From contig JAKZAP010000022.1 of assembly GCA_023053575.1 (NCBI GenBank), positions 14,550,518-14,614,517 of the forward strand: 64,000 nucleotides of DNA, given 5' to 3'. Both the position numbers and the translations under genes were made by a program. How positions within the stretch are numbered: the first letter of the stretch is position 1; every line of letters starts with the position of its first letter. The notes under the pieces were generated by a model. That model saw nothing but the letters and a program-made list of their open reading frames with translations. It was not told the DNA's origin and made no database searches. This document shows positions 1-64,000 of the stretch, in pieces. The stretch comes from Branchinecta lynchi (taxonomy: Eukaryota > Arthropoda > Branchiopoda > Anostraca > Branchinectidae).

Positions 1-344
1 GTCTCGACGAACGCAGAAAAAATACATTTCGTTCGCAATAGATTTTACCTATATTTATTCCATGATGCAATCAGATGTAATTGAATCTGAGTATTTCGGC
101 TCAATCATTCTTCGGTCACGTAAGTAAACAGACGTCTAGGAAATCAGTAATAGTCCACAGAAGTGCTATTTTAACGAGCTATAATTATGCTCTGTCTAAT
201 TCCAGCACAGAGTTCACCTGTACATTTATGAATCTAATCTATTAAAGGACACTTCACTCTACATAGTGTTTCTGCTAAGATGTTTTAAAACAAGTTGACT
301 AGTTTAAAACTATGCTATGCTTACAGCAAATTACACAAAGCTCT

Positions 345-1383
345 GGGGATCGACTAAAAGCAGGAAAGCAAAGGCAAAAGAAAAGCAGGAAAGAATACTA
401 AAACCAGGAAGGGCAAACCAAAACGAGGAAAGAATTACCAGGAATCGAGAGTTCAAAAACTGGCAAGCCTTTCCTCTTTTTAGTATCCCGTGAGGGGTAG
501 GAAACTTCCATTTGTAACAGTTCACCTTTTCCTCCTTTTAGTATTCGAAAAAACTGGCACACTGTGCCGTGCTTTTCCTCAGTTTAGTTTCTCGTGAGGG
601 GTCGGTAACTTACATTTGTAAAAGTTCACCTTTTCCTCCTTTTAGTACCTTGTCGGTAGGCGATCATGAGTCCAGCGAGGGGTCGGCAACTAAGATATTC
701 AAGTCCCCCATTTCATTCCTGGTTTTAGTAGCTTGTCACGGAAAGTACCAAAACGAGGAAAGAAATTAGGAATTCTAAAAAACTGGCAAGCCTTTCCTCT
801 GTTTAGTATCCCGTGAAAGGTGATCACCTAACATTAGTAAAAGTTCGCCTTTTAGCATTAGAAAAAACTGGCAAGCTCTGCCGTGCTTTTCCTCTGTTTA
901 GTATCTCGTGAGGTGTGGGCAACTTACGCTTGTAAAAGTTCACCTTTTCTCCTTTTAGTCCCTCAGGGGATACTAGGAAAGGCTTGCCAGTTTTTTCGAA
1001 TACTGAAAGGAGGAAAAGGTGAACTTTAACAAATGGAAGTTGCCGACCCCTCACGAGATACTAAACAGAGGAAAGGCTTGCCAGTTTTTTCGAATAGTAA
1101 AAGGAGGAAAAGGTGAACAAAATGGAAGTTGCGGACACCTCACGGGATACTAAACAGGAAAGGCTTGCCATTTTTTTTCGAATACTAAAAGGAGGAAAAG
1201 GTGAACTTTAATCAAATGGAAGTTGCCGACCCATCACGGGATACTAAACAGAGGAAAGGCTTGCCAGTTTTTCGAGTCCTCGATTCCTGGTAATTCTTTC
1301 CTCGTTTTAGTTTGCCCTTCCTGGTCTTAGTATTCTTTCCTGCTTTTCTCTTGCCTTTCCTTTCTTGCTTTTAGTCGATCCCC
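345..1383. repeat. Fold-back repeat, ends GGGGATCGACTAAAAG
   Basis: The first 130 bases (345-478) reappear inverted at about 1262-1383: both carry CTAAAAGCAGGAAAG and the CAGGAAGGGCAAAC stretch. Between them are several direct and inverted copies of a roughly 130-bp unit with GGCAAGCCTTTCCTC, TAGTATCTCGTGAGGGGT and AAAGTTCACCTTTTCCTCC. No ORF of note. Exact target duplication not seen (TCT against TCC). A smaller element with related ends (GATCGACTAAAAAGAGGCACG) is at 12427-12674. Bases 1-344 hold nothing recognised. Confidence 0.75.
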
Positions 1384-2028
1384 TCCAGTTTTTTTTTTCA
1401 CGTCCTAGCCTTGGACAACAAACTTGGCCAAATTTGCATGACTGGTCTTCTGACCAATAAGCATCTCGGAAGCTAGAGGAGATACGATACACTTATAAAG
1501 TGTAGAAGAATCTCGTAACGAGAACGGATTTAAATACTACTGAAGTAAAATGAATTACTATTTTAAGTACGGCGTGTCCTTTAAGACATCAGTGAACTAA
1601 ACAGCATTGTCCTGGGATCAGGGGCGGTTCGAAGAGCTTGGGCAAGGGGGGGGGGTGAGGACTTCAAAATATACGACTGGCTAAAAACACAGCACCGGCA
1701 GGCTCAAGAAATATTTACGTTACAAGTTCTAAAACGTTACTGGAAATGCCATTGTAGTAATAAAGTAATAAACAAATAATAACAGGAATTAGAGGATGCC
1801 GTTCATACCAAAGTTCACTGGAGAGAAGACAAGCCTCGATACCAGTTTGTGACATGTCTCTACTCAAGACAAACTAAAGTCAGCGCCGCAGGCGAAATGT
1901 TTTCAATCAGAGCAAAATTCAAATAATCCTTCACAGCTTTTTTTAATGTAGCCTAGACCACAAATCTCAAGCTTAAAACCGCGCATAAATGATGCACACT
2001 TCAAGTAAATAGAGATAGGGTAGGACTA

Positions 2029-2701
2029 CAGTAGTGTAATAGCTATAAGAAGAAACGTCATTTTCCTATCCCTGCGCCTCCGACCATAGCCCCGGCTGGG
2101 CACACGCGGGATCCGGCCGCCTCCGTCCGAGCGCTCGGTCGCGAATCCGCCAAACACGGCAAACGCATCTTCCGGGCGGGACCGGCGATCTCCGGGCGAG
2201 CACGCCGCACGCGGAATCCGGCAGCCTCCGTCCGAGCGCGCGGTGGTCCGGATTTCCGCCGCGTTAACCGCACGTGATTGGCTGTGAGGAGTGCTTTAAG
2301 GAAACTCCCATGATGAGTGCTTTAAGTTTTGTTGTTTTGTTTTTTTTATGATAAAATAGAAGTGATAAAAGGATGCTTTGTGGATCGATTAAATTTAGCT
2401 ACAGTACTGCAATTCGTCGATGGAATAACAAGCTTGTTGACTCCACTTTGCAACTCCGAAGAGTGTTGACAGATATTGTGCAAGGGTGTGGGATCAGATT
2501 ACATTTGCGAATTCCATGATGCTCCTGAGACGTTAATGGGTGTAGGCAGTTTCGTATGACGCAACTTAACAGATGAGGGAAGGGTGGGAAAAGAGTAAAG
2601 TACACCCCGTCAGGGTGGAACAACCTCAGTCAGCAATCAAGAATGAATTAAGACAGTTATACTTTTCGTTTTTGCGAGGCTACAGTTTCAGCAAACCAAT
2701 G
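2029..2701. repeat. Left long inverted-repeat arm with CpG-rich, CCAAT and E-box sequence
   Basis: Pairs with 3617-4290. Two internal near-copies of a 45-bp CpG-rich block (GCCTCCGTCCGAGCGC at both) lie at about 2110 and 2230. Next to it is CACGTGATTGGCT, an E-box beside an inverted CCAAT box, a promoter-like arrangement that the opposite arm shares. Short ORFs here are mirrored in the other arm and look non-coding. The position corresponding to the start codon of the ORF at 3655 reads TTT instead of ATG here. Confidence 0.85.
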
Positions 2702-2945
2702 CAATGTCTGCTCAATCAAACCAACCCTTGACAACTGTGTTCCATGTTTACAAACATGTTGCCCAAATCACAGTAAGATCCAGCCATCCTGTATCGACTG
2801 TCTAACCACGAAATGTCAAAAGCATCCCGTGTCAACCATGGCTGTGTGTTATTTTTGCCACAGTTACGCCTTTTGCTCCGAGGACCGACAAAGAGATATA
2901 GAGTATATGATGAAGAAACTACGGTTTTATTTTACAAAAGAATGA
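2652..2945 (+). CDS. Cysteine-rich ORF, possible zinc-binding protein, of the long-TIR element
   Basis: Open on the plus strand from a TAA at 2649-2651 to TGA at 2943-2945, 97 codons. It has about 14 Cys and several His in pairs: CNVC, CVPC, TCCPNH, CIDC, CQKH, CYFCH and AFC. Such spacing is what zinc-binding fingers (treble-clef or RING/B-box type) show. There is no ATG near the start, so translation would need an upstream exon or a different start. It runs toward the ORF at 3059-3655. No named family was recognised. Confidence 0.4.
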   Translation, partial: DSYTFRFCEATVSANQCNVCSIKPTLDNCVPCLQTCCPNHSKIQPSCIDCLTTKCQKHPVSTMAVCYFCHSYAFCSEDRQRDIEYMMKKLRFYFTKE

Positions 2946-3058
2946 ACTAGTTACATTTGTGTAAAACCACCATATCTGCAGGGAAAGTCCTGAACAGGCG
3001 GAGGAGGAATATGAGAAGCAGGAGCAGTTTTATGAAACAAAAACTGGCCTTGCCTTCC

Positions 3059-3655
3059 TTATTCCAAACGAAAAAGTTTCCTGATCATCGGCTCTTTTGA
3101 TGGAGTTTTTTCATGGTCCATCAGAACAGCCGTGATCGCCTGTTCAATTTTAAAGTAGACCTGGTGGAAGGAATGTTCACCGAAAAATGACATTAAATCG
3201 GTGAACATTCCTGCCTCACTTTCGTTCGAAAACACAAAGCCAGTATTTTTCATCACGGTCTGAACGTTATACATCATTTTTTTACACTGATGAAACATGG
3301 AAGTCATCGCACACTTCGTTTGCTGATCACCGCCCGGACAGTTTTTAATTTTCAAAGGAGTAGGACACTGGATCCCTAACCGTGATCGGATCCTGCCCCA
3401 CCTGGTGAATATAAGCATGTTCAAGAATGAGTCCTGTATGTCCACATAATCCACTTCCATGTTGACAAACACGGCACTTCGCATTGTGTTTATATGATAT
3501 TCACCATGAGGCAGGAACACGGCCTCGTATAGTGGTGCATGGGACCCGGCCCTCACTCCTCGTTTGAACCGGCGTTCCTCTTCCCTTCTCCAGAATAACT
3601 GTTGAGAATTCGGGTCCATTGGTTTGCTGAAACTGTAGCCTCGCAAAAACGACAT
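3059..3655 (-). CDS. Unrecognised 198-residue ORF of the long-TIR element
   Basis: An uninterrupted ORF, starting with ATG at 3653-3655 within the inverted-repeat arm (MSFLRGYSF) and ending at 3059. The protein is mixed hydrophilic and hydrophobic, with a basic N-terminal patch (WRREEERRFKRG), several Cys (KNCPGGDQQTKC, FHQCKK), and no signal peptide or membrane segment that I can see. I do not recognise a family. The start in a promoter-like arm and the absence of stops in 198 codons support real coding. AATAAA lies on this strand at 2926-2931, below the stop. It could be a fragment of a larger gene lost by internal deletion. Confidence 0.5.
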   Translation of the reverse strand: MSFLRGYSFSKPMDPNSQQLFWRREEERRFKRGVRAGSHAPLYEAVFLPHGEYHINTMRSAVFVNMEVDYVDIQDSFLNMLIFTRWGRIRSRLGIQCPTPLKIKNCPGGDQQTKCAMTSMFHQCKKMMYNVQTVMKNTGFVFSNESEAGMFTDLMSFFGEHSFHQVYFKIEQAITAVLMDHEKTPSKEPMIRKLFRLE

Positions 3656-4290
3656 GTATAACTGTCTTCATTCATTCTTGATTGCTGACTGCGGTTGTTC
3701 CACCCTGACGGGGTTTACTTTACTCTTTTCCCACCCTTCCCTCATCTGTTAAGTTGCGTCATACGAAACTGCCTACACCCATTAACGTCTCCGGAGCATC
3801 ATGGAATTCCCAAATGTAATCTGATCCCACACCCTTGCACAATATCTGTCAACACTCTTCGGAGTTGCAAAGTGGAGTCAACAAGCTTGTTATTCCATCG
3901 ACGAATTGCAGTACTGTAGCTAAATTTAATCAATCCACAAAGCATCCTTTTATCACTTCTGTTTTATCATGAAAAAAAAAACAACAACAAAACTTAAAGC
4001 ACTCATCATGGGAGTTTCCTTAAAGCACTCCTCACAGCCAATCACGTGCGGTTAACGCGGCGGAAATCTGGATCACCGCGCGCTCGGACGGAGGCTGCCG
4101 GATTCCGCGTGCGGCGTGCTCGCCCGGAGATCGCCGGTCCCGCCCGTAAGATGCGTTTGCCGTGTTTGGCGGATTCGCGACCGAGCGCTCGGACGGAGGC
4201 GGCCGGATCCCGCGTCTGCCCAGCCGGGGCTATGGTCGGAGGGGCAGGGATAGGAAAATGACGTTTCTTCTTGTAGCTATTACACTACTG
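3617..4290. repeat. Right long inverted-repeat arm, includes start of the 198-codon ORF
   Basis: Inverted copy of 2029-2701 with only scattered substitutions. It carries CCAATCACGTGCGG at about 4039-4052 (CCAAT box joined to an E-box). The ORF 3059-3655 starts in the inner end of this arm, so its first 13 or so codons are repeat-encoded. Confidence 0.85.
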
Positions 4291-6228
4291 ACTACGAAAG
4301 AGCCGTAGGCAAAATTTGGTAAATCGGTCTGTATTCGTCAATATTCGACTACTATCCCACACAAACTCTTGCTTTTAACGTGGCTCAAATCCCAAGCAGC
4401 CGCTTTTAGCGTATGTAGGCTACCCACGACAAATTTAAACTCAGCGCCACAGGCTATTTTTTATATCCGATCTTTTTCTGGCATTTCTAGCTTTTAAGGT
4501 GACTGGAAGATGAAATCCTAACATCTAGGCTACTATGAAAGACGGCGCAGGTAAACTTTTGCGAAACATTTTAAAGGCTGCCTACGATATCGCATATCTG
4601 TCGTTGCCCCGATAACTCGCAAACGGAGTGGGACATTTTCACGGAAGTTGGTACGTGGTAGTGCTTCCGCTTTGAATTTAGAATACGAAAAAAATAGTTC
4701 AATCATCATGCCCGTCATACGGTGCTTACAAAGCCTGTTTATGTGCAAACCTTACTCATCAAGCCATTTAAAAACAAAAATAGCTTGGTTTCTTTTTAAG
4801 ATAAGGAAGTTTTTGCACAAGACCAAATAGGATAATGTTGAAACTTCGCGCCGCAGGCGTAAGTTTCGGAAATCAGCCTGTTTTCAGCGCCACAAGAGTG
4901 AAAATCACGATTTGTTAATGGCATTTATATCAATCTGACAAGTTTGAAACATACGACTGTCATTCTAACAAGCTCAAAACACACGATATTTCGTAACGTA
5001 ATGACTTATAGAAAATCTCTATACAACCGTACAACCAGAAATAGGTCATTTGCTGTCGAAGTCCACCTAACTGCCTCATATGTCAAGGTCAATACTTACG
5101 ACTGTCTCTAACATACGACCAGAAAGTATCTTCGTAAAATACGACAAGAAACAGGTCATTTTCAGGGAAAATTTGCGGTTGATGTCATTCTGGGAAGCTC
5201 CATACGACTGTAGTTGCGTTTTTGATTGCCGTTCCTGATCACACTCCTTTTTATTTCTCGTTTTCGATCACCTTCCGAGTTCGCAGTTTGCTTAATTGTC
5301 GTTTTTGCCGAAACGGAGACCGTGTCAGTACCCGGTTCTACAACACCTGCGACGGCAAACTGTGACGCAGACGCAGTTCCCGGTACGAGTTCGTCTGTCA
5401 TGAATAAATTAACCAACACAAATTGAAAGTTATGGACAGTGTGTTTGGAAATGGATGATTACAACTTGTATGTTTTGACTACAAGAATGGCATTTTCACT
5501 GTCAAATGTGACTACCTTTTACTGACTTATTTAGACGATTTTATGAATGAGGTGCCGGGATGCTTATTTTCCGTTTTTATTCACCTGCGTCATGAAACGG
5601 CGAAGCCGTCAGGCGAAACTGAGTGTAAAAACGAAAATTAAGCTGCAGCGGCGAACTCACAGGAGAACTTACACAGGCAATCAAAAACGCAACTTGTGAT
5701 TCTGACAAACCGAGAACACAAAACTGCGAATCTGACAAGCTTAAAACATACTACTAAAATCTCTATGAAACAAACGACTAGAAACAGGTCATTTGAAGGC
5801 GAAGTTCACGATTAGCTATAAACTGCTTTTTCTGCCTTTATCTGGCAAGGTCAAAACTTACGACTGTGTATAATTTACGACTAGAAAATCCCTGCGTAAA
5901 GTACGACAAGAAACAGGTCTTTTCAGGCGAAATTCCGAGTTGATGTCATTCTGGCAAGCTCAAATACGACCTTCATTCTGGAAAAAAATCACACAACTGT
6001 GAATCTGAAAACATACAAATAGAAATGTCTTCGTACCCATACGACTAAAATATATGATTTGTGTGTGAAATACATGTTTGGTAACAACTATGCCTGTATG
6101 TCATTCTGAAAAGCTCAAAACATACGACTGTCATACAGACAAGCTGAAACATACGACAGAGAGTAGATTGTCTGGAGCATGGGGGGTGAGTCCCCGCCCC
6201 GCCCCCCCCCCCCTTCGAACCGCCCCTG
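4291..6228. repeat. Right body of the hAT-like element: degenerate short repeats
   Basis: Repeated blocks in the same orientation include ACATACGACTGTCATTCT, CAAGCTCAAAACATACGA, GACTAGAAACAGGTCATTT and GCGCCGCAGGC. They recur at roughly 100-200 bp intervals. They resemble arrays of transposase-binding sites near hAT ends. No coding sequence was recognised. Confidence 0.55.
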
Positions 6229-6236
6229 CCTGGGAT

Positions 6237-7172
6237 TAACTAAAAGAAGAATGCCTGGGCCACATTCAGTCACATCTGTACGTAATTTAGTTCGTTAATT
6301 TGGTTATTACCCACTCGTACGTTTCATCTTGGTCACACATGGAATGAAGAAATTCAAGACATATTACCACCATCATCACTCAAAGGTAAGGAAAAATAGC
6401 TAAAGTCAGTGACTCTGGTCTGTGATTGGTCCAAACACTCCAATGATACGTTTCAAAATGGCGGAGGTGGGTTTTTCCATCTCGACTATCTTACTTTTTC
6501 AGCGTCTTTTCGGGGCAAGAGTCCAAGGAAATTACGTCACAAGACAAATATTTCCAAGAAGAACTTCAACCGAACGTCCAGAAAATGCCGAATGATCGTT
6601 CTCAGAATATTTCCTTTTTTCGATTTCGAGCATGCTCCGTAGCTCGCCCCAACGATATGTGCTATCTCGACTCGATAAACAAAAAAGGCCACTTGACCAG
6701 TAAGATATTCTTAGAAAAAATTTGACAAGTTACAGTGATTCAGCAAAAAAAAACAAAAAAACACGGCTTGACATTTGCTGCTCAGCAAAACAAGTAATTT
6801 ATACAAGTCATGATATTCATTCTTACCCTGTAGAAAATGCACAGCAATCCTGGCGGTGACCATCGGAAACTGATTCGACCATGCGGTAGCCAAGGGGTAT
6901 GAATGCTGGAACACCTCCTAAACTCCGGCACTCGCAACGTGGGCACTTAAGCAGATATAGTATGACATTACCTGAAATATACCCCCCCTCCCCGCATGTG
7001 GAACCCCAAGGTGTCACAGGAGAGCCTGGTGCCCTGGGATACTTTCAATAGGCTACCTTCTAGAAATCTGTATTTTCTTTTTCCTCCGTCCCTTCATGCC
7101 ATAAGCTTTAGCGTCTATTCTAGTTGCCTTTTTACAGATACCATGGCATCTGATACCACGGTCTAGTGTTTT
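6237..7172. other. Unassigned DNA with a promoter-like cluster
   Basis: No gene recognised. Around 6415-6545 the plus strand has TGATTGGTCC (inverted CCAAT), CAAAATGGCGGAGG (YY1-like) and ATTACGTCAC (CRE-like) within 130 bp. This could be a promoter, but no coding exon could be tied to it. From 7135 a short ACAGATACCATGG palindromic repeat begins that is found elsewhere (9480, 31030). Confidence 0.3.
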
Positions 7173-9415
7173 TTATGGCACTTGCAGCCTCTGGCTCGGT
7201 GCCATATACCGATCGCAATTCCGTCTGTCGGTCTGTCCTTCGGTCCGGATTTTTTTCTACCACTTGTTCAAGTTAGGGTACTTCCACATGTGCCAGGACG
7301 ATGAAACTTGGCAGACATATCAGGGACCCGACCAAACTAACCTGGAAATAATCAGTTTCCCGATCGATCATCTGAGAGGGAGTGGAGGGCGGAGGAATCT
7401 GAGAAACTTAGGGCAGTTTGGCACGCTTTTTCGAGTTCAGGCACTTTCAGATGTGCTAGGAGGATGAAACTTGGCAGGCATATCAGGGACCCGACCAAAC
7501 GAACTTGGAAATAATCAGTTTCCTGATACGACCATCTGGGGGGGGGGAGTGGAAGGCGAGATAATCTAGAAAATTTAGTAGTGCGTAACTTTTGAAGGGG
7601 TGATCGGATGGGAATGAAACTTGATAACTGGATAAAGGAAAGATTTCTGACGTCCCATTTGAAGTCCGGACCGGACTAGGTAGCTATGAGGGAGTTGGGG
7701 GGGGGCGGAAATCTCGGGAAACGGTTAGAATTAAGGGATCGGAATGAAACTTGCGGGGAAGAACAAGCATCTGCCCCAGATAAATCCTTTATACAATTGG
7801 ACTGGATCCGGACCCTTGGGGGGGAGGGGGAGATTGCCGGAATTCCGGTGATGTCAGTTTCGGGGATTTTCGGAACGAAACTTGGGAGGCATATCAGGGA
7901 CCCGACCAAACTAACTTGGAAACAATCAGTTTCTCGATCCGACCATCTGGGGGTTGGGTGGATGGCTGGGAATACGGAAAATTGAGTAGTGTGTAACTTT
8001 TCGAACGGGTGATCGGATTGGAATGAAACTTGATGAGTGAATTAAGGACACATCTCTGATGTCCTATCTGAAGTACGGTCCGGATTCGGTAGCTATGGGG
8101 GAGTTTACCTGAATTCCGGTTATGTCAATTTTGGTGAATTTCGCGACTAAACTTGGGAGGCACATCTGGGATCCGATCAAACTGACTTGTAAATAAAAAT
8201 TTACTCGATCAGATAATCGTGAGGGGAGCGGAGAGAGGAGGAATCCGGAATATTGAGTTATGCGTAACTTTGGAACGGAATTTAATAGTTGAGCAGAGGA
8301 CATTTCTCTGGTGATCTTTTTCATGTCCGGACCTGATCCGACAACAGTCGAGGGGGGGGGGGGCGGACGTGACTGGCTGATACTCGAGAGATTGGGATGG
8401 ACCTTTGTGGGAATAACAAACAAATGCTCTGGATAAATTTTTGTCAGAGCTGGATTGGCTCCTGCGACTGTGGGGGACTTTGAGGGGGGGGGGGAGGGAA
8501 TTCCAGGGATCACGAGTTAAGGTACTTCTAGATATGGGAGGACGATGCAACGTGGCTGGAATATTAGACATTCGACAACCCGATGAAAAAATTATCTGAA
8601 AATAGTACTATGAAGTAGTACAAAAAAGTTGCATGCAGTACTAAGGATGCTACTACATGCTTCTACTTCAAGGCTACAGTGTTACTGCATACTACTATAT
8701 GCTACTATTAGCAAGACTGGATGCTACTATAGCAAGACACCGATACTACTGGATACTACTACATAAGATTGGACCAGTCTGATGCACATTAAATGATAGT
8801 GTTCTTTGCTATTACATAGTATTACATGCAACGTGTTGGTACTACTACCATACTACTACACAGGCTACAAATTTTTCATCGGGAATATCGGCTTAGAAAT
8901 CGCCACTTTCCAAATCCGACCATTCCTTAAAGTACCAATCTTGACCACGAAGTAAGACAAATACTTTTAGCGAAATATAAATTTTCATGACCCCATCATC
9001 ATTTTTGCCTCAAGGGTTTTGCATAAAATGAAGTTAAAACTCCCTTAAAGTGCGCATGTTAACTGCAAAGTCGAAAAGTACTTTTTATCAAATGATTCGT
9101 CTCAGCTTATGATGTCGGATCCAACAGTTATGGTGGACTTGGGAGGGGGTGATCGGAAATCTCCAGAAACGGTTAGAATGGATCGGAGTTAAACTTGCTG
9201 GGAAGAACAAGCATTTATTCTAGATAAATCGTTTGCACAGTTGACTGGATCCGGGCACTTCGGGGTTGGGGGGGATAGGGACCTTCCGGAATTCCTGTGG
9301 TGGCGTTTCTCAAGACGAAACTTGGCAGGCATACTAGGGACCCGATCAATCTGACAGAGCCCTTACCTACTACATACAGTTGCAAGTGCCATATAAGCTT
9401 ACAGCTCTTGTTTCA
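7173..9415 (+). repeat. Hairpin-ended element, copy 1
   Basis: Starts ATGGCACTTGCAGCC followed by GGTGCCATATACCGATCGC, then GTCTGTCGGTCTGTCC. The body is a degenerate array of about 190-bp blocks, each with GATGAAACTTGGCAGGCAT, ATCAGGGACCCGACCAAAC and a G-run before AGTGG. It ends TTGCAAGTGCCATATAAG..AGCTCTTGTT. ORFs in it are not kept between blocks. Copies at 50989-53334 and 53820-56714. A MITE sits inside at 8579-8883. Confidence 0.7.
8579..8883. mobile_element. MITE with CCCGATGAAAAATT ends, rich in TACTACT
   Basis: Left CCCGATGAAAAAATT, right AATTTTTCATCGGG. The interior is an irregular run of TACTACT, GCTACTA and related words, without a fixed period. No clear target duplication. Inserted in the hairpin-ended element copy 1. 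Confidence 0.6.
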
Positions 9416-10714
9416 GTAACCGGGGTATATAATGCCACGTTACTGTTACTGAGTATATGATATGATACTCAGATACCACTATAATCAGATACCACGGAAC
9501 GGACCGTAGTAACTGGCAATGTACCTGAAAATATCATCACTTTCATCACCACCAACAAGAACCTAGATTTTTGTAACAAATGGTGGGAATGAAGTCCGGC
9601 CCTTGTAATGTGAAAGTATTTTGGGGAGGGGGACGTCCAAAAGCGCAAACTTTGTAATTGTTGTATTTACAAAGCAACCATAAGATACCACGGTAATTGC
9701 AAAAATTACACAATGCAGACCCAGTTACTGTGGTACCAGATACCACGGTACCAGATACCACATAAATTTTTTCTTTTTAAACTGTTCTGTCATCTGTAGC
9801 TGAAAGAAGACCCTTGCCAAAAAGGATCCTCCCCATCTGACTTGCCCGCTTTCAGTTTTTTTAAAATTGTTTTTTTAACCACCGTCTGACCGCTACTAAT
9901 CTTTGCCTGGCCGCGAATAAAGTGAGGAGGATCTTAAAGTCTCTGACTCATGTGGACCGACAAGGTGGAAGACACCATCCTTTTTCGATGGGTCGGATTC
10001 TTACGAACACAATGTTGCCTTTGTTTTCTTCAAAATCCTCACGGTAGCCAAAGTTATCCACAATGACTGGAACACAATTCACTCCTTTAAGCCGCCATTG
10101 CTAATTAACTATTCACTGATCTCCCGGATCTGGTCAAAAGAGTTACTAAAACCTTCGAGAAGATTGCGTGGCGTGTAACAGGATTGAAACAATAAGTATA
10201 TCACCATGTGGACGTTTAGATATGTCGGAAGAAGAAATCATCGACCAGTTCGACATTTTTTGGTCACGGATGAATATTATTTAGGTCAATTTCAGAATCT
10301 TATCACTATAACGAATTTAGTATAATCTATGGCGTTTGTGTATTGTGATCTAGTTTACATCCTTAGTTCTTTGAACTTACGGGAATTAACAACAACAAAC
10401 AGAAAACAAAATACTTAAAAAAATCGATAATGCAAATAATTAGTTTGATTTTTCCACAAATTTCCCATGTCTCATATGCCTGCTAGAATAAAAACATTTT
10501 GTTAGATCCATAGTCAAACTATGATCCCAGCCTCCCCATGTCGGGCACTTCCCACCCACGCCACTAGACGACCCAGCGGTCGGATCGAGCAGTGGCTTCA
10601 TCTTTGGGTCTTGGGATGGGGGTGGGGGAGGTTCTAGACGTTCCAAGTGCTAGAATGCTTATGATACAGCTCCTTTAAATAACCCTGGCACCAAAGAAAG
10701 CAGGTTGTTTAGTC
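9416..10714. other. Unassigned DNA; remnant of a TACCACGG-repeat MITE at 9460-9775
   Basis: 9460-9775 has several inverted and direct copies of AGATACCACGGTA and matches parts of the element 31021-31323, so it is probably a decayed copy. From about 9780 to 10710 I see no gene, exon or repeat that I can name. Confidence 0.4.
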
Positions 10715-10719
10715 ATGTC

Positions 10720-10928
10720 CCCAATAGAGATGGGGCGAATCCGGATTCGAATTCGCATCTTCTGCTTGTCAGACTGGATTCGGACTCGGATTCCAAAATC
10801 TGAATCTTACAAACACGCTCATATTTCTTGTCTAGATCCTTCCAGTTTCCGTTTTCCAAATATTTACAGAGTTTGCTTAGACAATCCAACTTTTTGGTCT
10901 CCACCACCAACCATCATCATTTATTAAA
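10720..10928 (+). repeat. Partial copy of the hAT-like MITE that carries the 73-bp unit
   Basis: AGATGGGGCGAATCCGGATTCG is followed by one diverged unit (GCTTGTCAGACTGGATTCGG) and by the tail CTTACAAACACGCTCATATTTC ... CCACCACCAACC, which also follows the minisatellite at 24680-24810 and the element 36120-36575. Confidence 0.65.
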
Positions 10929-10929
10929 A

Positions 10930-11060
10930 CAATGTTTACAACGGATACGTCAGCTACGATTCTTCATCAGCGATAGTTCGGCCCTTCTTGGCAAGGGTCC
11001 TCGTCAGGCTGTTAATCCTCTGGTTCAACTTCGGGGAAGGAAACAAACCAGTAATAATCC
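10930..11060 (+). repeat. Half copy of the ACGGATACGTCAGCTACG palindromic repeat
   Basis: ACAACGGATACGTCAGCTACG, then TTCGGCCCTTCTTGGCAAGG and GTCCTCGTCAGGCTG. Complete palindromic copies are at 34513-34702 and 36610-36895. Just downstream, 11078-11104, GACCAACAAC and GTTGTTGGTC form a perfect 10-bp stem. Confidence 0.65.
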
Positions 11061-11104
11061 TGACGAGGAGCCAAATGACCAACAACTGAAAGTGTTGTTG
11101 GTCA

Positions 11105-12426
11105 ATTTGTGGAGTAATCAGCCAGATTTTTTCAAACAGAGCGTTCTGGCGAAGATTCCCCTCTGTTGAACAACAGCGACGTTTTGGCGGACACCAGTAG
11201 CTGATAAACAGAAGAACCGCTAAAAAACGCCTTATGCGCGCCGTGCCTCTTTTTAGTCGATCCCCCTAATCAGCTTCATTGTCGGAAAGAACTCGGAAAC
11301 TCTCCATCTGATAGAGCCTGTCAAACTGACACCGACTACAATCACATCACATAACTAAAGTGTGCGACTTCTTCTGTGTGTGGGGGGGGGGGGGGGTGCT
11401 ACAGTAACAGCCTACAGTGTACACTTCCAATAAAGGCATTTTATCTAGGAGCTACAGTTGAAGAATATAAAGAAATTCGCATACGAAATAGAAAAAAATG
11501 CACTAACAAATAAATAAGATCTAATTTATACGTTTATACCCGAGTTATAAACCATTCAAAAACGAATCCGCACCCCAAGAACATACGCACAAGAACCTAC
11601 TTCGAGTGGGGCTTCAAAAAATGTCAGCACCATGAATGGATGGATGGTTAACTAGTGGTGGGTTGTTGGTGCAGTACAGTATCAAAACAGTTTGACCAAT
11701 GCTACAGTAGAGGCATGCTTTTTAAACGCTAGTTAACTTTGAACAGTTCAATTTTCATCCACGCGAGAACAGTCAGCCAATGTAGCTAATTAAAGGCTCC
11801 CAAGAGCTATGGAGTAGGTATTTTGGATGTCTTGTAGGGTCTTTGTGGATTTATGTCCCGAACACGGCTGTTGTCTTACGTGTGATTTCAGAATCGCTCC
11901 TTTTATGACTTTCGCTGTTATCTGCCAAATATTTACAAATCGGTTTAGTTTGGTGGCGCATAGGGATAACCCCGCGCGTCTTTACCTTGCCAAGCCAAGT
12001 CAAGGTATTTCGGGTCTCCATTTTACACAACAGTTGCACTATTCAAAGTAAACTACCGTTCAAAGAAGAAAAACCTGGCGAGCTTTGTTGGCCAATCTTC
12101 CTACTTCCACTTCTTCCATGCTTCTCAAGAATCGAATGGACCTCGTCCGGTAGTTCTCGGGCCAGAATAGAAATATATTCCGACCCGAGACCAACTGGGC
12201 CGAGGTGGTTTACTATATGGCATATATCCTTATATCCTTCCGGCACCCAAAACTGAAGCAAACGTTGCCTCACACATTCCCTGTTGTCGAAATATATTCA
12301 GCTTATATAATCCGGGGTGGCCTGGTACCAGTCTACCAGGGGATTGGCGTCTAAATAACTACTTGGTAAAGAAGCGTTTCTATACAAAAAATTCCAGTAC
12401 CGCAGTAGAGACGTGGTTTGTTTCAC
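11105..12426. other. Unassigned DNA with a TE end and a G-run
   Basis: GCCGTGCCTCTTTTTAGTCGATCC at 11248-11271 is an isolated end of the family at 12427-12674. A G-run lies at about 11382-11396. CTACAGTAGAGGCATGC at about 11702 resembles the end of the TA-flanked element 26300-27032. Open frames here (11827-12051 and others) have no recognisable product. Confidence 0.35.
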
Positions 12427-12674
12427 GATCGACTAAAAAGAGGCACGTCACGACGACACGGCATACTGTAGGAGGCAGGAGCACTAAAAAGAGGCACGAA
12501 AACTAAAGGGCCCTTTCAGGCGTTGGAGTGTGGGGCAGGAACAATGTTCTAACGTGCCTTCTTTTAGGCTCTGGAGTTACGAACTCTCACTTACTTGTCT
12601 ACTTCTACTACTTGCCAATCTCTTTTTATTACTCGGGCCTCCTGCGCCAAGCCGTGCCTCTTTTTAGTCGATTC
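12427..12674. mobile_element. MITE with GATCGACTAAAAAGAGGCACG ends
   Basis: GATCGACTAAAAAGAGGCACG at the left and CGTGCCTCTTTTTAGTCGATTC at the right; 248 bp, no ORF. Ends resemble those of the fold-back repeat 345-1383. The target duplication is not clear. Confidence 0.7.
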
Positions 12675-13686
12675 CATTTGTTTCTATTGGATACGCGACG
12701 ATAAAGGTTTTTGTTGTGTTATTTTTTTTAAAAAAAAAAGCTGGATACCACACTGTCATGCCCCGAAAACATGATCCGGATCGGGTGCTCTCGGTCCGGA
12801 ATTCCTGCCCAGATTTTCAGCAGCATTATGGCGAAAATCCGCCCCCCCCCCCCATATATAATATCGGGAAAGAAAGATCCAGGATGCTGACATCAAGGTT
12901 ATATGAGTTCTCAATTCTTCCCTTATTTCTTGGTGTGTTGTCGGTCGAGAAAATGTTTCTTATCTAAACTTTAAGTCTAGAGATATTTTAGGTTTTGATT
13001 TAGAAACTATCTTACATCTTTGTTTTACTTAATTTACTCTTGGAAAGGAGTCACATGATAAGTTGAGATGTTTTCAGCTTGATGATGAAAGTGCAGGCAA
13101 TCCGGTCGAGAAACCCTGATCGTGTGTCCGCACTTTCACAAGTTAAGACTTGGGATATTATCTGTTATGATTTTGAAACGTTATGCATTTAACGTCATGC
13201 ACAGCCTGACAAGCATGCAGAGCAGAAAAACCGCCAAAAAACTTCTACTGACGTTTCAGATGTCATGTTGATAAACAAAAAAGTCGGGAGATGTTTTCCC
13301 AGCAGTGTTTCGGCTCTTCTTGTGTAAATAACGTTTAACGCGTAACGCTTCAAAATCAGGACAGCTAACATCTCAAGCGTTATCTGTTTAAACTGCGCAT
13401 CCTTGTGGTGTGTGTTATTGAACAAGGTATACAGTGAACTTGTTACAAGTAAAAAAAAACTGAAGCGATTCAATCTTTTGTCTTTTAGTTGTGAGCGTAC
13501 TAAGAATTCCTTGCTTCACTGTTGATTGACGCTATCCCATTTGTCCCTGATGTGACTGCACCAGACGGAGAACCGACTAACAACCAACCAATCCCCAAAA
13601 TTTTAGCCAAATTTCGGTTAGCGCGCTCTCAAGTAGATGCACTTCCGTACGAGATTTAGTTAATTAGACTTTATAACCCAAGACTA
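12675..13686. other. Unassigned DNA, probable decayed fold-back repeat at 13150-13440
   Basis: GATTTTGAAACGTTATGC near 13170 and its approximate inverse near 13335-13360 suggest an old palindromic element. The open frame at 13195-13473 on the minus strand covers it and has no recognisable product. A C-run at 12841 precedes ATATATAATATCGGG. Confidence 0.3.
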
Positions 13687-13848
13687 CACTGTAAAAAAAA
13701 TCTTGCAGTATTTGCTACTGGGATTAATTTTGTCTCTAAAAAGATAATCTTATCTCTAATTCGGATAAATCAATTCAGATAAGATTAATCCCAGTAGCGA
13801 ACACTTCAGTTAGCTTTAATCCTTACTCGGATAAACTTTGTACAGTCG
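13687..13848. mobile_element. CACTGTAAAA MITE, copy 1 (decayed)
   Basis: CACTGTAAAAAAAATCTTGC at the left, with CTACTGGGATTAAT and its inverse inside and TACAGT at the right. The left end follows TA. Same family as 14131-14300, 14552-14720, 18145-18311 and 21785-21954. Confidence 0.75.
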
Positions 13849-13927
13849 TAGTTGACCCCTCAACGGAAACTCTTCTAGCTTTTAGCTATTCGGATTAAAC
13901 TTGATTGATTGAAAAAAAAAAAAAAAC
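13849..13927 (+). mobile_element. Retrotransposon 3' end remnant, TTGATTGATTGA tail
   Basis: CTAGCTTTTAGCTATTCGGATTAAACTTGATTGATTG followed by an A-run; the same 3' end closes the non-LTR elements at 56719-57014 (plus) and 61507-61963 (minus). Confidence 0.7.
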
Positions 13928-14130
13928 TTAAAGGATTCCATGATCAGAAAGAAAAAAATCGGATAAACCAAAATTTCAAAAAGTAGTTCAAGAATACCAA
14001 TATTTTTAGGTAAACACTCGCACTCTTACAAGATATGCAAGAGCTCAGTATTTTTGGGTAAGTAGGCTGCCTAGGAAAATGACGCAGATACAGCACTGAA
14101 AGTAGTTACAAATCTATGCAGGCTAGTATA

Positions 14131-14300
14131 CACTGTAAAAAGTTTCTCCGAGTAAGGATAAAAGGTAACTGCAGTATTTGCTACTGGGATTAATCTTATT
14201 TCTACTGAGTTAAGATTAATCCGATTTCGACATAATATTATCTTTTTAGAGACAAGATTAATCCCAGTCGCCAATACTGAAAGTTTTTTTTTTTACAGTG
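14131..14300. mobile_element. CACTGTAAAA MITE, copy 2, TA target
   Basis: CACTGTAAAAAGTTTCTCC at the left and TTTTTTTTACAGTG at the right, TA on both sides (14129-14130, 14301-14302). The interior pairs CTACTGGGATTAATC with GATTAATCCCAG. TA targets with this end type point to Tc1/mariner-type mobilisation. Confidence 0.85.
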
Positions 14301-14551
14301 TATTCCATCAAGTATCGATCCTTGCTCCCCCTAATTCCCCGAAAAACAGCAGGATAAGACAACAAAATAAACTAGTACTCTTCAGAGGACGAACCTCAAG
14401 GTTTATGAACTCGCTCTTTTTTGCGCTTTCTCAAAAATAATTATTTTAGTACATTTTATTTTATTACTGTACTGACCAGCGTACTTTCGCGTGTTTTACG
14501 GAAGAAAGCTACGAAATCAATAAACGATACGATGTCTCTGTCTGGACAATA

Positions 14552-14720
14552 CAGTGTGAAAAGTTTCTCCGAGAAAGGATTAAAGTTAACTGCAGCGATT
14601 CCTACTAGGATTGATATTATCTCTACTGGGATAAAATTAATCCGAGTTAGGAATAATCTTATCTCAGTAGAGACAATATTAATCCCAGTAGTAAATACTG
14701 CAAGATTTTGTTTTACAGTG
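14552..14720. mobile_element. CACTGTAAAA MITE, copy 3, TA target
   Basis: CAGTGTGAAAAGTTTCTCC to TTTTGTTTTACAGTG, flanked by TA (14550-14551, 14721-14722). Fold-back interior as in copy 2. The open frames across it are by-products of the inverted repeat. Confidence 0.85.
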
Positions 14721-14859
14721 TACGAAGAAAACGACGGCAGCACCGTCAGGGAAAGAACAACTGAGATTCGATCTCGACAGCTAAGTTCGTCTCTGACAAA
14801 GTACTCGCTACAGTTTCAGAAGTTTGATAACAGATACTACATGTTATCACATCCTTAAA

Positions 14860-15366
14860 CGTCATGAGAGCATATCTGTTACGACTGTTTTAAATGTCAC
14901 CGTTTGGCGAAACATAGCCTAACACTTGAAAGGGTCATAACAAAAAGTTTTGCCTCGAAAAATAACACTTAAAAGGGTCATAACGATATATTCTCATAAC
15001 AACACAAGGATGCGCAAACATATGTTATTTATTACCAAACTTCAGTCAGTGTACTAATCTCTCTACTTTCCTGTAAGGCGCATAGTAGAGGCGTTAGTCG
15101 AAAAGCAGTCTCTAGTTTTTACTCACTAGTGCCTGCAGTCTCCTCTACGCCGAGTTTCTTAGTGTCACCATCTCCCGGTGATTTCTCACTAGAACGTACA
15201 TTTCGACCATATTCTGGTGAGACCAAAGTGGTGAGGTAAAGCCAGATCCTGGTGAGTCCGAAAACGGATTATTACATTAGGGAGCAGTCACCAGTGAACC
15301 CAAAAAGGCCATACAAGAATAAACAGAGACCAACTGCGAGTACTCCGGCTTTAAAGAACTCAGCTA
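14860..15366. other. Unassigned DNA with GGTGAG/CACTAG short repeats
   Basis: 14880-15000 has two copies of AAAGGGTCATAAC. 15125-15300 has repeated CCGGTGA, TGGTGAG and CACTAG words; a similar set occurs at 59215-59400. Possibly a decayed MITE. No gene recognised. Confidence 0.35.
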
Positions 15367-15808
15367 CAGAAGTGTTGCATGAAGCTGCCCTTACTATGGC
15401 ACCGCCCACCCCCCCCCATTGGCCATGGTACATGATCCTGCCACCTTGGATCATGAAGCTGCCACCCCCAGAAAAATCATGCAAATTCCAAGAAAACAAC
15501 AAATTTTGTTATTTGCAAAAGGTCAAGCAACCTCTCTGACCAAACAGCTGGCTTCTAACTTCACCATGTAGCAAAATACCATTTTTAGCAAAGAGGGCGA
15601 CTTCATGATCACTTGGGTGCCTATATTCTTTTGTGTTCTCCAGCTTAGTCTTGAACAATTACAAGTAAACTATGGTACCAGCAGAAAGCGAAGGTTTTAA
15701 GCTTCCTTTCAGGATACTCCACTGAATTTTATTCAACCTTTACTCTTTTTCCCTAAGTCATTTCCACAAAATAGGAGTTTAGGGTGGCAGCTTCATGCAA
15801 CACTCCTG
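15367..15808. mobile_element. Fold-back element with CAG(A/G)AGTGTTGCATGAAGCTGCC ends, TA target
   Basis: Left CAGAAGTGTTGCATGAAGC at 15367, right GCTTCATGCAACACTCCTG ending at 15808, each next to TA (15365-15366, 15809-15810). 442 bp. No transposase. Confidence 0.8.
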
Positions 15809-15810
15809 TA

Positions 15811-17011
15811 CTGTCTTTGGGAAGAATGCGAAAGTCCGAATGTTGAGCGGTTTGAACTCGGGATCAAACCTGGTCCCAAATTTATTTAATAATCTGTTCC
15901 CGGTTTCCGCTGACTTTCCATTTTTTTTTTTAATAGAAAATACAATTTTTCTTTCTAAGCAATTTTGTCCTTTCTGCCTCAAATTTCAATCTCAGTCCTA
16001 AACTGGCCACGAATGCAGCACTAGGAAATGCACTAAAGAGAGAAAATAAAGCGATTTGGATAGAAAAAACTTCAAAAAATATAAACGGAGACAAATATCA
16101 CGATTTTACTACTTTTATGACACTGATGTAAATACTAACGCAACACACATGGGCACAGATGTAAGGATGGGCTGTATTTTAAATAATGAACAACCGAGGA
16201 AATTACTGACTGGACGAAAATGCTTATCTATATCGTATAGCATTCTCACGTCTCTACATCGTGAACGTGTCCAAAAGCTTTTTGGTGCTGTAAATGCTGC
16301 ATTAATGCTTCATTTTCTTTCTTTGTTCTGTCCGAAAGCTGCTACCTTTTTTTCTTCTCTGACATTTCTAAAATACCAAAATTTAAGTCAGGAAGAAGAA
16401 GAAGAAAAAAGAACTTGCTGCATAAAGCTGACAAAATGGATCAGCTACTGATACCCATCCTTCTTATCTTCTTATCTTTTCCTTTCTTCGTTGGCAATGA
16501 TCGCCAGTTCTCTTAGAATTTGGAATGTTTGCCGAATTGTCAGTTGTCTTTTTGAATTTGTTATGTTTGCCGCCGAAAACACTGAGAGAATCGCCATACT
16601 CCCCAGTTTCTTCTTGAAAATTCAGCATAAAATTTAGTATTCTTGCTGGATTTTTCGATGAATTTTATGCTGCATTAATTGAGCGAACATGTAAGTCCGA
16701 AAGCGCAATGCTGCATAAAATGCTGAATTAATTCAGCATTTTTATTCGTTTCGGAGCTTTCGGACACGTTCCGTTTGTCCTTCATGCCGTATTACTTATA
16801 CACATTCTACGTATTACATATAATGTACTATATATTATATTTTCTTCGTTCCATGGTCCGTCAATACGGATGACCGACAAGCCAAATCGTATAAGCATCC
16901 GTTCGATAATTACGGAACACAGACTTTTTTTTTTGTTCTCGTCGAAGTGAAAACGAACGATTCCCTGCAGCCCATCCTTGGTATCTCAAAAAAGCCACGA
17001 CTTTAACCTAA
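15811..17011. other. Unassigned DNA with small hairpins
   Basis: The 131-codon open frame at 16056-16451 is low-complexity at its end (poly-Glu) and has no recognisable product. ATAAAATGCTGAATTAATTCAGCATTTTTAT at about 16716-16746 is a strong inverted repeat. No gene assigned. Confidence 0.3.
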
Positions 17012-17431
17012 GGCGTGTTCTCGCCGTTCCCCGAGGACTCCCCGGGGAATCAAAGGGAACGGCGAAAATAGAGGGAGTCACTCACGCGGACAGAAACAGC
17101 GAGAACACGGGGAATGCTTCCAACATGGATTTTGTTCGAAAAATAAATATGGAGTTGACGAAATTAGTCTGGAACCAATTTATTTTTGGTTTTGTTTATT
17201 CTGATTATTTATAATTAATTTTACATTGCACCAAAACCAGCAAAAATTGATTCCCCTCCGAATCTGAAAGGGAGTCCTTTTTGATGATGGTGATGATAAT
17301 CAGAGCATTCCCCGTCCATAGGGACTCGCGCAGAGCATTCCCCGTCCATGGGGACTCGCGAGAATACGGAGAGTGACAAACAGAAACGCGGGGACTCCTC
17401 AAGCCGCAGGGAACGGCGAGAGTACGCCTCT
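17012..17431. mobile_element. MITE with GGCGTGTTCTCGCCGTTCCC ends
   Basis: GGCGTGTTCTCGCCGTTCCC at the left and GGGAACGGCGAGAGTACGCC at the right. Near the right end a duplicated segment repeats GAGCATTCCCCGTCCAT. 420 bp, no ORF of interest. Confidence 0.75.
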
Positions 17432-17721
17432 AATATGTTATCAAGAGCGGTGTTTTTCAACCTACTTCCAACAGCTACTCTAAGCCACCGTCGCCCTCCC
17501 AACTTGTGAGATGTACAGACTGTAACAACTGTGATAGCCTACTGTACCAAGACTTGGGTTCATCAGCTGCTATGCGTCCTGACAGACGGCAAGTAAGTAC
17601 TATGGTAGCTTTGAGAGACTTTGGTAGTTGGTTGGAACACATCTGAGACGAATAACGAACCACTTGATATACAAGTGCCTCTGCACATGTTTCCTTTGTA
17701 ATGGCCTTTCGCTTGTACTAA

Positions 17722-18008
17722 GGGCGATTCTGGCGGTCTGGAAAGCTCCGCGAGCTTATGCGCCAGCTGTTCTTGCGACTTCGGCTAAAACTCGCTTCGC
17801 TTTCCAAAGCTGTTCTCGCGCTTCGCTAGTTCCCGCCAGCACTTGGAAAGCGAATCCAGTTCCCGAGTGGAAAGTGATTTCGACAAGTCAGCGAGAAGTT
17901 GTAAAGGTGCAACCGAAGCTCGGAGACTTTTTGCTTGTTGTTGCGCTCGGCAGGTTATTGCTTTGCTTTTCGGAAAGCGAATCCAATAGATCGCCAGAAT
18001 TGCCCTCT
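17722..18008. mobile_element. MITE with AGGGCGATTCTGGCG ends
   Basis: AGGGCGATTCTGGCGGTCT at the left and AGATCGCCAGAATTGCCCT at the right, inverted with few mismatches. The 174-codon open frame 17628-18152 runs through it and is treated as an artefact. Confidence 0.7.
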
Positions 18009-18144
18009 AATCAGCGAAAATTGCTAACGAACGTGAAAAAAGGGTGTGTTCGGTTCGGCTCTTCCTGGCAATGCTTGTTACAAATAAAGTTTCCTAAATC
18101 ACAACAGATAACATCCCAAGTGTTCTCTCTTGAAACTGCGCATG

Positions 18145-18311
18145 CACTGTAAGAAGTTACTCCGAGTAAGGATTAAAATTAACTGCAGTATTTGCTACTG
18201 TGATTAATCTTGTCTCTACTGAGATAAGATTAATCTGAATTAGAAATAAGATTATCTTTTTAGAGACAAGATTAATCCCAGTAGCAAATACTGCAAGATT
18301 TTGTTTACATG
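18145..18311. mobile_element. CACTGTAAAA MITE, copy 4
   Basis: CACTGTAAGAAGTTACTCC to GCAAGATTTTGTTTACA. The interior fold-back words CTACTG(T)GATTAATC and GATTAATCCCAGTAG are present. Right end is slightly eroded. Confidence 0.75.
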
Positions 18312-20423
18312 TTCTTGTGTTATCTGTTACGAAACTTCTGACAGTGTGGTTGTTCGTTCCCCCGCTGCTGACTCGCGTTATCTAATTGGCGGGCAGAGAT
18401 ACGTGAATAACAGACTATGGACTACAGTAACAGCGGAACAACAGATCAGATCCTGCAGTTAACTTTTTAATTACGCTCCACAATAATCAGAAAGACTTTC
18501 ATATCAAGTAGTTCATTATTCTCCGCTCAAGAAGGGACACATCGAAGTCGGAATCTGACCTAAGAATTATAAGGGGCAATCGAACGAGTGGGGGCACATG
18601 TACGCACATGGCATGAAGCCATGCCTCTATCGTTGTTGCCCCATTAAATGGCCCTATCACAAATATACACAATTTGAGATACTTCGCCATAACTCGAGTA
18701 CTGACGAATCAACAGGTATGATTTGTATCGACATCGACTGTACCGAACATCTAAATAATAGGGTGCCCCATCAGCCTATGGGGGTCTCCTGCGACACCCC
18801 GTTGTCACATCGTCAACACTCCAGTCACCTTGCGGTTTATTTCCTATTAGTCTCCCATAATCATCACCACTATTAATGTAAAAAAAAACTCTGCTAGGAT
18901 ATGTGTTCAATACTCTTGATGACTAACTCTCCTTGCCGACGCAAAATCGCCATGTACCTAGTGGAAGAGCCGGAAGCGACACCATAGCTGTCCCCAACAA
19001 ACGCCGTGATTGACAGACATAGGATTTGAGTTGTTTTTTAGTCATTTTCTCGATCTTCCTGAGGATCCCAGGCGTGTTTTGGACTTAGTCATATAGAGTA
19101 TAAAAACTCCTCCGGCAAAAAAGGTGTGAACACCCATTACAATGTGTGTTTGCACTATCCTTCACTTTCAAGATTGCAAGCTTCTATTTTAATTAACTTA
19201 TGGATCTACTATTCTATCTCTAGTTGCGTTTTGTATCTCAATTCTCCTCGCGATTGTCCTATTTCGCGTTTTTCTACTTCTGAGATGAAGCCAATTCTCC
19301 CTTTATACATTTTTGTCAAAAACGGGGAAAGCTTTTGCAATTCTGCAGAACCAACCCGTTGGTTGAATAGTCACGGTTCTCCGTTTCTCCTAATTTTTCG
19401 AAGTTATGGATCCAGAGTTGCGTTTTCAGCAATTAGTGTGTTGAACTGGAATCCTAACACGTCGCGCTGTCACCCGTTTTCAGCGCCAGCGTTTTGCATA
19501 CGAGAACCCGGCACAGCATTTGATACGCTACCGAGTCCGTTTGTGTTTGGATTCGTGTCGAACTCGAACTCGGAGCTAAAAACGCTTGAAGCCACAGAAC
19601 AGGGGTTGAGAATCGCGAGCCTGAAAACGCAACCCAGGCCAGAGCTAATTCCTTCCATCTGTTAGGTAGATTTAAGTTTTTTGAAAGGGATAGGACTGGT
19701 CCAGATCTCAGGCATAATTGCCAACTTTGCAAATCTGGGAAGGAAGAACACTAGAACGCTTTCTTAATGCCAAGAGCTGTCGGAGCTGCGGGGATCAGTT
19801 TTTAAGGGGAGAGTTTTGCTTCTTCCTAATATCCTGAATAGCACGACGGGAAGAGTTGTAACCAAGGTATGTGAGTATCTGGACAGAGCGCTGAAGCTAA
19901 AAGCCACTAATCTACGAAGTGAGGCTACATAGCCGCATGGATGTATTGCTATTTACTAATGTGTTTTTGTTTCGTTTAGTATATGGCCCTTGAATTTAAA
20001 TTTAACAATTTTTGTTTTTTAAGAAAATTTATTTTTGTGAGTTTGGCGAGGGGAACTGGAGGCGTATCGTGACACATATGTTTGTGTTTAATGTTGTATA
20101 TACTGTAACTTGTATCTGAGTGAACCGAGTTTACCTCTCTGCTCAGTGCTGTATTTTTTTTACTTGTATTAAATGTTTAAAAGCACTTGAACTTGGGGTC
20201 TGATATATACTAATTACTATCATTATTCCTTCTTCAATCAAAAACGATAATCTGTAAGAGAACTGATAAATGAATGGGAACCGAGAATTGAGATAAAAAC
20301 CGCAACTTCTGTGTGATGGGTAATGTGGCGAGGGGAACAAACAGGAACTAATCCGCTTGTTGCGATGAACTGGCATAAGACCAATTATGAACCTTATCAT
20401 CAACACCCGAGGCAGAGTGTGAC
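18312..20423. other. Unassigned DNA; fold-back GCGTTTT element at about 19222-19632
   Basis: TAGTTGCGTTTTGTATCTCAATTCTCC at 19221 and AAAACGCAAC at about 19625 are the ends of a family seen at 47863-48413 and 58525-58905. The 179-codon frame 19126-19665 covers it. 18569-18652 has a short GGGGCAAT/GTTGCCCC inverted repeat. 19666-20150 looks like an old retrotransposon 3' region, but no reverse transcriptase motif is clear. Confidence 0.35.
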
Positions 20424-20732
20424 CAGGGTTGCCACATAAAAAAATATTTAAAGAGTGACTTTTGGCAAAACAGAGAGTGAATTGGGAGTGAAATTTGTTT
20501 TCATGAAATGTTCACTTTTGGTCGGCATCCCCTCTGTAAAAATGACACATCTTAATTTTACTTTACATGGAAAAACTTGAAATAGTCCCTTCTGGTCGGG
20601 ATCCTTGCTGCAAAAATGACACTTTTGGTCGTTTTCTGAAATAGAGTGATTTTTATGTCCTAGGTAGGACTAGAGTGAAGAAAACAAAATAGAGTGACAA
20701 TTCACACTATCGTGCGACATGTGGCAACCCTG
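20424..20732. mobile_element. MITE with CAGGGTTGCCACAT ends, in a 31-bp direct repeat
   Basis: CAGGGTTGCCACAT at the left and ATGTGGCAACCCTG at the right, an end type common in hAT elements. No 8-bp target duplication, but GAACCTTATCATCAACACCCG-type sequence occurs on both sides (20389-20419 and 20738-20769). It lies about 230 bp beyond the USP22 stop, so it may be in the 3' UTR or just past it. Confidence 0.65.
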
Positions 20733-20963
20733 GGTACGAACCTTAACATCAACAACCGAGGCAGAATGGGATAACGATACAGATACAACCCCTTGTAGCC
20801 CCGAAGCTGATCGCTTCTATGGCGTATTGCGTTTCGAACGACCGCGCACGCGCTGCCACCTAACAGACTGACAATTTTGACTAATTCACACGATATCACA
20901 AATTGAACAGCTTAACATAAGCAAGTGACTCAATAAATTTATCACCTAAGTTGAAATGTAGGA

Positions 20964-21006
20964 TCACTCGTACTCTAGGATCTGTTTGTGGTAGAACAGC
21001 AGATAC
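20964..21006 (-). CDS. USP22: USP22 last coding exon (C-terminal tail and stop)
   Basis: 43 nt: one base completing Gly, then [13 protein letters not shown] and a TGA stop at 20964-20966. This matches the invariant C-terminus of USP22 ([13 protein letters not shown]). Acceptor TTGTTTTTAG. It lies 6.3 kb beyond the previous exon. A decayed copy of the same exon lies at about 25080. A poly(A) signal for the minus strand was not clearly identified downstream. Confidence 0.9.
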
Positions 21007-24000
21007 CTAAAAACAATACGAATGAAATGGTTTGGGTATCTCTGACCCTTACGGGTATAATAATAATAATATAATATACATTTGCAAATTGAATGGCAGG
21101 CCGTTAAGCCTCTACCAAATTCTTAATTTGCATTTATTCTAAATTTGCACAAGGAGAAAATGTCACTTGAATAATACTCATCAACTTCCTTCTTGAATGT
21201 CAGTAGGTTTGTGGAGATCGGGTATTATACCCTAGGTACCACCGTTCTTGCAATCCGTATACCCCTTCATACGAGACGATCGTAGCGATTATAATTTAAA
21301 GTTTAACTGAAAAGCCGACTCATTACTGTATCATTTGACTGAACACACTGGATTATTTGGATTGGGTTAAGGGATTTTTTTTATTTTTGTGCTCCATTAG
21401 TGAAGTTTAGAATTCTCTACGGCCGTCGCCACAACGCAAAGTTCTACTCTGACGCGGAAAATCTGAATCTCAACACAAACGTGGCTTTGGTGAACGTGAA
21501 GTTGGTGAACACTGTGGCTCAAACATATATGTCACTTTTGCCTGTCTCCAAATCGATTTCATTTTCTTCACTGGAACACAAACTACCATTTTAATTTTAA
21601 TTTTCGAAAACTGTTTTCGTCAAGCATACAACGCAGGTGTAGGCGCATAGAAGTACTACAGATCAGACAGAGAAAGACCACTATATGAAAATCGACAAGT
21701 AGTGAACAGCGGAACAACAAAGTAACGCATTTTCATCGAACCTTGAAGCGTATTTTAGGGTATAAGTGATGGGTAACTTAACTACACTGTAAAAAGTTTC
21801 TCGTATAAAGATTAAAGTTAACTGCAGTATTTGCTACTCGGATTGGTCTTATCTCGATTTGGTATTAATCTTATCTGCGTAGAGATAAGAATAATCTGAG
21901 TAGGAGATTCTGCAGTTAACTTTAATCTTTATACGGAGAATTTTTCGTACAGTGTATGGTCCTATCTCATCACTTTTCGGAGGCTACCGAGGATTGAGGC
22001 ATTTTCGCCGACAAAATAAATATATATATATACATAAAATATAATATATATATAAATATATAGTAATTGTCGACTTTGGGACTTTGGGACTGAACTATCA
22101 GACTTTGGGACTGAACTATCAGCATTTGGTTATTGAAGAGCTGGGCGCACAAAGGTGACAAGTCGCTTTTTGCTAGTTTCGAGCTAATCGGGTTTAAAGT
22201 TTGGATACTCATTATATCAAAAGCTAGTTATCACCTTTGTCGACTCATCTTTAGAAGGGAGTGATCTGGTGAAATATGAAATCTGGAATCGGACAGTCAG
22301 AAAGAGTGCACAAATTTGTGCTAGATGGTCCTCTTAACTCAATTTGTCAAAAAAAAAGGCGTTATCACTTTTATGCGGTCAGCTCTTCAATTATTCTGCA
22401 CCTGTAAACTATTCGAAAAATTTCTCCCACCCTTTCTTCATTGTTTGATGGTAGTCTCGAAGAAAAGTTTATTCGGAATTTGAAATCTTTAAAGGACCCC
22501 TCTTGCTTGTTCTGCCTTTTATAATGTACTTAGCTCCCATATGGAATTATAAGCTTCTAAAATCCCCACCTTTCTCCACTGTTTCGTTTCGTAACTACAA
22601 ATTTTTAGCGCTTTTTCGGCCTTGCCGAGTTTTCCCGTCACTTTTTGCCGGAATCTTGAACGTCCGCTGACAACTCTTTCATACATAAGGATGTGATAAT
22701 CTTCTGTTTGTGACTTCTTTTACTTGCTTAGTTTTCGCACTTTTTAACCAAGGCATGTTAAGTTTTCAAATGTTTTGCGCCCAGCCGCCGCGTCGGAGAG
22801 CAGGAAGGCTGGTTATAGTCGACAAGCGCTAACAAGAGAATCGCTAGTTTCAAGTGGAAAGTAATGGTATTTTCGAAAACGTTTATTCTGATCCCTTTCA
22901 TAGGGAAAAGATCATTTCTAGTAAGAGTTGTGCTTTAAGGTTTTAAACTTTTACCACAAAAACCGACCAATAGGATGCGACTCCGTTTTAACGGTAAAGT
23001 TTGACGCCTTCAAGGTCTCCTTTCTGATCGAACTTTGGTCCAAAACTGTGACAGAATAACCAAAGAGAGCGTCATAATAATGTTTCCAACAAATCACAGG
23101 CTCACAATAGTCAACAAACGCTAATAATTCAGTCCATAAGTAGGAAATTCTACACCTCTGGAAGTCAAATTCTTCGACCGTCTTTTCTCCGTTTCCGTCG
23201 GGTAGGCTGCAAATGCTGCAATTTTTCTATACCACTTAGTACAGGTCGGAACTTGAGATGGGCGAATCCAAATCTGGATTCGGATTCGAATCCACGATTC
23301 GTATCTTTGGCCGGATTCGAATCTTGTGCTTGTCAGAGTTGTCAGGCTGGATTCCGATTCGAATCCACGATTCGTGTCTTTGGCCGGATTCGAATCTTGT
23401 GCTTGTCTGAGTTGTCAGGCTGGATTCGGATTCGAATCCACGATTCGTGTCTTTGGCCGGATTCGAATCTTGTGCTTGTCAGAGTTGTCAGGCTGGATTC
23501 GGATTCGAATCCACGATTCGTGTCTTTGGCCGGATTAGAATCTTGTGCTTGTCAGAGTTGTCAGGCTGGATTCGGATTCGAATCCACGATTCGTGTCTTT
23601 GGCCGGATTCGAATCTTGTGCTTGTCTGAGTTGTCAGGCTGGATTCGGATTCGAATCCACGATTCGTGTCTTTGGCCGGATTAGAATCTTGTGCTTGTTA
23701 GAGTTGTCAGGCTGGATTCGGATTCGAATCCACGATTCGTGTCTTTGGCCGGATTCGAATCTTGTGCTTGTCAGAGTTGTCAGGCTGGATTCGGATTCCA
23801 ATCCACGATTCGTGTCTTTGGCCGGATTCGAATCTTGTGCTTGTCAGAGTTGTCAGGCTGGATTCGGATTCGAATCCACGATTCGTGTCTTTGGCCGGAT
23901 TAGAATCTTGTGCTTGTCAGAGTTGTCAGGCTGGATTCGGATTCGAATCCACGATTCGTGTCTTTGGCCGGATTCGAATCTTGTGCTTGTCAGTGTTGTC

Positions 24001-27000
24001 AGGCTGGATTCGGGTTCGAATCCACGATTCGTGTCTTTGGCCGGATTAGAATCTTGTGCTTGTCAGAGTTGTCAGGCTGGATTCGGATTCGAATCCACGA
24101 TTCGTGTCTTTGGCCGGATTCGAATCTTGTGCTTGTCAGAGTTGTCAGGCTGGATTCGGATTCGAATCCACGATTCGTATCTTTGGCCGGATTCGAATCT
24201 TGTGCTTGTCAGAGTTGTCAGGCTGGATTCCGATTCGAATCCACGATTCGTGTCTTTGGCCGGATTCGAATCTTGTGCTTGTCTGAGTTGTCAGGCTGGA
24301 TTCGGATTCGAATCCACGATTCGTGTCTTTGGCCGGATTCGAATCTTGTGCTTGTCAGAGTTGTCAGGCTGGATTCCGATTCGAATCCACGATTCGTGTC
24401 TTTGGCCGGATTCGAATCTTGTGCTTGTCTGAGTTGTCAGGCTGGATTCGGATTCGAATCCACGATTCGTGTCTTTGGCCGGATTCGAATCTTGTGCTTG
24501 TCAGAGTTGTCAGGCTGGATTCGGATTCGAATCCACGATTCGTGTCTTTGGCCGGATTCGAATCTTGTGCTTGTCAGAGTTGTCAGGCTGGATTCGGATT
24601 CGAATCCACGATTCGTGTCTTTGGCCGGATTCGAATCTTGTGCTTATCAGAGTTGTCAGGCTGGATTCGGATTCGGACTAGGATTCCAAACCCTCAATCT
24701 TACGAATCCGCTCAAATTTCTAGTCTACATCTTTCCTGCAGTTTCCGTTTTTCCAATTTTTACACAGTGGGCTTAGATAGTCCAACTTTTTGGTCTCCCC
24801 CACCAACCATCTACACTACACAGTTATCTCTCACGGTAGCTGATTCCTTAGATATCAATCCTTTATATCGCCTCTGATTTTTAAACCATAACCTATGTAC
24901 ATGATTTGATTTTTGTTAAGGTCGGAATCTGATTCGTACCTCGCCCTGAATTCGGATTCTCATGATTCGATTCTAGAATCTCTGGTTGGAACGTGTGGGC
25001 ACGGTGTGGTAGCTATTTCTAATAGCTGGTAAGTAGTTGGATTGGAATACACTATATGGAATTGTCAGCTTGTTGTTACTCCAGGATCTACTTGTGGTAG
25101 AACGCAGGGGCTTCACGACTGGGGGGGGGGAGGGAGGGGACGCCCCCCAAAGCTGTCGGCCAGTCGGTGAAAATTACCGAGTCGGCGCGAAGCGCCGCGA
25201 TTTTTCGTAAAAACTGTTGATTTTTTGCATGAAAACAGTCGTTTTCCCTGAAAACTAGTCGATTTTCCGTCAAAATAGTCGTTTTTCCTGAAAATCAGTC
25301 GAATTTTTCAAAAATGTCATTTTATATTGTTGAAAACAGTCGTTTTTTCTGCAGAAACAGTCGGTAAAAACTAACAGCCAGGCGGTAAGTGCCTCGCCCC
25401 CCCCCCCCCCAAACATTTTGGCTAGTAACGCCTCTGGTAGAACGGCGTGGTAAGACGTTAAAACACCGGTAAAAGTGTGTGATGTTTAGTTATTAAAGTT
25501 GATCATTATTACTTTTTCATTATTAATTATTAGACACAAATTATATATTACTGTAGGATTGATTTAAAGTATTTACCGTATGCTTATATAATACTGCTTG
25601 AGCCCAAGCTGACTTAGAAACATATATAATGTCTAAAAACGGGAAGTCAGCTACGTTGTTTGTCAGCGATGTTTCGGCCCTTCTTGGCAACGGTCGTCCT
25701 CAGGCTGTTGCTGGACACGAAGAAATGAACCTGCACAGCCTGACAAGGACTCTTGCGAGTAGGGGCGTCACGTATGCCCCCCCCCCCCCTCCTATGTGGT
25801 CGGTAAAAAAGAAACGAGTCGGCGCATCATGTGCTTTGTCTTTTTCTTTTAAGCCATCACACCCCACTAGTTCTCATGTAGTGCAGTAGGTAAATAAATG
25901 CAATGATTCACTCAGAGCGTGTTCCGCCCTACTTATCGTAGTTACTACGCATGACATCACGAATTCTGGCTTTTTGCCGTCAAGTCTGGAACGATTTTTC
26001 CATTTTTCCAGCAGGATATCATGCCACGGGCGAACCCGACCAATTGCGTTACAGAGATGCGTAGTTACTACGCTCCCGAGCATGGTAAGCAGATAGTAAC
26101 TATTAGTTACTATTTCGAGAAGGTTGGAACGGTCGGCGTAGTAACTTTTTGTGAGGATGGAACGGAAATAGTAACTAATAGTAAATATTTTTAGAAGGGT
26201 GGAACACGCTCTCATTGTAAGAAAAGAAGAGCCTTACCACTGACTATCAAGAACTTAGCTCAGCTTAACCTTGGTGATTTGAGTTTCATCACACTTGTAC
26301 AGTAGAGGTATGCTTATGTGAACGTCTGCTAACAGTAAACGGTCACCGACGAAAAAATAAAACCCAAACCAGGCATTTTTTACCATGAATACTTGTAATA
26401 ACCACTCACGCTTTTGTCACTTTTTGAATATTTTGCTAATTCACGGCTGAAAGTGACTCAACTGACACCTGAGCCTCGTTTTTGTTGCCATAGTGCTGCC
26501 GCATCGCTGCTGCAGCACTTCTTTGCTTTTGCACAATATGCGTTTTTGGATTCACTTTCTTCTAGGTTGAAGCGGCAGCGCTGCAGCACCTTACAGGGAA
26601 GCACGGACTTGGTCGGTAAGCAAGTCCGTGATTCTCGAGAAGCGCTGCCGTCTTCCTCGGAAGCACTGCAGTGCAATAACGGATGTAGAATCAGTCCGGA
26701 ATCGGCCGAGAAGTGGACCTGCAGCATGCAACAAAAACGAGGCTCTGGTTTAATTTTTGTAATTTGAACAGTTTGCCACGAGGAACGCACCTTCAACGTA
26801 GAAGATGGCGGTCCCAGCCTCCAGATGCCTTCAAAAGAAGAACCTTTTCAGAATCAAAGAAAGTTGACTGAATTTGTACTTCAAGTTTGTGCCAGGATAA
26901 CCCTGAAATAGTTGTCTGTTAGCTGATATCAAGTTTATTATTTTTCTTTTCCATTTTACTTTTTTATACGAAAGTAACAAAGCCAAGGTAGAGGATCAGT

Positions 27001-30000
27001 TAAAAAGTGTTCAAATAAGCATACCTCTACTGTACCACTCCCTTGTCAGTAGGGGTGTCACGTATGACGTGGGAGGGACGTGCCCCACGCCCCCCTTGAT
27101 GTTGTCGGCCATGTCGGTAAAAATGAGACCAAGTTTACCCCTGGCTATCAAGAACTTAGATCGGCTTAACCTTGGTGATTTGAGCATCGCCACATTTGTA
27201 CCAATCCCTTGTCAGTAGGGGTGTCATGTATGAAGTGGGAGGGACGTGCCTCCCCCCCCCCCTAAGTTGTCGGTCATATCGGTAAAAAAGAAACGAGGCT
27301 TACCCTTGACTATCGAGAACTTCGCTCAGCTTAACCTTGGTGATTTGAGCATCGTCACACTTATACCACTCCCTCGCATGAAGCCGGACATAGGCCGTAT
27401 AATGGCCCGAGTCAAGTGAGCCAACATGGTTTACCACCGCGAACAGTGAATACCTGAAACCGACAGAAGTTAAACTTACAGGTTCTTACAGCTGTAGTTG
27501 TTTTCATGGTTTGTAGAGGGGAATTCACAACACTGACGGAAGTACGGTGACATTCAAAGAATACCTAGTTTATATTCAATTAATCCATAAATCGGATACG
27601 TCAGCTAAGATGCTTTTGCAGCTGATATTTGCAGGTTTGTTCCTTCTCCGACGTTGACCCTGAAGATTGACAGCCTGACGAGGACCCTTGCCAAGAAGGC
27701 CCGATATATTGCTGTCAAAGCATCGTAGCTGACTATCCGTTTTATGCATTAACTGAATATATGTTTCAAAGTCAGCTTGGGCTCAAGGAATATTTAAATA
27801 CCTAGTTTCTTCCACGTTTTACTCTTGACATTTTTCGGAGACCTTTTCTGCCAACATAGGCCTCAGTTAATTTCGTTCTGGACAGTTCATCATTTTGGGT
27901 TCTAGTTGGGAATTCTAGAATAAGTTTTCAAAACAAGAATAGTTGCGTTTTTGCAGATACCACGGTAAAGTCGTTTTTGCAGTTATCGTGGTATCTGATA
28001 TCACGGTCAAAAGCCGTTTTTGCAGTTATCGTGGTATGAATGAATGAATTTTATTGACCCACTGCACTACAATGAGGACTAGTGGAGTATAATAAAAGAA
28101 ACTGGAAAAGGAAAAAAAACACAAAACACAAAGTACATGAACAACAACACTTAAAAGACGGTAACTAATCATACTCGATCATTCCTGGCCGTACAGACGG
28201 GTGATCCAGGGGTGGTTGCAAGAACGAAGGATTCGAGCACGGAGATCTTCCACCGCGGTAACAGGTTCATTAACTTTAAATCTGTTGATTAAATAGGTGT
28301 TCCGCGTCCATAGTGGCAATTTTAGCAAAAATTTAAGGTAACGAAAGAATAGTGAACGAATATGTTTGATTTCAAAACGGGTAAAAATTTTCCAGAAGGG
28401 GGTGAGGTATCTGACCAGTTAAAGTGGTATCTCATATTCAGATATCACGGTTCGACCGTGGTAACTGATCGTGGTATCTGAAAAAGTCATCCACTTTCAT
28501 CAGTTTTTGTTGAATTGATGGGAGAGAAGTTTGGCACTTAAGCATTGTCCTAATAGGTGTAATAAGGTGTATTACCGCGTATAAGACTTATTACAGATTC
28601 CTCTTTTCCTCGGAGCGCGCTGTAATAAGGAGAATAGACTAGCGTTCTATTCTGGCTTATGCAGGGCCAATCAGATCGCTTGGTTGGTTCGCCAGCGGGC
28701 CGAGGAGAGGCGCAGCGTCGTCAGGGTTGCCAAGGAAAGCACAACAGTTCTACTTTGTTGGAAGCTAAAGAAACAACTTTTCTTAACAAAAACACGTTTT
28801 TGTTCTATTACGACGGCTTTTCGTCAGTTCGAGGACCAATGCTGTCCATCCGTTATTTTAATAGCTTTTTTACAGTATAATTTGCGTTATATTGTACTCG
28901 TGTACTTCAAGTAGTACCAAGAACCTTTTCGGATATTTTTAGAGCTCGAAAAATTGTATTACCTTGGCAACACCGGAAGCCGCATTGATAAGAACCTCTT
29001 GGGTTGTATTTGAACAGGCGTGTGTGTTAAGACGTAGACATCGCGTATAGCGCTATTCACCTTATTACACCAATTAGGACAATGCTTTAGTGACATGGAG
29101 GTACATGAGTATAGGGGTACAACAATTGCGGAAGAATAAACTGGTCAGCTAAATTCCAAAGTTCGTGGATAACAAATCAACGAAATAACTTGTTTATGTC
29201 GGGTTATCTAGCCTATATAGGTAAATATATGATGGGTGTCCGGACTATCATATCTCAGCCGTATTTGGATAAAGAGCAGAGCAAAATAACACTAGGGAGT
29301 AGCGGCAAGAGCTATGCCTTCCACGCTTCGTAAACGGACCACAGTCGTAGCGCCGCCCACTACACTTGCAGCATTTAAAGCGAGACACAGCTGTGGGTTT
29401 TGACATTTCTCGTAAACCAAAGGTGCGGTCTGCCCACACCACAGAAACAATGGAGGCTGCTTCATTTTTTGCAATGTTCAGGATATGAAGTTATCTGAGC
29501 GAGCGCTGATGAACGACTGAATGAGTTTCAGTAGGGACGTTCTCTATCGCTAGTGGGGCTAGTATCGCTGCTACTCGACTGTGTGTCAATTTTGTCAAGT
29601 CTTGGCGTCACGACTGGGGTGCGCCGCGATTTTTCGTCGAAACAGTTGATTTTTTTCATGAAAACAGTCAGCTTTTCTGAAAATTGGTCGATTTTTCGTC
29701 AAAATAGTCGGTTCAGTGGATTTTTCTAAAAATCAGTCAATTTTTTCAAAAATGTCAATTTTGTTGTTGAAAACGGTCCTTTTTTCTGCAGAAAAGGTCG
29801 GTAACAATTACCAGCCAGTCGGTAAATGCCCCCAAACATTTTGGCTAGTAACGGCTCTGTTGGCGCTATCCCCTAGTGTCACCAAGATACCATGGTATCT
29901 GTTACCACGTAACTAGAATGGTATAACTCACTGTGAATGCGCCTTAAGAGCCTCTGAAGAAAGAGCAGGAACTAAGGTCAAGAAACCAACAGTTTTTCGT

Positions 30001-33000
30001 CAAAATAGTCGGTTTTCTGAAAATCAGTGGATTTTTCTAAAAATCAGTCAATTTTTTCAAAAACGTGATTTTCGTTGTTGAAAACAGTCCTTTTTTCTGC
30101 AGAAAAAGTCGGTAAAAATTACCAGCCAGTCGGTAAATGCCCCCAAACATTTTGGCTAGTAACGGCTCTGTTGGCCGTATTCCCTAGTGTTATTTTACTC
30201 TGGTTAAGAGTATATTTATAAGTAGTGAACCTAAGAGCGTGTTCCATCCTACTTACCGTGGTTACTACGCATGACGTCACAAATTCTGGCTTTTTGCCGT
30301 CAAGGCTGGAACGATTTTTCTATTTTCCAGCAGGATCTCACGCCAGGGGCGAATCCGACCAATCACGTTACAGAGATGCGTAGTTACTACGCTTACTACG
30401 CTCCCGAGCATGGTAAGCAAATAGTAACTATTAGTTACTATTCCGACAAGGTTGGAACGGTCAACGTACTAACTTTTCGTGAGGATGGAAGGGAAATAGT
30501 AACTAGTAGTTACTATTTGTGGAAGGGTGGAACACGCTCTAAGTTAACCCCAGGACCTTTGACTTCCTAGGCCAGTTCCCTACCCCTGAGCTACAGAGGG
30601 GGTTGTGACCGTAGCTCGCAAACCACTACAACAGTCCATAGAAGCCGGCCATAGAAACAGTGAAGAATCTAAGCAGTTCACATCCCCATGTCATAAAAAA
30701 AATATAATAAAAAAAATAATAATAAAAAATAAATGGGATAAAAAAAAAACTTCTCGTTCATTTTTTCACGGTACAACTTACAAGTCCTTTGTTAGCGTTC
30801 CACCTATAGAATAGATAACCGCATCCGTGCGTTTAAAGAGTATGTTGGATGCCAAGGATATTTCTCTTACGACTCTTTTGAGATTTATATTTCGATACAA
30901 AGTTTCTATTTTTACCATTTTAAATATTATCTTTCGCGAAAAGGTAACATGTAGAAGGGTCATAGCAGATATATTCTCATAATGTTTAAAACAAGGAAAG
31001 TAAACAAACTTCTTACATTAGTTGCGTTTTTGCAGATACCATGGTATCTGATACCACGGTCCGACTGTAGTAACTGATCGTAGTATCTGAAAAAGTCATC
31101 TCACTTCCATCAGTTTTTGTCAAATTGGTGGGAAAGAAGTTCGGCACTTAGTGATGTGACTGAATATCAGTTTTTCTTTTGGGATGACCTCGAAAAGCGC
31201 AATTTTGGCAATTGTCCTTTTGTAGAGCAACTGTATATCAGCTACCACGGTAACTGCGAAAACGACTAATCGCAGATCCAGATACCGTGGTAACAGATAC
31301 CATGGTATCTGCAAAAACGCAACTAGAATGGTATAACTCACTGTGAATGTGCCTTAAGAGCCTCTGAAGAAAGAGCAGGAACTAAGGTCAAGAAACCAAA
31401 CATGTATCCGGTAAGTATGAAAGGTAGCTCAAGTACTTACAAGTGGTCCTTATTTCCACTATTTCTTTGATTCCTGAAATTGCCATTATTATTCAAGTTT
31501 CGTTGATGAGATAGAAACGGCGTCATGTCCAGTGTTTCGGGGAATGAAATGAATGTGGAAATCTTCTTGTGAAAACGGTTGAAGTGCTCGAATCGCTAAA
31601 ACGAATACGTAATTTAAAACCACAGAGCCCAAGAGAACGCATATAGACCACGTAAGAATTTTTCATTCTTTCTTTCTTTCATCGTTTTTGGGATCCTAAA
31701 ACGTAAGTGTAGGGATACCTATGACTTCGCAAAAGTTGTCCGTCTGTCAGCACAATAACTCTCGAAGGAAATGAGATATTTTGAAGAAACATGGTGTGAG
31801 GATTTTTTGGATCAACGGAAAGGTCGAGTTCGTAGATGGGCCCCATAGCTGTATATTTAAGGAAGGGGGAGGGATTTCAAAGTGAGGGCGACAAATACAT
31901 CTTTTAAAAACTAATCAGATAGTCGATTTAGGGGTAAGGAGACACGATGAATCCGAATATGGAAATTATTTTCTCGCCGGACAGGTAGTTCACCCTGAAT
32001 CCAGCCAAAACCGAAAAATGTGTTAAAATAAAAAGGTTTATATGAATTTCATTGGGTGTCCGATTTAAGGGGAAGAAGACATGCTGAATCCGTGTCTGAC
32101 AATCATTTTCTACCCCGACATATAATTCGCCATGAATTCCGGATGAAATCGGAAAATTTCATCTGAAGTTGATTAGAATTAGAGATTCGACATAGGGGTA
32201 AGGAGATACGCTAAATACATTTTTGAACTTCTATTTTCTAAACCAGAGCCTATCAGAAGAAAAACCCGTGGAAACGGGACTCCCACAAGGATCGAGACTG
32301 AGCCCTATTCTTTTCACACTTTACATATGTGAACTGGAAATATCAGGGCAACAGGCAAGAAGAGGAGAATTCGCAGACGACCTACTGATCTGGGAAAGAG
32401 GGAAGAGCATGAGTGAACTGCAAAGAAGCATCCAAAAATCAATTAATGAGGTCCTAGGCAGTCTACCACAAATCCCTGATTTTTGGATACCCTATGACAA
32501 ACGCTGGGTATATCTAGCATTTAGCATAGTCTATGCCTAACGCTGGATACCCTATGCCAAACGCTGGATACCTGTTCGTAACCTAACCCTGACCTACCTC
32601 AATAGAAAGGAGTTCTGATTGGTTGGTTTTTTAGCTTCACTCAAATGATCAATATTTTACTGCGTTACCGTATCCAGCACCTGGCATAGTGTATCCAGCG
32701 TTAGGCATAGGGTATGCCAAACGCTAGACATATCCCGCGTTTGACATAGGGTATCCAAAAATCAGGGGTTTGTGGTTGACTGGTCCTAGGATTCTCCCAG
32801 GCGCTTTCCCTTCCAATGTCAGCTGGGAAATGCAAAGCGATCATCTTCCATAGAAAACGACTTCCTCCACGTCAATCGCTGAAAATTGGTGAAGATACAA
32901 TCCCCTACGTTGAAGACGCCAACCTCCTGGGAGTAACGCTAGACAAGAAGCTACTGTGGCACAAACACAAGACAAGGAGTTCGCCCGGAATCGGCGGAAA

Positions 33001-36000
33001 CACGAAAATTTGGCAGAAGTGAGGCTCGGGACGCCCCTGGGCATTTTGCTTAATATGTTTCTAAATTTCAATAGTAAAATTTTCAAGGAGTCTGCCGCAG
33101 ACCGGATATCTACAAGACTCACTTGTCTGGATTAAGCCTTAAAATTGTGGGATCCCATCGAAAACTTCATCTTGTTCATCTGGAAGACATGATGGGAAAT
33201 CAGGTGTATCTTCTGTTTTGGACTTCCTTTCTTTTCCTTCCAAAACGTAAATAGAGGGATACCTATGACTTCGTAAAAGTTGTCCGACTGTATAACTCTC
33301 GAAGGGAATTAGATACTGGGCTTGGTAGTCCTACATTTACAGGGGGGGGGGGGGGGTCAAATTAAAGGGGGAACAAAACAATTTTTAACCTCTAATGAGA
33401 CGGTCCATTTAGGGGTAAGAAGGCATGCTGAACACGTATGTGAAAATTATTTTCTCGAAGGGCAAGTAGTTCGAGCTGAATCCTGCCAAAACGGAACATT
33501 CGTGAAAAGTGAAATTGGTTAGATGTTCGATTTTAGGGTAGGAAGACATGCTGAACCCGTTTATGACAATCGTTTTCTACCCGGACATACAGTTCGCCCG
33601 GAATCCAGCTGAAACCGGAACGTAGTGGTAAGGAGGCATGCTGAATCCGTGTATGAAAATTCTTTTCTTGCCGGACAAATAGTTCGCCCGGAATCAGGCC
33701 AAAACCTGGAAATGTATTAAAAGTTAAAGTTTTATGTGAAGTTGATTAGAGGTTACATAAGGAGATACGCTGAATTCATTTTTGAGCTTTAGGTTTTTGC
33801 CGGACAAGTAGTTAGACCGGAATCCGGCCGAAACTGGAAATGTGGCAGAAGTGAGGCAGGAAGTTTCGATCAATTTCGTCAAAGTAGATATGACGTAGGC
33901 TTTAGGGGCAAACACACATGTTGTATCCATACTGAACTTGGTTTCTTCAAATGATCGGCCACTGGAATTAATCTGTTTCTAAATTTTAATACTAAAAATG
34001 TTTAAGGAGTCTGGTGAACACCGGATATCTGCAAGACCCAATTGTCTCGATCAAATATTAAATTTGTAGGATCCCATCGAAACCTTTGGTCTTGTTGTCC
34101 TGATTACATATCACACAGCAAGAAGGAGGTATATCGCTGAAAAAGACTGTTACGCCTCTTAATTCACAGAACCAAGTTTATTACCCATTAGAGACAAAGT
34201 AATTGCAAATTCAGAATTGTTTTCAAATTCCTCCCTTCTTTTGTGCAGTGGGTAAATGATTAATTTGATAATTTGAATCTAACTATAATACTTCCCAGGT
34301 TTTTCCATCTGACAAGAAACAAAACTTTGTTTGACATAGATATAGGTGAAATAAACTTTCAGTGTCTGTTTGATCAACTGTATGTTTAATTTTAACTGTA
34401 TTATATTATGCAGGCCTATTCACTATTATCATATATTGTATATATTGTACGTCATTGCCTTGGCGTGTGTTCCTTCATGACGATCTTCTAAAACATATTC
34501 AAATAATTCATATAACGGAAACGTCAGCTACGATGCTTTAGCAGCGATATTTCGGCCCTCCTTGACAAGGGTCCTCGTCAGGATTGTAGGTTTGTTTCCT
34601 TCCCCGACGTCGACCCTAAAGATTGACAGCCTCACGAGGGCCCTTGCCAAGAAGGGCCGAAATATCGCTGCTAAAGCATCGTAGCTGACGTATCCGTTAG
34701 TAGGTGGACATATGAAGACACTGAGCCATACCATATCTAAATGGCTCCTGGTTTCTGGGATCCCAAAACGTAAGTGGCGGGATACCTATGACATCGCAAA
34801 AGTTGTCCGTCTGTCCGTCCGTCCGTCTGTCCGTCTGTGCGCACCATAACTCTCGACGGGAATGAGGTATTTTGATGAAACTTGGTGTGAGGATTGTGTG
34901 GGTCAAGAGTAAGGTCGAGTTCGTAGATGGGCTCTGTAGCCCTTCATTTAGGGGTGGGGGAGGGGGTTTAAATTAGGGAGCAAACGAATAATTTTTAAAC
35001 AGATAATGTGATAGTCGATTATGGGGTAAGAAGATATGCTTAACACGATGATGAAAACCATTTTCTAATCGGACAAGTAGTTCGTCCGGAATCGGGCCAA
35101 AACTGGAAAGTTTGTTAAAAGTAAAAGTTTTATTTGAAGTTGATTTAATGTCCGAATTATGGGTAAGAAGACATGCTGAACACGATTGTGAAAACCATTC
35201 TTTCACCGGACAAGTAGTTAGCCCGGAATTCGGCCAAAAGCGGAAAGTCTGTTAAAAGTAAAAGTTTTATTTGAAGTTGATTAAATGGTCGAATTATTGG
35301 TAAGAACACATGCTGAACACGACTGTGAAAACCATTTTTTCACCGGACAAGTAGTTAGCCTGGAATCCGGCCAAAACCGGAAAGTCTGTTAAAAGTAAAA
35401 GTTGTATTTCAAGTTGAATTAGATAAATTAATCTGTTTCCAAATTTCTAACAGTAAAAATGTTGAAGGATTCTGGCGAAGACAAGACCCAATTGTCTGGA
35501 TCAGTTATTAAATTTTTGGGATCCCATCGAAACTTTTGGTCTTGTTTTAACATGGGATTCCCTATGTAAATGGCTCACGATTTTCTTAACATGGGATTTC
35601 CTATCTAAATGGCTCATCTTTTGATTGGTTGAGGCAGCCTCCTCCTACCTTGGCCCCGCCTATCACACGTCCGTTCATCTTCCGTTCAACGTGTACCACA
35701 CGTTCGGCTGGAAATGATTTTACAACGCTTGATAGAAAAGGATATATTTACCTGATTGTTCGAGTGTGTCATCAGGACTTCCATGTTTTAGGTGCCTATT
35801 AGAAGTTTTTCTTTGTGGAATAGTGTTGTGAAGCTTGATTAACTTGCTTTTTAAAATTTACCCGAATATGCAATAAGTTTAAACAAAATAACATGGTTAA
35901 AAAAACATTAAAAAACAAATAGCCTATTCAAATCTGAATTAGACAAGCTGATTTATGCATAAAATAAAGATCTACTAAGTGTTATAAGAAACATCACTGT

Positions 36001-39000
36001 TATCTTTGTCCAAGCTAGTAAATGGAGCATGTACTGGCCCAAAATATTACGCTGAAGGTAGGGCTACAGAGTCCATCTACGAACTTGATCTGTACATTTA
36101 CCCAAAGAATACCTCCCACCAGAGATGGGCGAATCTGAATCCGGATTCGGATTCGAATCCCGGATTCGTCCTTTTGGCCGGATTCAAATCCGGATTCGAA
36201 TCTCTTGCTTGTCAGGCTGGATTCGGATTCGGACTCGGGTTTTCCAAACCTTTAATCTTACGAATACGCTCAAATCTAGTCTACATCCTTCTAGTTTCCG
36301 CTTCACAACTTTTACACAGTGGGCTTAGGCAATCAAACTTTTTGATCTCCACCACCGGTTGTCCTCAGTAATATATCATGTAATATATCAGTAATATATC
36401 ATATATCATCTGATCATCTAAGACATCAGTCGCCTCTGATTTTTTAACGGCAACCTGTGTAAAGGTCGGATTCGATTCCGGATTCGAATCCTCAGCATGA
36501 AATGGTGGATTTGGATTCGTACCTAGCCCTGGATTCCGATTCGAATCCTTTCATGATCGGATTCGCCCACCTCTGCCTCCCAACCAAGTTATTTAAGGAA
36601 TAATCGATATTTATTCAAACAATGTTTATAACGGATACGTCAGCTATGATTCTTCATCAGCGATATTTCGTCCCTTCTTGGCAAGGGTCCTCTTCAGGCT
36701 ATCAATCCTCTAGTTCAACTTCAATAATAGTATTACTGAACTATCAATAATAGTATTATTACAGGTTTGTTTCCTTCCCCGAAGTTGAACTAGAGGATTG
36801 ATAGCCTAACGAGGACCCTTGCCAAGAAAGGCCGAAATATCGCTGATGAAGAATCATAGCTGAAGTATCCGTTATAAACATTGTTTGAATAAATGTTTCA
36901 AAGTCAGCTTGGGCTCAAAGAATATTTAATCGATATTTAAGGAAAAATCTTTAATGTTCAATGGGCACATCAAACTACCCCAATCCCACTCTGTAACAAC
37001 CTAGGAACAATGCTTACCCCCTAAATCAGTAGCTTTTTCAACAGTTTCCACTCTGTGATATTTCAAAGCGTAATTTTTGGGGCCAGTACATGCTCATTTA
37101 CTAGCTTGGACTAAGATACCCAACAAGATTCACAACACTTTTCCACAAAGACAGGTATTTTGTAACAAAATACCTGAACCCCTTCGAGAATTACCGTGAT
37201 AACAGACGGACGGACAACTTTTACGAAGTCATAGGTATCCCGGCACTTATGTTTTGGGATCCCAAAAATCAGAAGAAAATACGACAACTGAGAGAAGTCA
37301 ATAATGCATATACGATGCCCAAAACTTTCTGATTTAAGGAAAATTTATCTAGAGGGTGTGATTTTATCACTTCCTGAAATTTTGAGCAATAGTAACCCTA
37401 CCGTTATTACTCGAGTGGGCGTGTACATAGATAAATCTTTAGAGCTAAGAAGGAGTCTGATTGTTTAAGTTATATTTTTGTTTTTGTTTGTTTGTGTATA
37501 TGGCCCGTGGGCTTTTGAAATACACTAATCTATCTATCTATCTATCTATACCTTCAAGTGAAAGCTGGCAACTATGGGAAGCTTCTTCATCGTTAGCTGC
37601 TTCGTTGACTCTTGGTAGCTCGAGCACCTCGAGCACTTGATCTTCGCTGAAGATCCTAGATGCTCAGGACGGGTAAAACGCTCCAGGCAATCAACTAATG
37701 AGGTAGGACAGTTTGAGCCGTTGGACATAGATGTCTCGCAACTGTTATTTGAGCCTTAAATGAAAAGAATTGGTTTAAAGTTTAACTGAAAAGCCAACTT
37801 ATTTGTGTATCGTATAAATACTACAAAAAATACACAGGATTCTGACAACAAAATCACAATTGTTTACGTATGCAAGGTACAGTTGGGTTTAAAGGGCTAC
37901 CGAAGTTTTTTTTTTACAAAAGTTGGCCATTTTTTCTTCAAAATTAAAACTGGGTCTTAAAATTTAAAATTAGAAACCAACTGCGAATTAGTGAAAGAAA
38001 TGGGGAACCCAAGGAGAAATTTGGAAAATTTGAAATATGATATTTTAACACCAGTCGCAAATTCGAAAATTTTCTACGATTGCCAATACGAATAAATATT
38101 ATGGGACAAAGCCATCTAGTTTTTACTTGCATAGAATAGGTGAGTATCGTTTAACTGAATACACTGCGTTTTTGGGACTGTGTTAAAGGATTCTTTTATT
38201 TTTCACTATTCGCTCTAGATTGACGTTCAGAAACCCTACGGTCGTCCTCACAACACAAATTTCTACTATAACGCTGACAAATTTAATCTCAATACATACG
38301 CGGCGTTTCAGTGGCCAGTGATCAGCTTACGGAAGGTCGCTCGCTGCGTGAACACTTATTTTCGTACATCGTTTTCGTCAAGCATACAACACAGATGCAA
38401 GCGCATAGAGCATACAAATCAGACAAGGAAATTCCACTATTTGAAAATCGATTATTCGTGAATAGTGGAGCAACGAAGTAACGCATTTTCGCCGGGTTTT
38501 CAACTTTCTTTAAGTGAATAATTGATCGGTAACTAGACTGTACTATCTAAGCCCTTTTCAGTTAAACTTTAAATAAAAAAGACTGCTTTACATATTTATC
38601 CTAAAAGATTACTTAACCCGTAAACAAATTTTCTGCTTGAAAACGATCCAAACAAACAGAAAGAGATTTCGACCAATTTCGGGTTAGTTTATTCCTCGGC
38701 TAGACCAGAATAGAAAACCAATCATAATAATAAAAGTACAAAACAGAAGGTAGGTGTGTCTTCCAAAATGAAAAACATTCCTTTGAAGCTTCCCATGTCT
38801 TTATGTGTAAAAGAGTAGCCGGCAGACCTTGAAGCTTTCAGCGATGATATGTCTTGCTTGACTGGCAAAACTCGGCTCGGCCGAAAAAGCGATAAAAAGT
38901 TGTGAGTAGCGTACACAAGGAACACTGGCAAAAGGCGGAGATTTCAGAAGCTTACAATTCCATTACGGAGCTATGGATAATACAAATTATTAGTAAGTAC

Positions 39001-42000
39001 TCGCTACCAGAGGAATTGTCTGTTCTCCACAGAAAACTGTCCAAAACGGCGTACGCGCGTCTGCCGCCCTCTCATGGGCTTATTCGTCTGTTTGACTCTT
39101 GAGCAGATTTTGTTCGTATGTGTTGTATTTTCCCTAACTATATCTTCTTATAATCTTTTGTATTCCATTGTTTCCGTCTTGTACGATTTGTGGGTTAGAA
39201 ATAAATTAATTAATTAAAAGACAGAATAAGCGAAAGGGTTCTTCTGAAGAGCAACGACACTCTGCAAGCCCAGAGTAAGTAAAGTAAGTAAAGTATTTAT
39301 TACCCGTATTTTTCCCTTAGAACAAAACGGAGTTCAGAAGAAAATAGAGAAAAAGAAGAGAAATTTGAGGCACAAAACAGATACAGACACATGACATTTT
39401 ACATAACAGTTACGCAATCACAAACTATAAAAGTGTTTAAGCCAGGGATGGTTCCATTTCGCCTGAAAATTTGAAATTACCCGATTCACTGCGATACTGG
39501 CGTGCGATAATGTAGTCATAGACTAATTATATATCGTTTATTAACAAAAATAGCAGAAATAGCTAGCAAAGGTAAGTCAACCTAATACTTTCAGCGGGAT
39601 ATAAAATGGCCGATGACAAATAATACCAGATAAACCCGACTAAGAACTATTAAACGAACAAACAAAGTAAGCACAAACGAGATTACATATCTTTCAGCTG
39701 CATCCGCTGGATTCGCGCAGAAGTACCTCTATTTACTTTAGGGACTGACGCCACGCAAGGCCAAAGAGAAAAGCTACAAACATCCCTGGCGATCAAGTGG
39801 GGACACTATCATGTGACTATCACTATCAGCTGCTACCCTTAACTACCACGGTCCACAAGATTTAACTGATGTAATTCTGTTACGAAGTCTCGGCCAGAAC
39901 GACTTAAATCTTCAAAGAAGCCCTTGGCTCTCCGTAATTAATCTAGCAACTCCAGTTACCACATTGCATATCTACAGCAAAGCAGGGACTGAAAATGCAA
40001 ACATCAATATACCCAGTAGGGGAACGTATGCTAATAGTGAACGGTCGCCGAAGAAAAAACTAAAACCAGAACCAGGCATTTTTTACTATAAATACTTGTA
40101 ATAACCATTCACACTTTTGTCACTTTTTGAATATCTTGCTCATTCATGACTGATTCGGACCGCCATGTTCTCCTTCGATGGAGAAGATGGCGGTCCATAC
40201 CTGCAGTTGCCTCCAAAAGAGGAAGGAGCTTTTTGATTTAGGTGAACGTCTGCTAAAAGTGAACGATCGCCGAAGAAAAAACTAAAACCCGAACCAGGCA
40301 TTTTTTACTATATATACTTATAATAACCATTCACACTTTTGTCACTTTTTGAATATCTTGCTCATTCGTGCAGTCATTCATCTCAACAAACGAGTTAACA
40401 GATCTTTCAGCTGCATCCGCTGGATTCGCGCAGAAGTGCCTCCAATTACTTTAGGGACTGACGCCACGCAAGGCCAAAGAGAAAAGCTACAAACATCCCT
40501 GGTGATCAAGTGGGGACATTATCAGTATCAGCTGCTACCCTTGACTACCACGGTCCTCAAGATTTCAAAGACTGATGTAATTCTGTTACGAAGTCTCGGC
40601 CAGAACGAATTAAATCTCTAAAGACGCCCTTGGCTCTCCGTAGTTAATCTAGCAAACTCCAGTTACCACATTGCATATCTACAGCAAAGCAGGGACTGAA
40701 AATGCAAACATCAATATACCTAGTAGGTGAACGTCTGCTAACAGTGACCGATCGCCGAAGAAAAAACTAAAGCCCAAACCAGGCATTTTTTACTATAACT
40801 ATTTTGCTGATTCATGGTTGATAGTGATTCTACTGACACCTGGTTTTCTTTCGTAATCTGAAAAGTTTGCCACGAGGAATGCACTTTCATGGAGAAGATG
40901 GCGGACCGAACCTACAGTTGCCTCCAAAAGAGGAAGGAGCTTTTTGATTTAGGTGAACGTCTGCTAACAACTAAAACCCAAACCAGTTTTTTTTTTTTTT
41001 TTTAATATAAATACTTGTAATAACCATTCACGCTTTTGTCACTTTTTGAATATTTTGCTAATTCATGACTGATGTGACTCTGCCGACACCTGCTGTTCTT
41101 TTCATAATCTGAAAAGTTTATCTACGAGGAATGCACCTTCGATGGAGAAGATGGCGGTCCGAACCTACAGATGCCTCCAAAAGAGGAAGGAGCTTTTGAT
41201 AAATTCAAAATCAAAGAAAGTTAATAGAATTTCTACTTCAAGTTTGTGGCAGGATAGCCCTGAAATAGTTGGCTGTTAGCTGACATTAAATTTGTTATTT
41301 TTCTTTTCCACCTTTCTTAAGGAGGGGGAAAAGACCTGAAGCATAAAGGACATAATGATCACAGAAAGTAGAATAAAGTTTGGCCAGCGCACGTCTGTTA
41401 TACGTGCGCTGGCCATTATCACTGATCATTAATGGGGAAGGGAAGCTTCCTTACCATTATCTGCTTGGCAAGTTCAAGCTCACCACCTTGGACGCGAGAA
41501 GAAACCTTCTATGCCTTAATTCGGCACCAGGACCCTGTCTGTTCCCAGATTGCGTCCCATTCTCCCCGAACTCTACACACCCATCCGCAACAGACCACAG
41601 CGCGACAAGCCTCAGAAAGTACCCAAATTAAACCCAGTCCCCACAAAACATGAAAGCATGAAATGCATGAAAGGTACCGAAGGAGTAACACAACTATTGT
41701 AAGAATATCTATTGGAGGTTTTTTTTGTAGTGGGGGGGGGGGGGGCTGGGATTAGAGGTTCTACAGGCATCCAAACATTTCCCTTACCTGACGGCGAGGA
41801 CGGTTCGCTGTTTCCCTGCACAAATCCAACTGGATTTGGTCCCAAATCCAACGAAATATCCCAAAATGGATCCACGGTCGTAGAGACTCCATTACACGCC
41901 TGGCAGACTACGTCCGACTGAAGTCCCCCAGTGAAAATTTGGTCAATGATACAGCGACAAGTATTCGGGCTTTCTTCATTGGGGACTCCAAGGTTATCGC

Positions 42001-45000
42001 CCTTGCAGTGACGATGCAGGACATCTAGCGTCGCTATGAAGAACTCGTGGGCGTCTTGTTGCTCATAACCGGCTAGATGTCGGGCGTGTGTCCAGATCAT
42101 ATGAAGTAGCTTGTGGAGGGAAAGAGGAGCTTTCTTGCCTGTGTAAAACTGGAATAAGAAACGTAAATTAATTTGTCAGGTCATAGACAGACAGTACGCT
42201 ACCTTCACAGCTGGCGTGCAGATTCAAGGAAGCCATGTAATGTTTCTTTACAAACATTCCAAGATCTCTTTATCTTTTCCTAATTAAAAATCAATACACG
42301 ACTTCTGCCCCGCCCCTCGCCTAATGTTGTCGGCCCTAAATACAAAAACTCAGTCGGCAAAATCTCAGCGCGGAGCATCGCGATTTTCTGCGATTCTTTT
42401 ATTCGGTTATGCAAAGAACCTTAATGCTTTACCGGCATTCCAAGAACTCTCCATCTTTTTCTAATTAAAAGGCGATCGATGCACGACTTCTGCCCCGCCC
42501 CTCGACTAATATTTTCGGCCACTCACTACAGAACTGAGTTGGTAAAATCTCTGCGCGAAGTGCCGCGTTTTTCTGCGATTCTTCTATTCGGTTATACAAA
42601 GAAGACGAAAATACTGACATGGTATCTACCGAAATCGACCTCGGTCGGTAACTGCAGCGATTTTACCGACTGAAACAATGGACGATTAAAAAAGTCGGTA
42701 TAAATGACAGCCCGTCGTACAGTACCTACATCCACACCCCCCCCCCCCCCCCCCCCCAACAAAAAAAAAATAACGCCTCTGCCCTAGAAGCTATGCCAGG
42801 TATCGTGCCCATTCATTATTTTTCTCAGCTCTCGTCGTGTCCTCTTCAGTCACCAAATTCACGTCTTTCCTATTACCGTTCACATTTTTTTGTTATTGCA
42901 AAATGTGTTGTTCTGGCCTAACGGTAAAGACTGAGTTATGTGGAACCAAATTATGTCAGACGACCCAGGGTTTTCTTCTGAAAGCCATAGCCTCTATCCA
43001 TAGCCTCTATCGAGCAATTAAGCAATAGTTACAGAAATAGTGTATTTTTTTAACTATGTATTGCCAAGTTGAAATTGTATCTTGTGTGCTGTTCTTTGTT
43101 CCACTTTTCGTTATTTCTTTTTTTTTACTCCTTCAGTGACATTCTATGTGAAGATGGGTAATAAACGTATTCATTCATTACCTTAAATCGCACTTCCAGC
43201 GAGATAAGGTGGTGTTAACCTCCTGTAGAGTCTCTCGCTGGTTGGCGGCTTGATTGTCAGATCGTTGTTGTAACATCGGCTCACTGGCACTCCAGTGTAG
43301 CCGGCATTGATTGGTTGATAAATCTTGTTGTCACATCGGCTCACTGGAATCCCAGTCCAGCCGACATTCAGCATTTCGCCAGTCCTCGTCCACGCCTTTC
43401 TTGAAGCCATCCAGGGTAGCAGCGTTGATAGTTTTTTCGGAAAGGCTGTTCCAAAGTGGAACACTCCGTACAGAGAAAAAACTGTGCCGCTCGCGTCGTT
43501 TACAGCTGGTCAGTTGGAGCTTCTTGGAATGGCCTCTCGTCGACTTTGATTGGGAGCTCTCGAATACCCCAGGAATAATGTCGGAGTCTAACAGCTTTTT
43601 TACCATCAGGACGTCGCCGCGTTTACGTCGATACGAGAGGCTGGGAAGCTTCAGTACCCTCAACCGTTCGTGGTATTCTAGGGCTTTTAATTGTGGTGAC
43701 ATCTTAGTGGCTCTTCTTTGCACTCCCTCTAGGGCTTTGGCATCCATTTTGTGGTGGGGTGATGCAACAATCATGCCGTACTCAAGGTGGGGTCTCACAA
43801 GCGCAGTATAAAGCTTCTTAATGATCACAGGCTTCCTAGAGGTGATGGTCCTTTTGACAAGTCCAAGTGCTCTGTTTCCTTTAGCAACTTGGTGGCGAGT
43901 GTGGGGATGAAATTTAAACTGGTTGTCAATTGTGACACCCAGGTCCCTTTCCTCCTCCACACTTTCTAGGTCAATGTGGTTTTTGGATCCATTCGACATG
44001 GTGTACGTATGTTGAGGGTTCTTAGGTCCAAGGTGAAGTACTTTACACTTCGCAGCATTGAACTCGAAAAGCCACAGAGATGACCAGTTGGAAAGAGCAT
44101 CAAGGTCAGCTTGCAGTTCAGATTTTTGTTTGTTGTTGGCAACAGGACCGAAGAGTTTTGAGTCATCAGCAAAGAGTGTAAGGGTGTTTTGTACAACAAA
44201 ACATAGGCTTGACAAAGCTAGTGCAAAGTAACTCAGACAGTCCAAATCAACAAACTGACTTCCCCAACACAATTTTTAGCCAAGTAAACTGAAACGGGCA
44301 TGCTCTGGTGAGCTGCTTATTTCGCACGATAAATGGATACCTCGACCTTGACTTTTTGAAAAGCCCGCCAAAGAATCACGCTAAAGTCATGAGACCGACC
44401 GTGAGCTCTCTAAGTGTGTTACTGCGAGATGCTGTTTGAGTATTAAAGTGTAACTGAAAAGGGGTGAGATAGGACAATCTAGTTATCCATCTATTCACTT
44501 AAAGACATTCAAAAGATGTCCTGCGTGCTTTAAAGGGAGTAACTAAGAGGGGTTTGATTCAGTCTGAAGTTAAACCTACCTCTTGGAATAGCCTCGAAAC
44601 TTCGCAGACTAAGCAGCTTCCTGGCTGCTCCGCTAGTTGGCAGATGTGTCGATCCGACAAAAAATAGTCCCTAAGTAGCGGCGTGTGTATCAAGGTCTGC
44701 ACTATACAGTTCATGAAGCACGTATTGCCTAGATTGATCAGACCTCGTAGACCTAGAAATAAATTATGCTATTATGAATGTATGAATGTATTCCCAAAAA
44801 AAGCCCCATGGGCCATGGTGGTTCCACAAGAGAAAGCTATTGGAATAACACAAAAACAAAACATTGAAAGAGGATAGGTTAAACTACACGTCGCAGTGGA
44901 TATATATATATATTCTAATCAGAGTCGTCGCAAGGGGGAGGGGGCTGGTGGTGCAGCCCCCCCCCCCCTCCCCCAACTCTTTGAGATTCGGTAAAATTTT

Positions 45001-48000
45001 GGGTCTCGGGTAATTTTTCGGCACCAGACCAACTCGGTATATTTACGGGGATTCGGTACTTGTATAGAATCCCAAATAGGCTACAGGCACAAATCTATTC
45101 GGTATATTGATCGGGATTCGGTATAATTTCCAGAATTAGGTAGATATGACGAATTGGGTGAGCGATTTTTCTGAAATTATTCGGTAATTTTTCTATGCTA
45201 GAACAATTCGACATATTATGGAAATTCGGTAGTGACAAATAATCCCGACTAGGCTGTCGGTCTAAAATTATTCCGTAATATAACTGGGATTCGGTCATTT
45301 ATTCGGTATAATTGCAGGATTCGGCAGTTACCACGAACCTCGAATTGCGGTACAATTTTGACGACATTGTACCGAATCTCGAATATCAGTCCGTAATTAT
45401 TCGCTATATACTTATCTGGACAAATTTTTCACAAGTTCCTTTTCCAGCTTAAGCGGCTTGAGCTTGAAGAGGACCCTTGCCAAGAAGGGCCGAAATATGG
45501 CTCTAATAAAATGTAGCTAACTTATCGGTTTTGCACTGTCAAATATAACTTATCCCGAATTCCGAACTTTGGTCCAATTTTAACGTCAATCCTAGAATCC
45601 GGTGATCTTGTCAGAATATTAGTCGTATGTTAAGAGCTTGCCAGACTGAAACCTTAAATTTCACAATCGAATTTTGTACCGAAATCTTTCTGTCGGAAAG
45701 AGAAAAGAGGCCGATTTCCGAAACCTTTACCCGCGGCGCGTTGTTTCAACATTATTTTGTAGGCTACTGTTCAAAAACCTTGTTTTCTAGCAAAGACGTA
45801 GGTATAAGAAAAAAAAGTCATGAACGCAAGGTTTGGAATAAACGGATTTGTAAGCATTGAGAAGAGGTCAAGTGAAGCACAGGTTACAGACAAAACGACT
45901 GGTTTGTGATTTCACCCTTATTCCTTACTTTTGTTTTTGATCCCAAAAAGACGCTCTAATCAAAAATATTTCAAAAAGTTCCGCCTGCGGCGCTTTTCAT
46001 AATATCTTCTATTTTGTAGTTTAGGCCAGTTTTCGCCTTCGGATTTGCATCGAAATATATAATTTTGGAAAGAAAAAATGAAGTAAAAAAACCGAATCTC
46101 TCAAACATTGTACCGAATCCTAAAAAACTGAGAATTCGAGCTTTCAATTATGGAACAGAAACGATTACGTAGGAAGAGTAACATTAAAGGGTAGCATGAA
46201 AGACGATAGACCGATTATTATGCGACGTTTTCGTGAGACTTTTTCAAGTTAGTGTTTTCCTGTCAAATTTAACTATTTCGATCAAGATTCTAGCTTTTAA
46301 TGATTCAATATCCAACTCCTAAAACTGGCCTGAAATCGCAGACAAATGACGCGCCCTTCCACAAAATAGAGAATATTACGAACAGCGCCGCAGGCGGAAT
46401 TTTCGAAACATTTATAAGTAGATCTTCTTTTGGGGATCCAAAATAAAAATAAGGACTATCGATAATATCATAGGTCAGTCCTTTTGTCTGCGACCGGCGA
46501 ACTCGTCCAAGTTTCGAGGTTCGTGGTAACTCCAGAATCCTGGCAATTATACCGAACAAATTACCAAATCACAGTTACTATAACGAATAAGTTTAGACCC
46601 ATAGCATGTTCTGGGTTCTGTTTAACTACTGTATCCCGGTTATTATACCGAATTGTTCCCTCCTCTCGTCAAAACTGGAACTAAAGTCGGGATTCGTGGT
46701 AACTACCGAATCCGAAGATTATACCGAAATAAATTACCAAATCCCAATCATGATGCCGAATAATTTTGGACCGATAGCTTATTCGGGATTCTGTGTAACT
46801 ACGAAATCTCCATAGATATATCGGATAGTTCTGGCATCGGAAAATTACCGAATAATTTCAGTAGACTCGCTCACCCAATTAGTCATAAATACCGAATCCT
46901 GGCAATTATACCGATTCCCGATCATTATACCGAACAGATTTGTACCGATAGCCTATTTGGGATTCTGTATAACTACCGAATCCCCGAAAATATACCGAAT
47001 AGTTCTGCTATCGAAACCTCCTGTTTAAAATTTTACCAAATCTCAAAAAGTTGGGAGGGCCCTGCGCCTCTCCCCCCTTGCGACGCCCCTGGTCGTGGGT
47101 AGTATTGGCTAGCCTGCAGTAACTACAAGCTGCTGCCGGGAGGTCGCTCCATCCGGTTTTAATATTTCTGGAAATTCTTGGGATCTTGGTGTTTAATCCA
47201 CGGTAAAAGATAGAATCCGTATGGGAAGCAGTTAAATTTTTCAGGAAAACAAAAATTGGATTATACAAAATTTCGCCTGCGGTACTCGATTTCTTTTTCT
47301 TTTTTTTTCTTGGGTATGGTCAGTAATAGAAGTTGATACTGGAATCGTGCTTGATAATGAACTAGCAATATCCTAGTTGCTGGCTAACCATCTTTCATCC
47401 AATCCTTTAGTGTTACTCTTTGTGCTTAACCTTTTCTATCTTGGATTTCCGTCAGAAGTGTTGTCTACGTCTGTTGCCGCATCACCGACTGATTAAACTT
47501 TTCTGAAGGCCTATTGTATGTTTCGTATGTTTTTTTCCTGTTGTATTTTGTTCTTTTCTTATTTCTATTCTTCTCTACTCCACTCTCTTTTGCGGTAAAC
47601 TATTGTATGGGTTGTAGATATACTTACTTACTTACTTATTCAGCAGTTTAAAATACTTTAATTCTCGAATTCTCATTTTCTAGGATACGGTAGGATTTTT
47701 GAAAGATTTGGAAAAAAAAATTGGCTTTACCCCCCCCCCCCCAACGAAAATTCGCTTGTGACTCCCCTGGTTCTAATATACTACATCTAAAAAGGCTTTC
47801 GCTTCTACATAATTCGAAACAAACTAGGAATTGCTATACTAAGCAGAGTAACAAACTTTAGTTGCGATTTTAATCCGAACTGTCCGTTCCGAATTCTCGC
47901 TTCTCGTACAAGTTACAGTTTTTGCTCCTCTGACTTCTCCATTCTCGCTTTTGACAAAAACACTCATTTTGCAGCTCGTCCGCAACCCGCTATACGTGTG

Positions 48001-51000
48001 TATGCATATTGAACATCCGCACTCTGTTGACCAATCAAGGAGGAGAGCGGAGAGAGGAGATTCGAGACTTCACCATCGGAGCACTCCTCGATTCGGCAGA
48101 ATCGCGAGGCTTTTCCCGTCCTTGATTCTGACAAAAACGCAAGAAAACGAGAATTCACTTAATATAGTCCAAAAAAGCGAAATAGTAGAATTCGGAGAAG
48201 AATCGCGATGAGAATTCGGAGGAGAATCGCGAGGAGAATTCGGAGGAGAATCGCGAGGAGAATCGCGAGGAGAATTCGGATCAAAAACGCAACTAGCTTT
48301 TTTGTCAAAAGCGAGAATGGAGAAGCCAGAGGAGCAAAAACGGTAAATTGTACGAAAATCGAGAATTTAGACGCGAGAACGGGACACTGAGAAGTCAGAT
48401 CAAAAACGCAACTATTGTTTAAAATACAGTCGAAACTACTGCGATCGATTCAGGATTACCAGCACCTTCGGTAGGGCTTTTCCAAGGATGGAAAACTCCA
48501 CTTGTACACATTCTTGTTTAATCATGATCTTTCAACCTTAAATGCGTGCCCCCTATGATGATGGAAGTTGAACGTTTTCGCGTTTCGCGATGTACTTTAA
48601 ACTTATCGTAACTTCCATTGATTAATTTAAAATTCTCAATCAAATGTATGCATGTATATTCTTTATAACCCGTTACATTCAAACTGAACAAGAACGGAGT
48701 AACTGGAAGAAAAAGAAATAAAGAACAAAAAAGAGAAACAACAAAATGTATACTGCACTACAGATAAAGTAAAACACAAATGGCGAGTTAATCAGTGGTC
48801 ATCCATTGGGCACAAAGTACTGGTAACCACGGGTGGGCGGCCGTTCCAAGAACTTTCTGGACTAACTTATCCTCGACATAGCTTGACTACTATATCAGGG
48901 TAGGGTGAGAAATAGTTAGCTCTCCTTCAGATTTCCTTACATGCCCCTATATCGCAATTTTAGTAGCTTAACGTCTGACAGTGTGGCCATATTCAACGAT
49001 CGCACGAGCCAGCGACTTCCGTTCCAGTTTGAGGTTTGTTGTGTGTGATTAATTATGGTTGCCATGGCCCTCAGGCTGCTAAGCAACCAATAAATATATC
49101 TATCATTCTATTCGGGTCTTGTTTTCCTTTCCAGACCTCTCTATCTTTCTATCCATTCTAACCATGCTCGAATTCCAAAAATCCATACAGCGCATTTCCT
49201 CGTATTGTTATTGTTAAATTACCCCTTTCAGGAAGGTCTATCAGGAAGTACCTGACTCCTTTGAACTGATATGATTGACATGTCCAGCATTATTTTTTGT
49301 TTGTAAAAGATATTTATGGGTAAATAAACCGAATTGTAATAGTAAAAAATTCTAACTGTAGTGTGCCTTTCAATAATGTACAGAACCAGTGTTCTTTAGC
49401 CGTGGTGTTCCCTTAGCTTTGACACAGAAAACACAGGACTTTCTGCCCAATAAGCTCCTCGGAAACAATAAGCGGGAGCGCGTTCCGCTTCGAAAAGAGC
49501 CAGTCATGACAGCTACAATAATCGGTGTAGTGTCGTGAGGGCGGATATAAACGACATCTGAAGGTCAACATCATAAGAATGAGAACGGATAGAACAACTA
49601 GAGACTCAAAATGAATCAGTAATGCAGGGATGATCAGTGTTGCCACTTTCCTCAGACGCAACTTGTGGCATTTGGTAGCAAAAGCCTGTTGCATTCTAGC
49701 ACCTATGAAACTCGGTCCTCTATACCAATATAAACAAAAATCTCGCTCTTTCAGCATCATAATCTACTACTGTTTTTTTTCACTGTCTTACCAGTCTATT
49801 TTTTTTAATTTAATTTAACTTCAATTTATTTTCAAATATTCACTCACGGACGAAGCCGAACATTGAAGTTCTTCCGTCATGTATAACTTAACAATTAAAA
49901 ACAACTTAAACAATTAAAACCAGTCGCGGAACTCTGGCTCGCTTCGTCCCAGAATTCGAAAATCTGTGCCAAATCTCATAATTATGCTAACAGTGGCAAC
50001 ACTGGGTACTACAGTTCTTTTCAGATCAGCATTAAACGAACAGAAAACCTGACTCAAACTTGACTTGGGGAGCTAGCTGACATATCAAGAATGTACCCCG
50101 AGTCGATATTCAGAGTAAGAAAAATTCTCGTTACGACCATTGCAGTTTTCGGGCAGTTTCCGAGAATTCGACTTTTGAGTTAGTAGAAAAAAAGCAAAAG
50201 GTTTGTGAGCTGCGAGTAGGAATCGAACGCACGACCTCTTGACTACTATCGCGAATCCCGATGTGTTAGTCAACACGGCCAAAGGCGAACTTCTACAGTG
50301 CACAAGTGCACAATTACAGTGCATAAGGGGCAAGGCCCTGCCAGCTAGCTTTGGGAACACTAAGGAGGGGGTTCTAAATAACAAAGAAAGGGGGTCCTGT
50401 CCATAATAAGTCCCTTTATCTTTATCTACACCCCCAGGCCGGTTTGATGGCCGAAAGTTGCGTAGTCAAGTTTTCTGTGCCTTTAAGGTTACAAAATTAA
50501 TGATCCTGCTAACGCGGAGTTCACACAGAGGGCGTCTAAAATCACCAGGCAATACGCCTCGCGACTTCTAGGCCAAATCGCAGCGTGTGTTAGACGGAGA
50601 GCCAATACGTCCGAATTTTATTTCCACAAACTTGAACAGAAAAAAAAGAGAGGTGCATAGAGCCTAGAGGAGTAGCTTGCTCCACTACAGCACAGCCTAA
50701 ATCCATACAGCCTGTCTACAGCTGGCATCTGGGCACAACCTAAAAATGAAGGACAAGAGCTACCTGCTGACTATTTACTGCTGTGCTGTCCTACATGTCT
50801 GTCCTTTACCTTCTTCTCCGATTCCTTGGCTAATTTCTTTTCAGGCATTTTCCCTAATTCCGTTGTCTTTGTACTAGACGATTTTTCGTCTAAACAGTTA
50901 ATTTTCTGTACAAAAACGGTCGGTTTTTTCTGAAAATTGGTCAATTTCTTGTCAAAACAGTCGGTTTTTCTAAAAATCAGTGGATTTTTATGGCTCGGCC

Positions 51001-54000
51001 AAGTGCCATATAGCGATCGCAATTTCTGTCCGTCCGTCGGTCCGGGTTTTGCTAGTTCGGGCACTTCCGCAGAAGCTAGGACGATGAAACTTGGCAGGCA
51101 GTATCAGGGACCCCAAATGATTAAGTTGGAAATAGTCACTTCCCCGATCTAAGCATCGTGGGGGGAGTGGAGGGAGGGGGAACCCTGGATCTTGAGGTAT
51201 TTATAACTCTTAAACGCGTGATCGGATCTTAACGAAACTTGAACGCAAAAACTCCACGCACAATCCGGACCGGATCCGGTGACTTTGGGGGGAGCCGGAG
51301 AGGGGAACCGGAAATCTTGGGAAACGCTTAGAGTGGAGTGATCAGGACAAAACTTGGTGGGAAGAGCAAGCACAAGTCTTAGATACATCATTGACACGAC
51401 CGGACCGGATTCGGGCACTATGAGGGGAGTTTGGGGGGGGGGGGGCGGATTTCTGATGATCCGTGAGTTCGGTACTTCCAGATGTACTAGGACGGTGCAA
51501 CTGGGCTGTCATACCAGGGACTTGAACAAACCGACTAGGCGTTTACATGATCCGATCATCGTGGGGAGGTGTGGAGGGAGGAGGAATCCGGAATCTTGAG
51601 GTATCTATAACTCTTGAACGGGGTATCGGACCTTAATGAAACTTGGTATTTGGAAAGACCGCGTGTCTCACACGATCCACATTGGACCGGATCAGGTGAC
51701 TTCGGGGGGAGCTGGGGGGGGGGGAGGACCGTCAACTTTGTGACATGGTCAAAAACCAAACGAATGGGCCGACTGGGATGCAAGTTGGACAGTGCCGAGT
51801 TTATGCTGCCTATTTTTTATTTGGCGCCCGGACCGGATCCGGCAACGGTATAAGAGGAGGATCAGGCGGAAACCGGAAATTTGCAGATAAGTTCCAATTC
51901 GAATGAAATAGAAAACCGTGATTTTCGGGGTTTTTTTTATTGATCAGCTAATTATCACTCTAGGATGATGTGCGAGGGATAAATATAAATTCGGATATTT
52001 CCGAAAAAAAAACCCGAAAATCTCGGTTTTCTATTTCTTTCGTAATGAATAGTCAGCTTGGCTTCAAACCTTATATTTGTTCCAATTCGAGTCAAGCTTG
52101 AAGAAGGAGAAGAGAAGATGTCTGAGATGCAAAGTTTATGTGTCCTAGTCGTGTTCGACCACAGTGGGAGGATTGGGAGGGGGGGATTTTGTAGCTGGCG
52201 TAGGGATCGAACGGATGGAGTGATTTGAATCAAACTTGGAAACAATGGAGACCATGTGTCCTAGATGACATGTTTTAGGGTCCGGGCCGGATATGTACAA
52301 GGTGAGGGGGGGGGAAGAAAAAAGATTCGATCTGAGTGAAACTCTATAGCTGGTACGAGGAGCTGCCTTAGGAGGCAGGAGGTGCCTTTCGTCCACCCGT
52401 ATTTTGTTTACTGTGCTTCAGTGTGGGCTTCTACTTTTCCTTCTATTCTTAAACCTCTTCAGATTCTTCAAAATAAAGCCCTTAGGATACTTTTCAGTAT
52501 TGACAATAGATCTTCAGTTAAGCACCTTTATGCAACTGTCGGGAATTTTCAGTATTTGTCAGCTCAGAGATATGTCTATTTCATTTATTTTGTTTTTTAT
52601 ATCAACGTGGATTATTACCATTAAGTTATGCAGGGTTATTTTCAATTAACTCTCAGTTCCACAATTATCCCACTTCCCTCAGATTCGGATTTTTCAGTTG
52701 TGAAATTAGGCCTACTTCACGATCTAGTTTTGGTCTTCGCCATGCTGGCCCGAAAATCTGGAACTCCATTCCAGCTGATTTGAAACAGTGTCTTGACCCA
52801 TCAAAATTTAAAAAACTGCTTCGAAGGCATATTATTGATTCTTGCAAGCAATAAAGTGTATGTACGTATCTTTAGTTGTGGTGTTTCGAAGGATTTCTAT
52901 TATTTATTTTGTTTAGGCTAGGTTAAGACGGTTATTTTTCTTTTATTGGAGTTAACTTACGCGCTTAAGTATGTCGTGAGGCATTTGCGTTGTTTGTTAG
53001 AAGTTGGTTAAATTTGTTATAAATAAACTACCTACCTACCTACCTACCTACGAGGAGCTGCCTTAGATAATCTGTATATGTGGCTGAACCAGATCTTGCC
53101 CTGGTTTTGAGGGCGACGCGTACCGGCAATAGTACGGCACTCTTAGGAATCAAACGAGTGCGGTGAAACATTTGCCCTAGATTATCCGAGGAAATGCCGG
53201 AAATGCTCATGCTCGGGTAAAATTAGATACCTTATTTCTAGCTCCAGTCCTAGGAGGGTTGAAGGGGGGATTGTGTGACATTCTCATCTACTTTCTTGTA
53301 CCACCTTTCTCATAAAAAGTGCCATGTGAGCTCGTAGCTCTTGTTCTGAAAAATCAATCTTTTTTTTTCAAAAATGTCATTTTCGTTGCTGAAAGCAGTC
53401 GTTTTTTCTGCAATCTACCAGTACCGTTGCGATTTTTTTTCGGCTCGACGCCGAAGCTCGACGATGTGTTTTTTTTAACGCCTGGCGTGACGAATATCGC
53501 CAGGCGATGTCGAAATTCACTCTCTTTGTGGATTGGGTCTTAAAACCTAATTTCGTGAGAACATAGCAGCTTAAATCTACAAATAGGGTAGGCTACAGCG
53601 CAATTTGTTTCCACCAACGTCATGCCGTGCCAGCACACGACATCATTGGCCAGTTTTTTCAATCCACAACTCGTTTTACTGTTATAAGCCAAGATTTGTC
53701 GCCCCCATTGTTTATTTTATTTAAAGAACAACATGTTTAATTAGTATCGATTATGTTTACTGTTTTGATTCATGCCATTTCCTTTTTATTCTGTACTACC
53801 CCCACTGTAATTAAAAGCAGGCTATGAATAACAAGAGCTACGAGCTCATATGGCACTTGTTAAGAGTAGGTGGTTCAGGAAAGTAGACGAGAATGTCACA
53901 AAATCCCCCCTTTTAACCCCCCTAGGATTGGACCCTCGAAATAAGGTATCTAATTTCACGCGAGCCTGAGCATTTCGGCATTGCCTCGTATAATCTAGGG

Positions 54001-54164
54001 CAAATGTTTCACTATACTAGTTTGATTCCTAGGAGAGCCGTACTATTGCCGGTACGCGCCTCGCACTCAAACTTCCGTACCAGGGCCGTCTCGGGTTCAA
54101 CTACTTACACAGATTATCTAAACCATCTTTCACTCGGGGCGAAGCTTTTTCGGGAAACTCAGGT

Positions 54165-54195
<31 letters not shown>

Positions 54196-57100
54196 ACCCC
54201 CCCTACGTCTTTAAATCCGGTCAGGAACCTAAAACATGTCATCTAGGACACATGATGATGATGATGAAATTTTATTTACGCACTTAAGAAGAGGGAAATA
54301 GTGCAGTATTGACAAAGAAAAGGAAAAAAAAAATACACTGAGCTTTCAATAATGTAGTAAATGCACGAGATCATAAAATGAATATCTAAAAAAAAAAGAA
54401 AAGAAAAGGGACTAATCGGGTCTAAAAAATCTTCTTCCTAGATGGGAGTGCGGAGAAATGGCCAAGGGCAGAGGCGTGAAGGTCTTGGGCAATCGAAGAT
54501 AACTTTGCACAAGGGTCAGAGGGCAAAAAAGTTGAAGCTATACGGGAATTCCTGTAACGTCGAGGAAGGTCTCTATTCTTTCCAAGTTTGATTCAAATCA
54601 CTCCATCCGTTTGACACCAACCCGAGCTACAAATTTCCGCAGCCCCCCCCCCCCCCCCCCCCCAATCCTCCCACTGTGGCCAAAAACGACTAGGACACAT
54701 ACACTTCACATCTTTGACATCTTCTCTTCTCGTCCTTCAACCTTGACTCAAATTTGAATATATCATATAACATATTAGTGTCTTTTTCTGTGTCTTTATG
54801 TCTCTTATTTATTTTCTTTTATTTACTCCACTTTTTCGAAATGGCGGGTTACAAATAAATTACTTACTTACCTATATCTGCGAATTTACGATTTTCGCCT
54901 GACCCTCCTCCTTTACCGTTGCCGGATCCGGTCCGGATTCCAAATAGCAAACTAGGCAGCACAAACTCGGTACTGTCCAACTTGCATCGTTTTGGTTTTT
55001 GGCCATGTCAAAAGTTTACGGTCCCCCCCCCCTCCCCCCCCCCCCCCCTCCTCAAGCTACCCCAGCCAATGCCGCATGTGGTTTGGAGACATGTTTTGCA
55101 TACCTAGCTCATTAGTTCTTATCACTCGAATCGGACCACCCGTTCGCAAACTCCGCAAGTCAGTAATTTCTGGATTCCCCTTCCCTTAACTCCTCCCAAA
55201 CTGGTCGGATCCAGAAACAGACATTTTCCTAGGGCATTGTGTCAGGTCTTTAATACTTTTTAGTCGGGGTCACTAATATTCCTGCCTAGTTTCATCGTCC
55301 TTAACACATCGTCCTATCATAACTCGCGATCACCGGAATTCCCGGAAATCCCTCCGACTCCCCTTAAAGAGCCCCGATATGATGCGGTTCCGTCAAGAAT
55401 CTATTTACGGCTTATGCTTGCTCTTCCCACCAAATTCCATCCCGATCCCTCGGCGCTAGGCGTTTCACGAATATTCCGGTGTCCCCCGTCAGCCCCCCCC
55501 CCAAAAAAAAGTATTGAATCCGGTCCTGGCTTGACATGAAACTTCTGAGACGACACCTCTTTCCACTTGCCAAGTTTCATTGAAATCCGATCGCCCGTTT
55601 GACAGTTATGAATGTCACAAAATTCCGGATTCCCCATCCCTCCACTCCTCCCAGAATGATCGAATCATGTAAACGACTATTGTCAACTCAGTCTGTTCGA
55701 GTCCTTGATGTGCCAGCCCAGTTACATCGTCCTAGTACACCAGGAAGTACCGAAATCACGGATAATCGTAAATCCGGACCCCCCCCCCCCCAACTCCCCC
55801 ATAGTGCTCGAATCCAATCCGGTTATGTCAATGATATATCTAGGACCTGTGCTTGCTCTTCCCACCAACTTTCATCCTGATCCCTCCACTCTAACCATTT
55901 CCCAAGATTTCCGGTTCCCCTCTCCAACTCCCCCCAAAGCCTCCGGATCCGGTCTGGATTTTATGTGGGTCGCCTGAGACATGATCTCTTTCCAAATACC
56001 AAGTTCCATTAAGATCCGATCACCCGTTCGAGAGTTATAAATAAATAAAGATTCCGGATTCCCCTCCCTCTCCTCCCCCCACCATGATCGGATCATGCAA
56101 ACGACTATTGTCATGTCAGTTTCTTCAAGTCCCTGATATGCCAGCCCAGTTGCATCGTTCTAGTACATCAGGAAGTACCGAACTCACGGATATTCAGAAA
56201 TCCGGACCCCCCCCCCCTCCCAACTCCCCCCATAGTGCCCGAATCCAGTCCGGTTATGTCAATGATGTATCTAGGACTTGTGCTTGCTCTTCCCACCAAG
56301 TTCCATCCTGATCCCTCCACTCTAAGCGTTTCCCAAGATTTCCGGTTCCCCTTTCCAACTCCCCCCCAAAGTCACCGGATCCGGTCCGGATTTTATGTGG
56401 ATCGTCTGAAACACGAGGTCTTTCCAAATACCTAGTTTCATTAAGATCGGATCACCCGTTCAAGAGTAATAAATACCTCAAGATTCCGGATTCTCCCTCC
56501 CTCCACTCCTCCCACGAGGCTCGGATCGGGGAAGTGACTATTTCCAATTTAATCGTTTTTGGTCCCTGATATGCCTGCCAAGTTTCATAGTCCTAGCTTA
56601 TTTGGAAGTGCCCGAACTAGCAAAACCCGGACCGACAGACCGACCAACCGACCGACGGACGGACAGAAACTGCAATCGCTATATGGCACTTGGCCGAAGG
56701 GCAAGTGCCATAAAAACGCAGAAATACTCTTTCAAACAAATTTGGAGCTAAGATAATGTGTTGTCCTCAGATGACCGATCTGCCCACCTCCCCTCTCGTC
56801 TTCCGTGCGTCGGTCCGAGAGGGATACTGGCAGTCAGTTTTCTTCAAATTCCGCTAATTCTGCCCAATTTTTAAGTAGTTTCATCCCATCATTTATTTCT
56901 GGTCATTTCTTGTAAGTGTATTATTTAATTTGTTTCATGTCTGTGTATTTTGAAAATTTGTATTCCTCGTCTAACTTTTAGCAATTTGGATTAAACTTGA
57001 TTGATTGATTGAAAAACAACGTTTGAAACTAAACGTTGAAACAGTACTTACCTACAGTCGACAGGCTTGAAATTTTTTTCCTCTTAGGATTCTGCTTCAG

Positions 57101-60100
57101 CAATTCCATCTCAACAGCGTTAGGCTCCCATGGACGGTAGGGTTCTCCTAATCCGAGAGACTTCAAAGCTTTTCTGGTGTGGGAGTGAGCTATCACCTCC
57201 AACTCCCGATCGTAGACATAGTCGTTGCACTGATAGCAAAATACACTCCCATATGAAAGATCCACAGCTGAAAATAAGACGATTTTTGAATGGCGCCAAA
57301 GAATATGATAAAATTCAAACTTAAAGCACAATGGACACTTCTAATGCTTTACTTTGTATTAAATGCTTCACAAATAAACATTTCCGACTTCTTTTAGAAG
57401 ACGCTACGGAAATCGGCCGTTTTCTTGTTATCCCTTGTCTTTACCTCTCTGGCATTTCGGCGATCCAAATCTTAGGAGCTGGGATATCGTGGCAGGAAAT
57501 TCAAAAACTCCCAGCAATGCTTGATAGAAAAGGATATATTTGAGATGTCACCAAAGTCAAGCCGCAGCTGCAGATTACCTGATTGTTCTAGTGTTTCATC
57601 AGACGTTCCATGGTTTAAAGTGCCTATTAAAAGTTTTTTTTTGTGGAATAGTGTTGTGAAGCTTGATAAGCTTGCTTTATAAAATGTACCACAATATGCA
57701 ATAAGCTTATAAAAAAATAACATAGCTACATAAATCATTCAAAAACAAATAACCTATTCAAGTCTGAATTATACAACCTGATTTATGCATACAATAAAGA
57801 TCTACTAAGTACTATAAGAAACATCCCTTTTATCTTTGTCCAAGCTAGTAAACTGAGCATGTACTGGCCCAAAAAATTACGCTTTGAAATATCACAGAGA
57901 GGAAACTGTTGAAAAAGCTGCTGATCTAGGGGGTAAGCATTGTTCCTAGGTTGTTACAGAGTGGGATTGGGATAGTTTGATGTGCCCATTGAACTTTAAC
58001 AAATCACAGTGAGCACAAATAATTATTTAAGTCACCTTTTTTTCTAGAGAAATAAGGGTTTAAAAAAAAAAAAATCTTCAATGCCCAGAGGCTAGTCTGT
58101 ATGGGACTGATTACTCTCAACACATCAAATAACACAAACACTTGGACAAAAATAAAGAAAGGAAAAAAGAAAGAAAGAATATCATTTTCAATATTTTGCT
58201 CTTATTGTTAAGTTAGTACCAGTAACAACAAAATTACGGCATCCGATGAATCGCACTACAGTTATGCATTATTTTCATGATCGTAAGAAGTATCCCGTCA
58301 AAAGAAGGGAACAATGAAAAAGAAACAGCAGACAAAATTTAACTAACCTAATTTGATTTATTGTGTCAAAAGATAGCGAAAACACTTTGCTCTTAGCAGA
58401 TATCACGTTCTTAATTTACTATTCCGATCAGAATGTCAGAGGCGAAAAAAAACCCACATCAGTACGAAACTTAGTGTTCAAAGAAGCTGTAGTGTGTATT
58501 AGTTGGTAATCACTAGTCAAATATTAGTTGCTTTTTTTATCCGAATTCTCCTCGCGCTTCTCCTATTTCGCGTTTTTGAACTATTCACATAAAGTGAATT
58601 CTCCTTTTTTTTGCGTTTTTGTCAGAATCGAGAAAAGGGAGCCTCAAAATTCTGCAGAATCGAGAAGTTGCTCCGATGGCAAATTCTCGATTCTCTTCTC
58701 TCCGTTCTCCTCCCTGATTGGTGAACAGAGTGTGGGTGTTCAATATGCATAAACACGTATACCGGGTTGCGGACAAGCTGTAAAATTAGTATTTTCGTCA
58801 AAAGCGAGAATGGAGAAGTCAGAGGAGCAAAACGGTAATTTGTGCGAGAATCACAATTCAGAAGCGAGAATTTGGAAGGGAGAATTCGGATCAAAAACGC
58901 AACTATTTAATGCTAGAACTGTCTTTGCATCGGGCGAAGTTCCTAAAAATGTGATCCATAACAATATCGAGTTCTTGTCCACATGACATACTACATATCA
59001 TCATAGACATGAATAAAAATCATCCAATCCTTAGAGTTTACCAGCTCGTCTTCCTCCAAAAAGAGACCCTTATTCTGCTCCTTTCTAACCATCTCTGTAA
59101 ACCATATAACAAGAAGGTGAGAAGTCTACTCCAGGCTCCTAGGGTCACCTTACAGTCAAAACCTAGGGTTGACGGGGCTAGCAACACTCGATATTTATAC
59201 CACCACTACCCGCCTTCTTTGTCACGGGAGTTCTCATCGGCGGTCTCCGTTTTTTCTTATAAGCCGTTTTTGCATCCACCGGTGACTACTCACCAGTCTT
59301 ATAACCCGTTTTTGAACTAACCGGTGCGGACCAGAACCTGCTCGGGAGCCCGGCATTACCGAGGACTTCGCAAGTTTTCGTCAACTCACTGGTGAACCAA
59401 AAACGCGGTATAAGAGAACAAGACCAAAGGTTTCGATGGGGTCCCAAAAATTCAATATATGATCCAGACAACTGGGTCTTGTCTTAGCCAGATCCAGTCT
59501 TCGCCAGACTCCTTGAACATTTTTACTATTAAAACTCAGAAACAGATTAAGGCCAAATAGCTAATAATCTGAGAAAACCAAGTTCAGATATGGATTCAGC
59601 ATGTGTGTTTACCCCTATAAGTCATATCTGTTTTGACGAAAACTTCCTGCCACTTCTGCCAATTTCCCGGTTTCTGCCGAACTCCGGAACTACTCGTCCG
59701 TCGAAAAAAGAAAGCTTCTTTCCCCAATAATGAACATCTAATCGACTTCAAATAAAACTTTAACTTATAACAAATTTTCTGACTCCAGCCGGATTCCGGT
59801 CGAACTTAATGCCCGGGTAAAAAATGATTGTGACACACGGATTCAGCATCTCTTCTTAACCCTAAATCGGATATCTAATCAACTACAAATAAAACTTCAA
59901 CTTTTAACAATTTCCAGTTTTGGCCGGATTCCGGGCGAACTACATGTCCGGGTAGAAAGTTTTCTCACATAAGTAATCAGCATGTCTTCTTGCCCTAAAT
60001 CAAACATCTAATTAACTCCAAATAAAACTTTTAATTTTAACAAGCTTTCCGGTTTAGGCCAGATACCGGGCGAACTAGTTGTCCGTCGAGAAAATGGTTT

Positions 60101-60889
60101 TCACCATCGTCTTCAGCATGTCTTCTTACCTCTAAATCGAACATCTAATCAACCTCAAATAAAACTTTTACTTATAACAAACTTATCGGTTTTGGCCGGA
60201 TTCCGGGCGAACTACTCGTCCGATGACAAAATGGTCTTCGCCATCGTGTTCAGCATGTTTTCTTACCCCATAATCGACTATCACATTAGCTTTTTCAAAA
60301 TATTGTGTTTGCCCCTTAATTAGCTTTTTCAAAATACTGTGTTTGCCCCTTAATTTGAACTTCCTCCCTCATCCCTAAATCTAGGGCTACAAAGCCCATC
60401 TACGAACCTGACTTGTCCGATGACCCAACGAATCATCGCACCAAGTTTCATCGAAATATCTCATTCCCTTCGAGAGTTACCGTGCTTACAGACGCACGGA
60501 CGGACGGACAGACGGACAAATTTTGTGATGTCATAGATATCCCTCCACTTACGTTTCGGGATATCAAAAACCGGACGCTGGTGACAAAACACCAGAGACA
60601 ACCCCGAGTGCAACGAACGCAGCTACTGTAAATAAGGCGGCACACTTGGAACCGAAACCAAAATCAACGGTACCAAACCCCTCTATCTTTGAAAACACTG
60701 GCAAGATGACGTTCTGTAAATAGGATTGCTGGAAAACCGCTATCAACTGGTCTTACCTAGGAAATGCTTCCGCTGTTGGCAATGCAGCTGGATATGACCG
60801 TTAACATAGCAGCCAAAGTAGATGCAATGAAGACAGGCATGCAGTCGAGACCCATAGCCCTGACATGTGTGGCATATGCAGGATTTAGC
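20964..60889 (-). CDS. USP22: USP22 orthologue, SAGA-complex ubiquitin carboxyl-terminal hydrolase (8 exons, N-terminus missing)
   Basis: Joined coding exons in transcript order: 60757-60889, 57052-57267, 44580-44752, 41788-42148, 37552-37754, 31441-31595, 27304-27453, 20964-21006. They total 1434 nt, giving 477 residues and a stop with no frame break; every intron is GT-AG and every phase matches. Domains: a Zf-UBP zinc finger (about residues 1-80), then a USP catalytic domain with Cys box (GNTCFMN), QQDAHEF motif, two CxxC pairs of the zinc ribbon, His box (SGHYTAY), WYKCDD, and the C-terminal FYHKQ..LEYE tail. In the family, USP22/Ubp8/Nonstop removes ubiquitin from histone H2B in the nucleus, working with ATXN7L3, ENY2 and ATXN7 in SAGA. 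Residue-level similarity to vertebrate USP22 runs end to end. The first exon(s), promoter and start codon were not found and should lie above 60889, probably outside the window. Introns are 2.4-12.3 kb and full of mobile DNA. The intact frame argues for a working gene. Confidence 0.95.
21007..21784. other. USP22 last intron, lower part: unassigned DNA
   Basis: Contains an (ATA)n/ATAATA run at about 21059-21075. 21300-21720 resembles 38140-38480 (TTTAACTGAAAAGCCGACT, CGTCAAGCATACAAC, CAACGAAGTAACGCATTTTC), so it is a dispersed repeat. Nothing coding recognised. Confidence 0.4.
21785..21954. mobile_element. CACTGTAAAA MITE, copy 5, TA target
   Basis: CACTGTAAAAAGTTTCTCG at the left and TTTTTCGTACAGTG at the right, flanked by TA on both sides. 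Both arms contain AAAGATTAAAGTTAACTGCAG or its inverse. Confidence 0.85.
21955..23261. other. Unassigned intron DNA with AT microsatellite
   Basis: 22018-22065 is an AT-rich microsatellite. 22071-22124 has GACTTTGGGACTGAACTATCA twice in tandem. The rest has no feature that I can name. Confidence 0.45.
23262..24960 (+). mobile_element. Copy of the hAT-like MITE family, internally expanded by a minisatellite
   Basis: Starts GAGATGGGCGAATCC and carries the same post-unit tail as 36120-36575 (CTTACGAATCCGCTCAAATTTCTAGTCTACATC...TTTTTGGTCTCC), ending in GATTCG-rich sequence near 24950. In the other copies the GATTCGGATTCGAATCC block occurs about once; here it is amplified to about 19 copies. Confidence 0.7.
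23276..24664 (+). repeat. 73-bp minisatellite, about 19 units
   Basis: Unit: GGATTCGGATTCGAATCC, ACGATTCGTGTCTTTGGCC, GGATTCGAATCTTGTGCTTG, TCAGAGTTGTCAGGCT. Units differ by single bases at a few fixed sites (ATTC/ATTA, GTCA/GTCT, GGAT/CGAT). 73 is not a multiple of three, so open frames of up to 295 codons running through it are an accident of a unit lacking stops. No spacer variation, so not a CRISPR array. It contains the palindrome GATTCGAATC. Confidence 0.95.
25078..25104 (-). pseudogene. Decayed copy of the USP22 last coding exon
   Basis: On the minus strand it reads TTCTACCACAAG, then TAG, then ATCCTGGAGTAA. This aligns with [10 protein letters not shown] of 20964-21006 with few changes, but has a premature stop. 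It is split on its 5' side by the hAT-like element 25105-25436, whose 8-bp target duplication lies in this remnant. No acceptor is seen. It suggests that the end of the gene was duplicated and one copy died. Confidence 0.7.
25105..25436. mobile_element. hAT-like MITE with CAGGGG/CCTCTG ends, TSD GTAGAACG
   Basis: Left CAGGGGCTTCACGACTGG, right GCTAGTAACGCCTCTG. A perfect 8-bp duplication GTAGAACG flanks it (25097-25104, 25437-25444). Interior repeats of AAAACAGTCG and GTCGATTTT plus G- and C-runs next to the ends. Related pieces: 29600-29850, 29990-30175, 42300-42780, 50870-50985. It splits the dead last-exon copy of USP22. Confidence 0.88.
25640..25760 (+). repeat. Half copy of the ACGTCAGCTACG palindromic repeat, then start of a hAT-like piece
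   Basis: GTCAGCTACGTTGTTTGTCAGCGATGTTTCGGCCCTTCTTGGCAA, followed by GTAGGGGCGTCACGTATG and a C-run, the same order as the pieces next to the dead exon copies. Confidence 0.55.
25915..26211 (+). mobile_element. GAGCGTGTTCC MITE, copy 1, TSD TCA
   Basis: GAGCGTGTTCC at the left, GGAACACGCTC at the right, with TCA on both sides (25912-25914, 26212-26214). Subterminal repeats GTAGTTACTACGCAT and TAGTTACTA, and a CRE-like ATGACATCAC (copies 2 and 3 have TGACGTCA). A 3-bp target is consistent with PIF/Harbinger, but the superfamily is inferred. Confidence 0.85.
26238..26299 (-). pseudogene. Decayed partial copy of the USP22 His-box exon (copy 2), cut by a TA-flanked element
   Basis: Minus strand reads [14 protein letters not shown], then TAA at the same codon as in copy 1, then VLDSQ and GGTAAGG. 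Shared stop with copy 1 means the two decayed copies derive from each other. The copy is interrupted at its upper end by the element at 26300-27032, and the exon remnant resumes at 27033 (taccactccc). Confidence 0.82.
26300..27032. mobile_element. TA-flanked element with CAGTAGAGGTATGCTTAT ends, inserted in a dead USP22 exon copy
   Basis: CAGTAGAGGTATGCTTAT at the left and ATAAGCATACCTCTACTG at the right, each next to TA (26298-26299, 27033-27034). The interior (GTGAACGTCTGCTAACAG, AACCAGGCATTTTTTAC, AAGATGGCGG) is shared with 40010-41330. It carries a nested MITE, 26472-26744. Confidence 0.85.
26472..26744. mobile_element. Nested MITE with AGCCTCGTTTTTGTTGC ends, TSD CTG
   Basis: AGCCTCGTTTTTGTTGC at the left and GCAACAAAAACGAGGCT at the right. 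CTG is on both sides (26469-26471, 26745-26747). An empty version of the site is in the window at about 40845 (GACACCTGGTTTTC), with a single CTG, confirming the boundaries. A CTG (CWG) target is the known preference of some PIF/Harbinger elements. Confidence 0.9.
27139..27209 (-). pseudogene. Decayed partial copy of the USP22 His-box exon (copy 1)
   Basis: On the minus strand this reads [12 protein letters not shown] then an in-frame TAA where the intact exon has GAA (Glu of SEVLD), then VLDSQG and a donor-like GGTAAAC. It matches the 3' part of 27304-27453 and lacks the 5' part with the catalytic His. With the intervening intron-like piece containing the cagtaggggtgtcacgta-type sequence it forms a direct repeat of about 162 bp. 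A functional alternative exon is ruled out by the stop and missing acceptor. Confidence 0.85.
27304..27453 (-). CDS. USP22: USP22 exon: catalytic His box
   Basis: 150 nt, one base plus 49 codons plus two bases. It encodes [21 protein letters not shown], with the catalytic His in SGHY, then [12 protein letters not shown], which supplies the acidic member of the triad region, and EVLDSQG. Acceptor GGTTTCAG, donor GTAAGC. The 3' half of this exon is repeated in damaged form at 27139-27209 and 26238-26299. This copy is the intact one: no stops, both splice sites and both phases are correct. Confidence 0.94.
27454..27596. other. USP22 intron next to the His-box exon
   Basis: Ordinary intron sequence; nothing recognised besides the acceptor tract TTCTGTCGGTTTCAG on the minus strand. 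Confidence 0.4.
27597..27745. repeat. Copy of the CGGATACGTCAGCTA palindromic repeat
   Basis: CGGATACGTCAGCTAAGATGC at the left and GCATCGTAGCTGACTATCCG at the right, with GACGAGGACCCTTGCCAAGAAGGCCCGA between. Slightly decayed copy of the family best preserved at 34513-34702. Confidence 0.75.
27942..28540 (+). mobile_element. GTTGCGTTTTTGCAGATACC element, left part, with a retrotransposon inserted
   Basis: GTTGCGTTTTTGCAGATACCACGG begins after TA (27940-27941). Sequence from 28410 on (CAGATATCACGGTTCGACCGTGG ... AATTGATGGGAGAGAAGTTTGGCACTTA) matches 31065-31146 of the complete copy 31021-31323. A minus-strand retrotransposon 3' end (28036-28410) and a MITE (28541-29086) are inserted; its right end was not found. 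Confidence 0.7.
28036..28410 (-). pseudogene. 5'-truncated non-LTR retrotransposon, reverse transcriptase C-terminal part
   Basis: Minus strand reads open through [33 protein letters not shown] and [18 protein letters not shown] to a TGA at 28179-28181. This is the kind of C-terminal region that follows the reverse transcriptase in LINE ORF2 proteins. It lacks a 5' part and start. The 3' end is a tail containing (ATTC)n at 28036-28047, and sits in the element 27942-28540. Confidence 0.65.
28541..29086. mobile_element. MITE with AGCATTGTCC ends, TSD TTA
   Basis: AGCATTGTCCTAATAGGTGT at the left and ACACCAATTAGGACAATGCT at the right, TTA on both sides (28538-28540, 29087-29089). The empty site is visible in the sister copy at 31140-31150 (GGCACTTAGTGATG). 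Open frames at 28659-28914 have no recognisable product. The TWA target suggests PIF/Harbinger. Confidence 0.9.
29090..29590. other. Unassigned intron DNA
   Basis: No gene or named repeat recognised. Open frames on the minus strand at 29248-29474 have Cys and Arg residues but no family likeness. Confidence 0.35.
29595..30180. repeat. Two partial copies of the AAAACAGTCG hAT-like MITE
   Basis: 29600-29860 and 29990-30175 both carry ATTTTTTCAAAAA, GTTGTTGAAAACAGTCC, TTTTCTGCAGAAAA and CCCCCAAACATTTTGGCTAGTAACGGCTCTGTTGGC. The intervening bases match 31324-31400, so a segment was duplicated. Confidence 0.7.
30235..30539 (+). mobile_element. GAGCGTGTTCC MITE, copy 2, TSD TAA
   Basis: GAGCGTGTTCC to GGAACACGCTC with TAA on both sides (30232-30234, 30540-30542). 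It has TGACGTCA near the left end and repeated TAGTTACTA near both ends. It interrupts or abuts the tRNA-like stretch 30543-30605. Confidence 0.87.
30543..30605 (-). ncRNA. tRNA-like remnant (possible tRNA pseudogene or tRNA-derived SINE)
   Basis: On the minus strand: CCCCCTCTGTAGCTCAGGGG then TAGGGAACTGGCC, then GGTCCTGGGGTTA. TGTAGCTCAGGGGTAG fits a tRNA A box; GGTCCTGGGGTT is a weak B box. A clean anticodon stem is not obvious, and the T arm is broken by the MITE 30235-30539. Confidence 0.4.
30606..31018. other. Unassigned intron DNA, A-rich at 30690-30755
   Basis: A-rich stretch with AATAATAATAAAAAATAAA-type sequence. GAAGGGTCATAGCAGATATATTCTCATAA at about 30952 resembles 14985-14999, so part is dispersed repeat. 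Nothing coding. Confidence 0.4.
31021..31323. mobile_element. GTTGCGTTTTTGCAGATACC element, complete copy, TA target
   Basis: GTTGCGTTTTTGCAGATACC at the left and GGTATCTGCAAAAACGCAAC at the right, TA on both sides (31019-31020, 31324-31325). Several internal TACCACGG palindromes. It ends about 120 bp before the USP22 exon at 31441. Confidence 0.88.
31441..31595 (-). CDS. USP22: USP22 exon: RFEH segment of catalytic domain
   Basis: 155 nt, 51 codons plus two bases. It begins exactly at RFEH, as in the family after FHLK, and continues [17 protein letters not shown]. Its second half is an Asn/Arg/Gly-rich variable loop (human has a comparable unconserved stretch before YSLFAVV). Acceptor TTCGTTTTAG, donor GTAAGT. 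It is not visible as a long ORF. It lies just above the MITE at 31021-31323. Confidence 0.93.
32225..32975 (+). pseudogene. Non-LTR reverse transcriptase fragment, interrupted by a hAT-like MITE
   Basis: 32225-32458 encodes [14 protein letters not shown] and FADDLLIW, the conserved reverse transcriptase blocks B and C. After the MITE 32459-32782 the same frame continues with GKCKAIIF and LGVTLDKKL, the next conserved blocks. Both ends are missing and there is no retrotransposon 3' tail, so it looks like a captured fragment within the GGGATCC element. Confidence 0.8.
32459..32782. mobile_element. hAT-like MITE in a reverse transcriptase ORF, TSD GTCCTAGG
   Basis: CAGTCTACCACAAATCCCTG at the left and CAGGGGTTTGTGGTTGACTG at the right; perfect 8-bp duplication GTCCTAGG (32451-32458, 32783-32790). 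The interior repeats GGATACCCTATG and CAAACGCTGG in both directions. 324 bp. Confidence 0.93.
33230..34113 (+). repeat. GGGATCC element, copy 2
   Basis: CAAAACGTAAATAGAGGGATACCTATGACTTCG, TTGTCCGACTG, then blocks with GGGTAAGAAGGCATGCTGAAC and GCCCGGAATC, ending GTAGGATCCCATCGAAACC and GGTCTTGTT near 34113. A G-run lies at 33341-33354. Confidence 0.65.
34114..34512. other. Unassigned intron DNA
   Basis: AT-rich, with ATCATATATTGTATATATTG near 34430. No gene or named repeat recognised. Confidence 0.4.
34513..34702. repeat. Palindromic MITE-like repeat, AACGG(A)ACGTCAGCTACG arms
   Basis: AACGGAAACGTCAGCTACGATGC and its inverse GCATCGTAGCTGACGTATCCGTT close a 190-bp near-perfect palindrome with TTTAGCAGCGATATTTCGG and CCTTGACAAGGGTCCTCGTC in the arms. 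Related: 10930, 25640, 27597, 36610, 45466. Confidence 0.85.
34757..35545 (+). repeat. GGGATCC element, copy 3, with three 140-bp internal units
   Basis: GGGATCCCAAAACGTAAGTGG, GACATCGCAAAAGTTGTCCG, a (GTCC)n-like run at 34795-34829, AACTCTCGACGGGAATGAGG, TTTTGATGAAACTTGGTGTG; then units with GTTAAAAGTAAAAGTTTTAT at about 35112, 35252 and 35390; ends TTTGGGATCCCATCG and GGTCTTGTT. Confidence 0.75.
35546..36119. repeat. Dispersed repeat shared with 57525-57900
   Basis: CTTGATAGAAAAGGATATATTT, GTGGAATAGTGTTGTGAAGC and ACTGGCCCAAAATATTACGC occur in both. Two tandem copies of TTAACATGGGATT are at 35550-35605. No gene. Confidence 0.6.
36120..36575. mobile_element. hAT-like MITE carrying a single 73-bp-like unit
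   Basis: CAGAGATGGGCGAATC at the left, GATTCGCCCACCTCTG at the right. Flanks CCTCCCAC and CCTCCCAA match in 7 of 8 bases. GATTCGGATTCGAATCC, TTTGGCCGGATTCAAATCC and GCTTGTCAGGCTGG mark the unit that is amplified at 23276-24664. Confidence 0.85.
36610..36895. repeat. Palindromic MITE-like repeat, TTATTCAAACAATGTTTATAACGG arms
   Basis: TTATTCAAACAATGTTTATA at the left and TATAAACATTGTTTGAATAA at the right, inside them the ACGGATACGTCAGCTA arms. 286 bp. Central CAATAATAGTATT is duplicated. Confidence 0.88.
36940..37275 (-). repeat. Inverse piece of the dispersed repeat plus an end of the GGGATCC family
   Basis: 36950-37130 is the inverse of 57850-58005 (GTACTGGCCCAAAAA, AGTGGGATTGGG). 37180-37268 is the inverse start of the GGGATCC family (GACGGACAACTTTTACGAAG, CACTTATGTTTTGGGATCCC). 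Confidence 0.65.
37420..37549 (+). mobile_element. Retrotransposon 3' end with (ATCT)n tail abutting a USP22 splice donor
   Basis: TTTGTTTGTTTGTGTATATGG, CCCGTGGGCTTTTGAAATACAC, then (ATCT)5 to 37549. Similar plus-strand 3' ends are at 39150, 47560 and 54800. The tail stops two bases before the USP22 exon at 37552. Confidence 0.7.
37552..37754 (-). CDS. USP22: USP22 exon: second zinc-ribbon CxxC and TRPEHL motif
   Basis: 203 nt, two bases plus 67 codons. It begins with a variable Ser/Asn-rich linker, then [19 protein letters not shown], the second CxxC pair (IKCSRC), [14 protein letters not shown] and ASFHLK, nearly identical to USP22. The acceptor was set at CATTTAAG because only this AG gives the phase needed by the previous exon; a nearer AACAG breaks the frame. 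The donor is GTATAG, whose third and later bases belong to an (ATCT)n microsatellite at the end of a retrotransposon (see findings). Confidence 0.93.
37755..38900. other. USP22 intron: dispersed repeat like 21300-21720, no gene
   Basis: 38140-38540 shares words with 21290-21780, including CAACGAAGTAACGCATTTTC and TTTAACTGAA. No coding sequence recognised. Confidence 0.4.
38902..39218 (+). mobile_element. Probable retrotransposon 3' end with AATT tail
   Basis: A 66-codon frame ends [16 protein letters not shown]. It is followed by TTGTATTTTCCCTAACTATA, CTTGTACGATTTGTGGGTTAG and AAATAAATTAATTAATTAAAAG, the layout of LINE 3' ends here. Assignment of the frame to an ORF2 C-terminus is uncertain. 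Confidence 0.5.
39270..39510 (-). mobile_element. Retrotransposon 3' end, minus strand
   Basis: A (GTAAGTAAA)n-like run at 39276-39300 is the tail. On the minus strand upstream of it a frame reads [20 protein letters not shown] then a stop, similar to the HPW-containing ends at 28180 and 48830. Confidence 0.6.
39692..40790 (+). repeat. Tandem duplication, two copies offset by about 710 bp
   Basis: CTTTCAGCTGCATCCGCTGG starts at 39691 and at 40404. Both continue through GACGCCACGCAAGGCCAAAG, GAAGTCTCGGCCAGAACGA and CAAAGCAGGGACTGAAAATG. The two differ by scattered substitutions and small indels. Confidence 0.85.
40010..41330 (+). repeat. Array of CAGTAGAGG-family element bodies with AAGATGGCGG sites
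   Basis: GAACGTCTGCTAA occurs at about 40020 (mutated), 40243, 40729 and 40956, each followed by AACCAGGCATTTTTTAC-like sequence. AAGATGGCGG is at 40184, 40895 and 41148 (and 26802 in the complete element). 40840-40860 provides the empty site for the MITE at 26472. Confidence 0.7.
41331..41787. other. USP22 intron after the QQDAHEF exon
   Basis: CCAGCGCACGTCTGTTATACGTGCGCTGG at 41384-41412 is a strong hairpin. A G-run sits at 41730-41743. No gene recognised. Confidence 0.45.
41788..42148 (-). CDS. USP22: USP22 exon: QQDAHEF motif and first zinc-ribbon CxxC
   Basis: The largest exon, 361 nt, 120 codons plus one base. It starts [16 protein letters not shown] and carries [18 protein letters not shown], the conserved USP motif, then [20 protein letters not shown], the first zinc-ribbon pair (VVCQAC), and [10 protein letters not shown]. 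After this comes a low-complexity Ser/Pro/Gly stretch, a variable loop in the family. Acceptor ATTCCAG, donor GTAAGG. The ORF reads on for some 30 codons past the donor into intron, which is not coding. Confidence 0.96.
42290..42785 (+). repeat. Partial copies of the AAAACAGTCG/GTAACGCCTCTG hAT-like family
   Basis: CGACTTCTGCCCCGCCCCTCG occurs twice (42300, 42484), each followed by GTCGGCC-type words and GCGATTTTTCTGCGATTCT. A long C-run at 42738-42757 precedes AACGCCTCTG. Confidence 0.6.
42990..43166 (+). mobile_element. Retrotransposon 3' end with ATTCATTCATT tail
   Basis: CCAAGTTGAAATTGTATCTTG, GTTCCACTTTTCGTTATTTC, GATGGGTAATAAACGTATTC then ATTCATT. It meets the minus-strand retrotransposon 43167-44200 tail to tail. 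Confidence 0.6.
43331..44200 (-). pseudogene. 5'-truncated CR1-like non-LTR retrotransposon, reverse transcriptase C-terminal half
   Basis: Open for 290 codons. It starts within the catalytic block (LFADDSKLF), then [67 protein letters not shown] and [11 protein letters not shown]. These are conserved parts of the RT and its C-terminal region in the CR1 and related clades. The N-terminal endonuclease and RT blocks A-B are missing; residues before LFADD do not fit RT. It lies in an intron of USP22 in the same orientation. The 3' region has a 60-bp direct repeat with CCAGTGAGCCGATGT and ends near 43170. Confidence 0.9.
44201..44579. other. USP22 intron after the Cys-box exon
   Basis: No repeat or gene recognised between the truncated retrotransposon and the exon at 44580. 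Confidence 0.4.
44580..44752 (-). CDS. USP22: USP22 exon: catalytic Cys box
   Basis: This 173-nt exon has 57 full codons. It carries [14 protein letters not shown], in which the Cys is the catalytic nucleophile of the USP family. It continues with [14 protein letters not shown] and a CLVCE segment, as in USP22. Acceptor ATTTCTAG, donor GTAGGT. It starts in the second position of a Gly codon begun at 57052 and ends in phase 0. It has no ORF long enough to be seen without splicing, so it is easy to miss. Confidence 0.95.
44931..47092. mobile_element. 2.16 kb inverted-repeat element with GTCGTCGCAAGGGGG ends
   Basis: CAGAGTCGTCGCAAGGGGG at 44931 and CCCCCCTTGCGACGCCCCTG ending at about 47092. 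Arms 44931-45420 and 46480-47092 are inverted copies rich in ATTCGGTATA, GGGATTCGGT and GAATCCCAAATAGGCTA. The centre holds an isolated GACCCTTGCCAAGAAGGGCCG piece at 45470. No transposase recognised and no 8-bp target duplication found. Confidence 0.7.
47330..47638 (+). mobile_element. Retrotransposon 3' end with ACTTACTTACTT tail
   Basis: TATTGTATGTTTCGTATG, ATTCTTCTCTACTCCACTC, TTTGCGGTAAACTATTGTATGG, then TATACTTACTTACTTACTT. Same layout as 54762-54868. Confidence 0.6.
47863..48413. mobile_element. GTTGCG/CGCAAC MITE with GAATTCGGAGGAGAATCGCG array
   Basis: TAGTTGCGATTTT at 47861 and AAAAACGCAACTA at 48405, TA-flanked. An internal copy of the end is at 48281-48292. 48190-48280 is a short tandem run of GAGAATTCGGAG and GAATCGCGAGGA words. 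Copies at 19222-19632 and 58527-58905. Confidence 0.7.
48414..49060 (-). mobile_element. Intron DNA with a minus-strand retrotransposon 3' end at 48650-48900
   Basis: On the minus strand a frame ends [18 protein letters not shown] then TGA, at about 48795-48880, followed by a long AT-rich tail with TTTATT-type runs. This HPW ending is like those at 28180 and 39460. Nothing else recognised. Confidence 0.5.
49061..50195. other. Unassigned intron DNA
   Basis: AACCAATAAATATATCTATC at about 49085 looks like a retrotransposon tail. 49635 and 49990 carry CAGTGTTGCC and GTGGCAACACTG, an inverted pair (TGATCAGTGTTGCCAC at the left) that may close a MITE. No gene recognised. Confidence 0.35.
50205..50288 (-). 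ncRNA. tRNA-like remnant (tRNA-derived SINE or pseudogene)
   Basis: Minus strand: TTGGCCGTGTTGACTAACAC is close to a tRNA A box, and GTGCGTTCGATTCC to a B box, at roughly the right distance. The acceptor and anticodon stems do not pair cleanly, so a working tRNA is unlikely. Confidence 0.45.
50289..50988. other. Unassigned intron DNA ending in a hAT-like fragment
   Basis: 50870-50985 repeats AAACAGT and AAAACGGTCGG words of the family at 25105-25436. Elsewhere nothing recognised. Confidence 0.4.
50989..53334 (+). repeat. Hairpin-ended element, copy 2
   Basis: ATGGCTCGGCCAAGTGCCAT, ATAGCGATCGC, GTCCGTCCGTCGGTCC, then blocks with GATGAAACTTGGCAGGCA and G-runs. Ends AAAAAGTGCCATGTGAGCTC and GTAGCTCTTGTT. 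Two insertions: a fold-back piece at about 51905-52040 (TAGAAAACCG..CGGTTTTCTA) and a retrotransposon at 52372-53048. Confidence 0.75.
52372..53048 (+). mobile_element. 5'-truncated non-LTR retrotransposon, 18-bp TSD
   Basis: Flanked by the exact 18-bp repeat TACGAGGAGCTGCCTTAG (52354-52371, 53049-53066). The frame from 52388 reads [30 protein letters not shown]; after a frameshift at about 52630 the later part reads [17 protein letters not shown] and [10 protein letters not shown]. These are typical C-terminal parts of LINE ORF2. It ends in a (CTAC)n run at 53030-53048. Confidence 0.92.
53335..53819. other. Spacer between two inverted hairpin-ended elements
   Basis: Contains a fragment of the AAAACAGTCG family (CAAAAATGTCATTTTCGTTG at 53369) and otherwise AT-rich DNA. 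No gene. Confidence 0.5.
54249..54567 (-). mobile_element. Retrotransposon 3' end inserted in hairpin-ended element copy 3
   Basis: Boundaries come from comparing copy 2, where CATGTGTCCTAGATGACATG continues directly to GGTCTCCATTGTTTCC. Here the inverse is broken by ATGATGATGATGAAATTTTATT..., a tail on the minus strand. The upstream part may be an ORF2 C-terminus but no motif is firm. Confidence 0.7.
54762..54868 (+). mobile_element. Retrotransposon 3' end with TTACTTACTTAC tail
   Basis: ATATCATATAACATATTAG, TCTTATTTATTTTCTTTTAT, CTCCACTTTTTCGAAATGGC, then AATTACTTACTTACC. It interrupts sequence that is continuous in the inverse of copy 2. Confidence 0.7.
56719..57014 (+). mobile_element. 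5'-truncated non-LTR retrotransposon, TTGATTGATTG tail
   Basis: Matches the inverse of 61508-61820 (TCTTTCAAACAAATTTGGAGC, TCTTCCGTGCGTCGGTCCGAG, ATTTATTTCTGG). Ends TAACTTTTAGCAATTTGGATT, AAACTTGATTGATTGATTG, just 38 bp from the USP22 exon at 57052. Confidence 0.85.
57052..57267 (-). CDS. USP22: USP22 exon: C-terminal half of Zf-UBP and linker
   Basis: Encodes 71 full codons between split codons. It holds the last zinc-ligand pair (FCYQC), then [11 protein letters not shown] and a basic linker (PKRKKIS) leading to the catalytic domain, aligning with the human segment IYCFLCQDYIYD...NPKRRKI. Acceptor TTTTCAG, donor GTAAGT. Its last base begins the Gly codon completed by the Cys-box exon at 44752. 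The preceding intron is 3.5 kb; the following one is 12.3 kb and carries the large inverted pair of hairpin-ended elements. Confidence 0.95.
57300..58010 (+). repeat. Dispersed repeat shared with 35720-36090 and 36950-37130
   Basis: From about 57525: CTTGATAGAAAAGGATATATTT, then GTGGAATAGTGTTGTGAAGC, then GTACTGGCCCAAAAAATTACGC, then AGTGGGATTGGG. 57300-57520 is unassigned intron. Confidence 0.6.
58011..58526. other. Unassigned intron DNA
   Basis: AT-rich; an A-run at 58061-58074. No gene or named repeat seen. Confidence 0.4.
58527..58905. mobile_element. GTTGC/CGCAAC MITE, copy at 58.5 kb, TA target
   Basis: TAGTTGCTTTTTTTATCCGAATTC at 58525 and AAAAACGCAACTA at 58897. Interior shared with 47863-48413 (AATCGAGAAGTTGC, GCGAGAATGGAGAAG, GTTGCGGACAAGC). 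Confidence 0.75.
59428..60560 (-). repeat. GGGATCC element, minus-strand copy
   Basis: AACAAGACCAAAGGTTTCGATGG at the left is the inverse of the family end; CTTACGTTTCGGGATATC at about 60545 is the inverse start. Blocks with GGGCGAACTACTCGTCCG and CAGCATGTCTTCTTACC repeat about every 140 bp. 59200-59427 holds GGTGA-type words as at 15130. Confidence 0.72.
60757..60889 (-). CDS. USP22: USP22 exon: N-terminal half of Zf-UBP zinc finger
   Basis: The exon encodes 44 codons plus one base, beginning AKSCICHTC and ending QQRKHFL. The Cys pairs (CICHTC, CLHC), a later FGC and the following His residues match the zinc ligands of the USP22 ZnF-UBP domain. This domain anchors the protease in the SAGA deubiquitinase module. 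The acceptor is TTTACAG (read on the minus strand) and the donor GTAAGA. It ends in phase 1 and joins the exon at 57267 to restore an Ala codon. It is the most 5' exon recognised; a start codon is not present here. Confidence 0.92.
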
Positions 60890-61506
60890 CTGTAAAGTAA
60901 AATATAAAGTAGGTTAGTATTTGTCACTGCTTCACTGAATTAGTCTACACAGAACTTCATGTTTCTCCGAGTCTTCGGTGCTCAACAAGACCCAATAATT
61001 TGCAATAGCCTACCGATGCTGGTTTGGCCTAAATTAACAGTGCATCACGAGATTTGTTCGTGTATGTTATTATTCCTGATGCCAGGCATTAAATTGATGG
61101 CTGTTTAGTCCTTTTCCAAAACCGAAGTGACGGCTGAATTTCCTCTTCTATGTGTGTCCAGAAGACTACAGATGCCCCAAGACACAATTTTATTTTATTT
61201 ATTTGACTAAATCAACGGCCAACAAGGGCCATATGCAGCTTCAAAAAAAAAAAAAAAAAAATTAACAACAAGCTCCACTTTCCTTGTCTACATTCAGCTT
61301 ATAAAAAGATGGGATAAAACGCGCGTGAGCCACATAGTTACCATAATTTATTAAGACGCATGTGTTTTATGCAATTTGTTTGTCCCGCTACAACAAACGT
61401 TCAAGATTTCCATAAATGTCCGAGTGGGAAGTAAGAAGTGAAAGCTGGAAACTGCCAGTGAAGGAAGAACAGTGGCAGTGAACAAAAAACACTTTGGCAG
61501 CACGAA
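60890..61506. other. USP22 upstream intron or flank, unassigned
   Basis: Searched on the minus strand for the missing N-terminal exon (segment ending in the basic EARKRK-like stretch) without success. An A-run at 61237-61260 next to TTTATTTTATTTATTTG may be a retroelement tail. Confidence 0.4.
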
Positions 61507-61963
61507 ATCAATCAATCAATCAATCAAGTGTAATCCGAATAGCTAAAAGCTAGAAAAGGAATACAAATTTACAAAATACACAGACACACAAGAAACAATT
61601 TAACTAATACACTTACAAGAAATTACCAGAAATAAATGATGGAATGAAACTACGTAAAAATTGGGTAGAAGAATTAGCGGGATATGGGGAAAAGTTATTG
61701 CCAGTATTCCTCTCGGACCGACGCACGGAAGACGGGAGGGGAGAGGGGAATAGATGGGTCATCTGGGGACAACACGTTATCTTAGCTCCAAATTTGTTTG
61801 AAAGAGTATTTCTACGTACAGATAATTTAGGAATGTCAAGTTCAATGAGAGCCTCTTCGTATGTAATATTATGATCACCCAGAATGATTCTCATGGCTCT
61901 CTTTTGGACATTTTCCAGGCGATCAGAGAGCTCTGAAATGAGAAGTAGCAATCTGAATGTCAT
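61507..61963 (-). pseudogene. 5'-truncated non-LTR retrotransposon, reverse transcriptase C-terminus
   Basis: Frame 61613-61963 reads LSDRLENVQKRAMRIILGD, ITYEEALIELDIPKLSVRR and PYPANSS...FIPSFI, the usual C-terminal region of LINE ORF2. The 3' end follows (TCTAGCTTTTAGCTATTCGG) and closes with (TTGA)n on the minus strand at 61507-61526. Confidence 0.85.
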
Positions 61964-62764
61964 AAGATAGACCTCTTTTGGTTTTGGTTACCCGAAGGCA
62001 CCCTGCGACCCAAAAATACACTCCGTCAGACCTACAACAACGACCAGCGGCACTTCATGCCTCTATACAGCCGGAGTGGGACGGCGTCGTCGCAGCCGCA
62101 AGTTTCAGAGACAACTAGAGACTCTTCTTGGAAACCTAGGGCGCCTATGGAGGCACAGGAGGATCTAAGGTCTAAGGTAAGGACCTAGATTAGACCTAAT
62201 AACTCAGAAAGGATACACTCAAGCCATAGCCTAATAACAGACTGTAGGTTGAACTCTACATATTACTGGGGTAAAACTAAACTTATTAGAGGCAAAAGCC
62301 TTATTATTGCAATTATATTATTATTATTATTATTAAACAAAAGAATTGGCTATTTAGGCAGATCTAGTGATGTACCACTTATTTAGAAATGTTTCTCTAT
62401 GACAGGTTTTGAGCACATACTCCTACAACTGGGCATGAACACTAAAGGCATCACAAATAGGGGAGGGGGCACTGCCTACATATTTTAACATGTAGAAAAT
62501 TAGGTATTGGTGAGAAAAACCATTGGTAAAAAGTAACAGCCAGTTAGTAAATACCTCCATTCTCCCAAAGCTTCGGGCTTTAACCCGTCTCACCCACATA
62601 CCGTAGGAAGCATAAGCTCTTAAAGTTTAACCAAATAAGGCTGAGGTACAACAATCTTGTTACACATCACTTATTGACGTTTTTAATGACGTTCATCAAA
62701 GTCAGCAAGGCTGACCTTGATGTACGCGTTCAGCTGTTTAGAACGTAGGCTACTGCTATCATCT
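61964..62764. other. Unassigned DNA
   Basis: Includes a (ATT)n run at 62317-62335 and a G-run at 62460. 62465-62590 has AACAGCCAGTTAGTAAATACC, a decayed piece of the AAAACAGTCG family. No gene recognised. Confidence 0.4.
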
Positions 62765-63160
62765 TTTTGCTTTAGCATTGGTAACTAATGCTACCGCTAA
62801 AAGTCTTAGCAACGCTAAAATAAGTTATAACCGTGTGTTCCGGCGTTTGTTTAAGCTACCATATATCTGTAGTGTTTCTTCGGCGCTCGTTTCGAGAAGA
62901 TGCCTCACTTTTGAGGAAATTCGCCGTAAGGCTAGAGCGGCACTTCTGTGCCGTCTTTTGGATTCAAAGATTGAGGTTATAAAATTTGCCACTGTGCCAA
63001 TTTTTCATCGCCTGCCTGTATGGCAGTCTCTTCTTGCTGCAACGCAACAGCAGGAACAGACTGCATGATTTTGTTGTTGTTGTTGTTTTCTTTTCTGTGT
63101 GTTTTCTTTTTCGTCTATGGCTATTTGCTGAATTAAAAGTATTCATTCATTCATTCATTG
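62765..63160 (+). pseudogene. 5'-truncated non-LTR retrotransposon with ATTC tail
   Basis: Frame to 63068 reads ISYNRVFRRLFKLPYICSVSSALVSRRCLTFEE and CRLLDSKIEVI, like C-terminal regions of LINE ORF2 proteins (YNNxFRxLxxLPRxCS). Then TTGTTGTTGTTGTT and (ATTC)4 at 63141-63157. Confidence 0.82.
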
Positions 63161-63309
63161 ACTTAATAGGCCTGAAAACCAGATAACAACGCGTTCCTCC
63201 GTCTGTCCGCTATCAACAGATAATGGATTTCATATGATGAACTTATTCGTTCGGATTTGTGGTACTCCTATGCGCCCGTCCGTATGTTTGACATATCTAC
63301 CAACTACAA

Positions 63310-63614
63310 GAGCGTGTTCCACCCTTCTAACAATAGTTACTATTAGTTACTATTTCCGTTCCATCCTCACGAAAAGTTACTCCGCTGACCGTTCCAACCT
63401 TGTCCGAATAGTAACTAATAGTTACTATTTGCTTACCATGCTCGGGAGCGTAGTAAGTGTAGTAACTACGCATCTCTGTAACGTGATTGGTCGGATTCGC
63501 CCCTGGCGTGAGATCCTGCTGGGAAATAGAAAAAGCGTTCCAGCCTTGACGGGAAAAAGCCAGAATTCGTGACGTCATGCGTAGTAACTACGGTAAGTAG
63601 GACGGAACACGCTC
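63310..63614 (-). mobile_element. GAGCGTGTTCC MITE, copy 3
   Basis: GAGCGTGTTCCACCC to GGAACACGCTC, inverse orientation to copies 1 and 2. Flanks CAA and AAA differ in one base. Contains TGACGTCA and the TAGTTACTA repeats. Confidence 0.87.
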
Positions 63615-64000
63615 AAAGGTAAGCCATTGCCGAAAAAATATAGTAATAATGGCGGATTCCTTGCAAGTCTCACATCTTAACATACCTTTCCAAGGCTTAC
63701 CGTCTTTCCCTAATAAAAGGGCTATTTATGTAAGATACAGAAAATTCTGGCAATTGCCACTTGAATTCCTTAAGCAGTCAAATGTGGATCAGGGTCAGGC
63801 CACACCCTGTGGCTGTGGCTTTGGCCTGCCTTAAGTGAGATTTGTTACACTGTAGCATACATTGCGAATGTCAAAGTCCATACTATGCTTGGCATGGCCT
63901 CAAATCGGGCATAGCAATAGGTTATATTGCAGACTGACTTAGTCTGGACCACATTTTCATCCTGCATAAAGGAGAGTAGCCAAGTAAAGGGACTGTTCTC
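63615..64000. other. Unassigned DNA at window end
   Basis: A 61-codon frame starts ATGGCGG at 63649 and ends in CGCGFGLP; no family recognised. It could be a first exon, but nothing supports that. Confidence 0.25.

Follow-up and report, generated by a model that had tools for sequence, protein, structure and literature searches.

A small element with doubled Polinton/Maverick polB ends and its mirror-image relatives in the genome of Branchinecta lynchi

The element and its surroundings

The window analysed here is a stretch of 64,000 nucleotides of the Branchinecta lynchi genome (contig JAKZAP010000022.1, positions 14,550,518 to 14,614,517), and the subject of this report is a 2.26-kb element spanning positions 2030-4289 of that stretch (Table 1). 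Two near-identical inverted arms (2029-2701 against 3617-4290, with 656 of 674 aligned columns identical) are separated by a unique loop of 915 bp, and two reading frames of 198 and 97 codons point at each other between them, as a first-pass annotation of the same DNA had described. For 673-bp arms, an identity of 97.3% lies far beyond chance. Mavericks end in (AGT)2//(ACT)2 and are flanked by 6-bp duplications, according to the accessible text of PMC8097293. Correspondingly, the element begins and ends with AGTAGTG...CACTACT, which carries the AG/(AGT)n motif of Polinton/Maverick terminal inverted repeats, and is flanked by a target-site duplication of the expected 6 bp, GACTAC. The first-pass annotation had placed the limits one base further out, at 2029 and 4290, with a 4-bp duplication ACTA; this was wrong on both counts. 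Chapaev, Sola, Ginger and Academ, superfamilies with 4-bp duplications, were dropped as candidates once the 6-bp duplication and relatives carrying a type B DNA polymerase (polB) had emerged.

Table 1. Features of the window element (positions in the window) and the larger mirror-image elements read in the same genome (C-numbers denote its contigs or copies)
Feature	Position	Strand	Remarks
Left target-site duplication, 6 bp, GACTAC	2024..2029	.	same 6-mer at 4290-4295, directly outside the AGTAG...CTACT ends
Left arm	2030..2701	+	terminal inverted repeat to ~2503, then polB-end sequence ~2506-2701 reaching the start of the Cys-rich gene
Pair of 37-nt direct repeats, CpG-rich and subterminal, 105 bp apart	2103..2244	+	similar units in the terminal repeats of relatives
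Cys-rich gene remnant, 97 codons, ATG-less start	2652..2942	+	120-aa frame in relatives; no Pfam match
198-codon ORF	3059..3655	-	13 residues from the arm joined to the C-terminal portion of the relatives' 357-aa gene; N-terminal portion lost
Snap-back junction, CATT	3617..3620	.	common to the parental gene and the arm sequence
Right arm	3617..4289	-	inverted copy of the left (polB) end
Right target-site duplication, 6 bp, GACTAC	4290..4295	.	perfect match to 2024-2029
Six mirror elements	C2, C4, C7, C12, C21:22433930-22446835, C15:3390517-3402507
Seventh element	C15:22207672-22221488		composite of two mirror structures

Each arm holds CpG-rich blocks and a CACGTG E-box beside ATTGG, the inverted CCAAT box, in agreement with the earlier description. 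The hexamer CACGTG occurs only twice in the 64 kb, once per arm, compared with about ten occurrences expected from base composition alone. The stretch CACGTGATTGG of the arm recurs in several relatives, and the promoter-like block is part of the parental terminal repeat; any role as a promoter is putative.

Several other features were seen in the window. The short dispersed motif GCGCCRCAGGC flanks the element on both sides (1876-1897, 4437-4458 and 4841-4862). Further along lies a tandem array of a 73-bp repeat (23274-24675, 19 copies, 97%) that is open in more than one frame, and a region of strong GC skew at 51102-56571 contains several inverted repeats, roughly 120-280 bp long, that overlap one another, together with a 428-bp tandem repeat. 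A 187-aa frame on the minus strand (41612-42175) resembles an exon from a ubiquitin hydrolase of the USP22 type and probably belongs to a host gene. Rfam returned nothing at the gathering threshold over the whole window.

Polinton/Maverick relatives and the two convergent frames

The arms had initially been assigned to no family, and a genome-wide search with them had been proposed. In the 576-Mb assembly (216 contigs) that search recovered larger relatives: one arm matches at least 115 places (best 40 of 61 candidates), many of them as facing pairs 10-15 kb apart, and these lead to Polintons/Mavericks with polB, integrase and ATPase genes. A COX1-like fragment in the nuclear DNA of this assembly reads best with AAA as Lys and AGR as Ser, in line with the invertebrate mitochondrial code, and on this ground a fish or sea star host, suggested by chromosome number and CpG content, was discarded. 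The gene set between facing arms was pooled over several copies. The relative on C16, an ordinary Polinton, carries a 1241-aa ORF with a DNA_pol_B_2 domain (E 2.6e-21), for which no PDB sequence match was found. The integrase of a C15 relative matches Chromo at E 3.6e-8, with a score over the cut-off, and rve at E 4.7e-7 (30.4 bits, below the cut-off of 32.6), and a relative's integrase also matches a solved integrase chain in the PDB (E 5.3e-8). The ATPase reaches 23.2 bits with Pox_A32 in one relative (cut-off 22.8) and 21.9 bits, below the cut-off, in another. The labels capsid, penton and protease used for the relatives below denote candidates by position and sequence motif, which family, PDB and structure comparisons did not confirm. 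The 422-aa candidate for a double-jelly-roll major capsid protein, placed by position, has no match in Pfam, PHROG or the PDB; its homologues among 7615 candidates are nine proteins, all from Artemia franciscana (best identity 59%), and the structure model of the Artemia homologue (pLDDT 32) is too poor for fold comparison. Likewise, a 186-aa frame without a Pfam, PHROG or PDB match resembles a cysteine protease of the adenain type by a sequence motif and is a candidate for that gene. Among viral contigs, no relative of either the capsid or the integrase was confirmed. At the capsid end of the C16 copy, an intact 348-aa ORF (L021:1588-2631) was observed, with no Pfam match. In the C1 copy, integrase matches lie near C1:15696314, some 16 kb away from its polB end. 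The genes of the relatives agree with the Polinton gene set as named in the accessible text of PMC4028283.

The window copy contains no frame for a type B DNA polymerase, no retroviral-type integrase, no FtsK/A32-like ATPase and neither a capsid nor a protease candidate. Since its relatives do have polB, it is a derivative rather than a complete member of the group.

The two convergent frames can be understood from the same relatives. Their polB end has, next to its terminal repeat, a Cys-rich frame of 120 aa and a gene of 357 aa that point towards each other. Convergent genes between long terminal repeats had been cited as a feature of some viruses and large transposons, and this background holds here, the larger relatives being Polintons/Mavericks. 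In the window, the first in-frame ATG of the 97-codon frame is codon 63. A probable start of the parental gene (ATG AAT ...) is found a little further upstream within the arm; the left arm reads ATG AAT TAA there, so that a stop follows two codons after the start, and the frame has also acquired a Cys-to-Phe change. Where the two arms differ by ATG versus TTT, a difference that is real, the first-pass annotation supposed that one arm had lost its start; three aligned relatives identify the left arm as the altered one. The ATG of the 198-codon frame is accidental and out of frame, spanning the Thr-Cys codons (ACA TGT) of the Cys-rich gene. Downstream of it, the frame aligns with residues 136-354 of the 357-aa product at 39% identity, with one stop within the match. 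The 357-aa gene has no Pfam or PHROG match and none among 889 protein candidates at E <= 0.001, and the structure model of the window ORF (pLDDT 42) is too poor for fold comparison.

Both window frames are thus broken Polinton genes, and the pair is therefore no evidence for two promoters driving two designed ORFs. The proposal that the element is a novel kind of small mobile unit, with both of its convergent genes working, draws on the presence of two open frames between long repeats; given that both are truncated or damaged versions of genes of larger Polintons, and that no other copy was found among the best 40 of 61 candidates, we consider it highly improbable.

Mirror-image structure in the window and across the genome

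Arm positions 34-475 also occur at the capsid ends of both relatives read there (C16 and C15), and positions 478-673 occur only beside polB-end sequence among the matches listed. The window arms are thus about 200 bp longer than the terminal repeat seen in relatives, whose natural length of ~475 is taken from C16 and C15; in the ordinary C16 copy the terminal repeats measure ~435 bp. At the inner edge of the right arm, three parental copies (C20, C1 and C10) continue into the gene, and the window switches to arm sequence (parent C20, GGGTCCATTCAAAT; arm, TTGCATTGGTTTG; window, GGGTCCATTGGTTTG). The two sequences share 4 bp (CATT) at this point with the C20 copy and 3 bp (CAT) when C1 or C10 is taken as the parent, a microhomology that could be due to chance. 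The polB end is accordingly present twice, inverted around a loop, which is the structure of a snap-back molecule. Because the arms outrun the natural repeat and meet the gene at a microhomology junction, the structure very probably reflects a copying back of the polB end in inverted form and not a mere loss of the middle. The earlier suggestion of an internally deleted relative of a larger element was right about the larger relatives, which are Polintons; the loss is probably not a plain deletion, one end having been duplicated in inverted orientation.

A plain internal deletion would require a parent whose terminal repeats were already ~672 bp long, with no inverted duplication. Terminal-repeat length does vary among Polinton families, and no capsid end belonging to the window's own subfamily was recovered. 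Set against this are the end of the arm match at position 475 at both capsid ends read, the confinement of positions 478-673 to the polB end among the matches listed together with the ~435-bp repeats of C16, the need for the arm to end exactly at the deletion point, and the abundance of mirror-image elements in the same genome. We regard a plain deletion as unlikely, and leave it that much weight because the repeat length comes from two relatives only. No second copy with the window junction was found among the best 40 of 61 candidates, so that any spread of the small form itself is conjectural.

Besides the ordinary C16 copy, piecewise reading covered seven elements whose terminal repeats are related (Table 1). 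Six of them, 11-13.5 kb in length, are mirror images with arms of 4.8-6.7 kb that are 99.6-100% identical, and the element in the window belongs to the same class as a small member. The 357-aa gene, whole or partial, lies in both arms of five of the six, and the element at C15:3390517 has no recognisable gene. polB itself is found only in C2, where it is cut short at the centre of a palindrome that matches the polB half of C16 at 98.97% identity over 5325 bp. More broadly, 10 of 35 polymerase matches form 5 inward pairs (35 of 42 rows; best 37 of 1386 candidates). The seventh element is a single insertion (duplication CTTATT) containing two mirror structures in a row, one polB-end and one capsid-half, with an internal terminus at ~22213678. 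At C14:3988160-3988380, two Polinton polB ends with repeat sequences that differ by side are joined terminus to terminus (...ATCTACT|AGTAGAT...), a head-to-head junction such as a dimer or circle might leave.

A second family of palindromes, ~10 kb long, represents the capsid half. In C10:9175407-9185887, of which the left arm and centre were read, arms of 3.0 kb carry Cys-rich, protease-like and capsid-like frames, and a unique centre of ~4.5 kb holds penton-like, integrase and ATPase frames; no polB-sized frame was found in the part read. At least 16 loci of this type are inverted pairs (two with one arm partial) versus at least 4 single-arm loci (best 40 of 17346 candidates). These four adjoin polB matches, one of them partial, and their second arm may have been missed by the search. 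Among the capsid matches themselves, 39 of 99 fall into 20 inverted pairs (best 99 of 257 candidates), 18 of them outward at no more than 10.3 kb, one spanning 24 kb and one inward between neighbours. Eleven further capsid-half copies have the same junction as the C10 palindrome over 112-127 bp, making 12 of the 12 loci checked, which implies one event followed by amplification to at least 12 loci. At this junction, too, there are two short and almost identical sequences, CGTAAGAAAATGG and CGTAAGAAAAAGG.

A perfect 6-bp duplication abuts the AGTAG ends at 16 of the 19 loci examined, namely the window, the seven mirror elements, C16 and 7 of 10 capsid-half palindromes; C7 and C16 have an extra 3-bp repeat unit at one end. 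Such duplications at proper ends indicate that the palindromes already existed as linear DNA with two sound termini when they were inserted. An origin after insertion, by break-induced or foldback repair of the chromosome, is very unlikely: rearrangements of this kind do occur in genomes and use microhomology, yet both ends of the window element are exact termini with a perfect duplication, as at the other loci, and the capsid-half junction common to all 12 loci means that the palindrome there predates insertion.

The three capsid-half palindromes without a duplication are C10:9175407, C10:9524350 and C9:19786703. Together with C18:16645252 they have exchanged flanks, the left CTCTCT of one being the right flank of another, and further flanks among these four near-identical copies are reverse complements, which suggests inversion or translocation by recombination between copies through the palindromes, or else assembly switches. 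Long palindromes with arms more than 99.9% identical do trouble assemblers, and the flanks of these three match those of other copies; that the window element itself is an assembly artefact of foldback reads is nonetheless extremely improbable, considering that its arms differ at 18 columns with changes on both sides and that the duplication stands at both ends of 16 of 19 loci. By the majority of three relatives, 10 of the 18 columns changed in the right arm, 6 in the left, and 2 are undecided.

The arms of a palindrome are also far more alike than copies of it. C7 and C12 have a common palindrome centre, and over 6761 columns the two copies show 132 mismatches and 82 gap columns (96.8%); the arms within C7 differ at 2 of 6695 columns, and over 6563 columns the arms within C12 show 5 mismatches and a single gap. 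Arms that were merely inherited would drift as copies do, and must instead be homogenised in replication cycles or formed anew. Panhandle or hairpin replication would homogenise them in this way. In comparison, the window arms, at 97.3% with changes on both sides, look like those of a copy that has been resident in the chromosome for longer.

A model of formation and comparison with known systems

The window element is very probably what remains of a Polinton/Maverick (adintovirus-like) parent: a decayed, non-autonomous form that arose by snap-back of the polB end. In this model, a parent Polinton would have replicated as linear DNA from its ends, perhaps as a protein-primed linear episome. 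Synthesis within the 357-aa gene near the polB end would then have switched, during end-primed strand displacement and at a microhomology of 3-4 bases, to the opposite strand of the same end. Copying back out to the terminus would have produced a snap-back molecule whose ends are alike and enclose a loop of 915 bp. A Polinton integrase may have inserted this molecule by its two proper termini, creating the 6-bp duplication; the element would later have decayed in place. With no polymerase or integrase of its own, it would have depended on helpers for both, and any past mobilisation of the small form would have been in trans. The window copy is dead.

A broader and more tentative idea, which we hold as a conjecture and find slightly less probable than its opposite, is that Polintons in this animal lineage are a split system of polB-half and capsid-half mirror subgenomes. 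Both kinds would replicate, with their arms made alike at every cycle, and would themselves act as inserting mobile elements; in at least one family, among the candidates scored, they would be commoner than the ordinary genome. The window element would then be a miniature of such subgenomes, and the palindromes would be a fossil record of snap-back products and direct evidence of end-primed linear replication.

On its own, the window element is of modest significance, being dead and with no second copy found. The class to which it belongs matters more, as extrachromosomal, linear, end-primed replication of Polintons is usually argued from their genes and snap-back derivatives are the expected by-products of such replication. 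With clean duplications, amplification from a single junction and arms far more alike than copies, the model of replication can be tested on genome sequence. Hairpin RNA that feeds silencing could furthermore come from mirror-image insertions, which could be hot spots of recombination as well.

No report of palindromic Polintons was found in a literature survey covering titles and the beginnings of abstracts, with most subscription journals outside its scope, and the string "palindrom" is absent from the accessible portions of PMC8097293 and PMC6431247. The element resembles Polintons/Mavericks in its 6-bp duplication, its AGT-repeat ends and its relatives with polB, chromo/rve integrase, A32-like ATPase and capsid-region genes; it differs in its size of 2.26 kb, in the lack of polymerase, integrase, ATPase and capsid genes and in having the polB end twice in inverted orientation. 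It shares with MITEs and foldback transposons a small size, the lack of enzymes of its own and long terminal inverted repeats, but is derived from a Polinton, with no cut-and-paste transposase family involved. Adenovirus genomes with an inverted left-end duplication and a hairpin derivative of the yeast plasmid pGKL1 provide another parallel: in both, a linear DNA that replicates from protein-capped ends has produced derivatives with an inverted duplication; unlike the elements described here, these are neither inserted by an integrase nor amplified as chromosomal insertions. In populations of AAV, the accessible text of PMC8235507 describes 5' (rep) and 3' (capsid) snapback genomes, either symmetric or asymmetric with a loop. 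These are closely similar products, in which a subgenome consists of one half of the virus folded back on itself, with the difference that the AAV forms are packaged single-stranded parvovirus genomes, whereas the element in the window is a Polinton derivative fixed in a chromosome.
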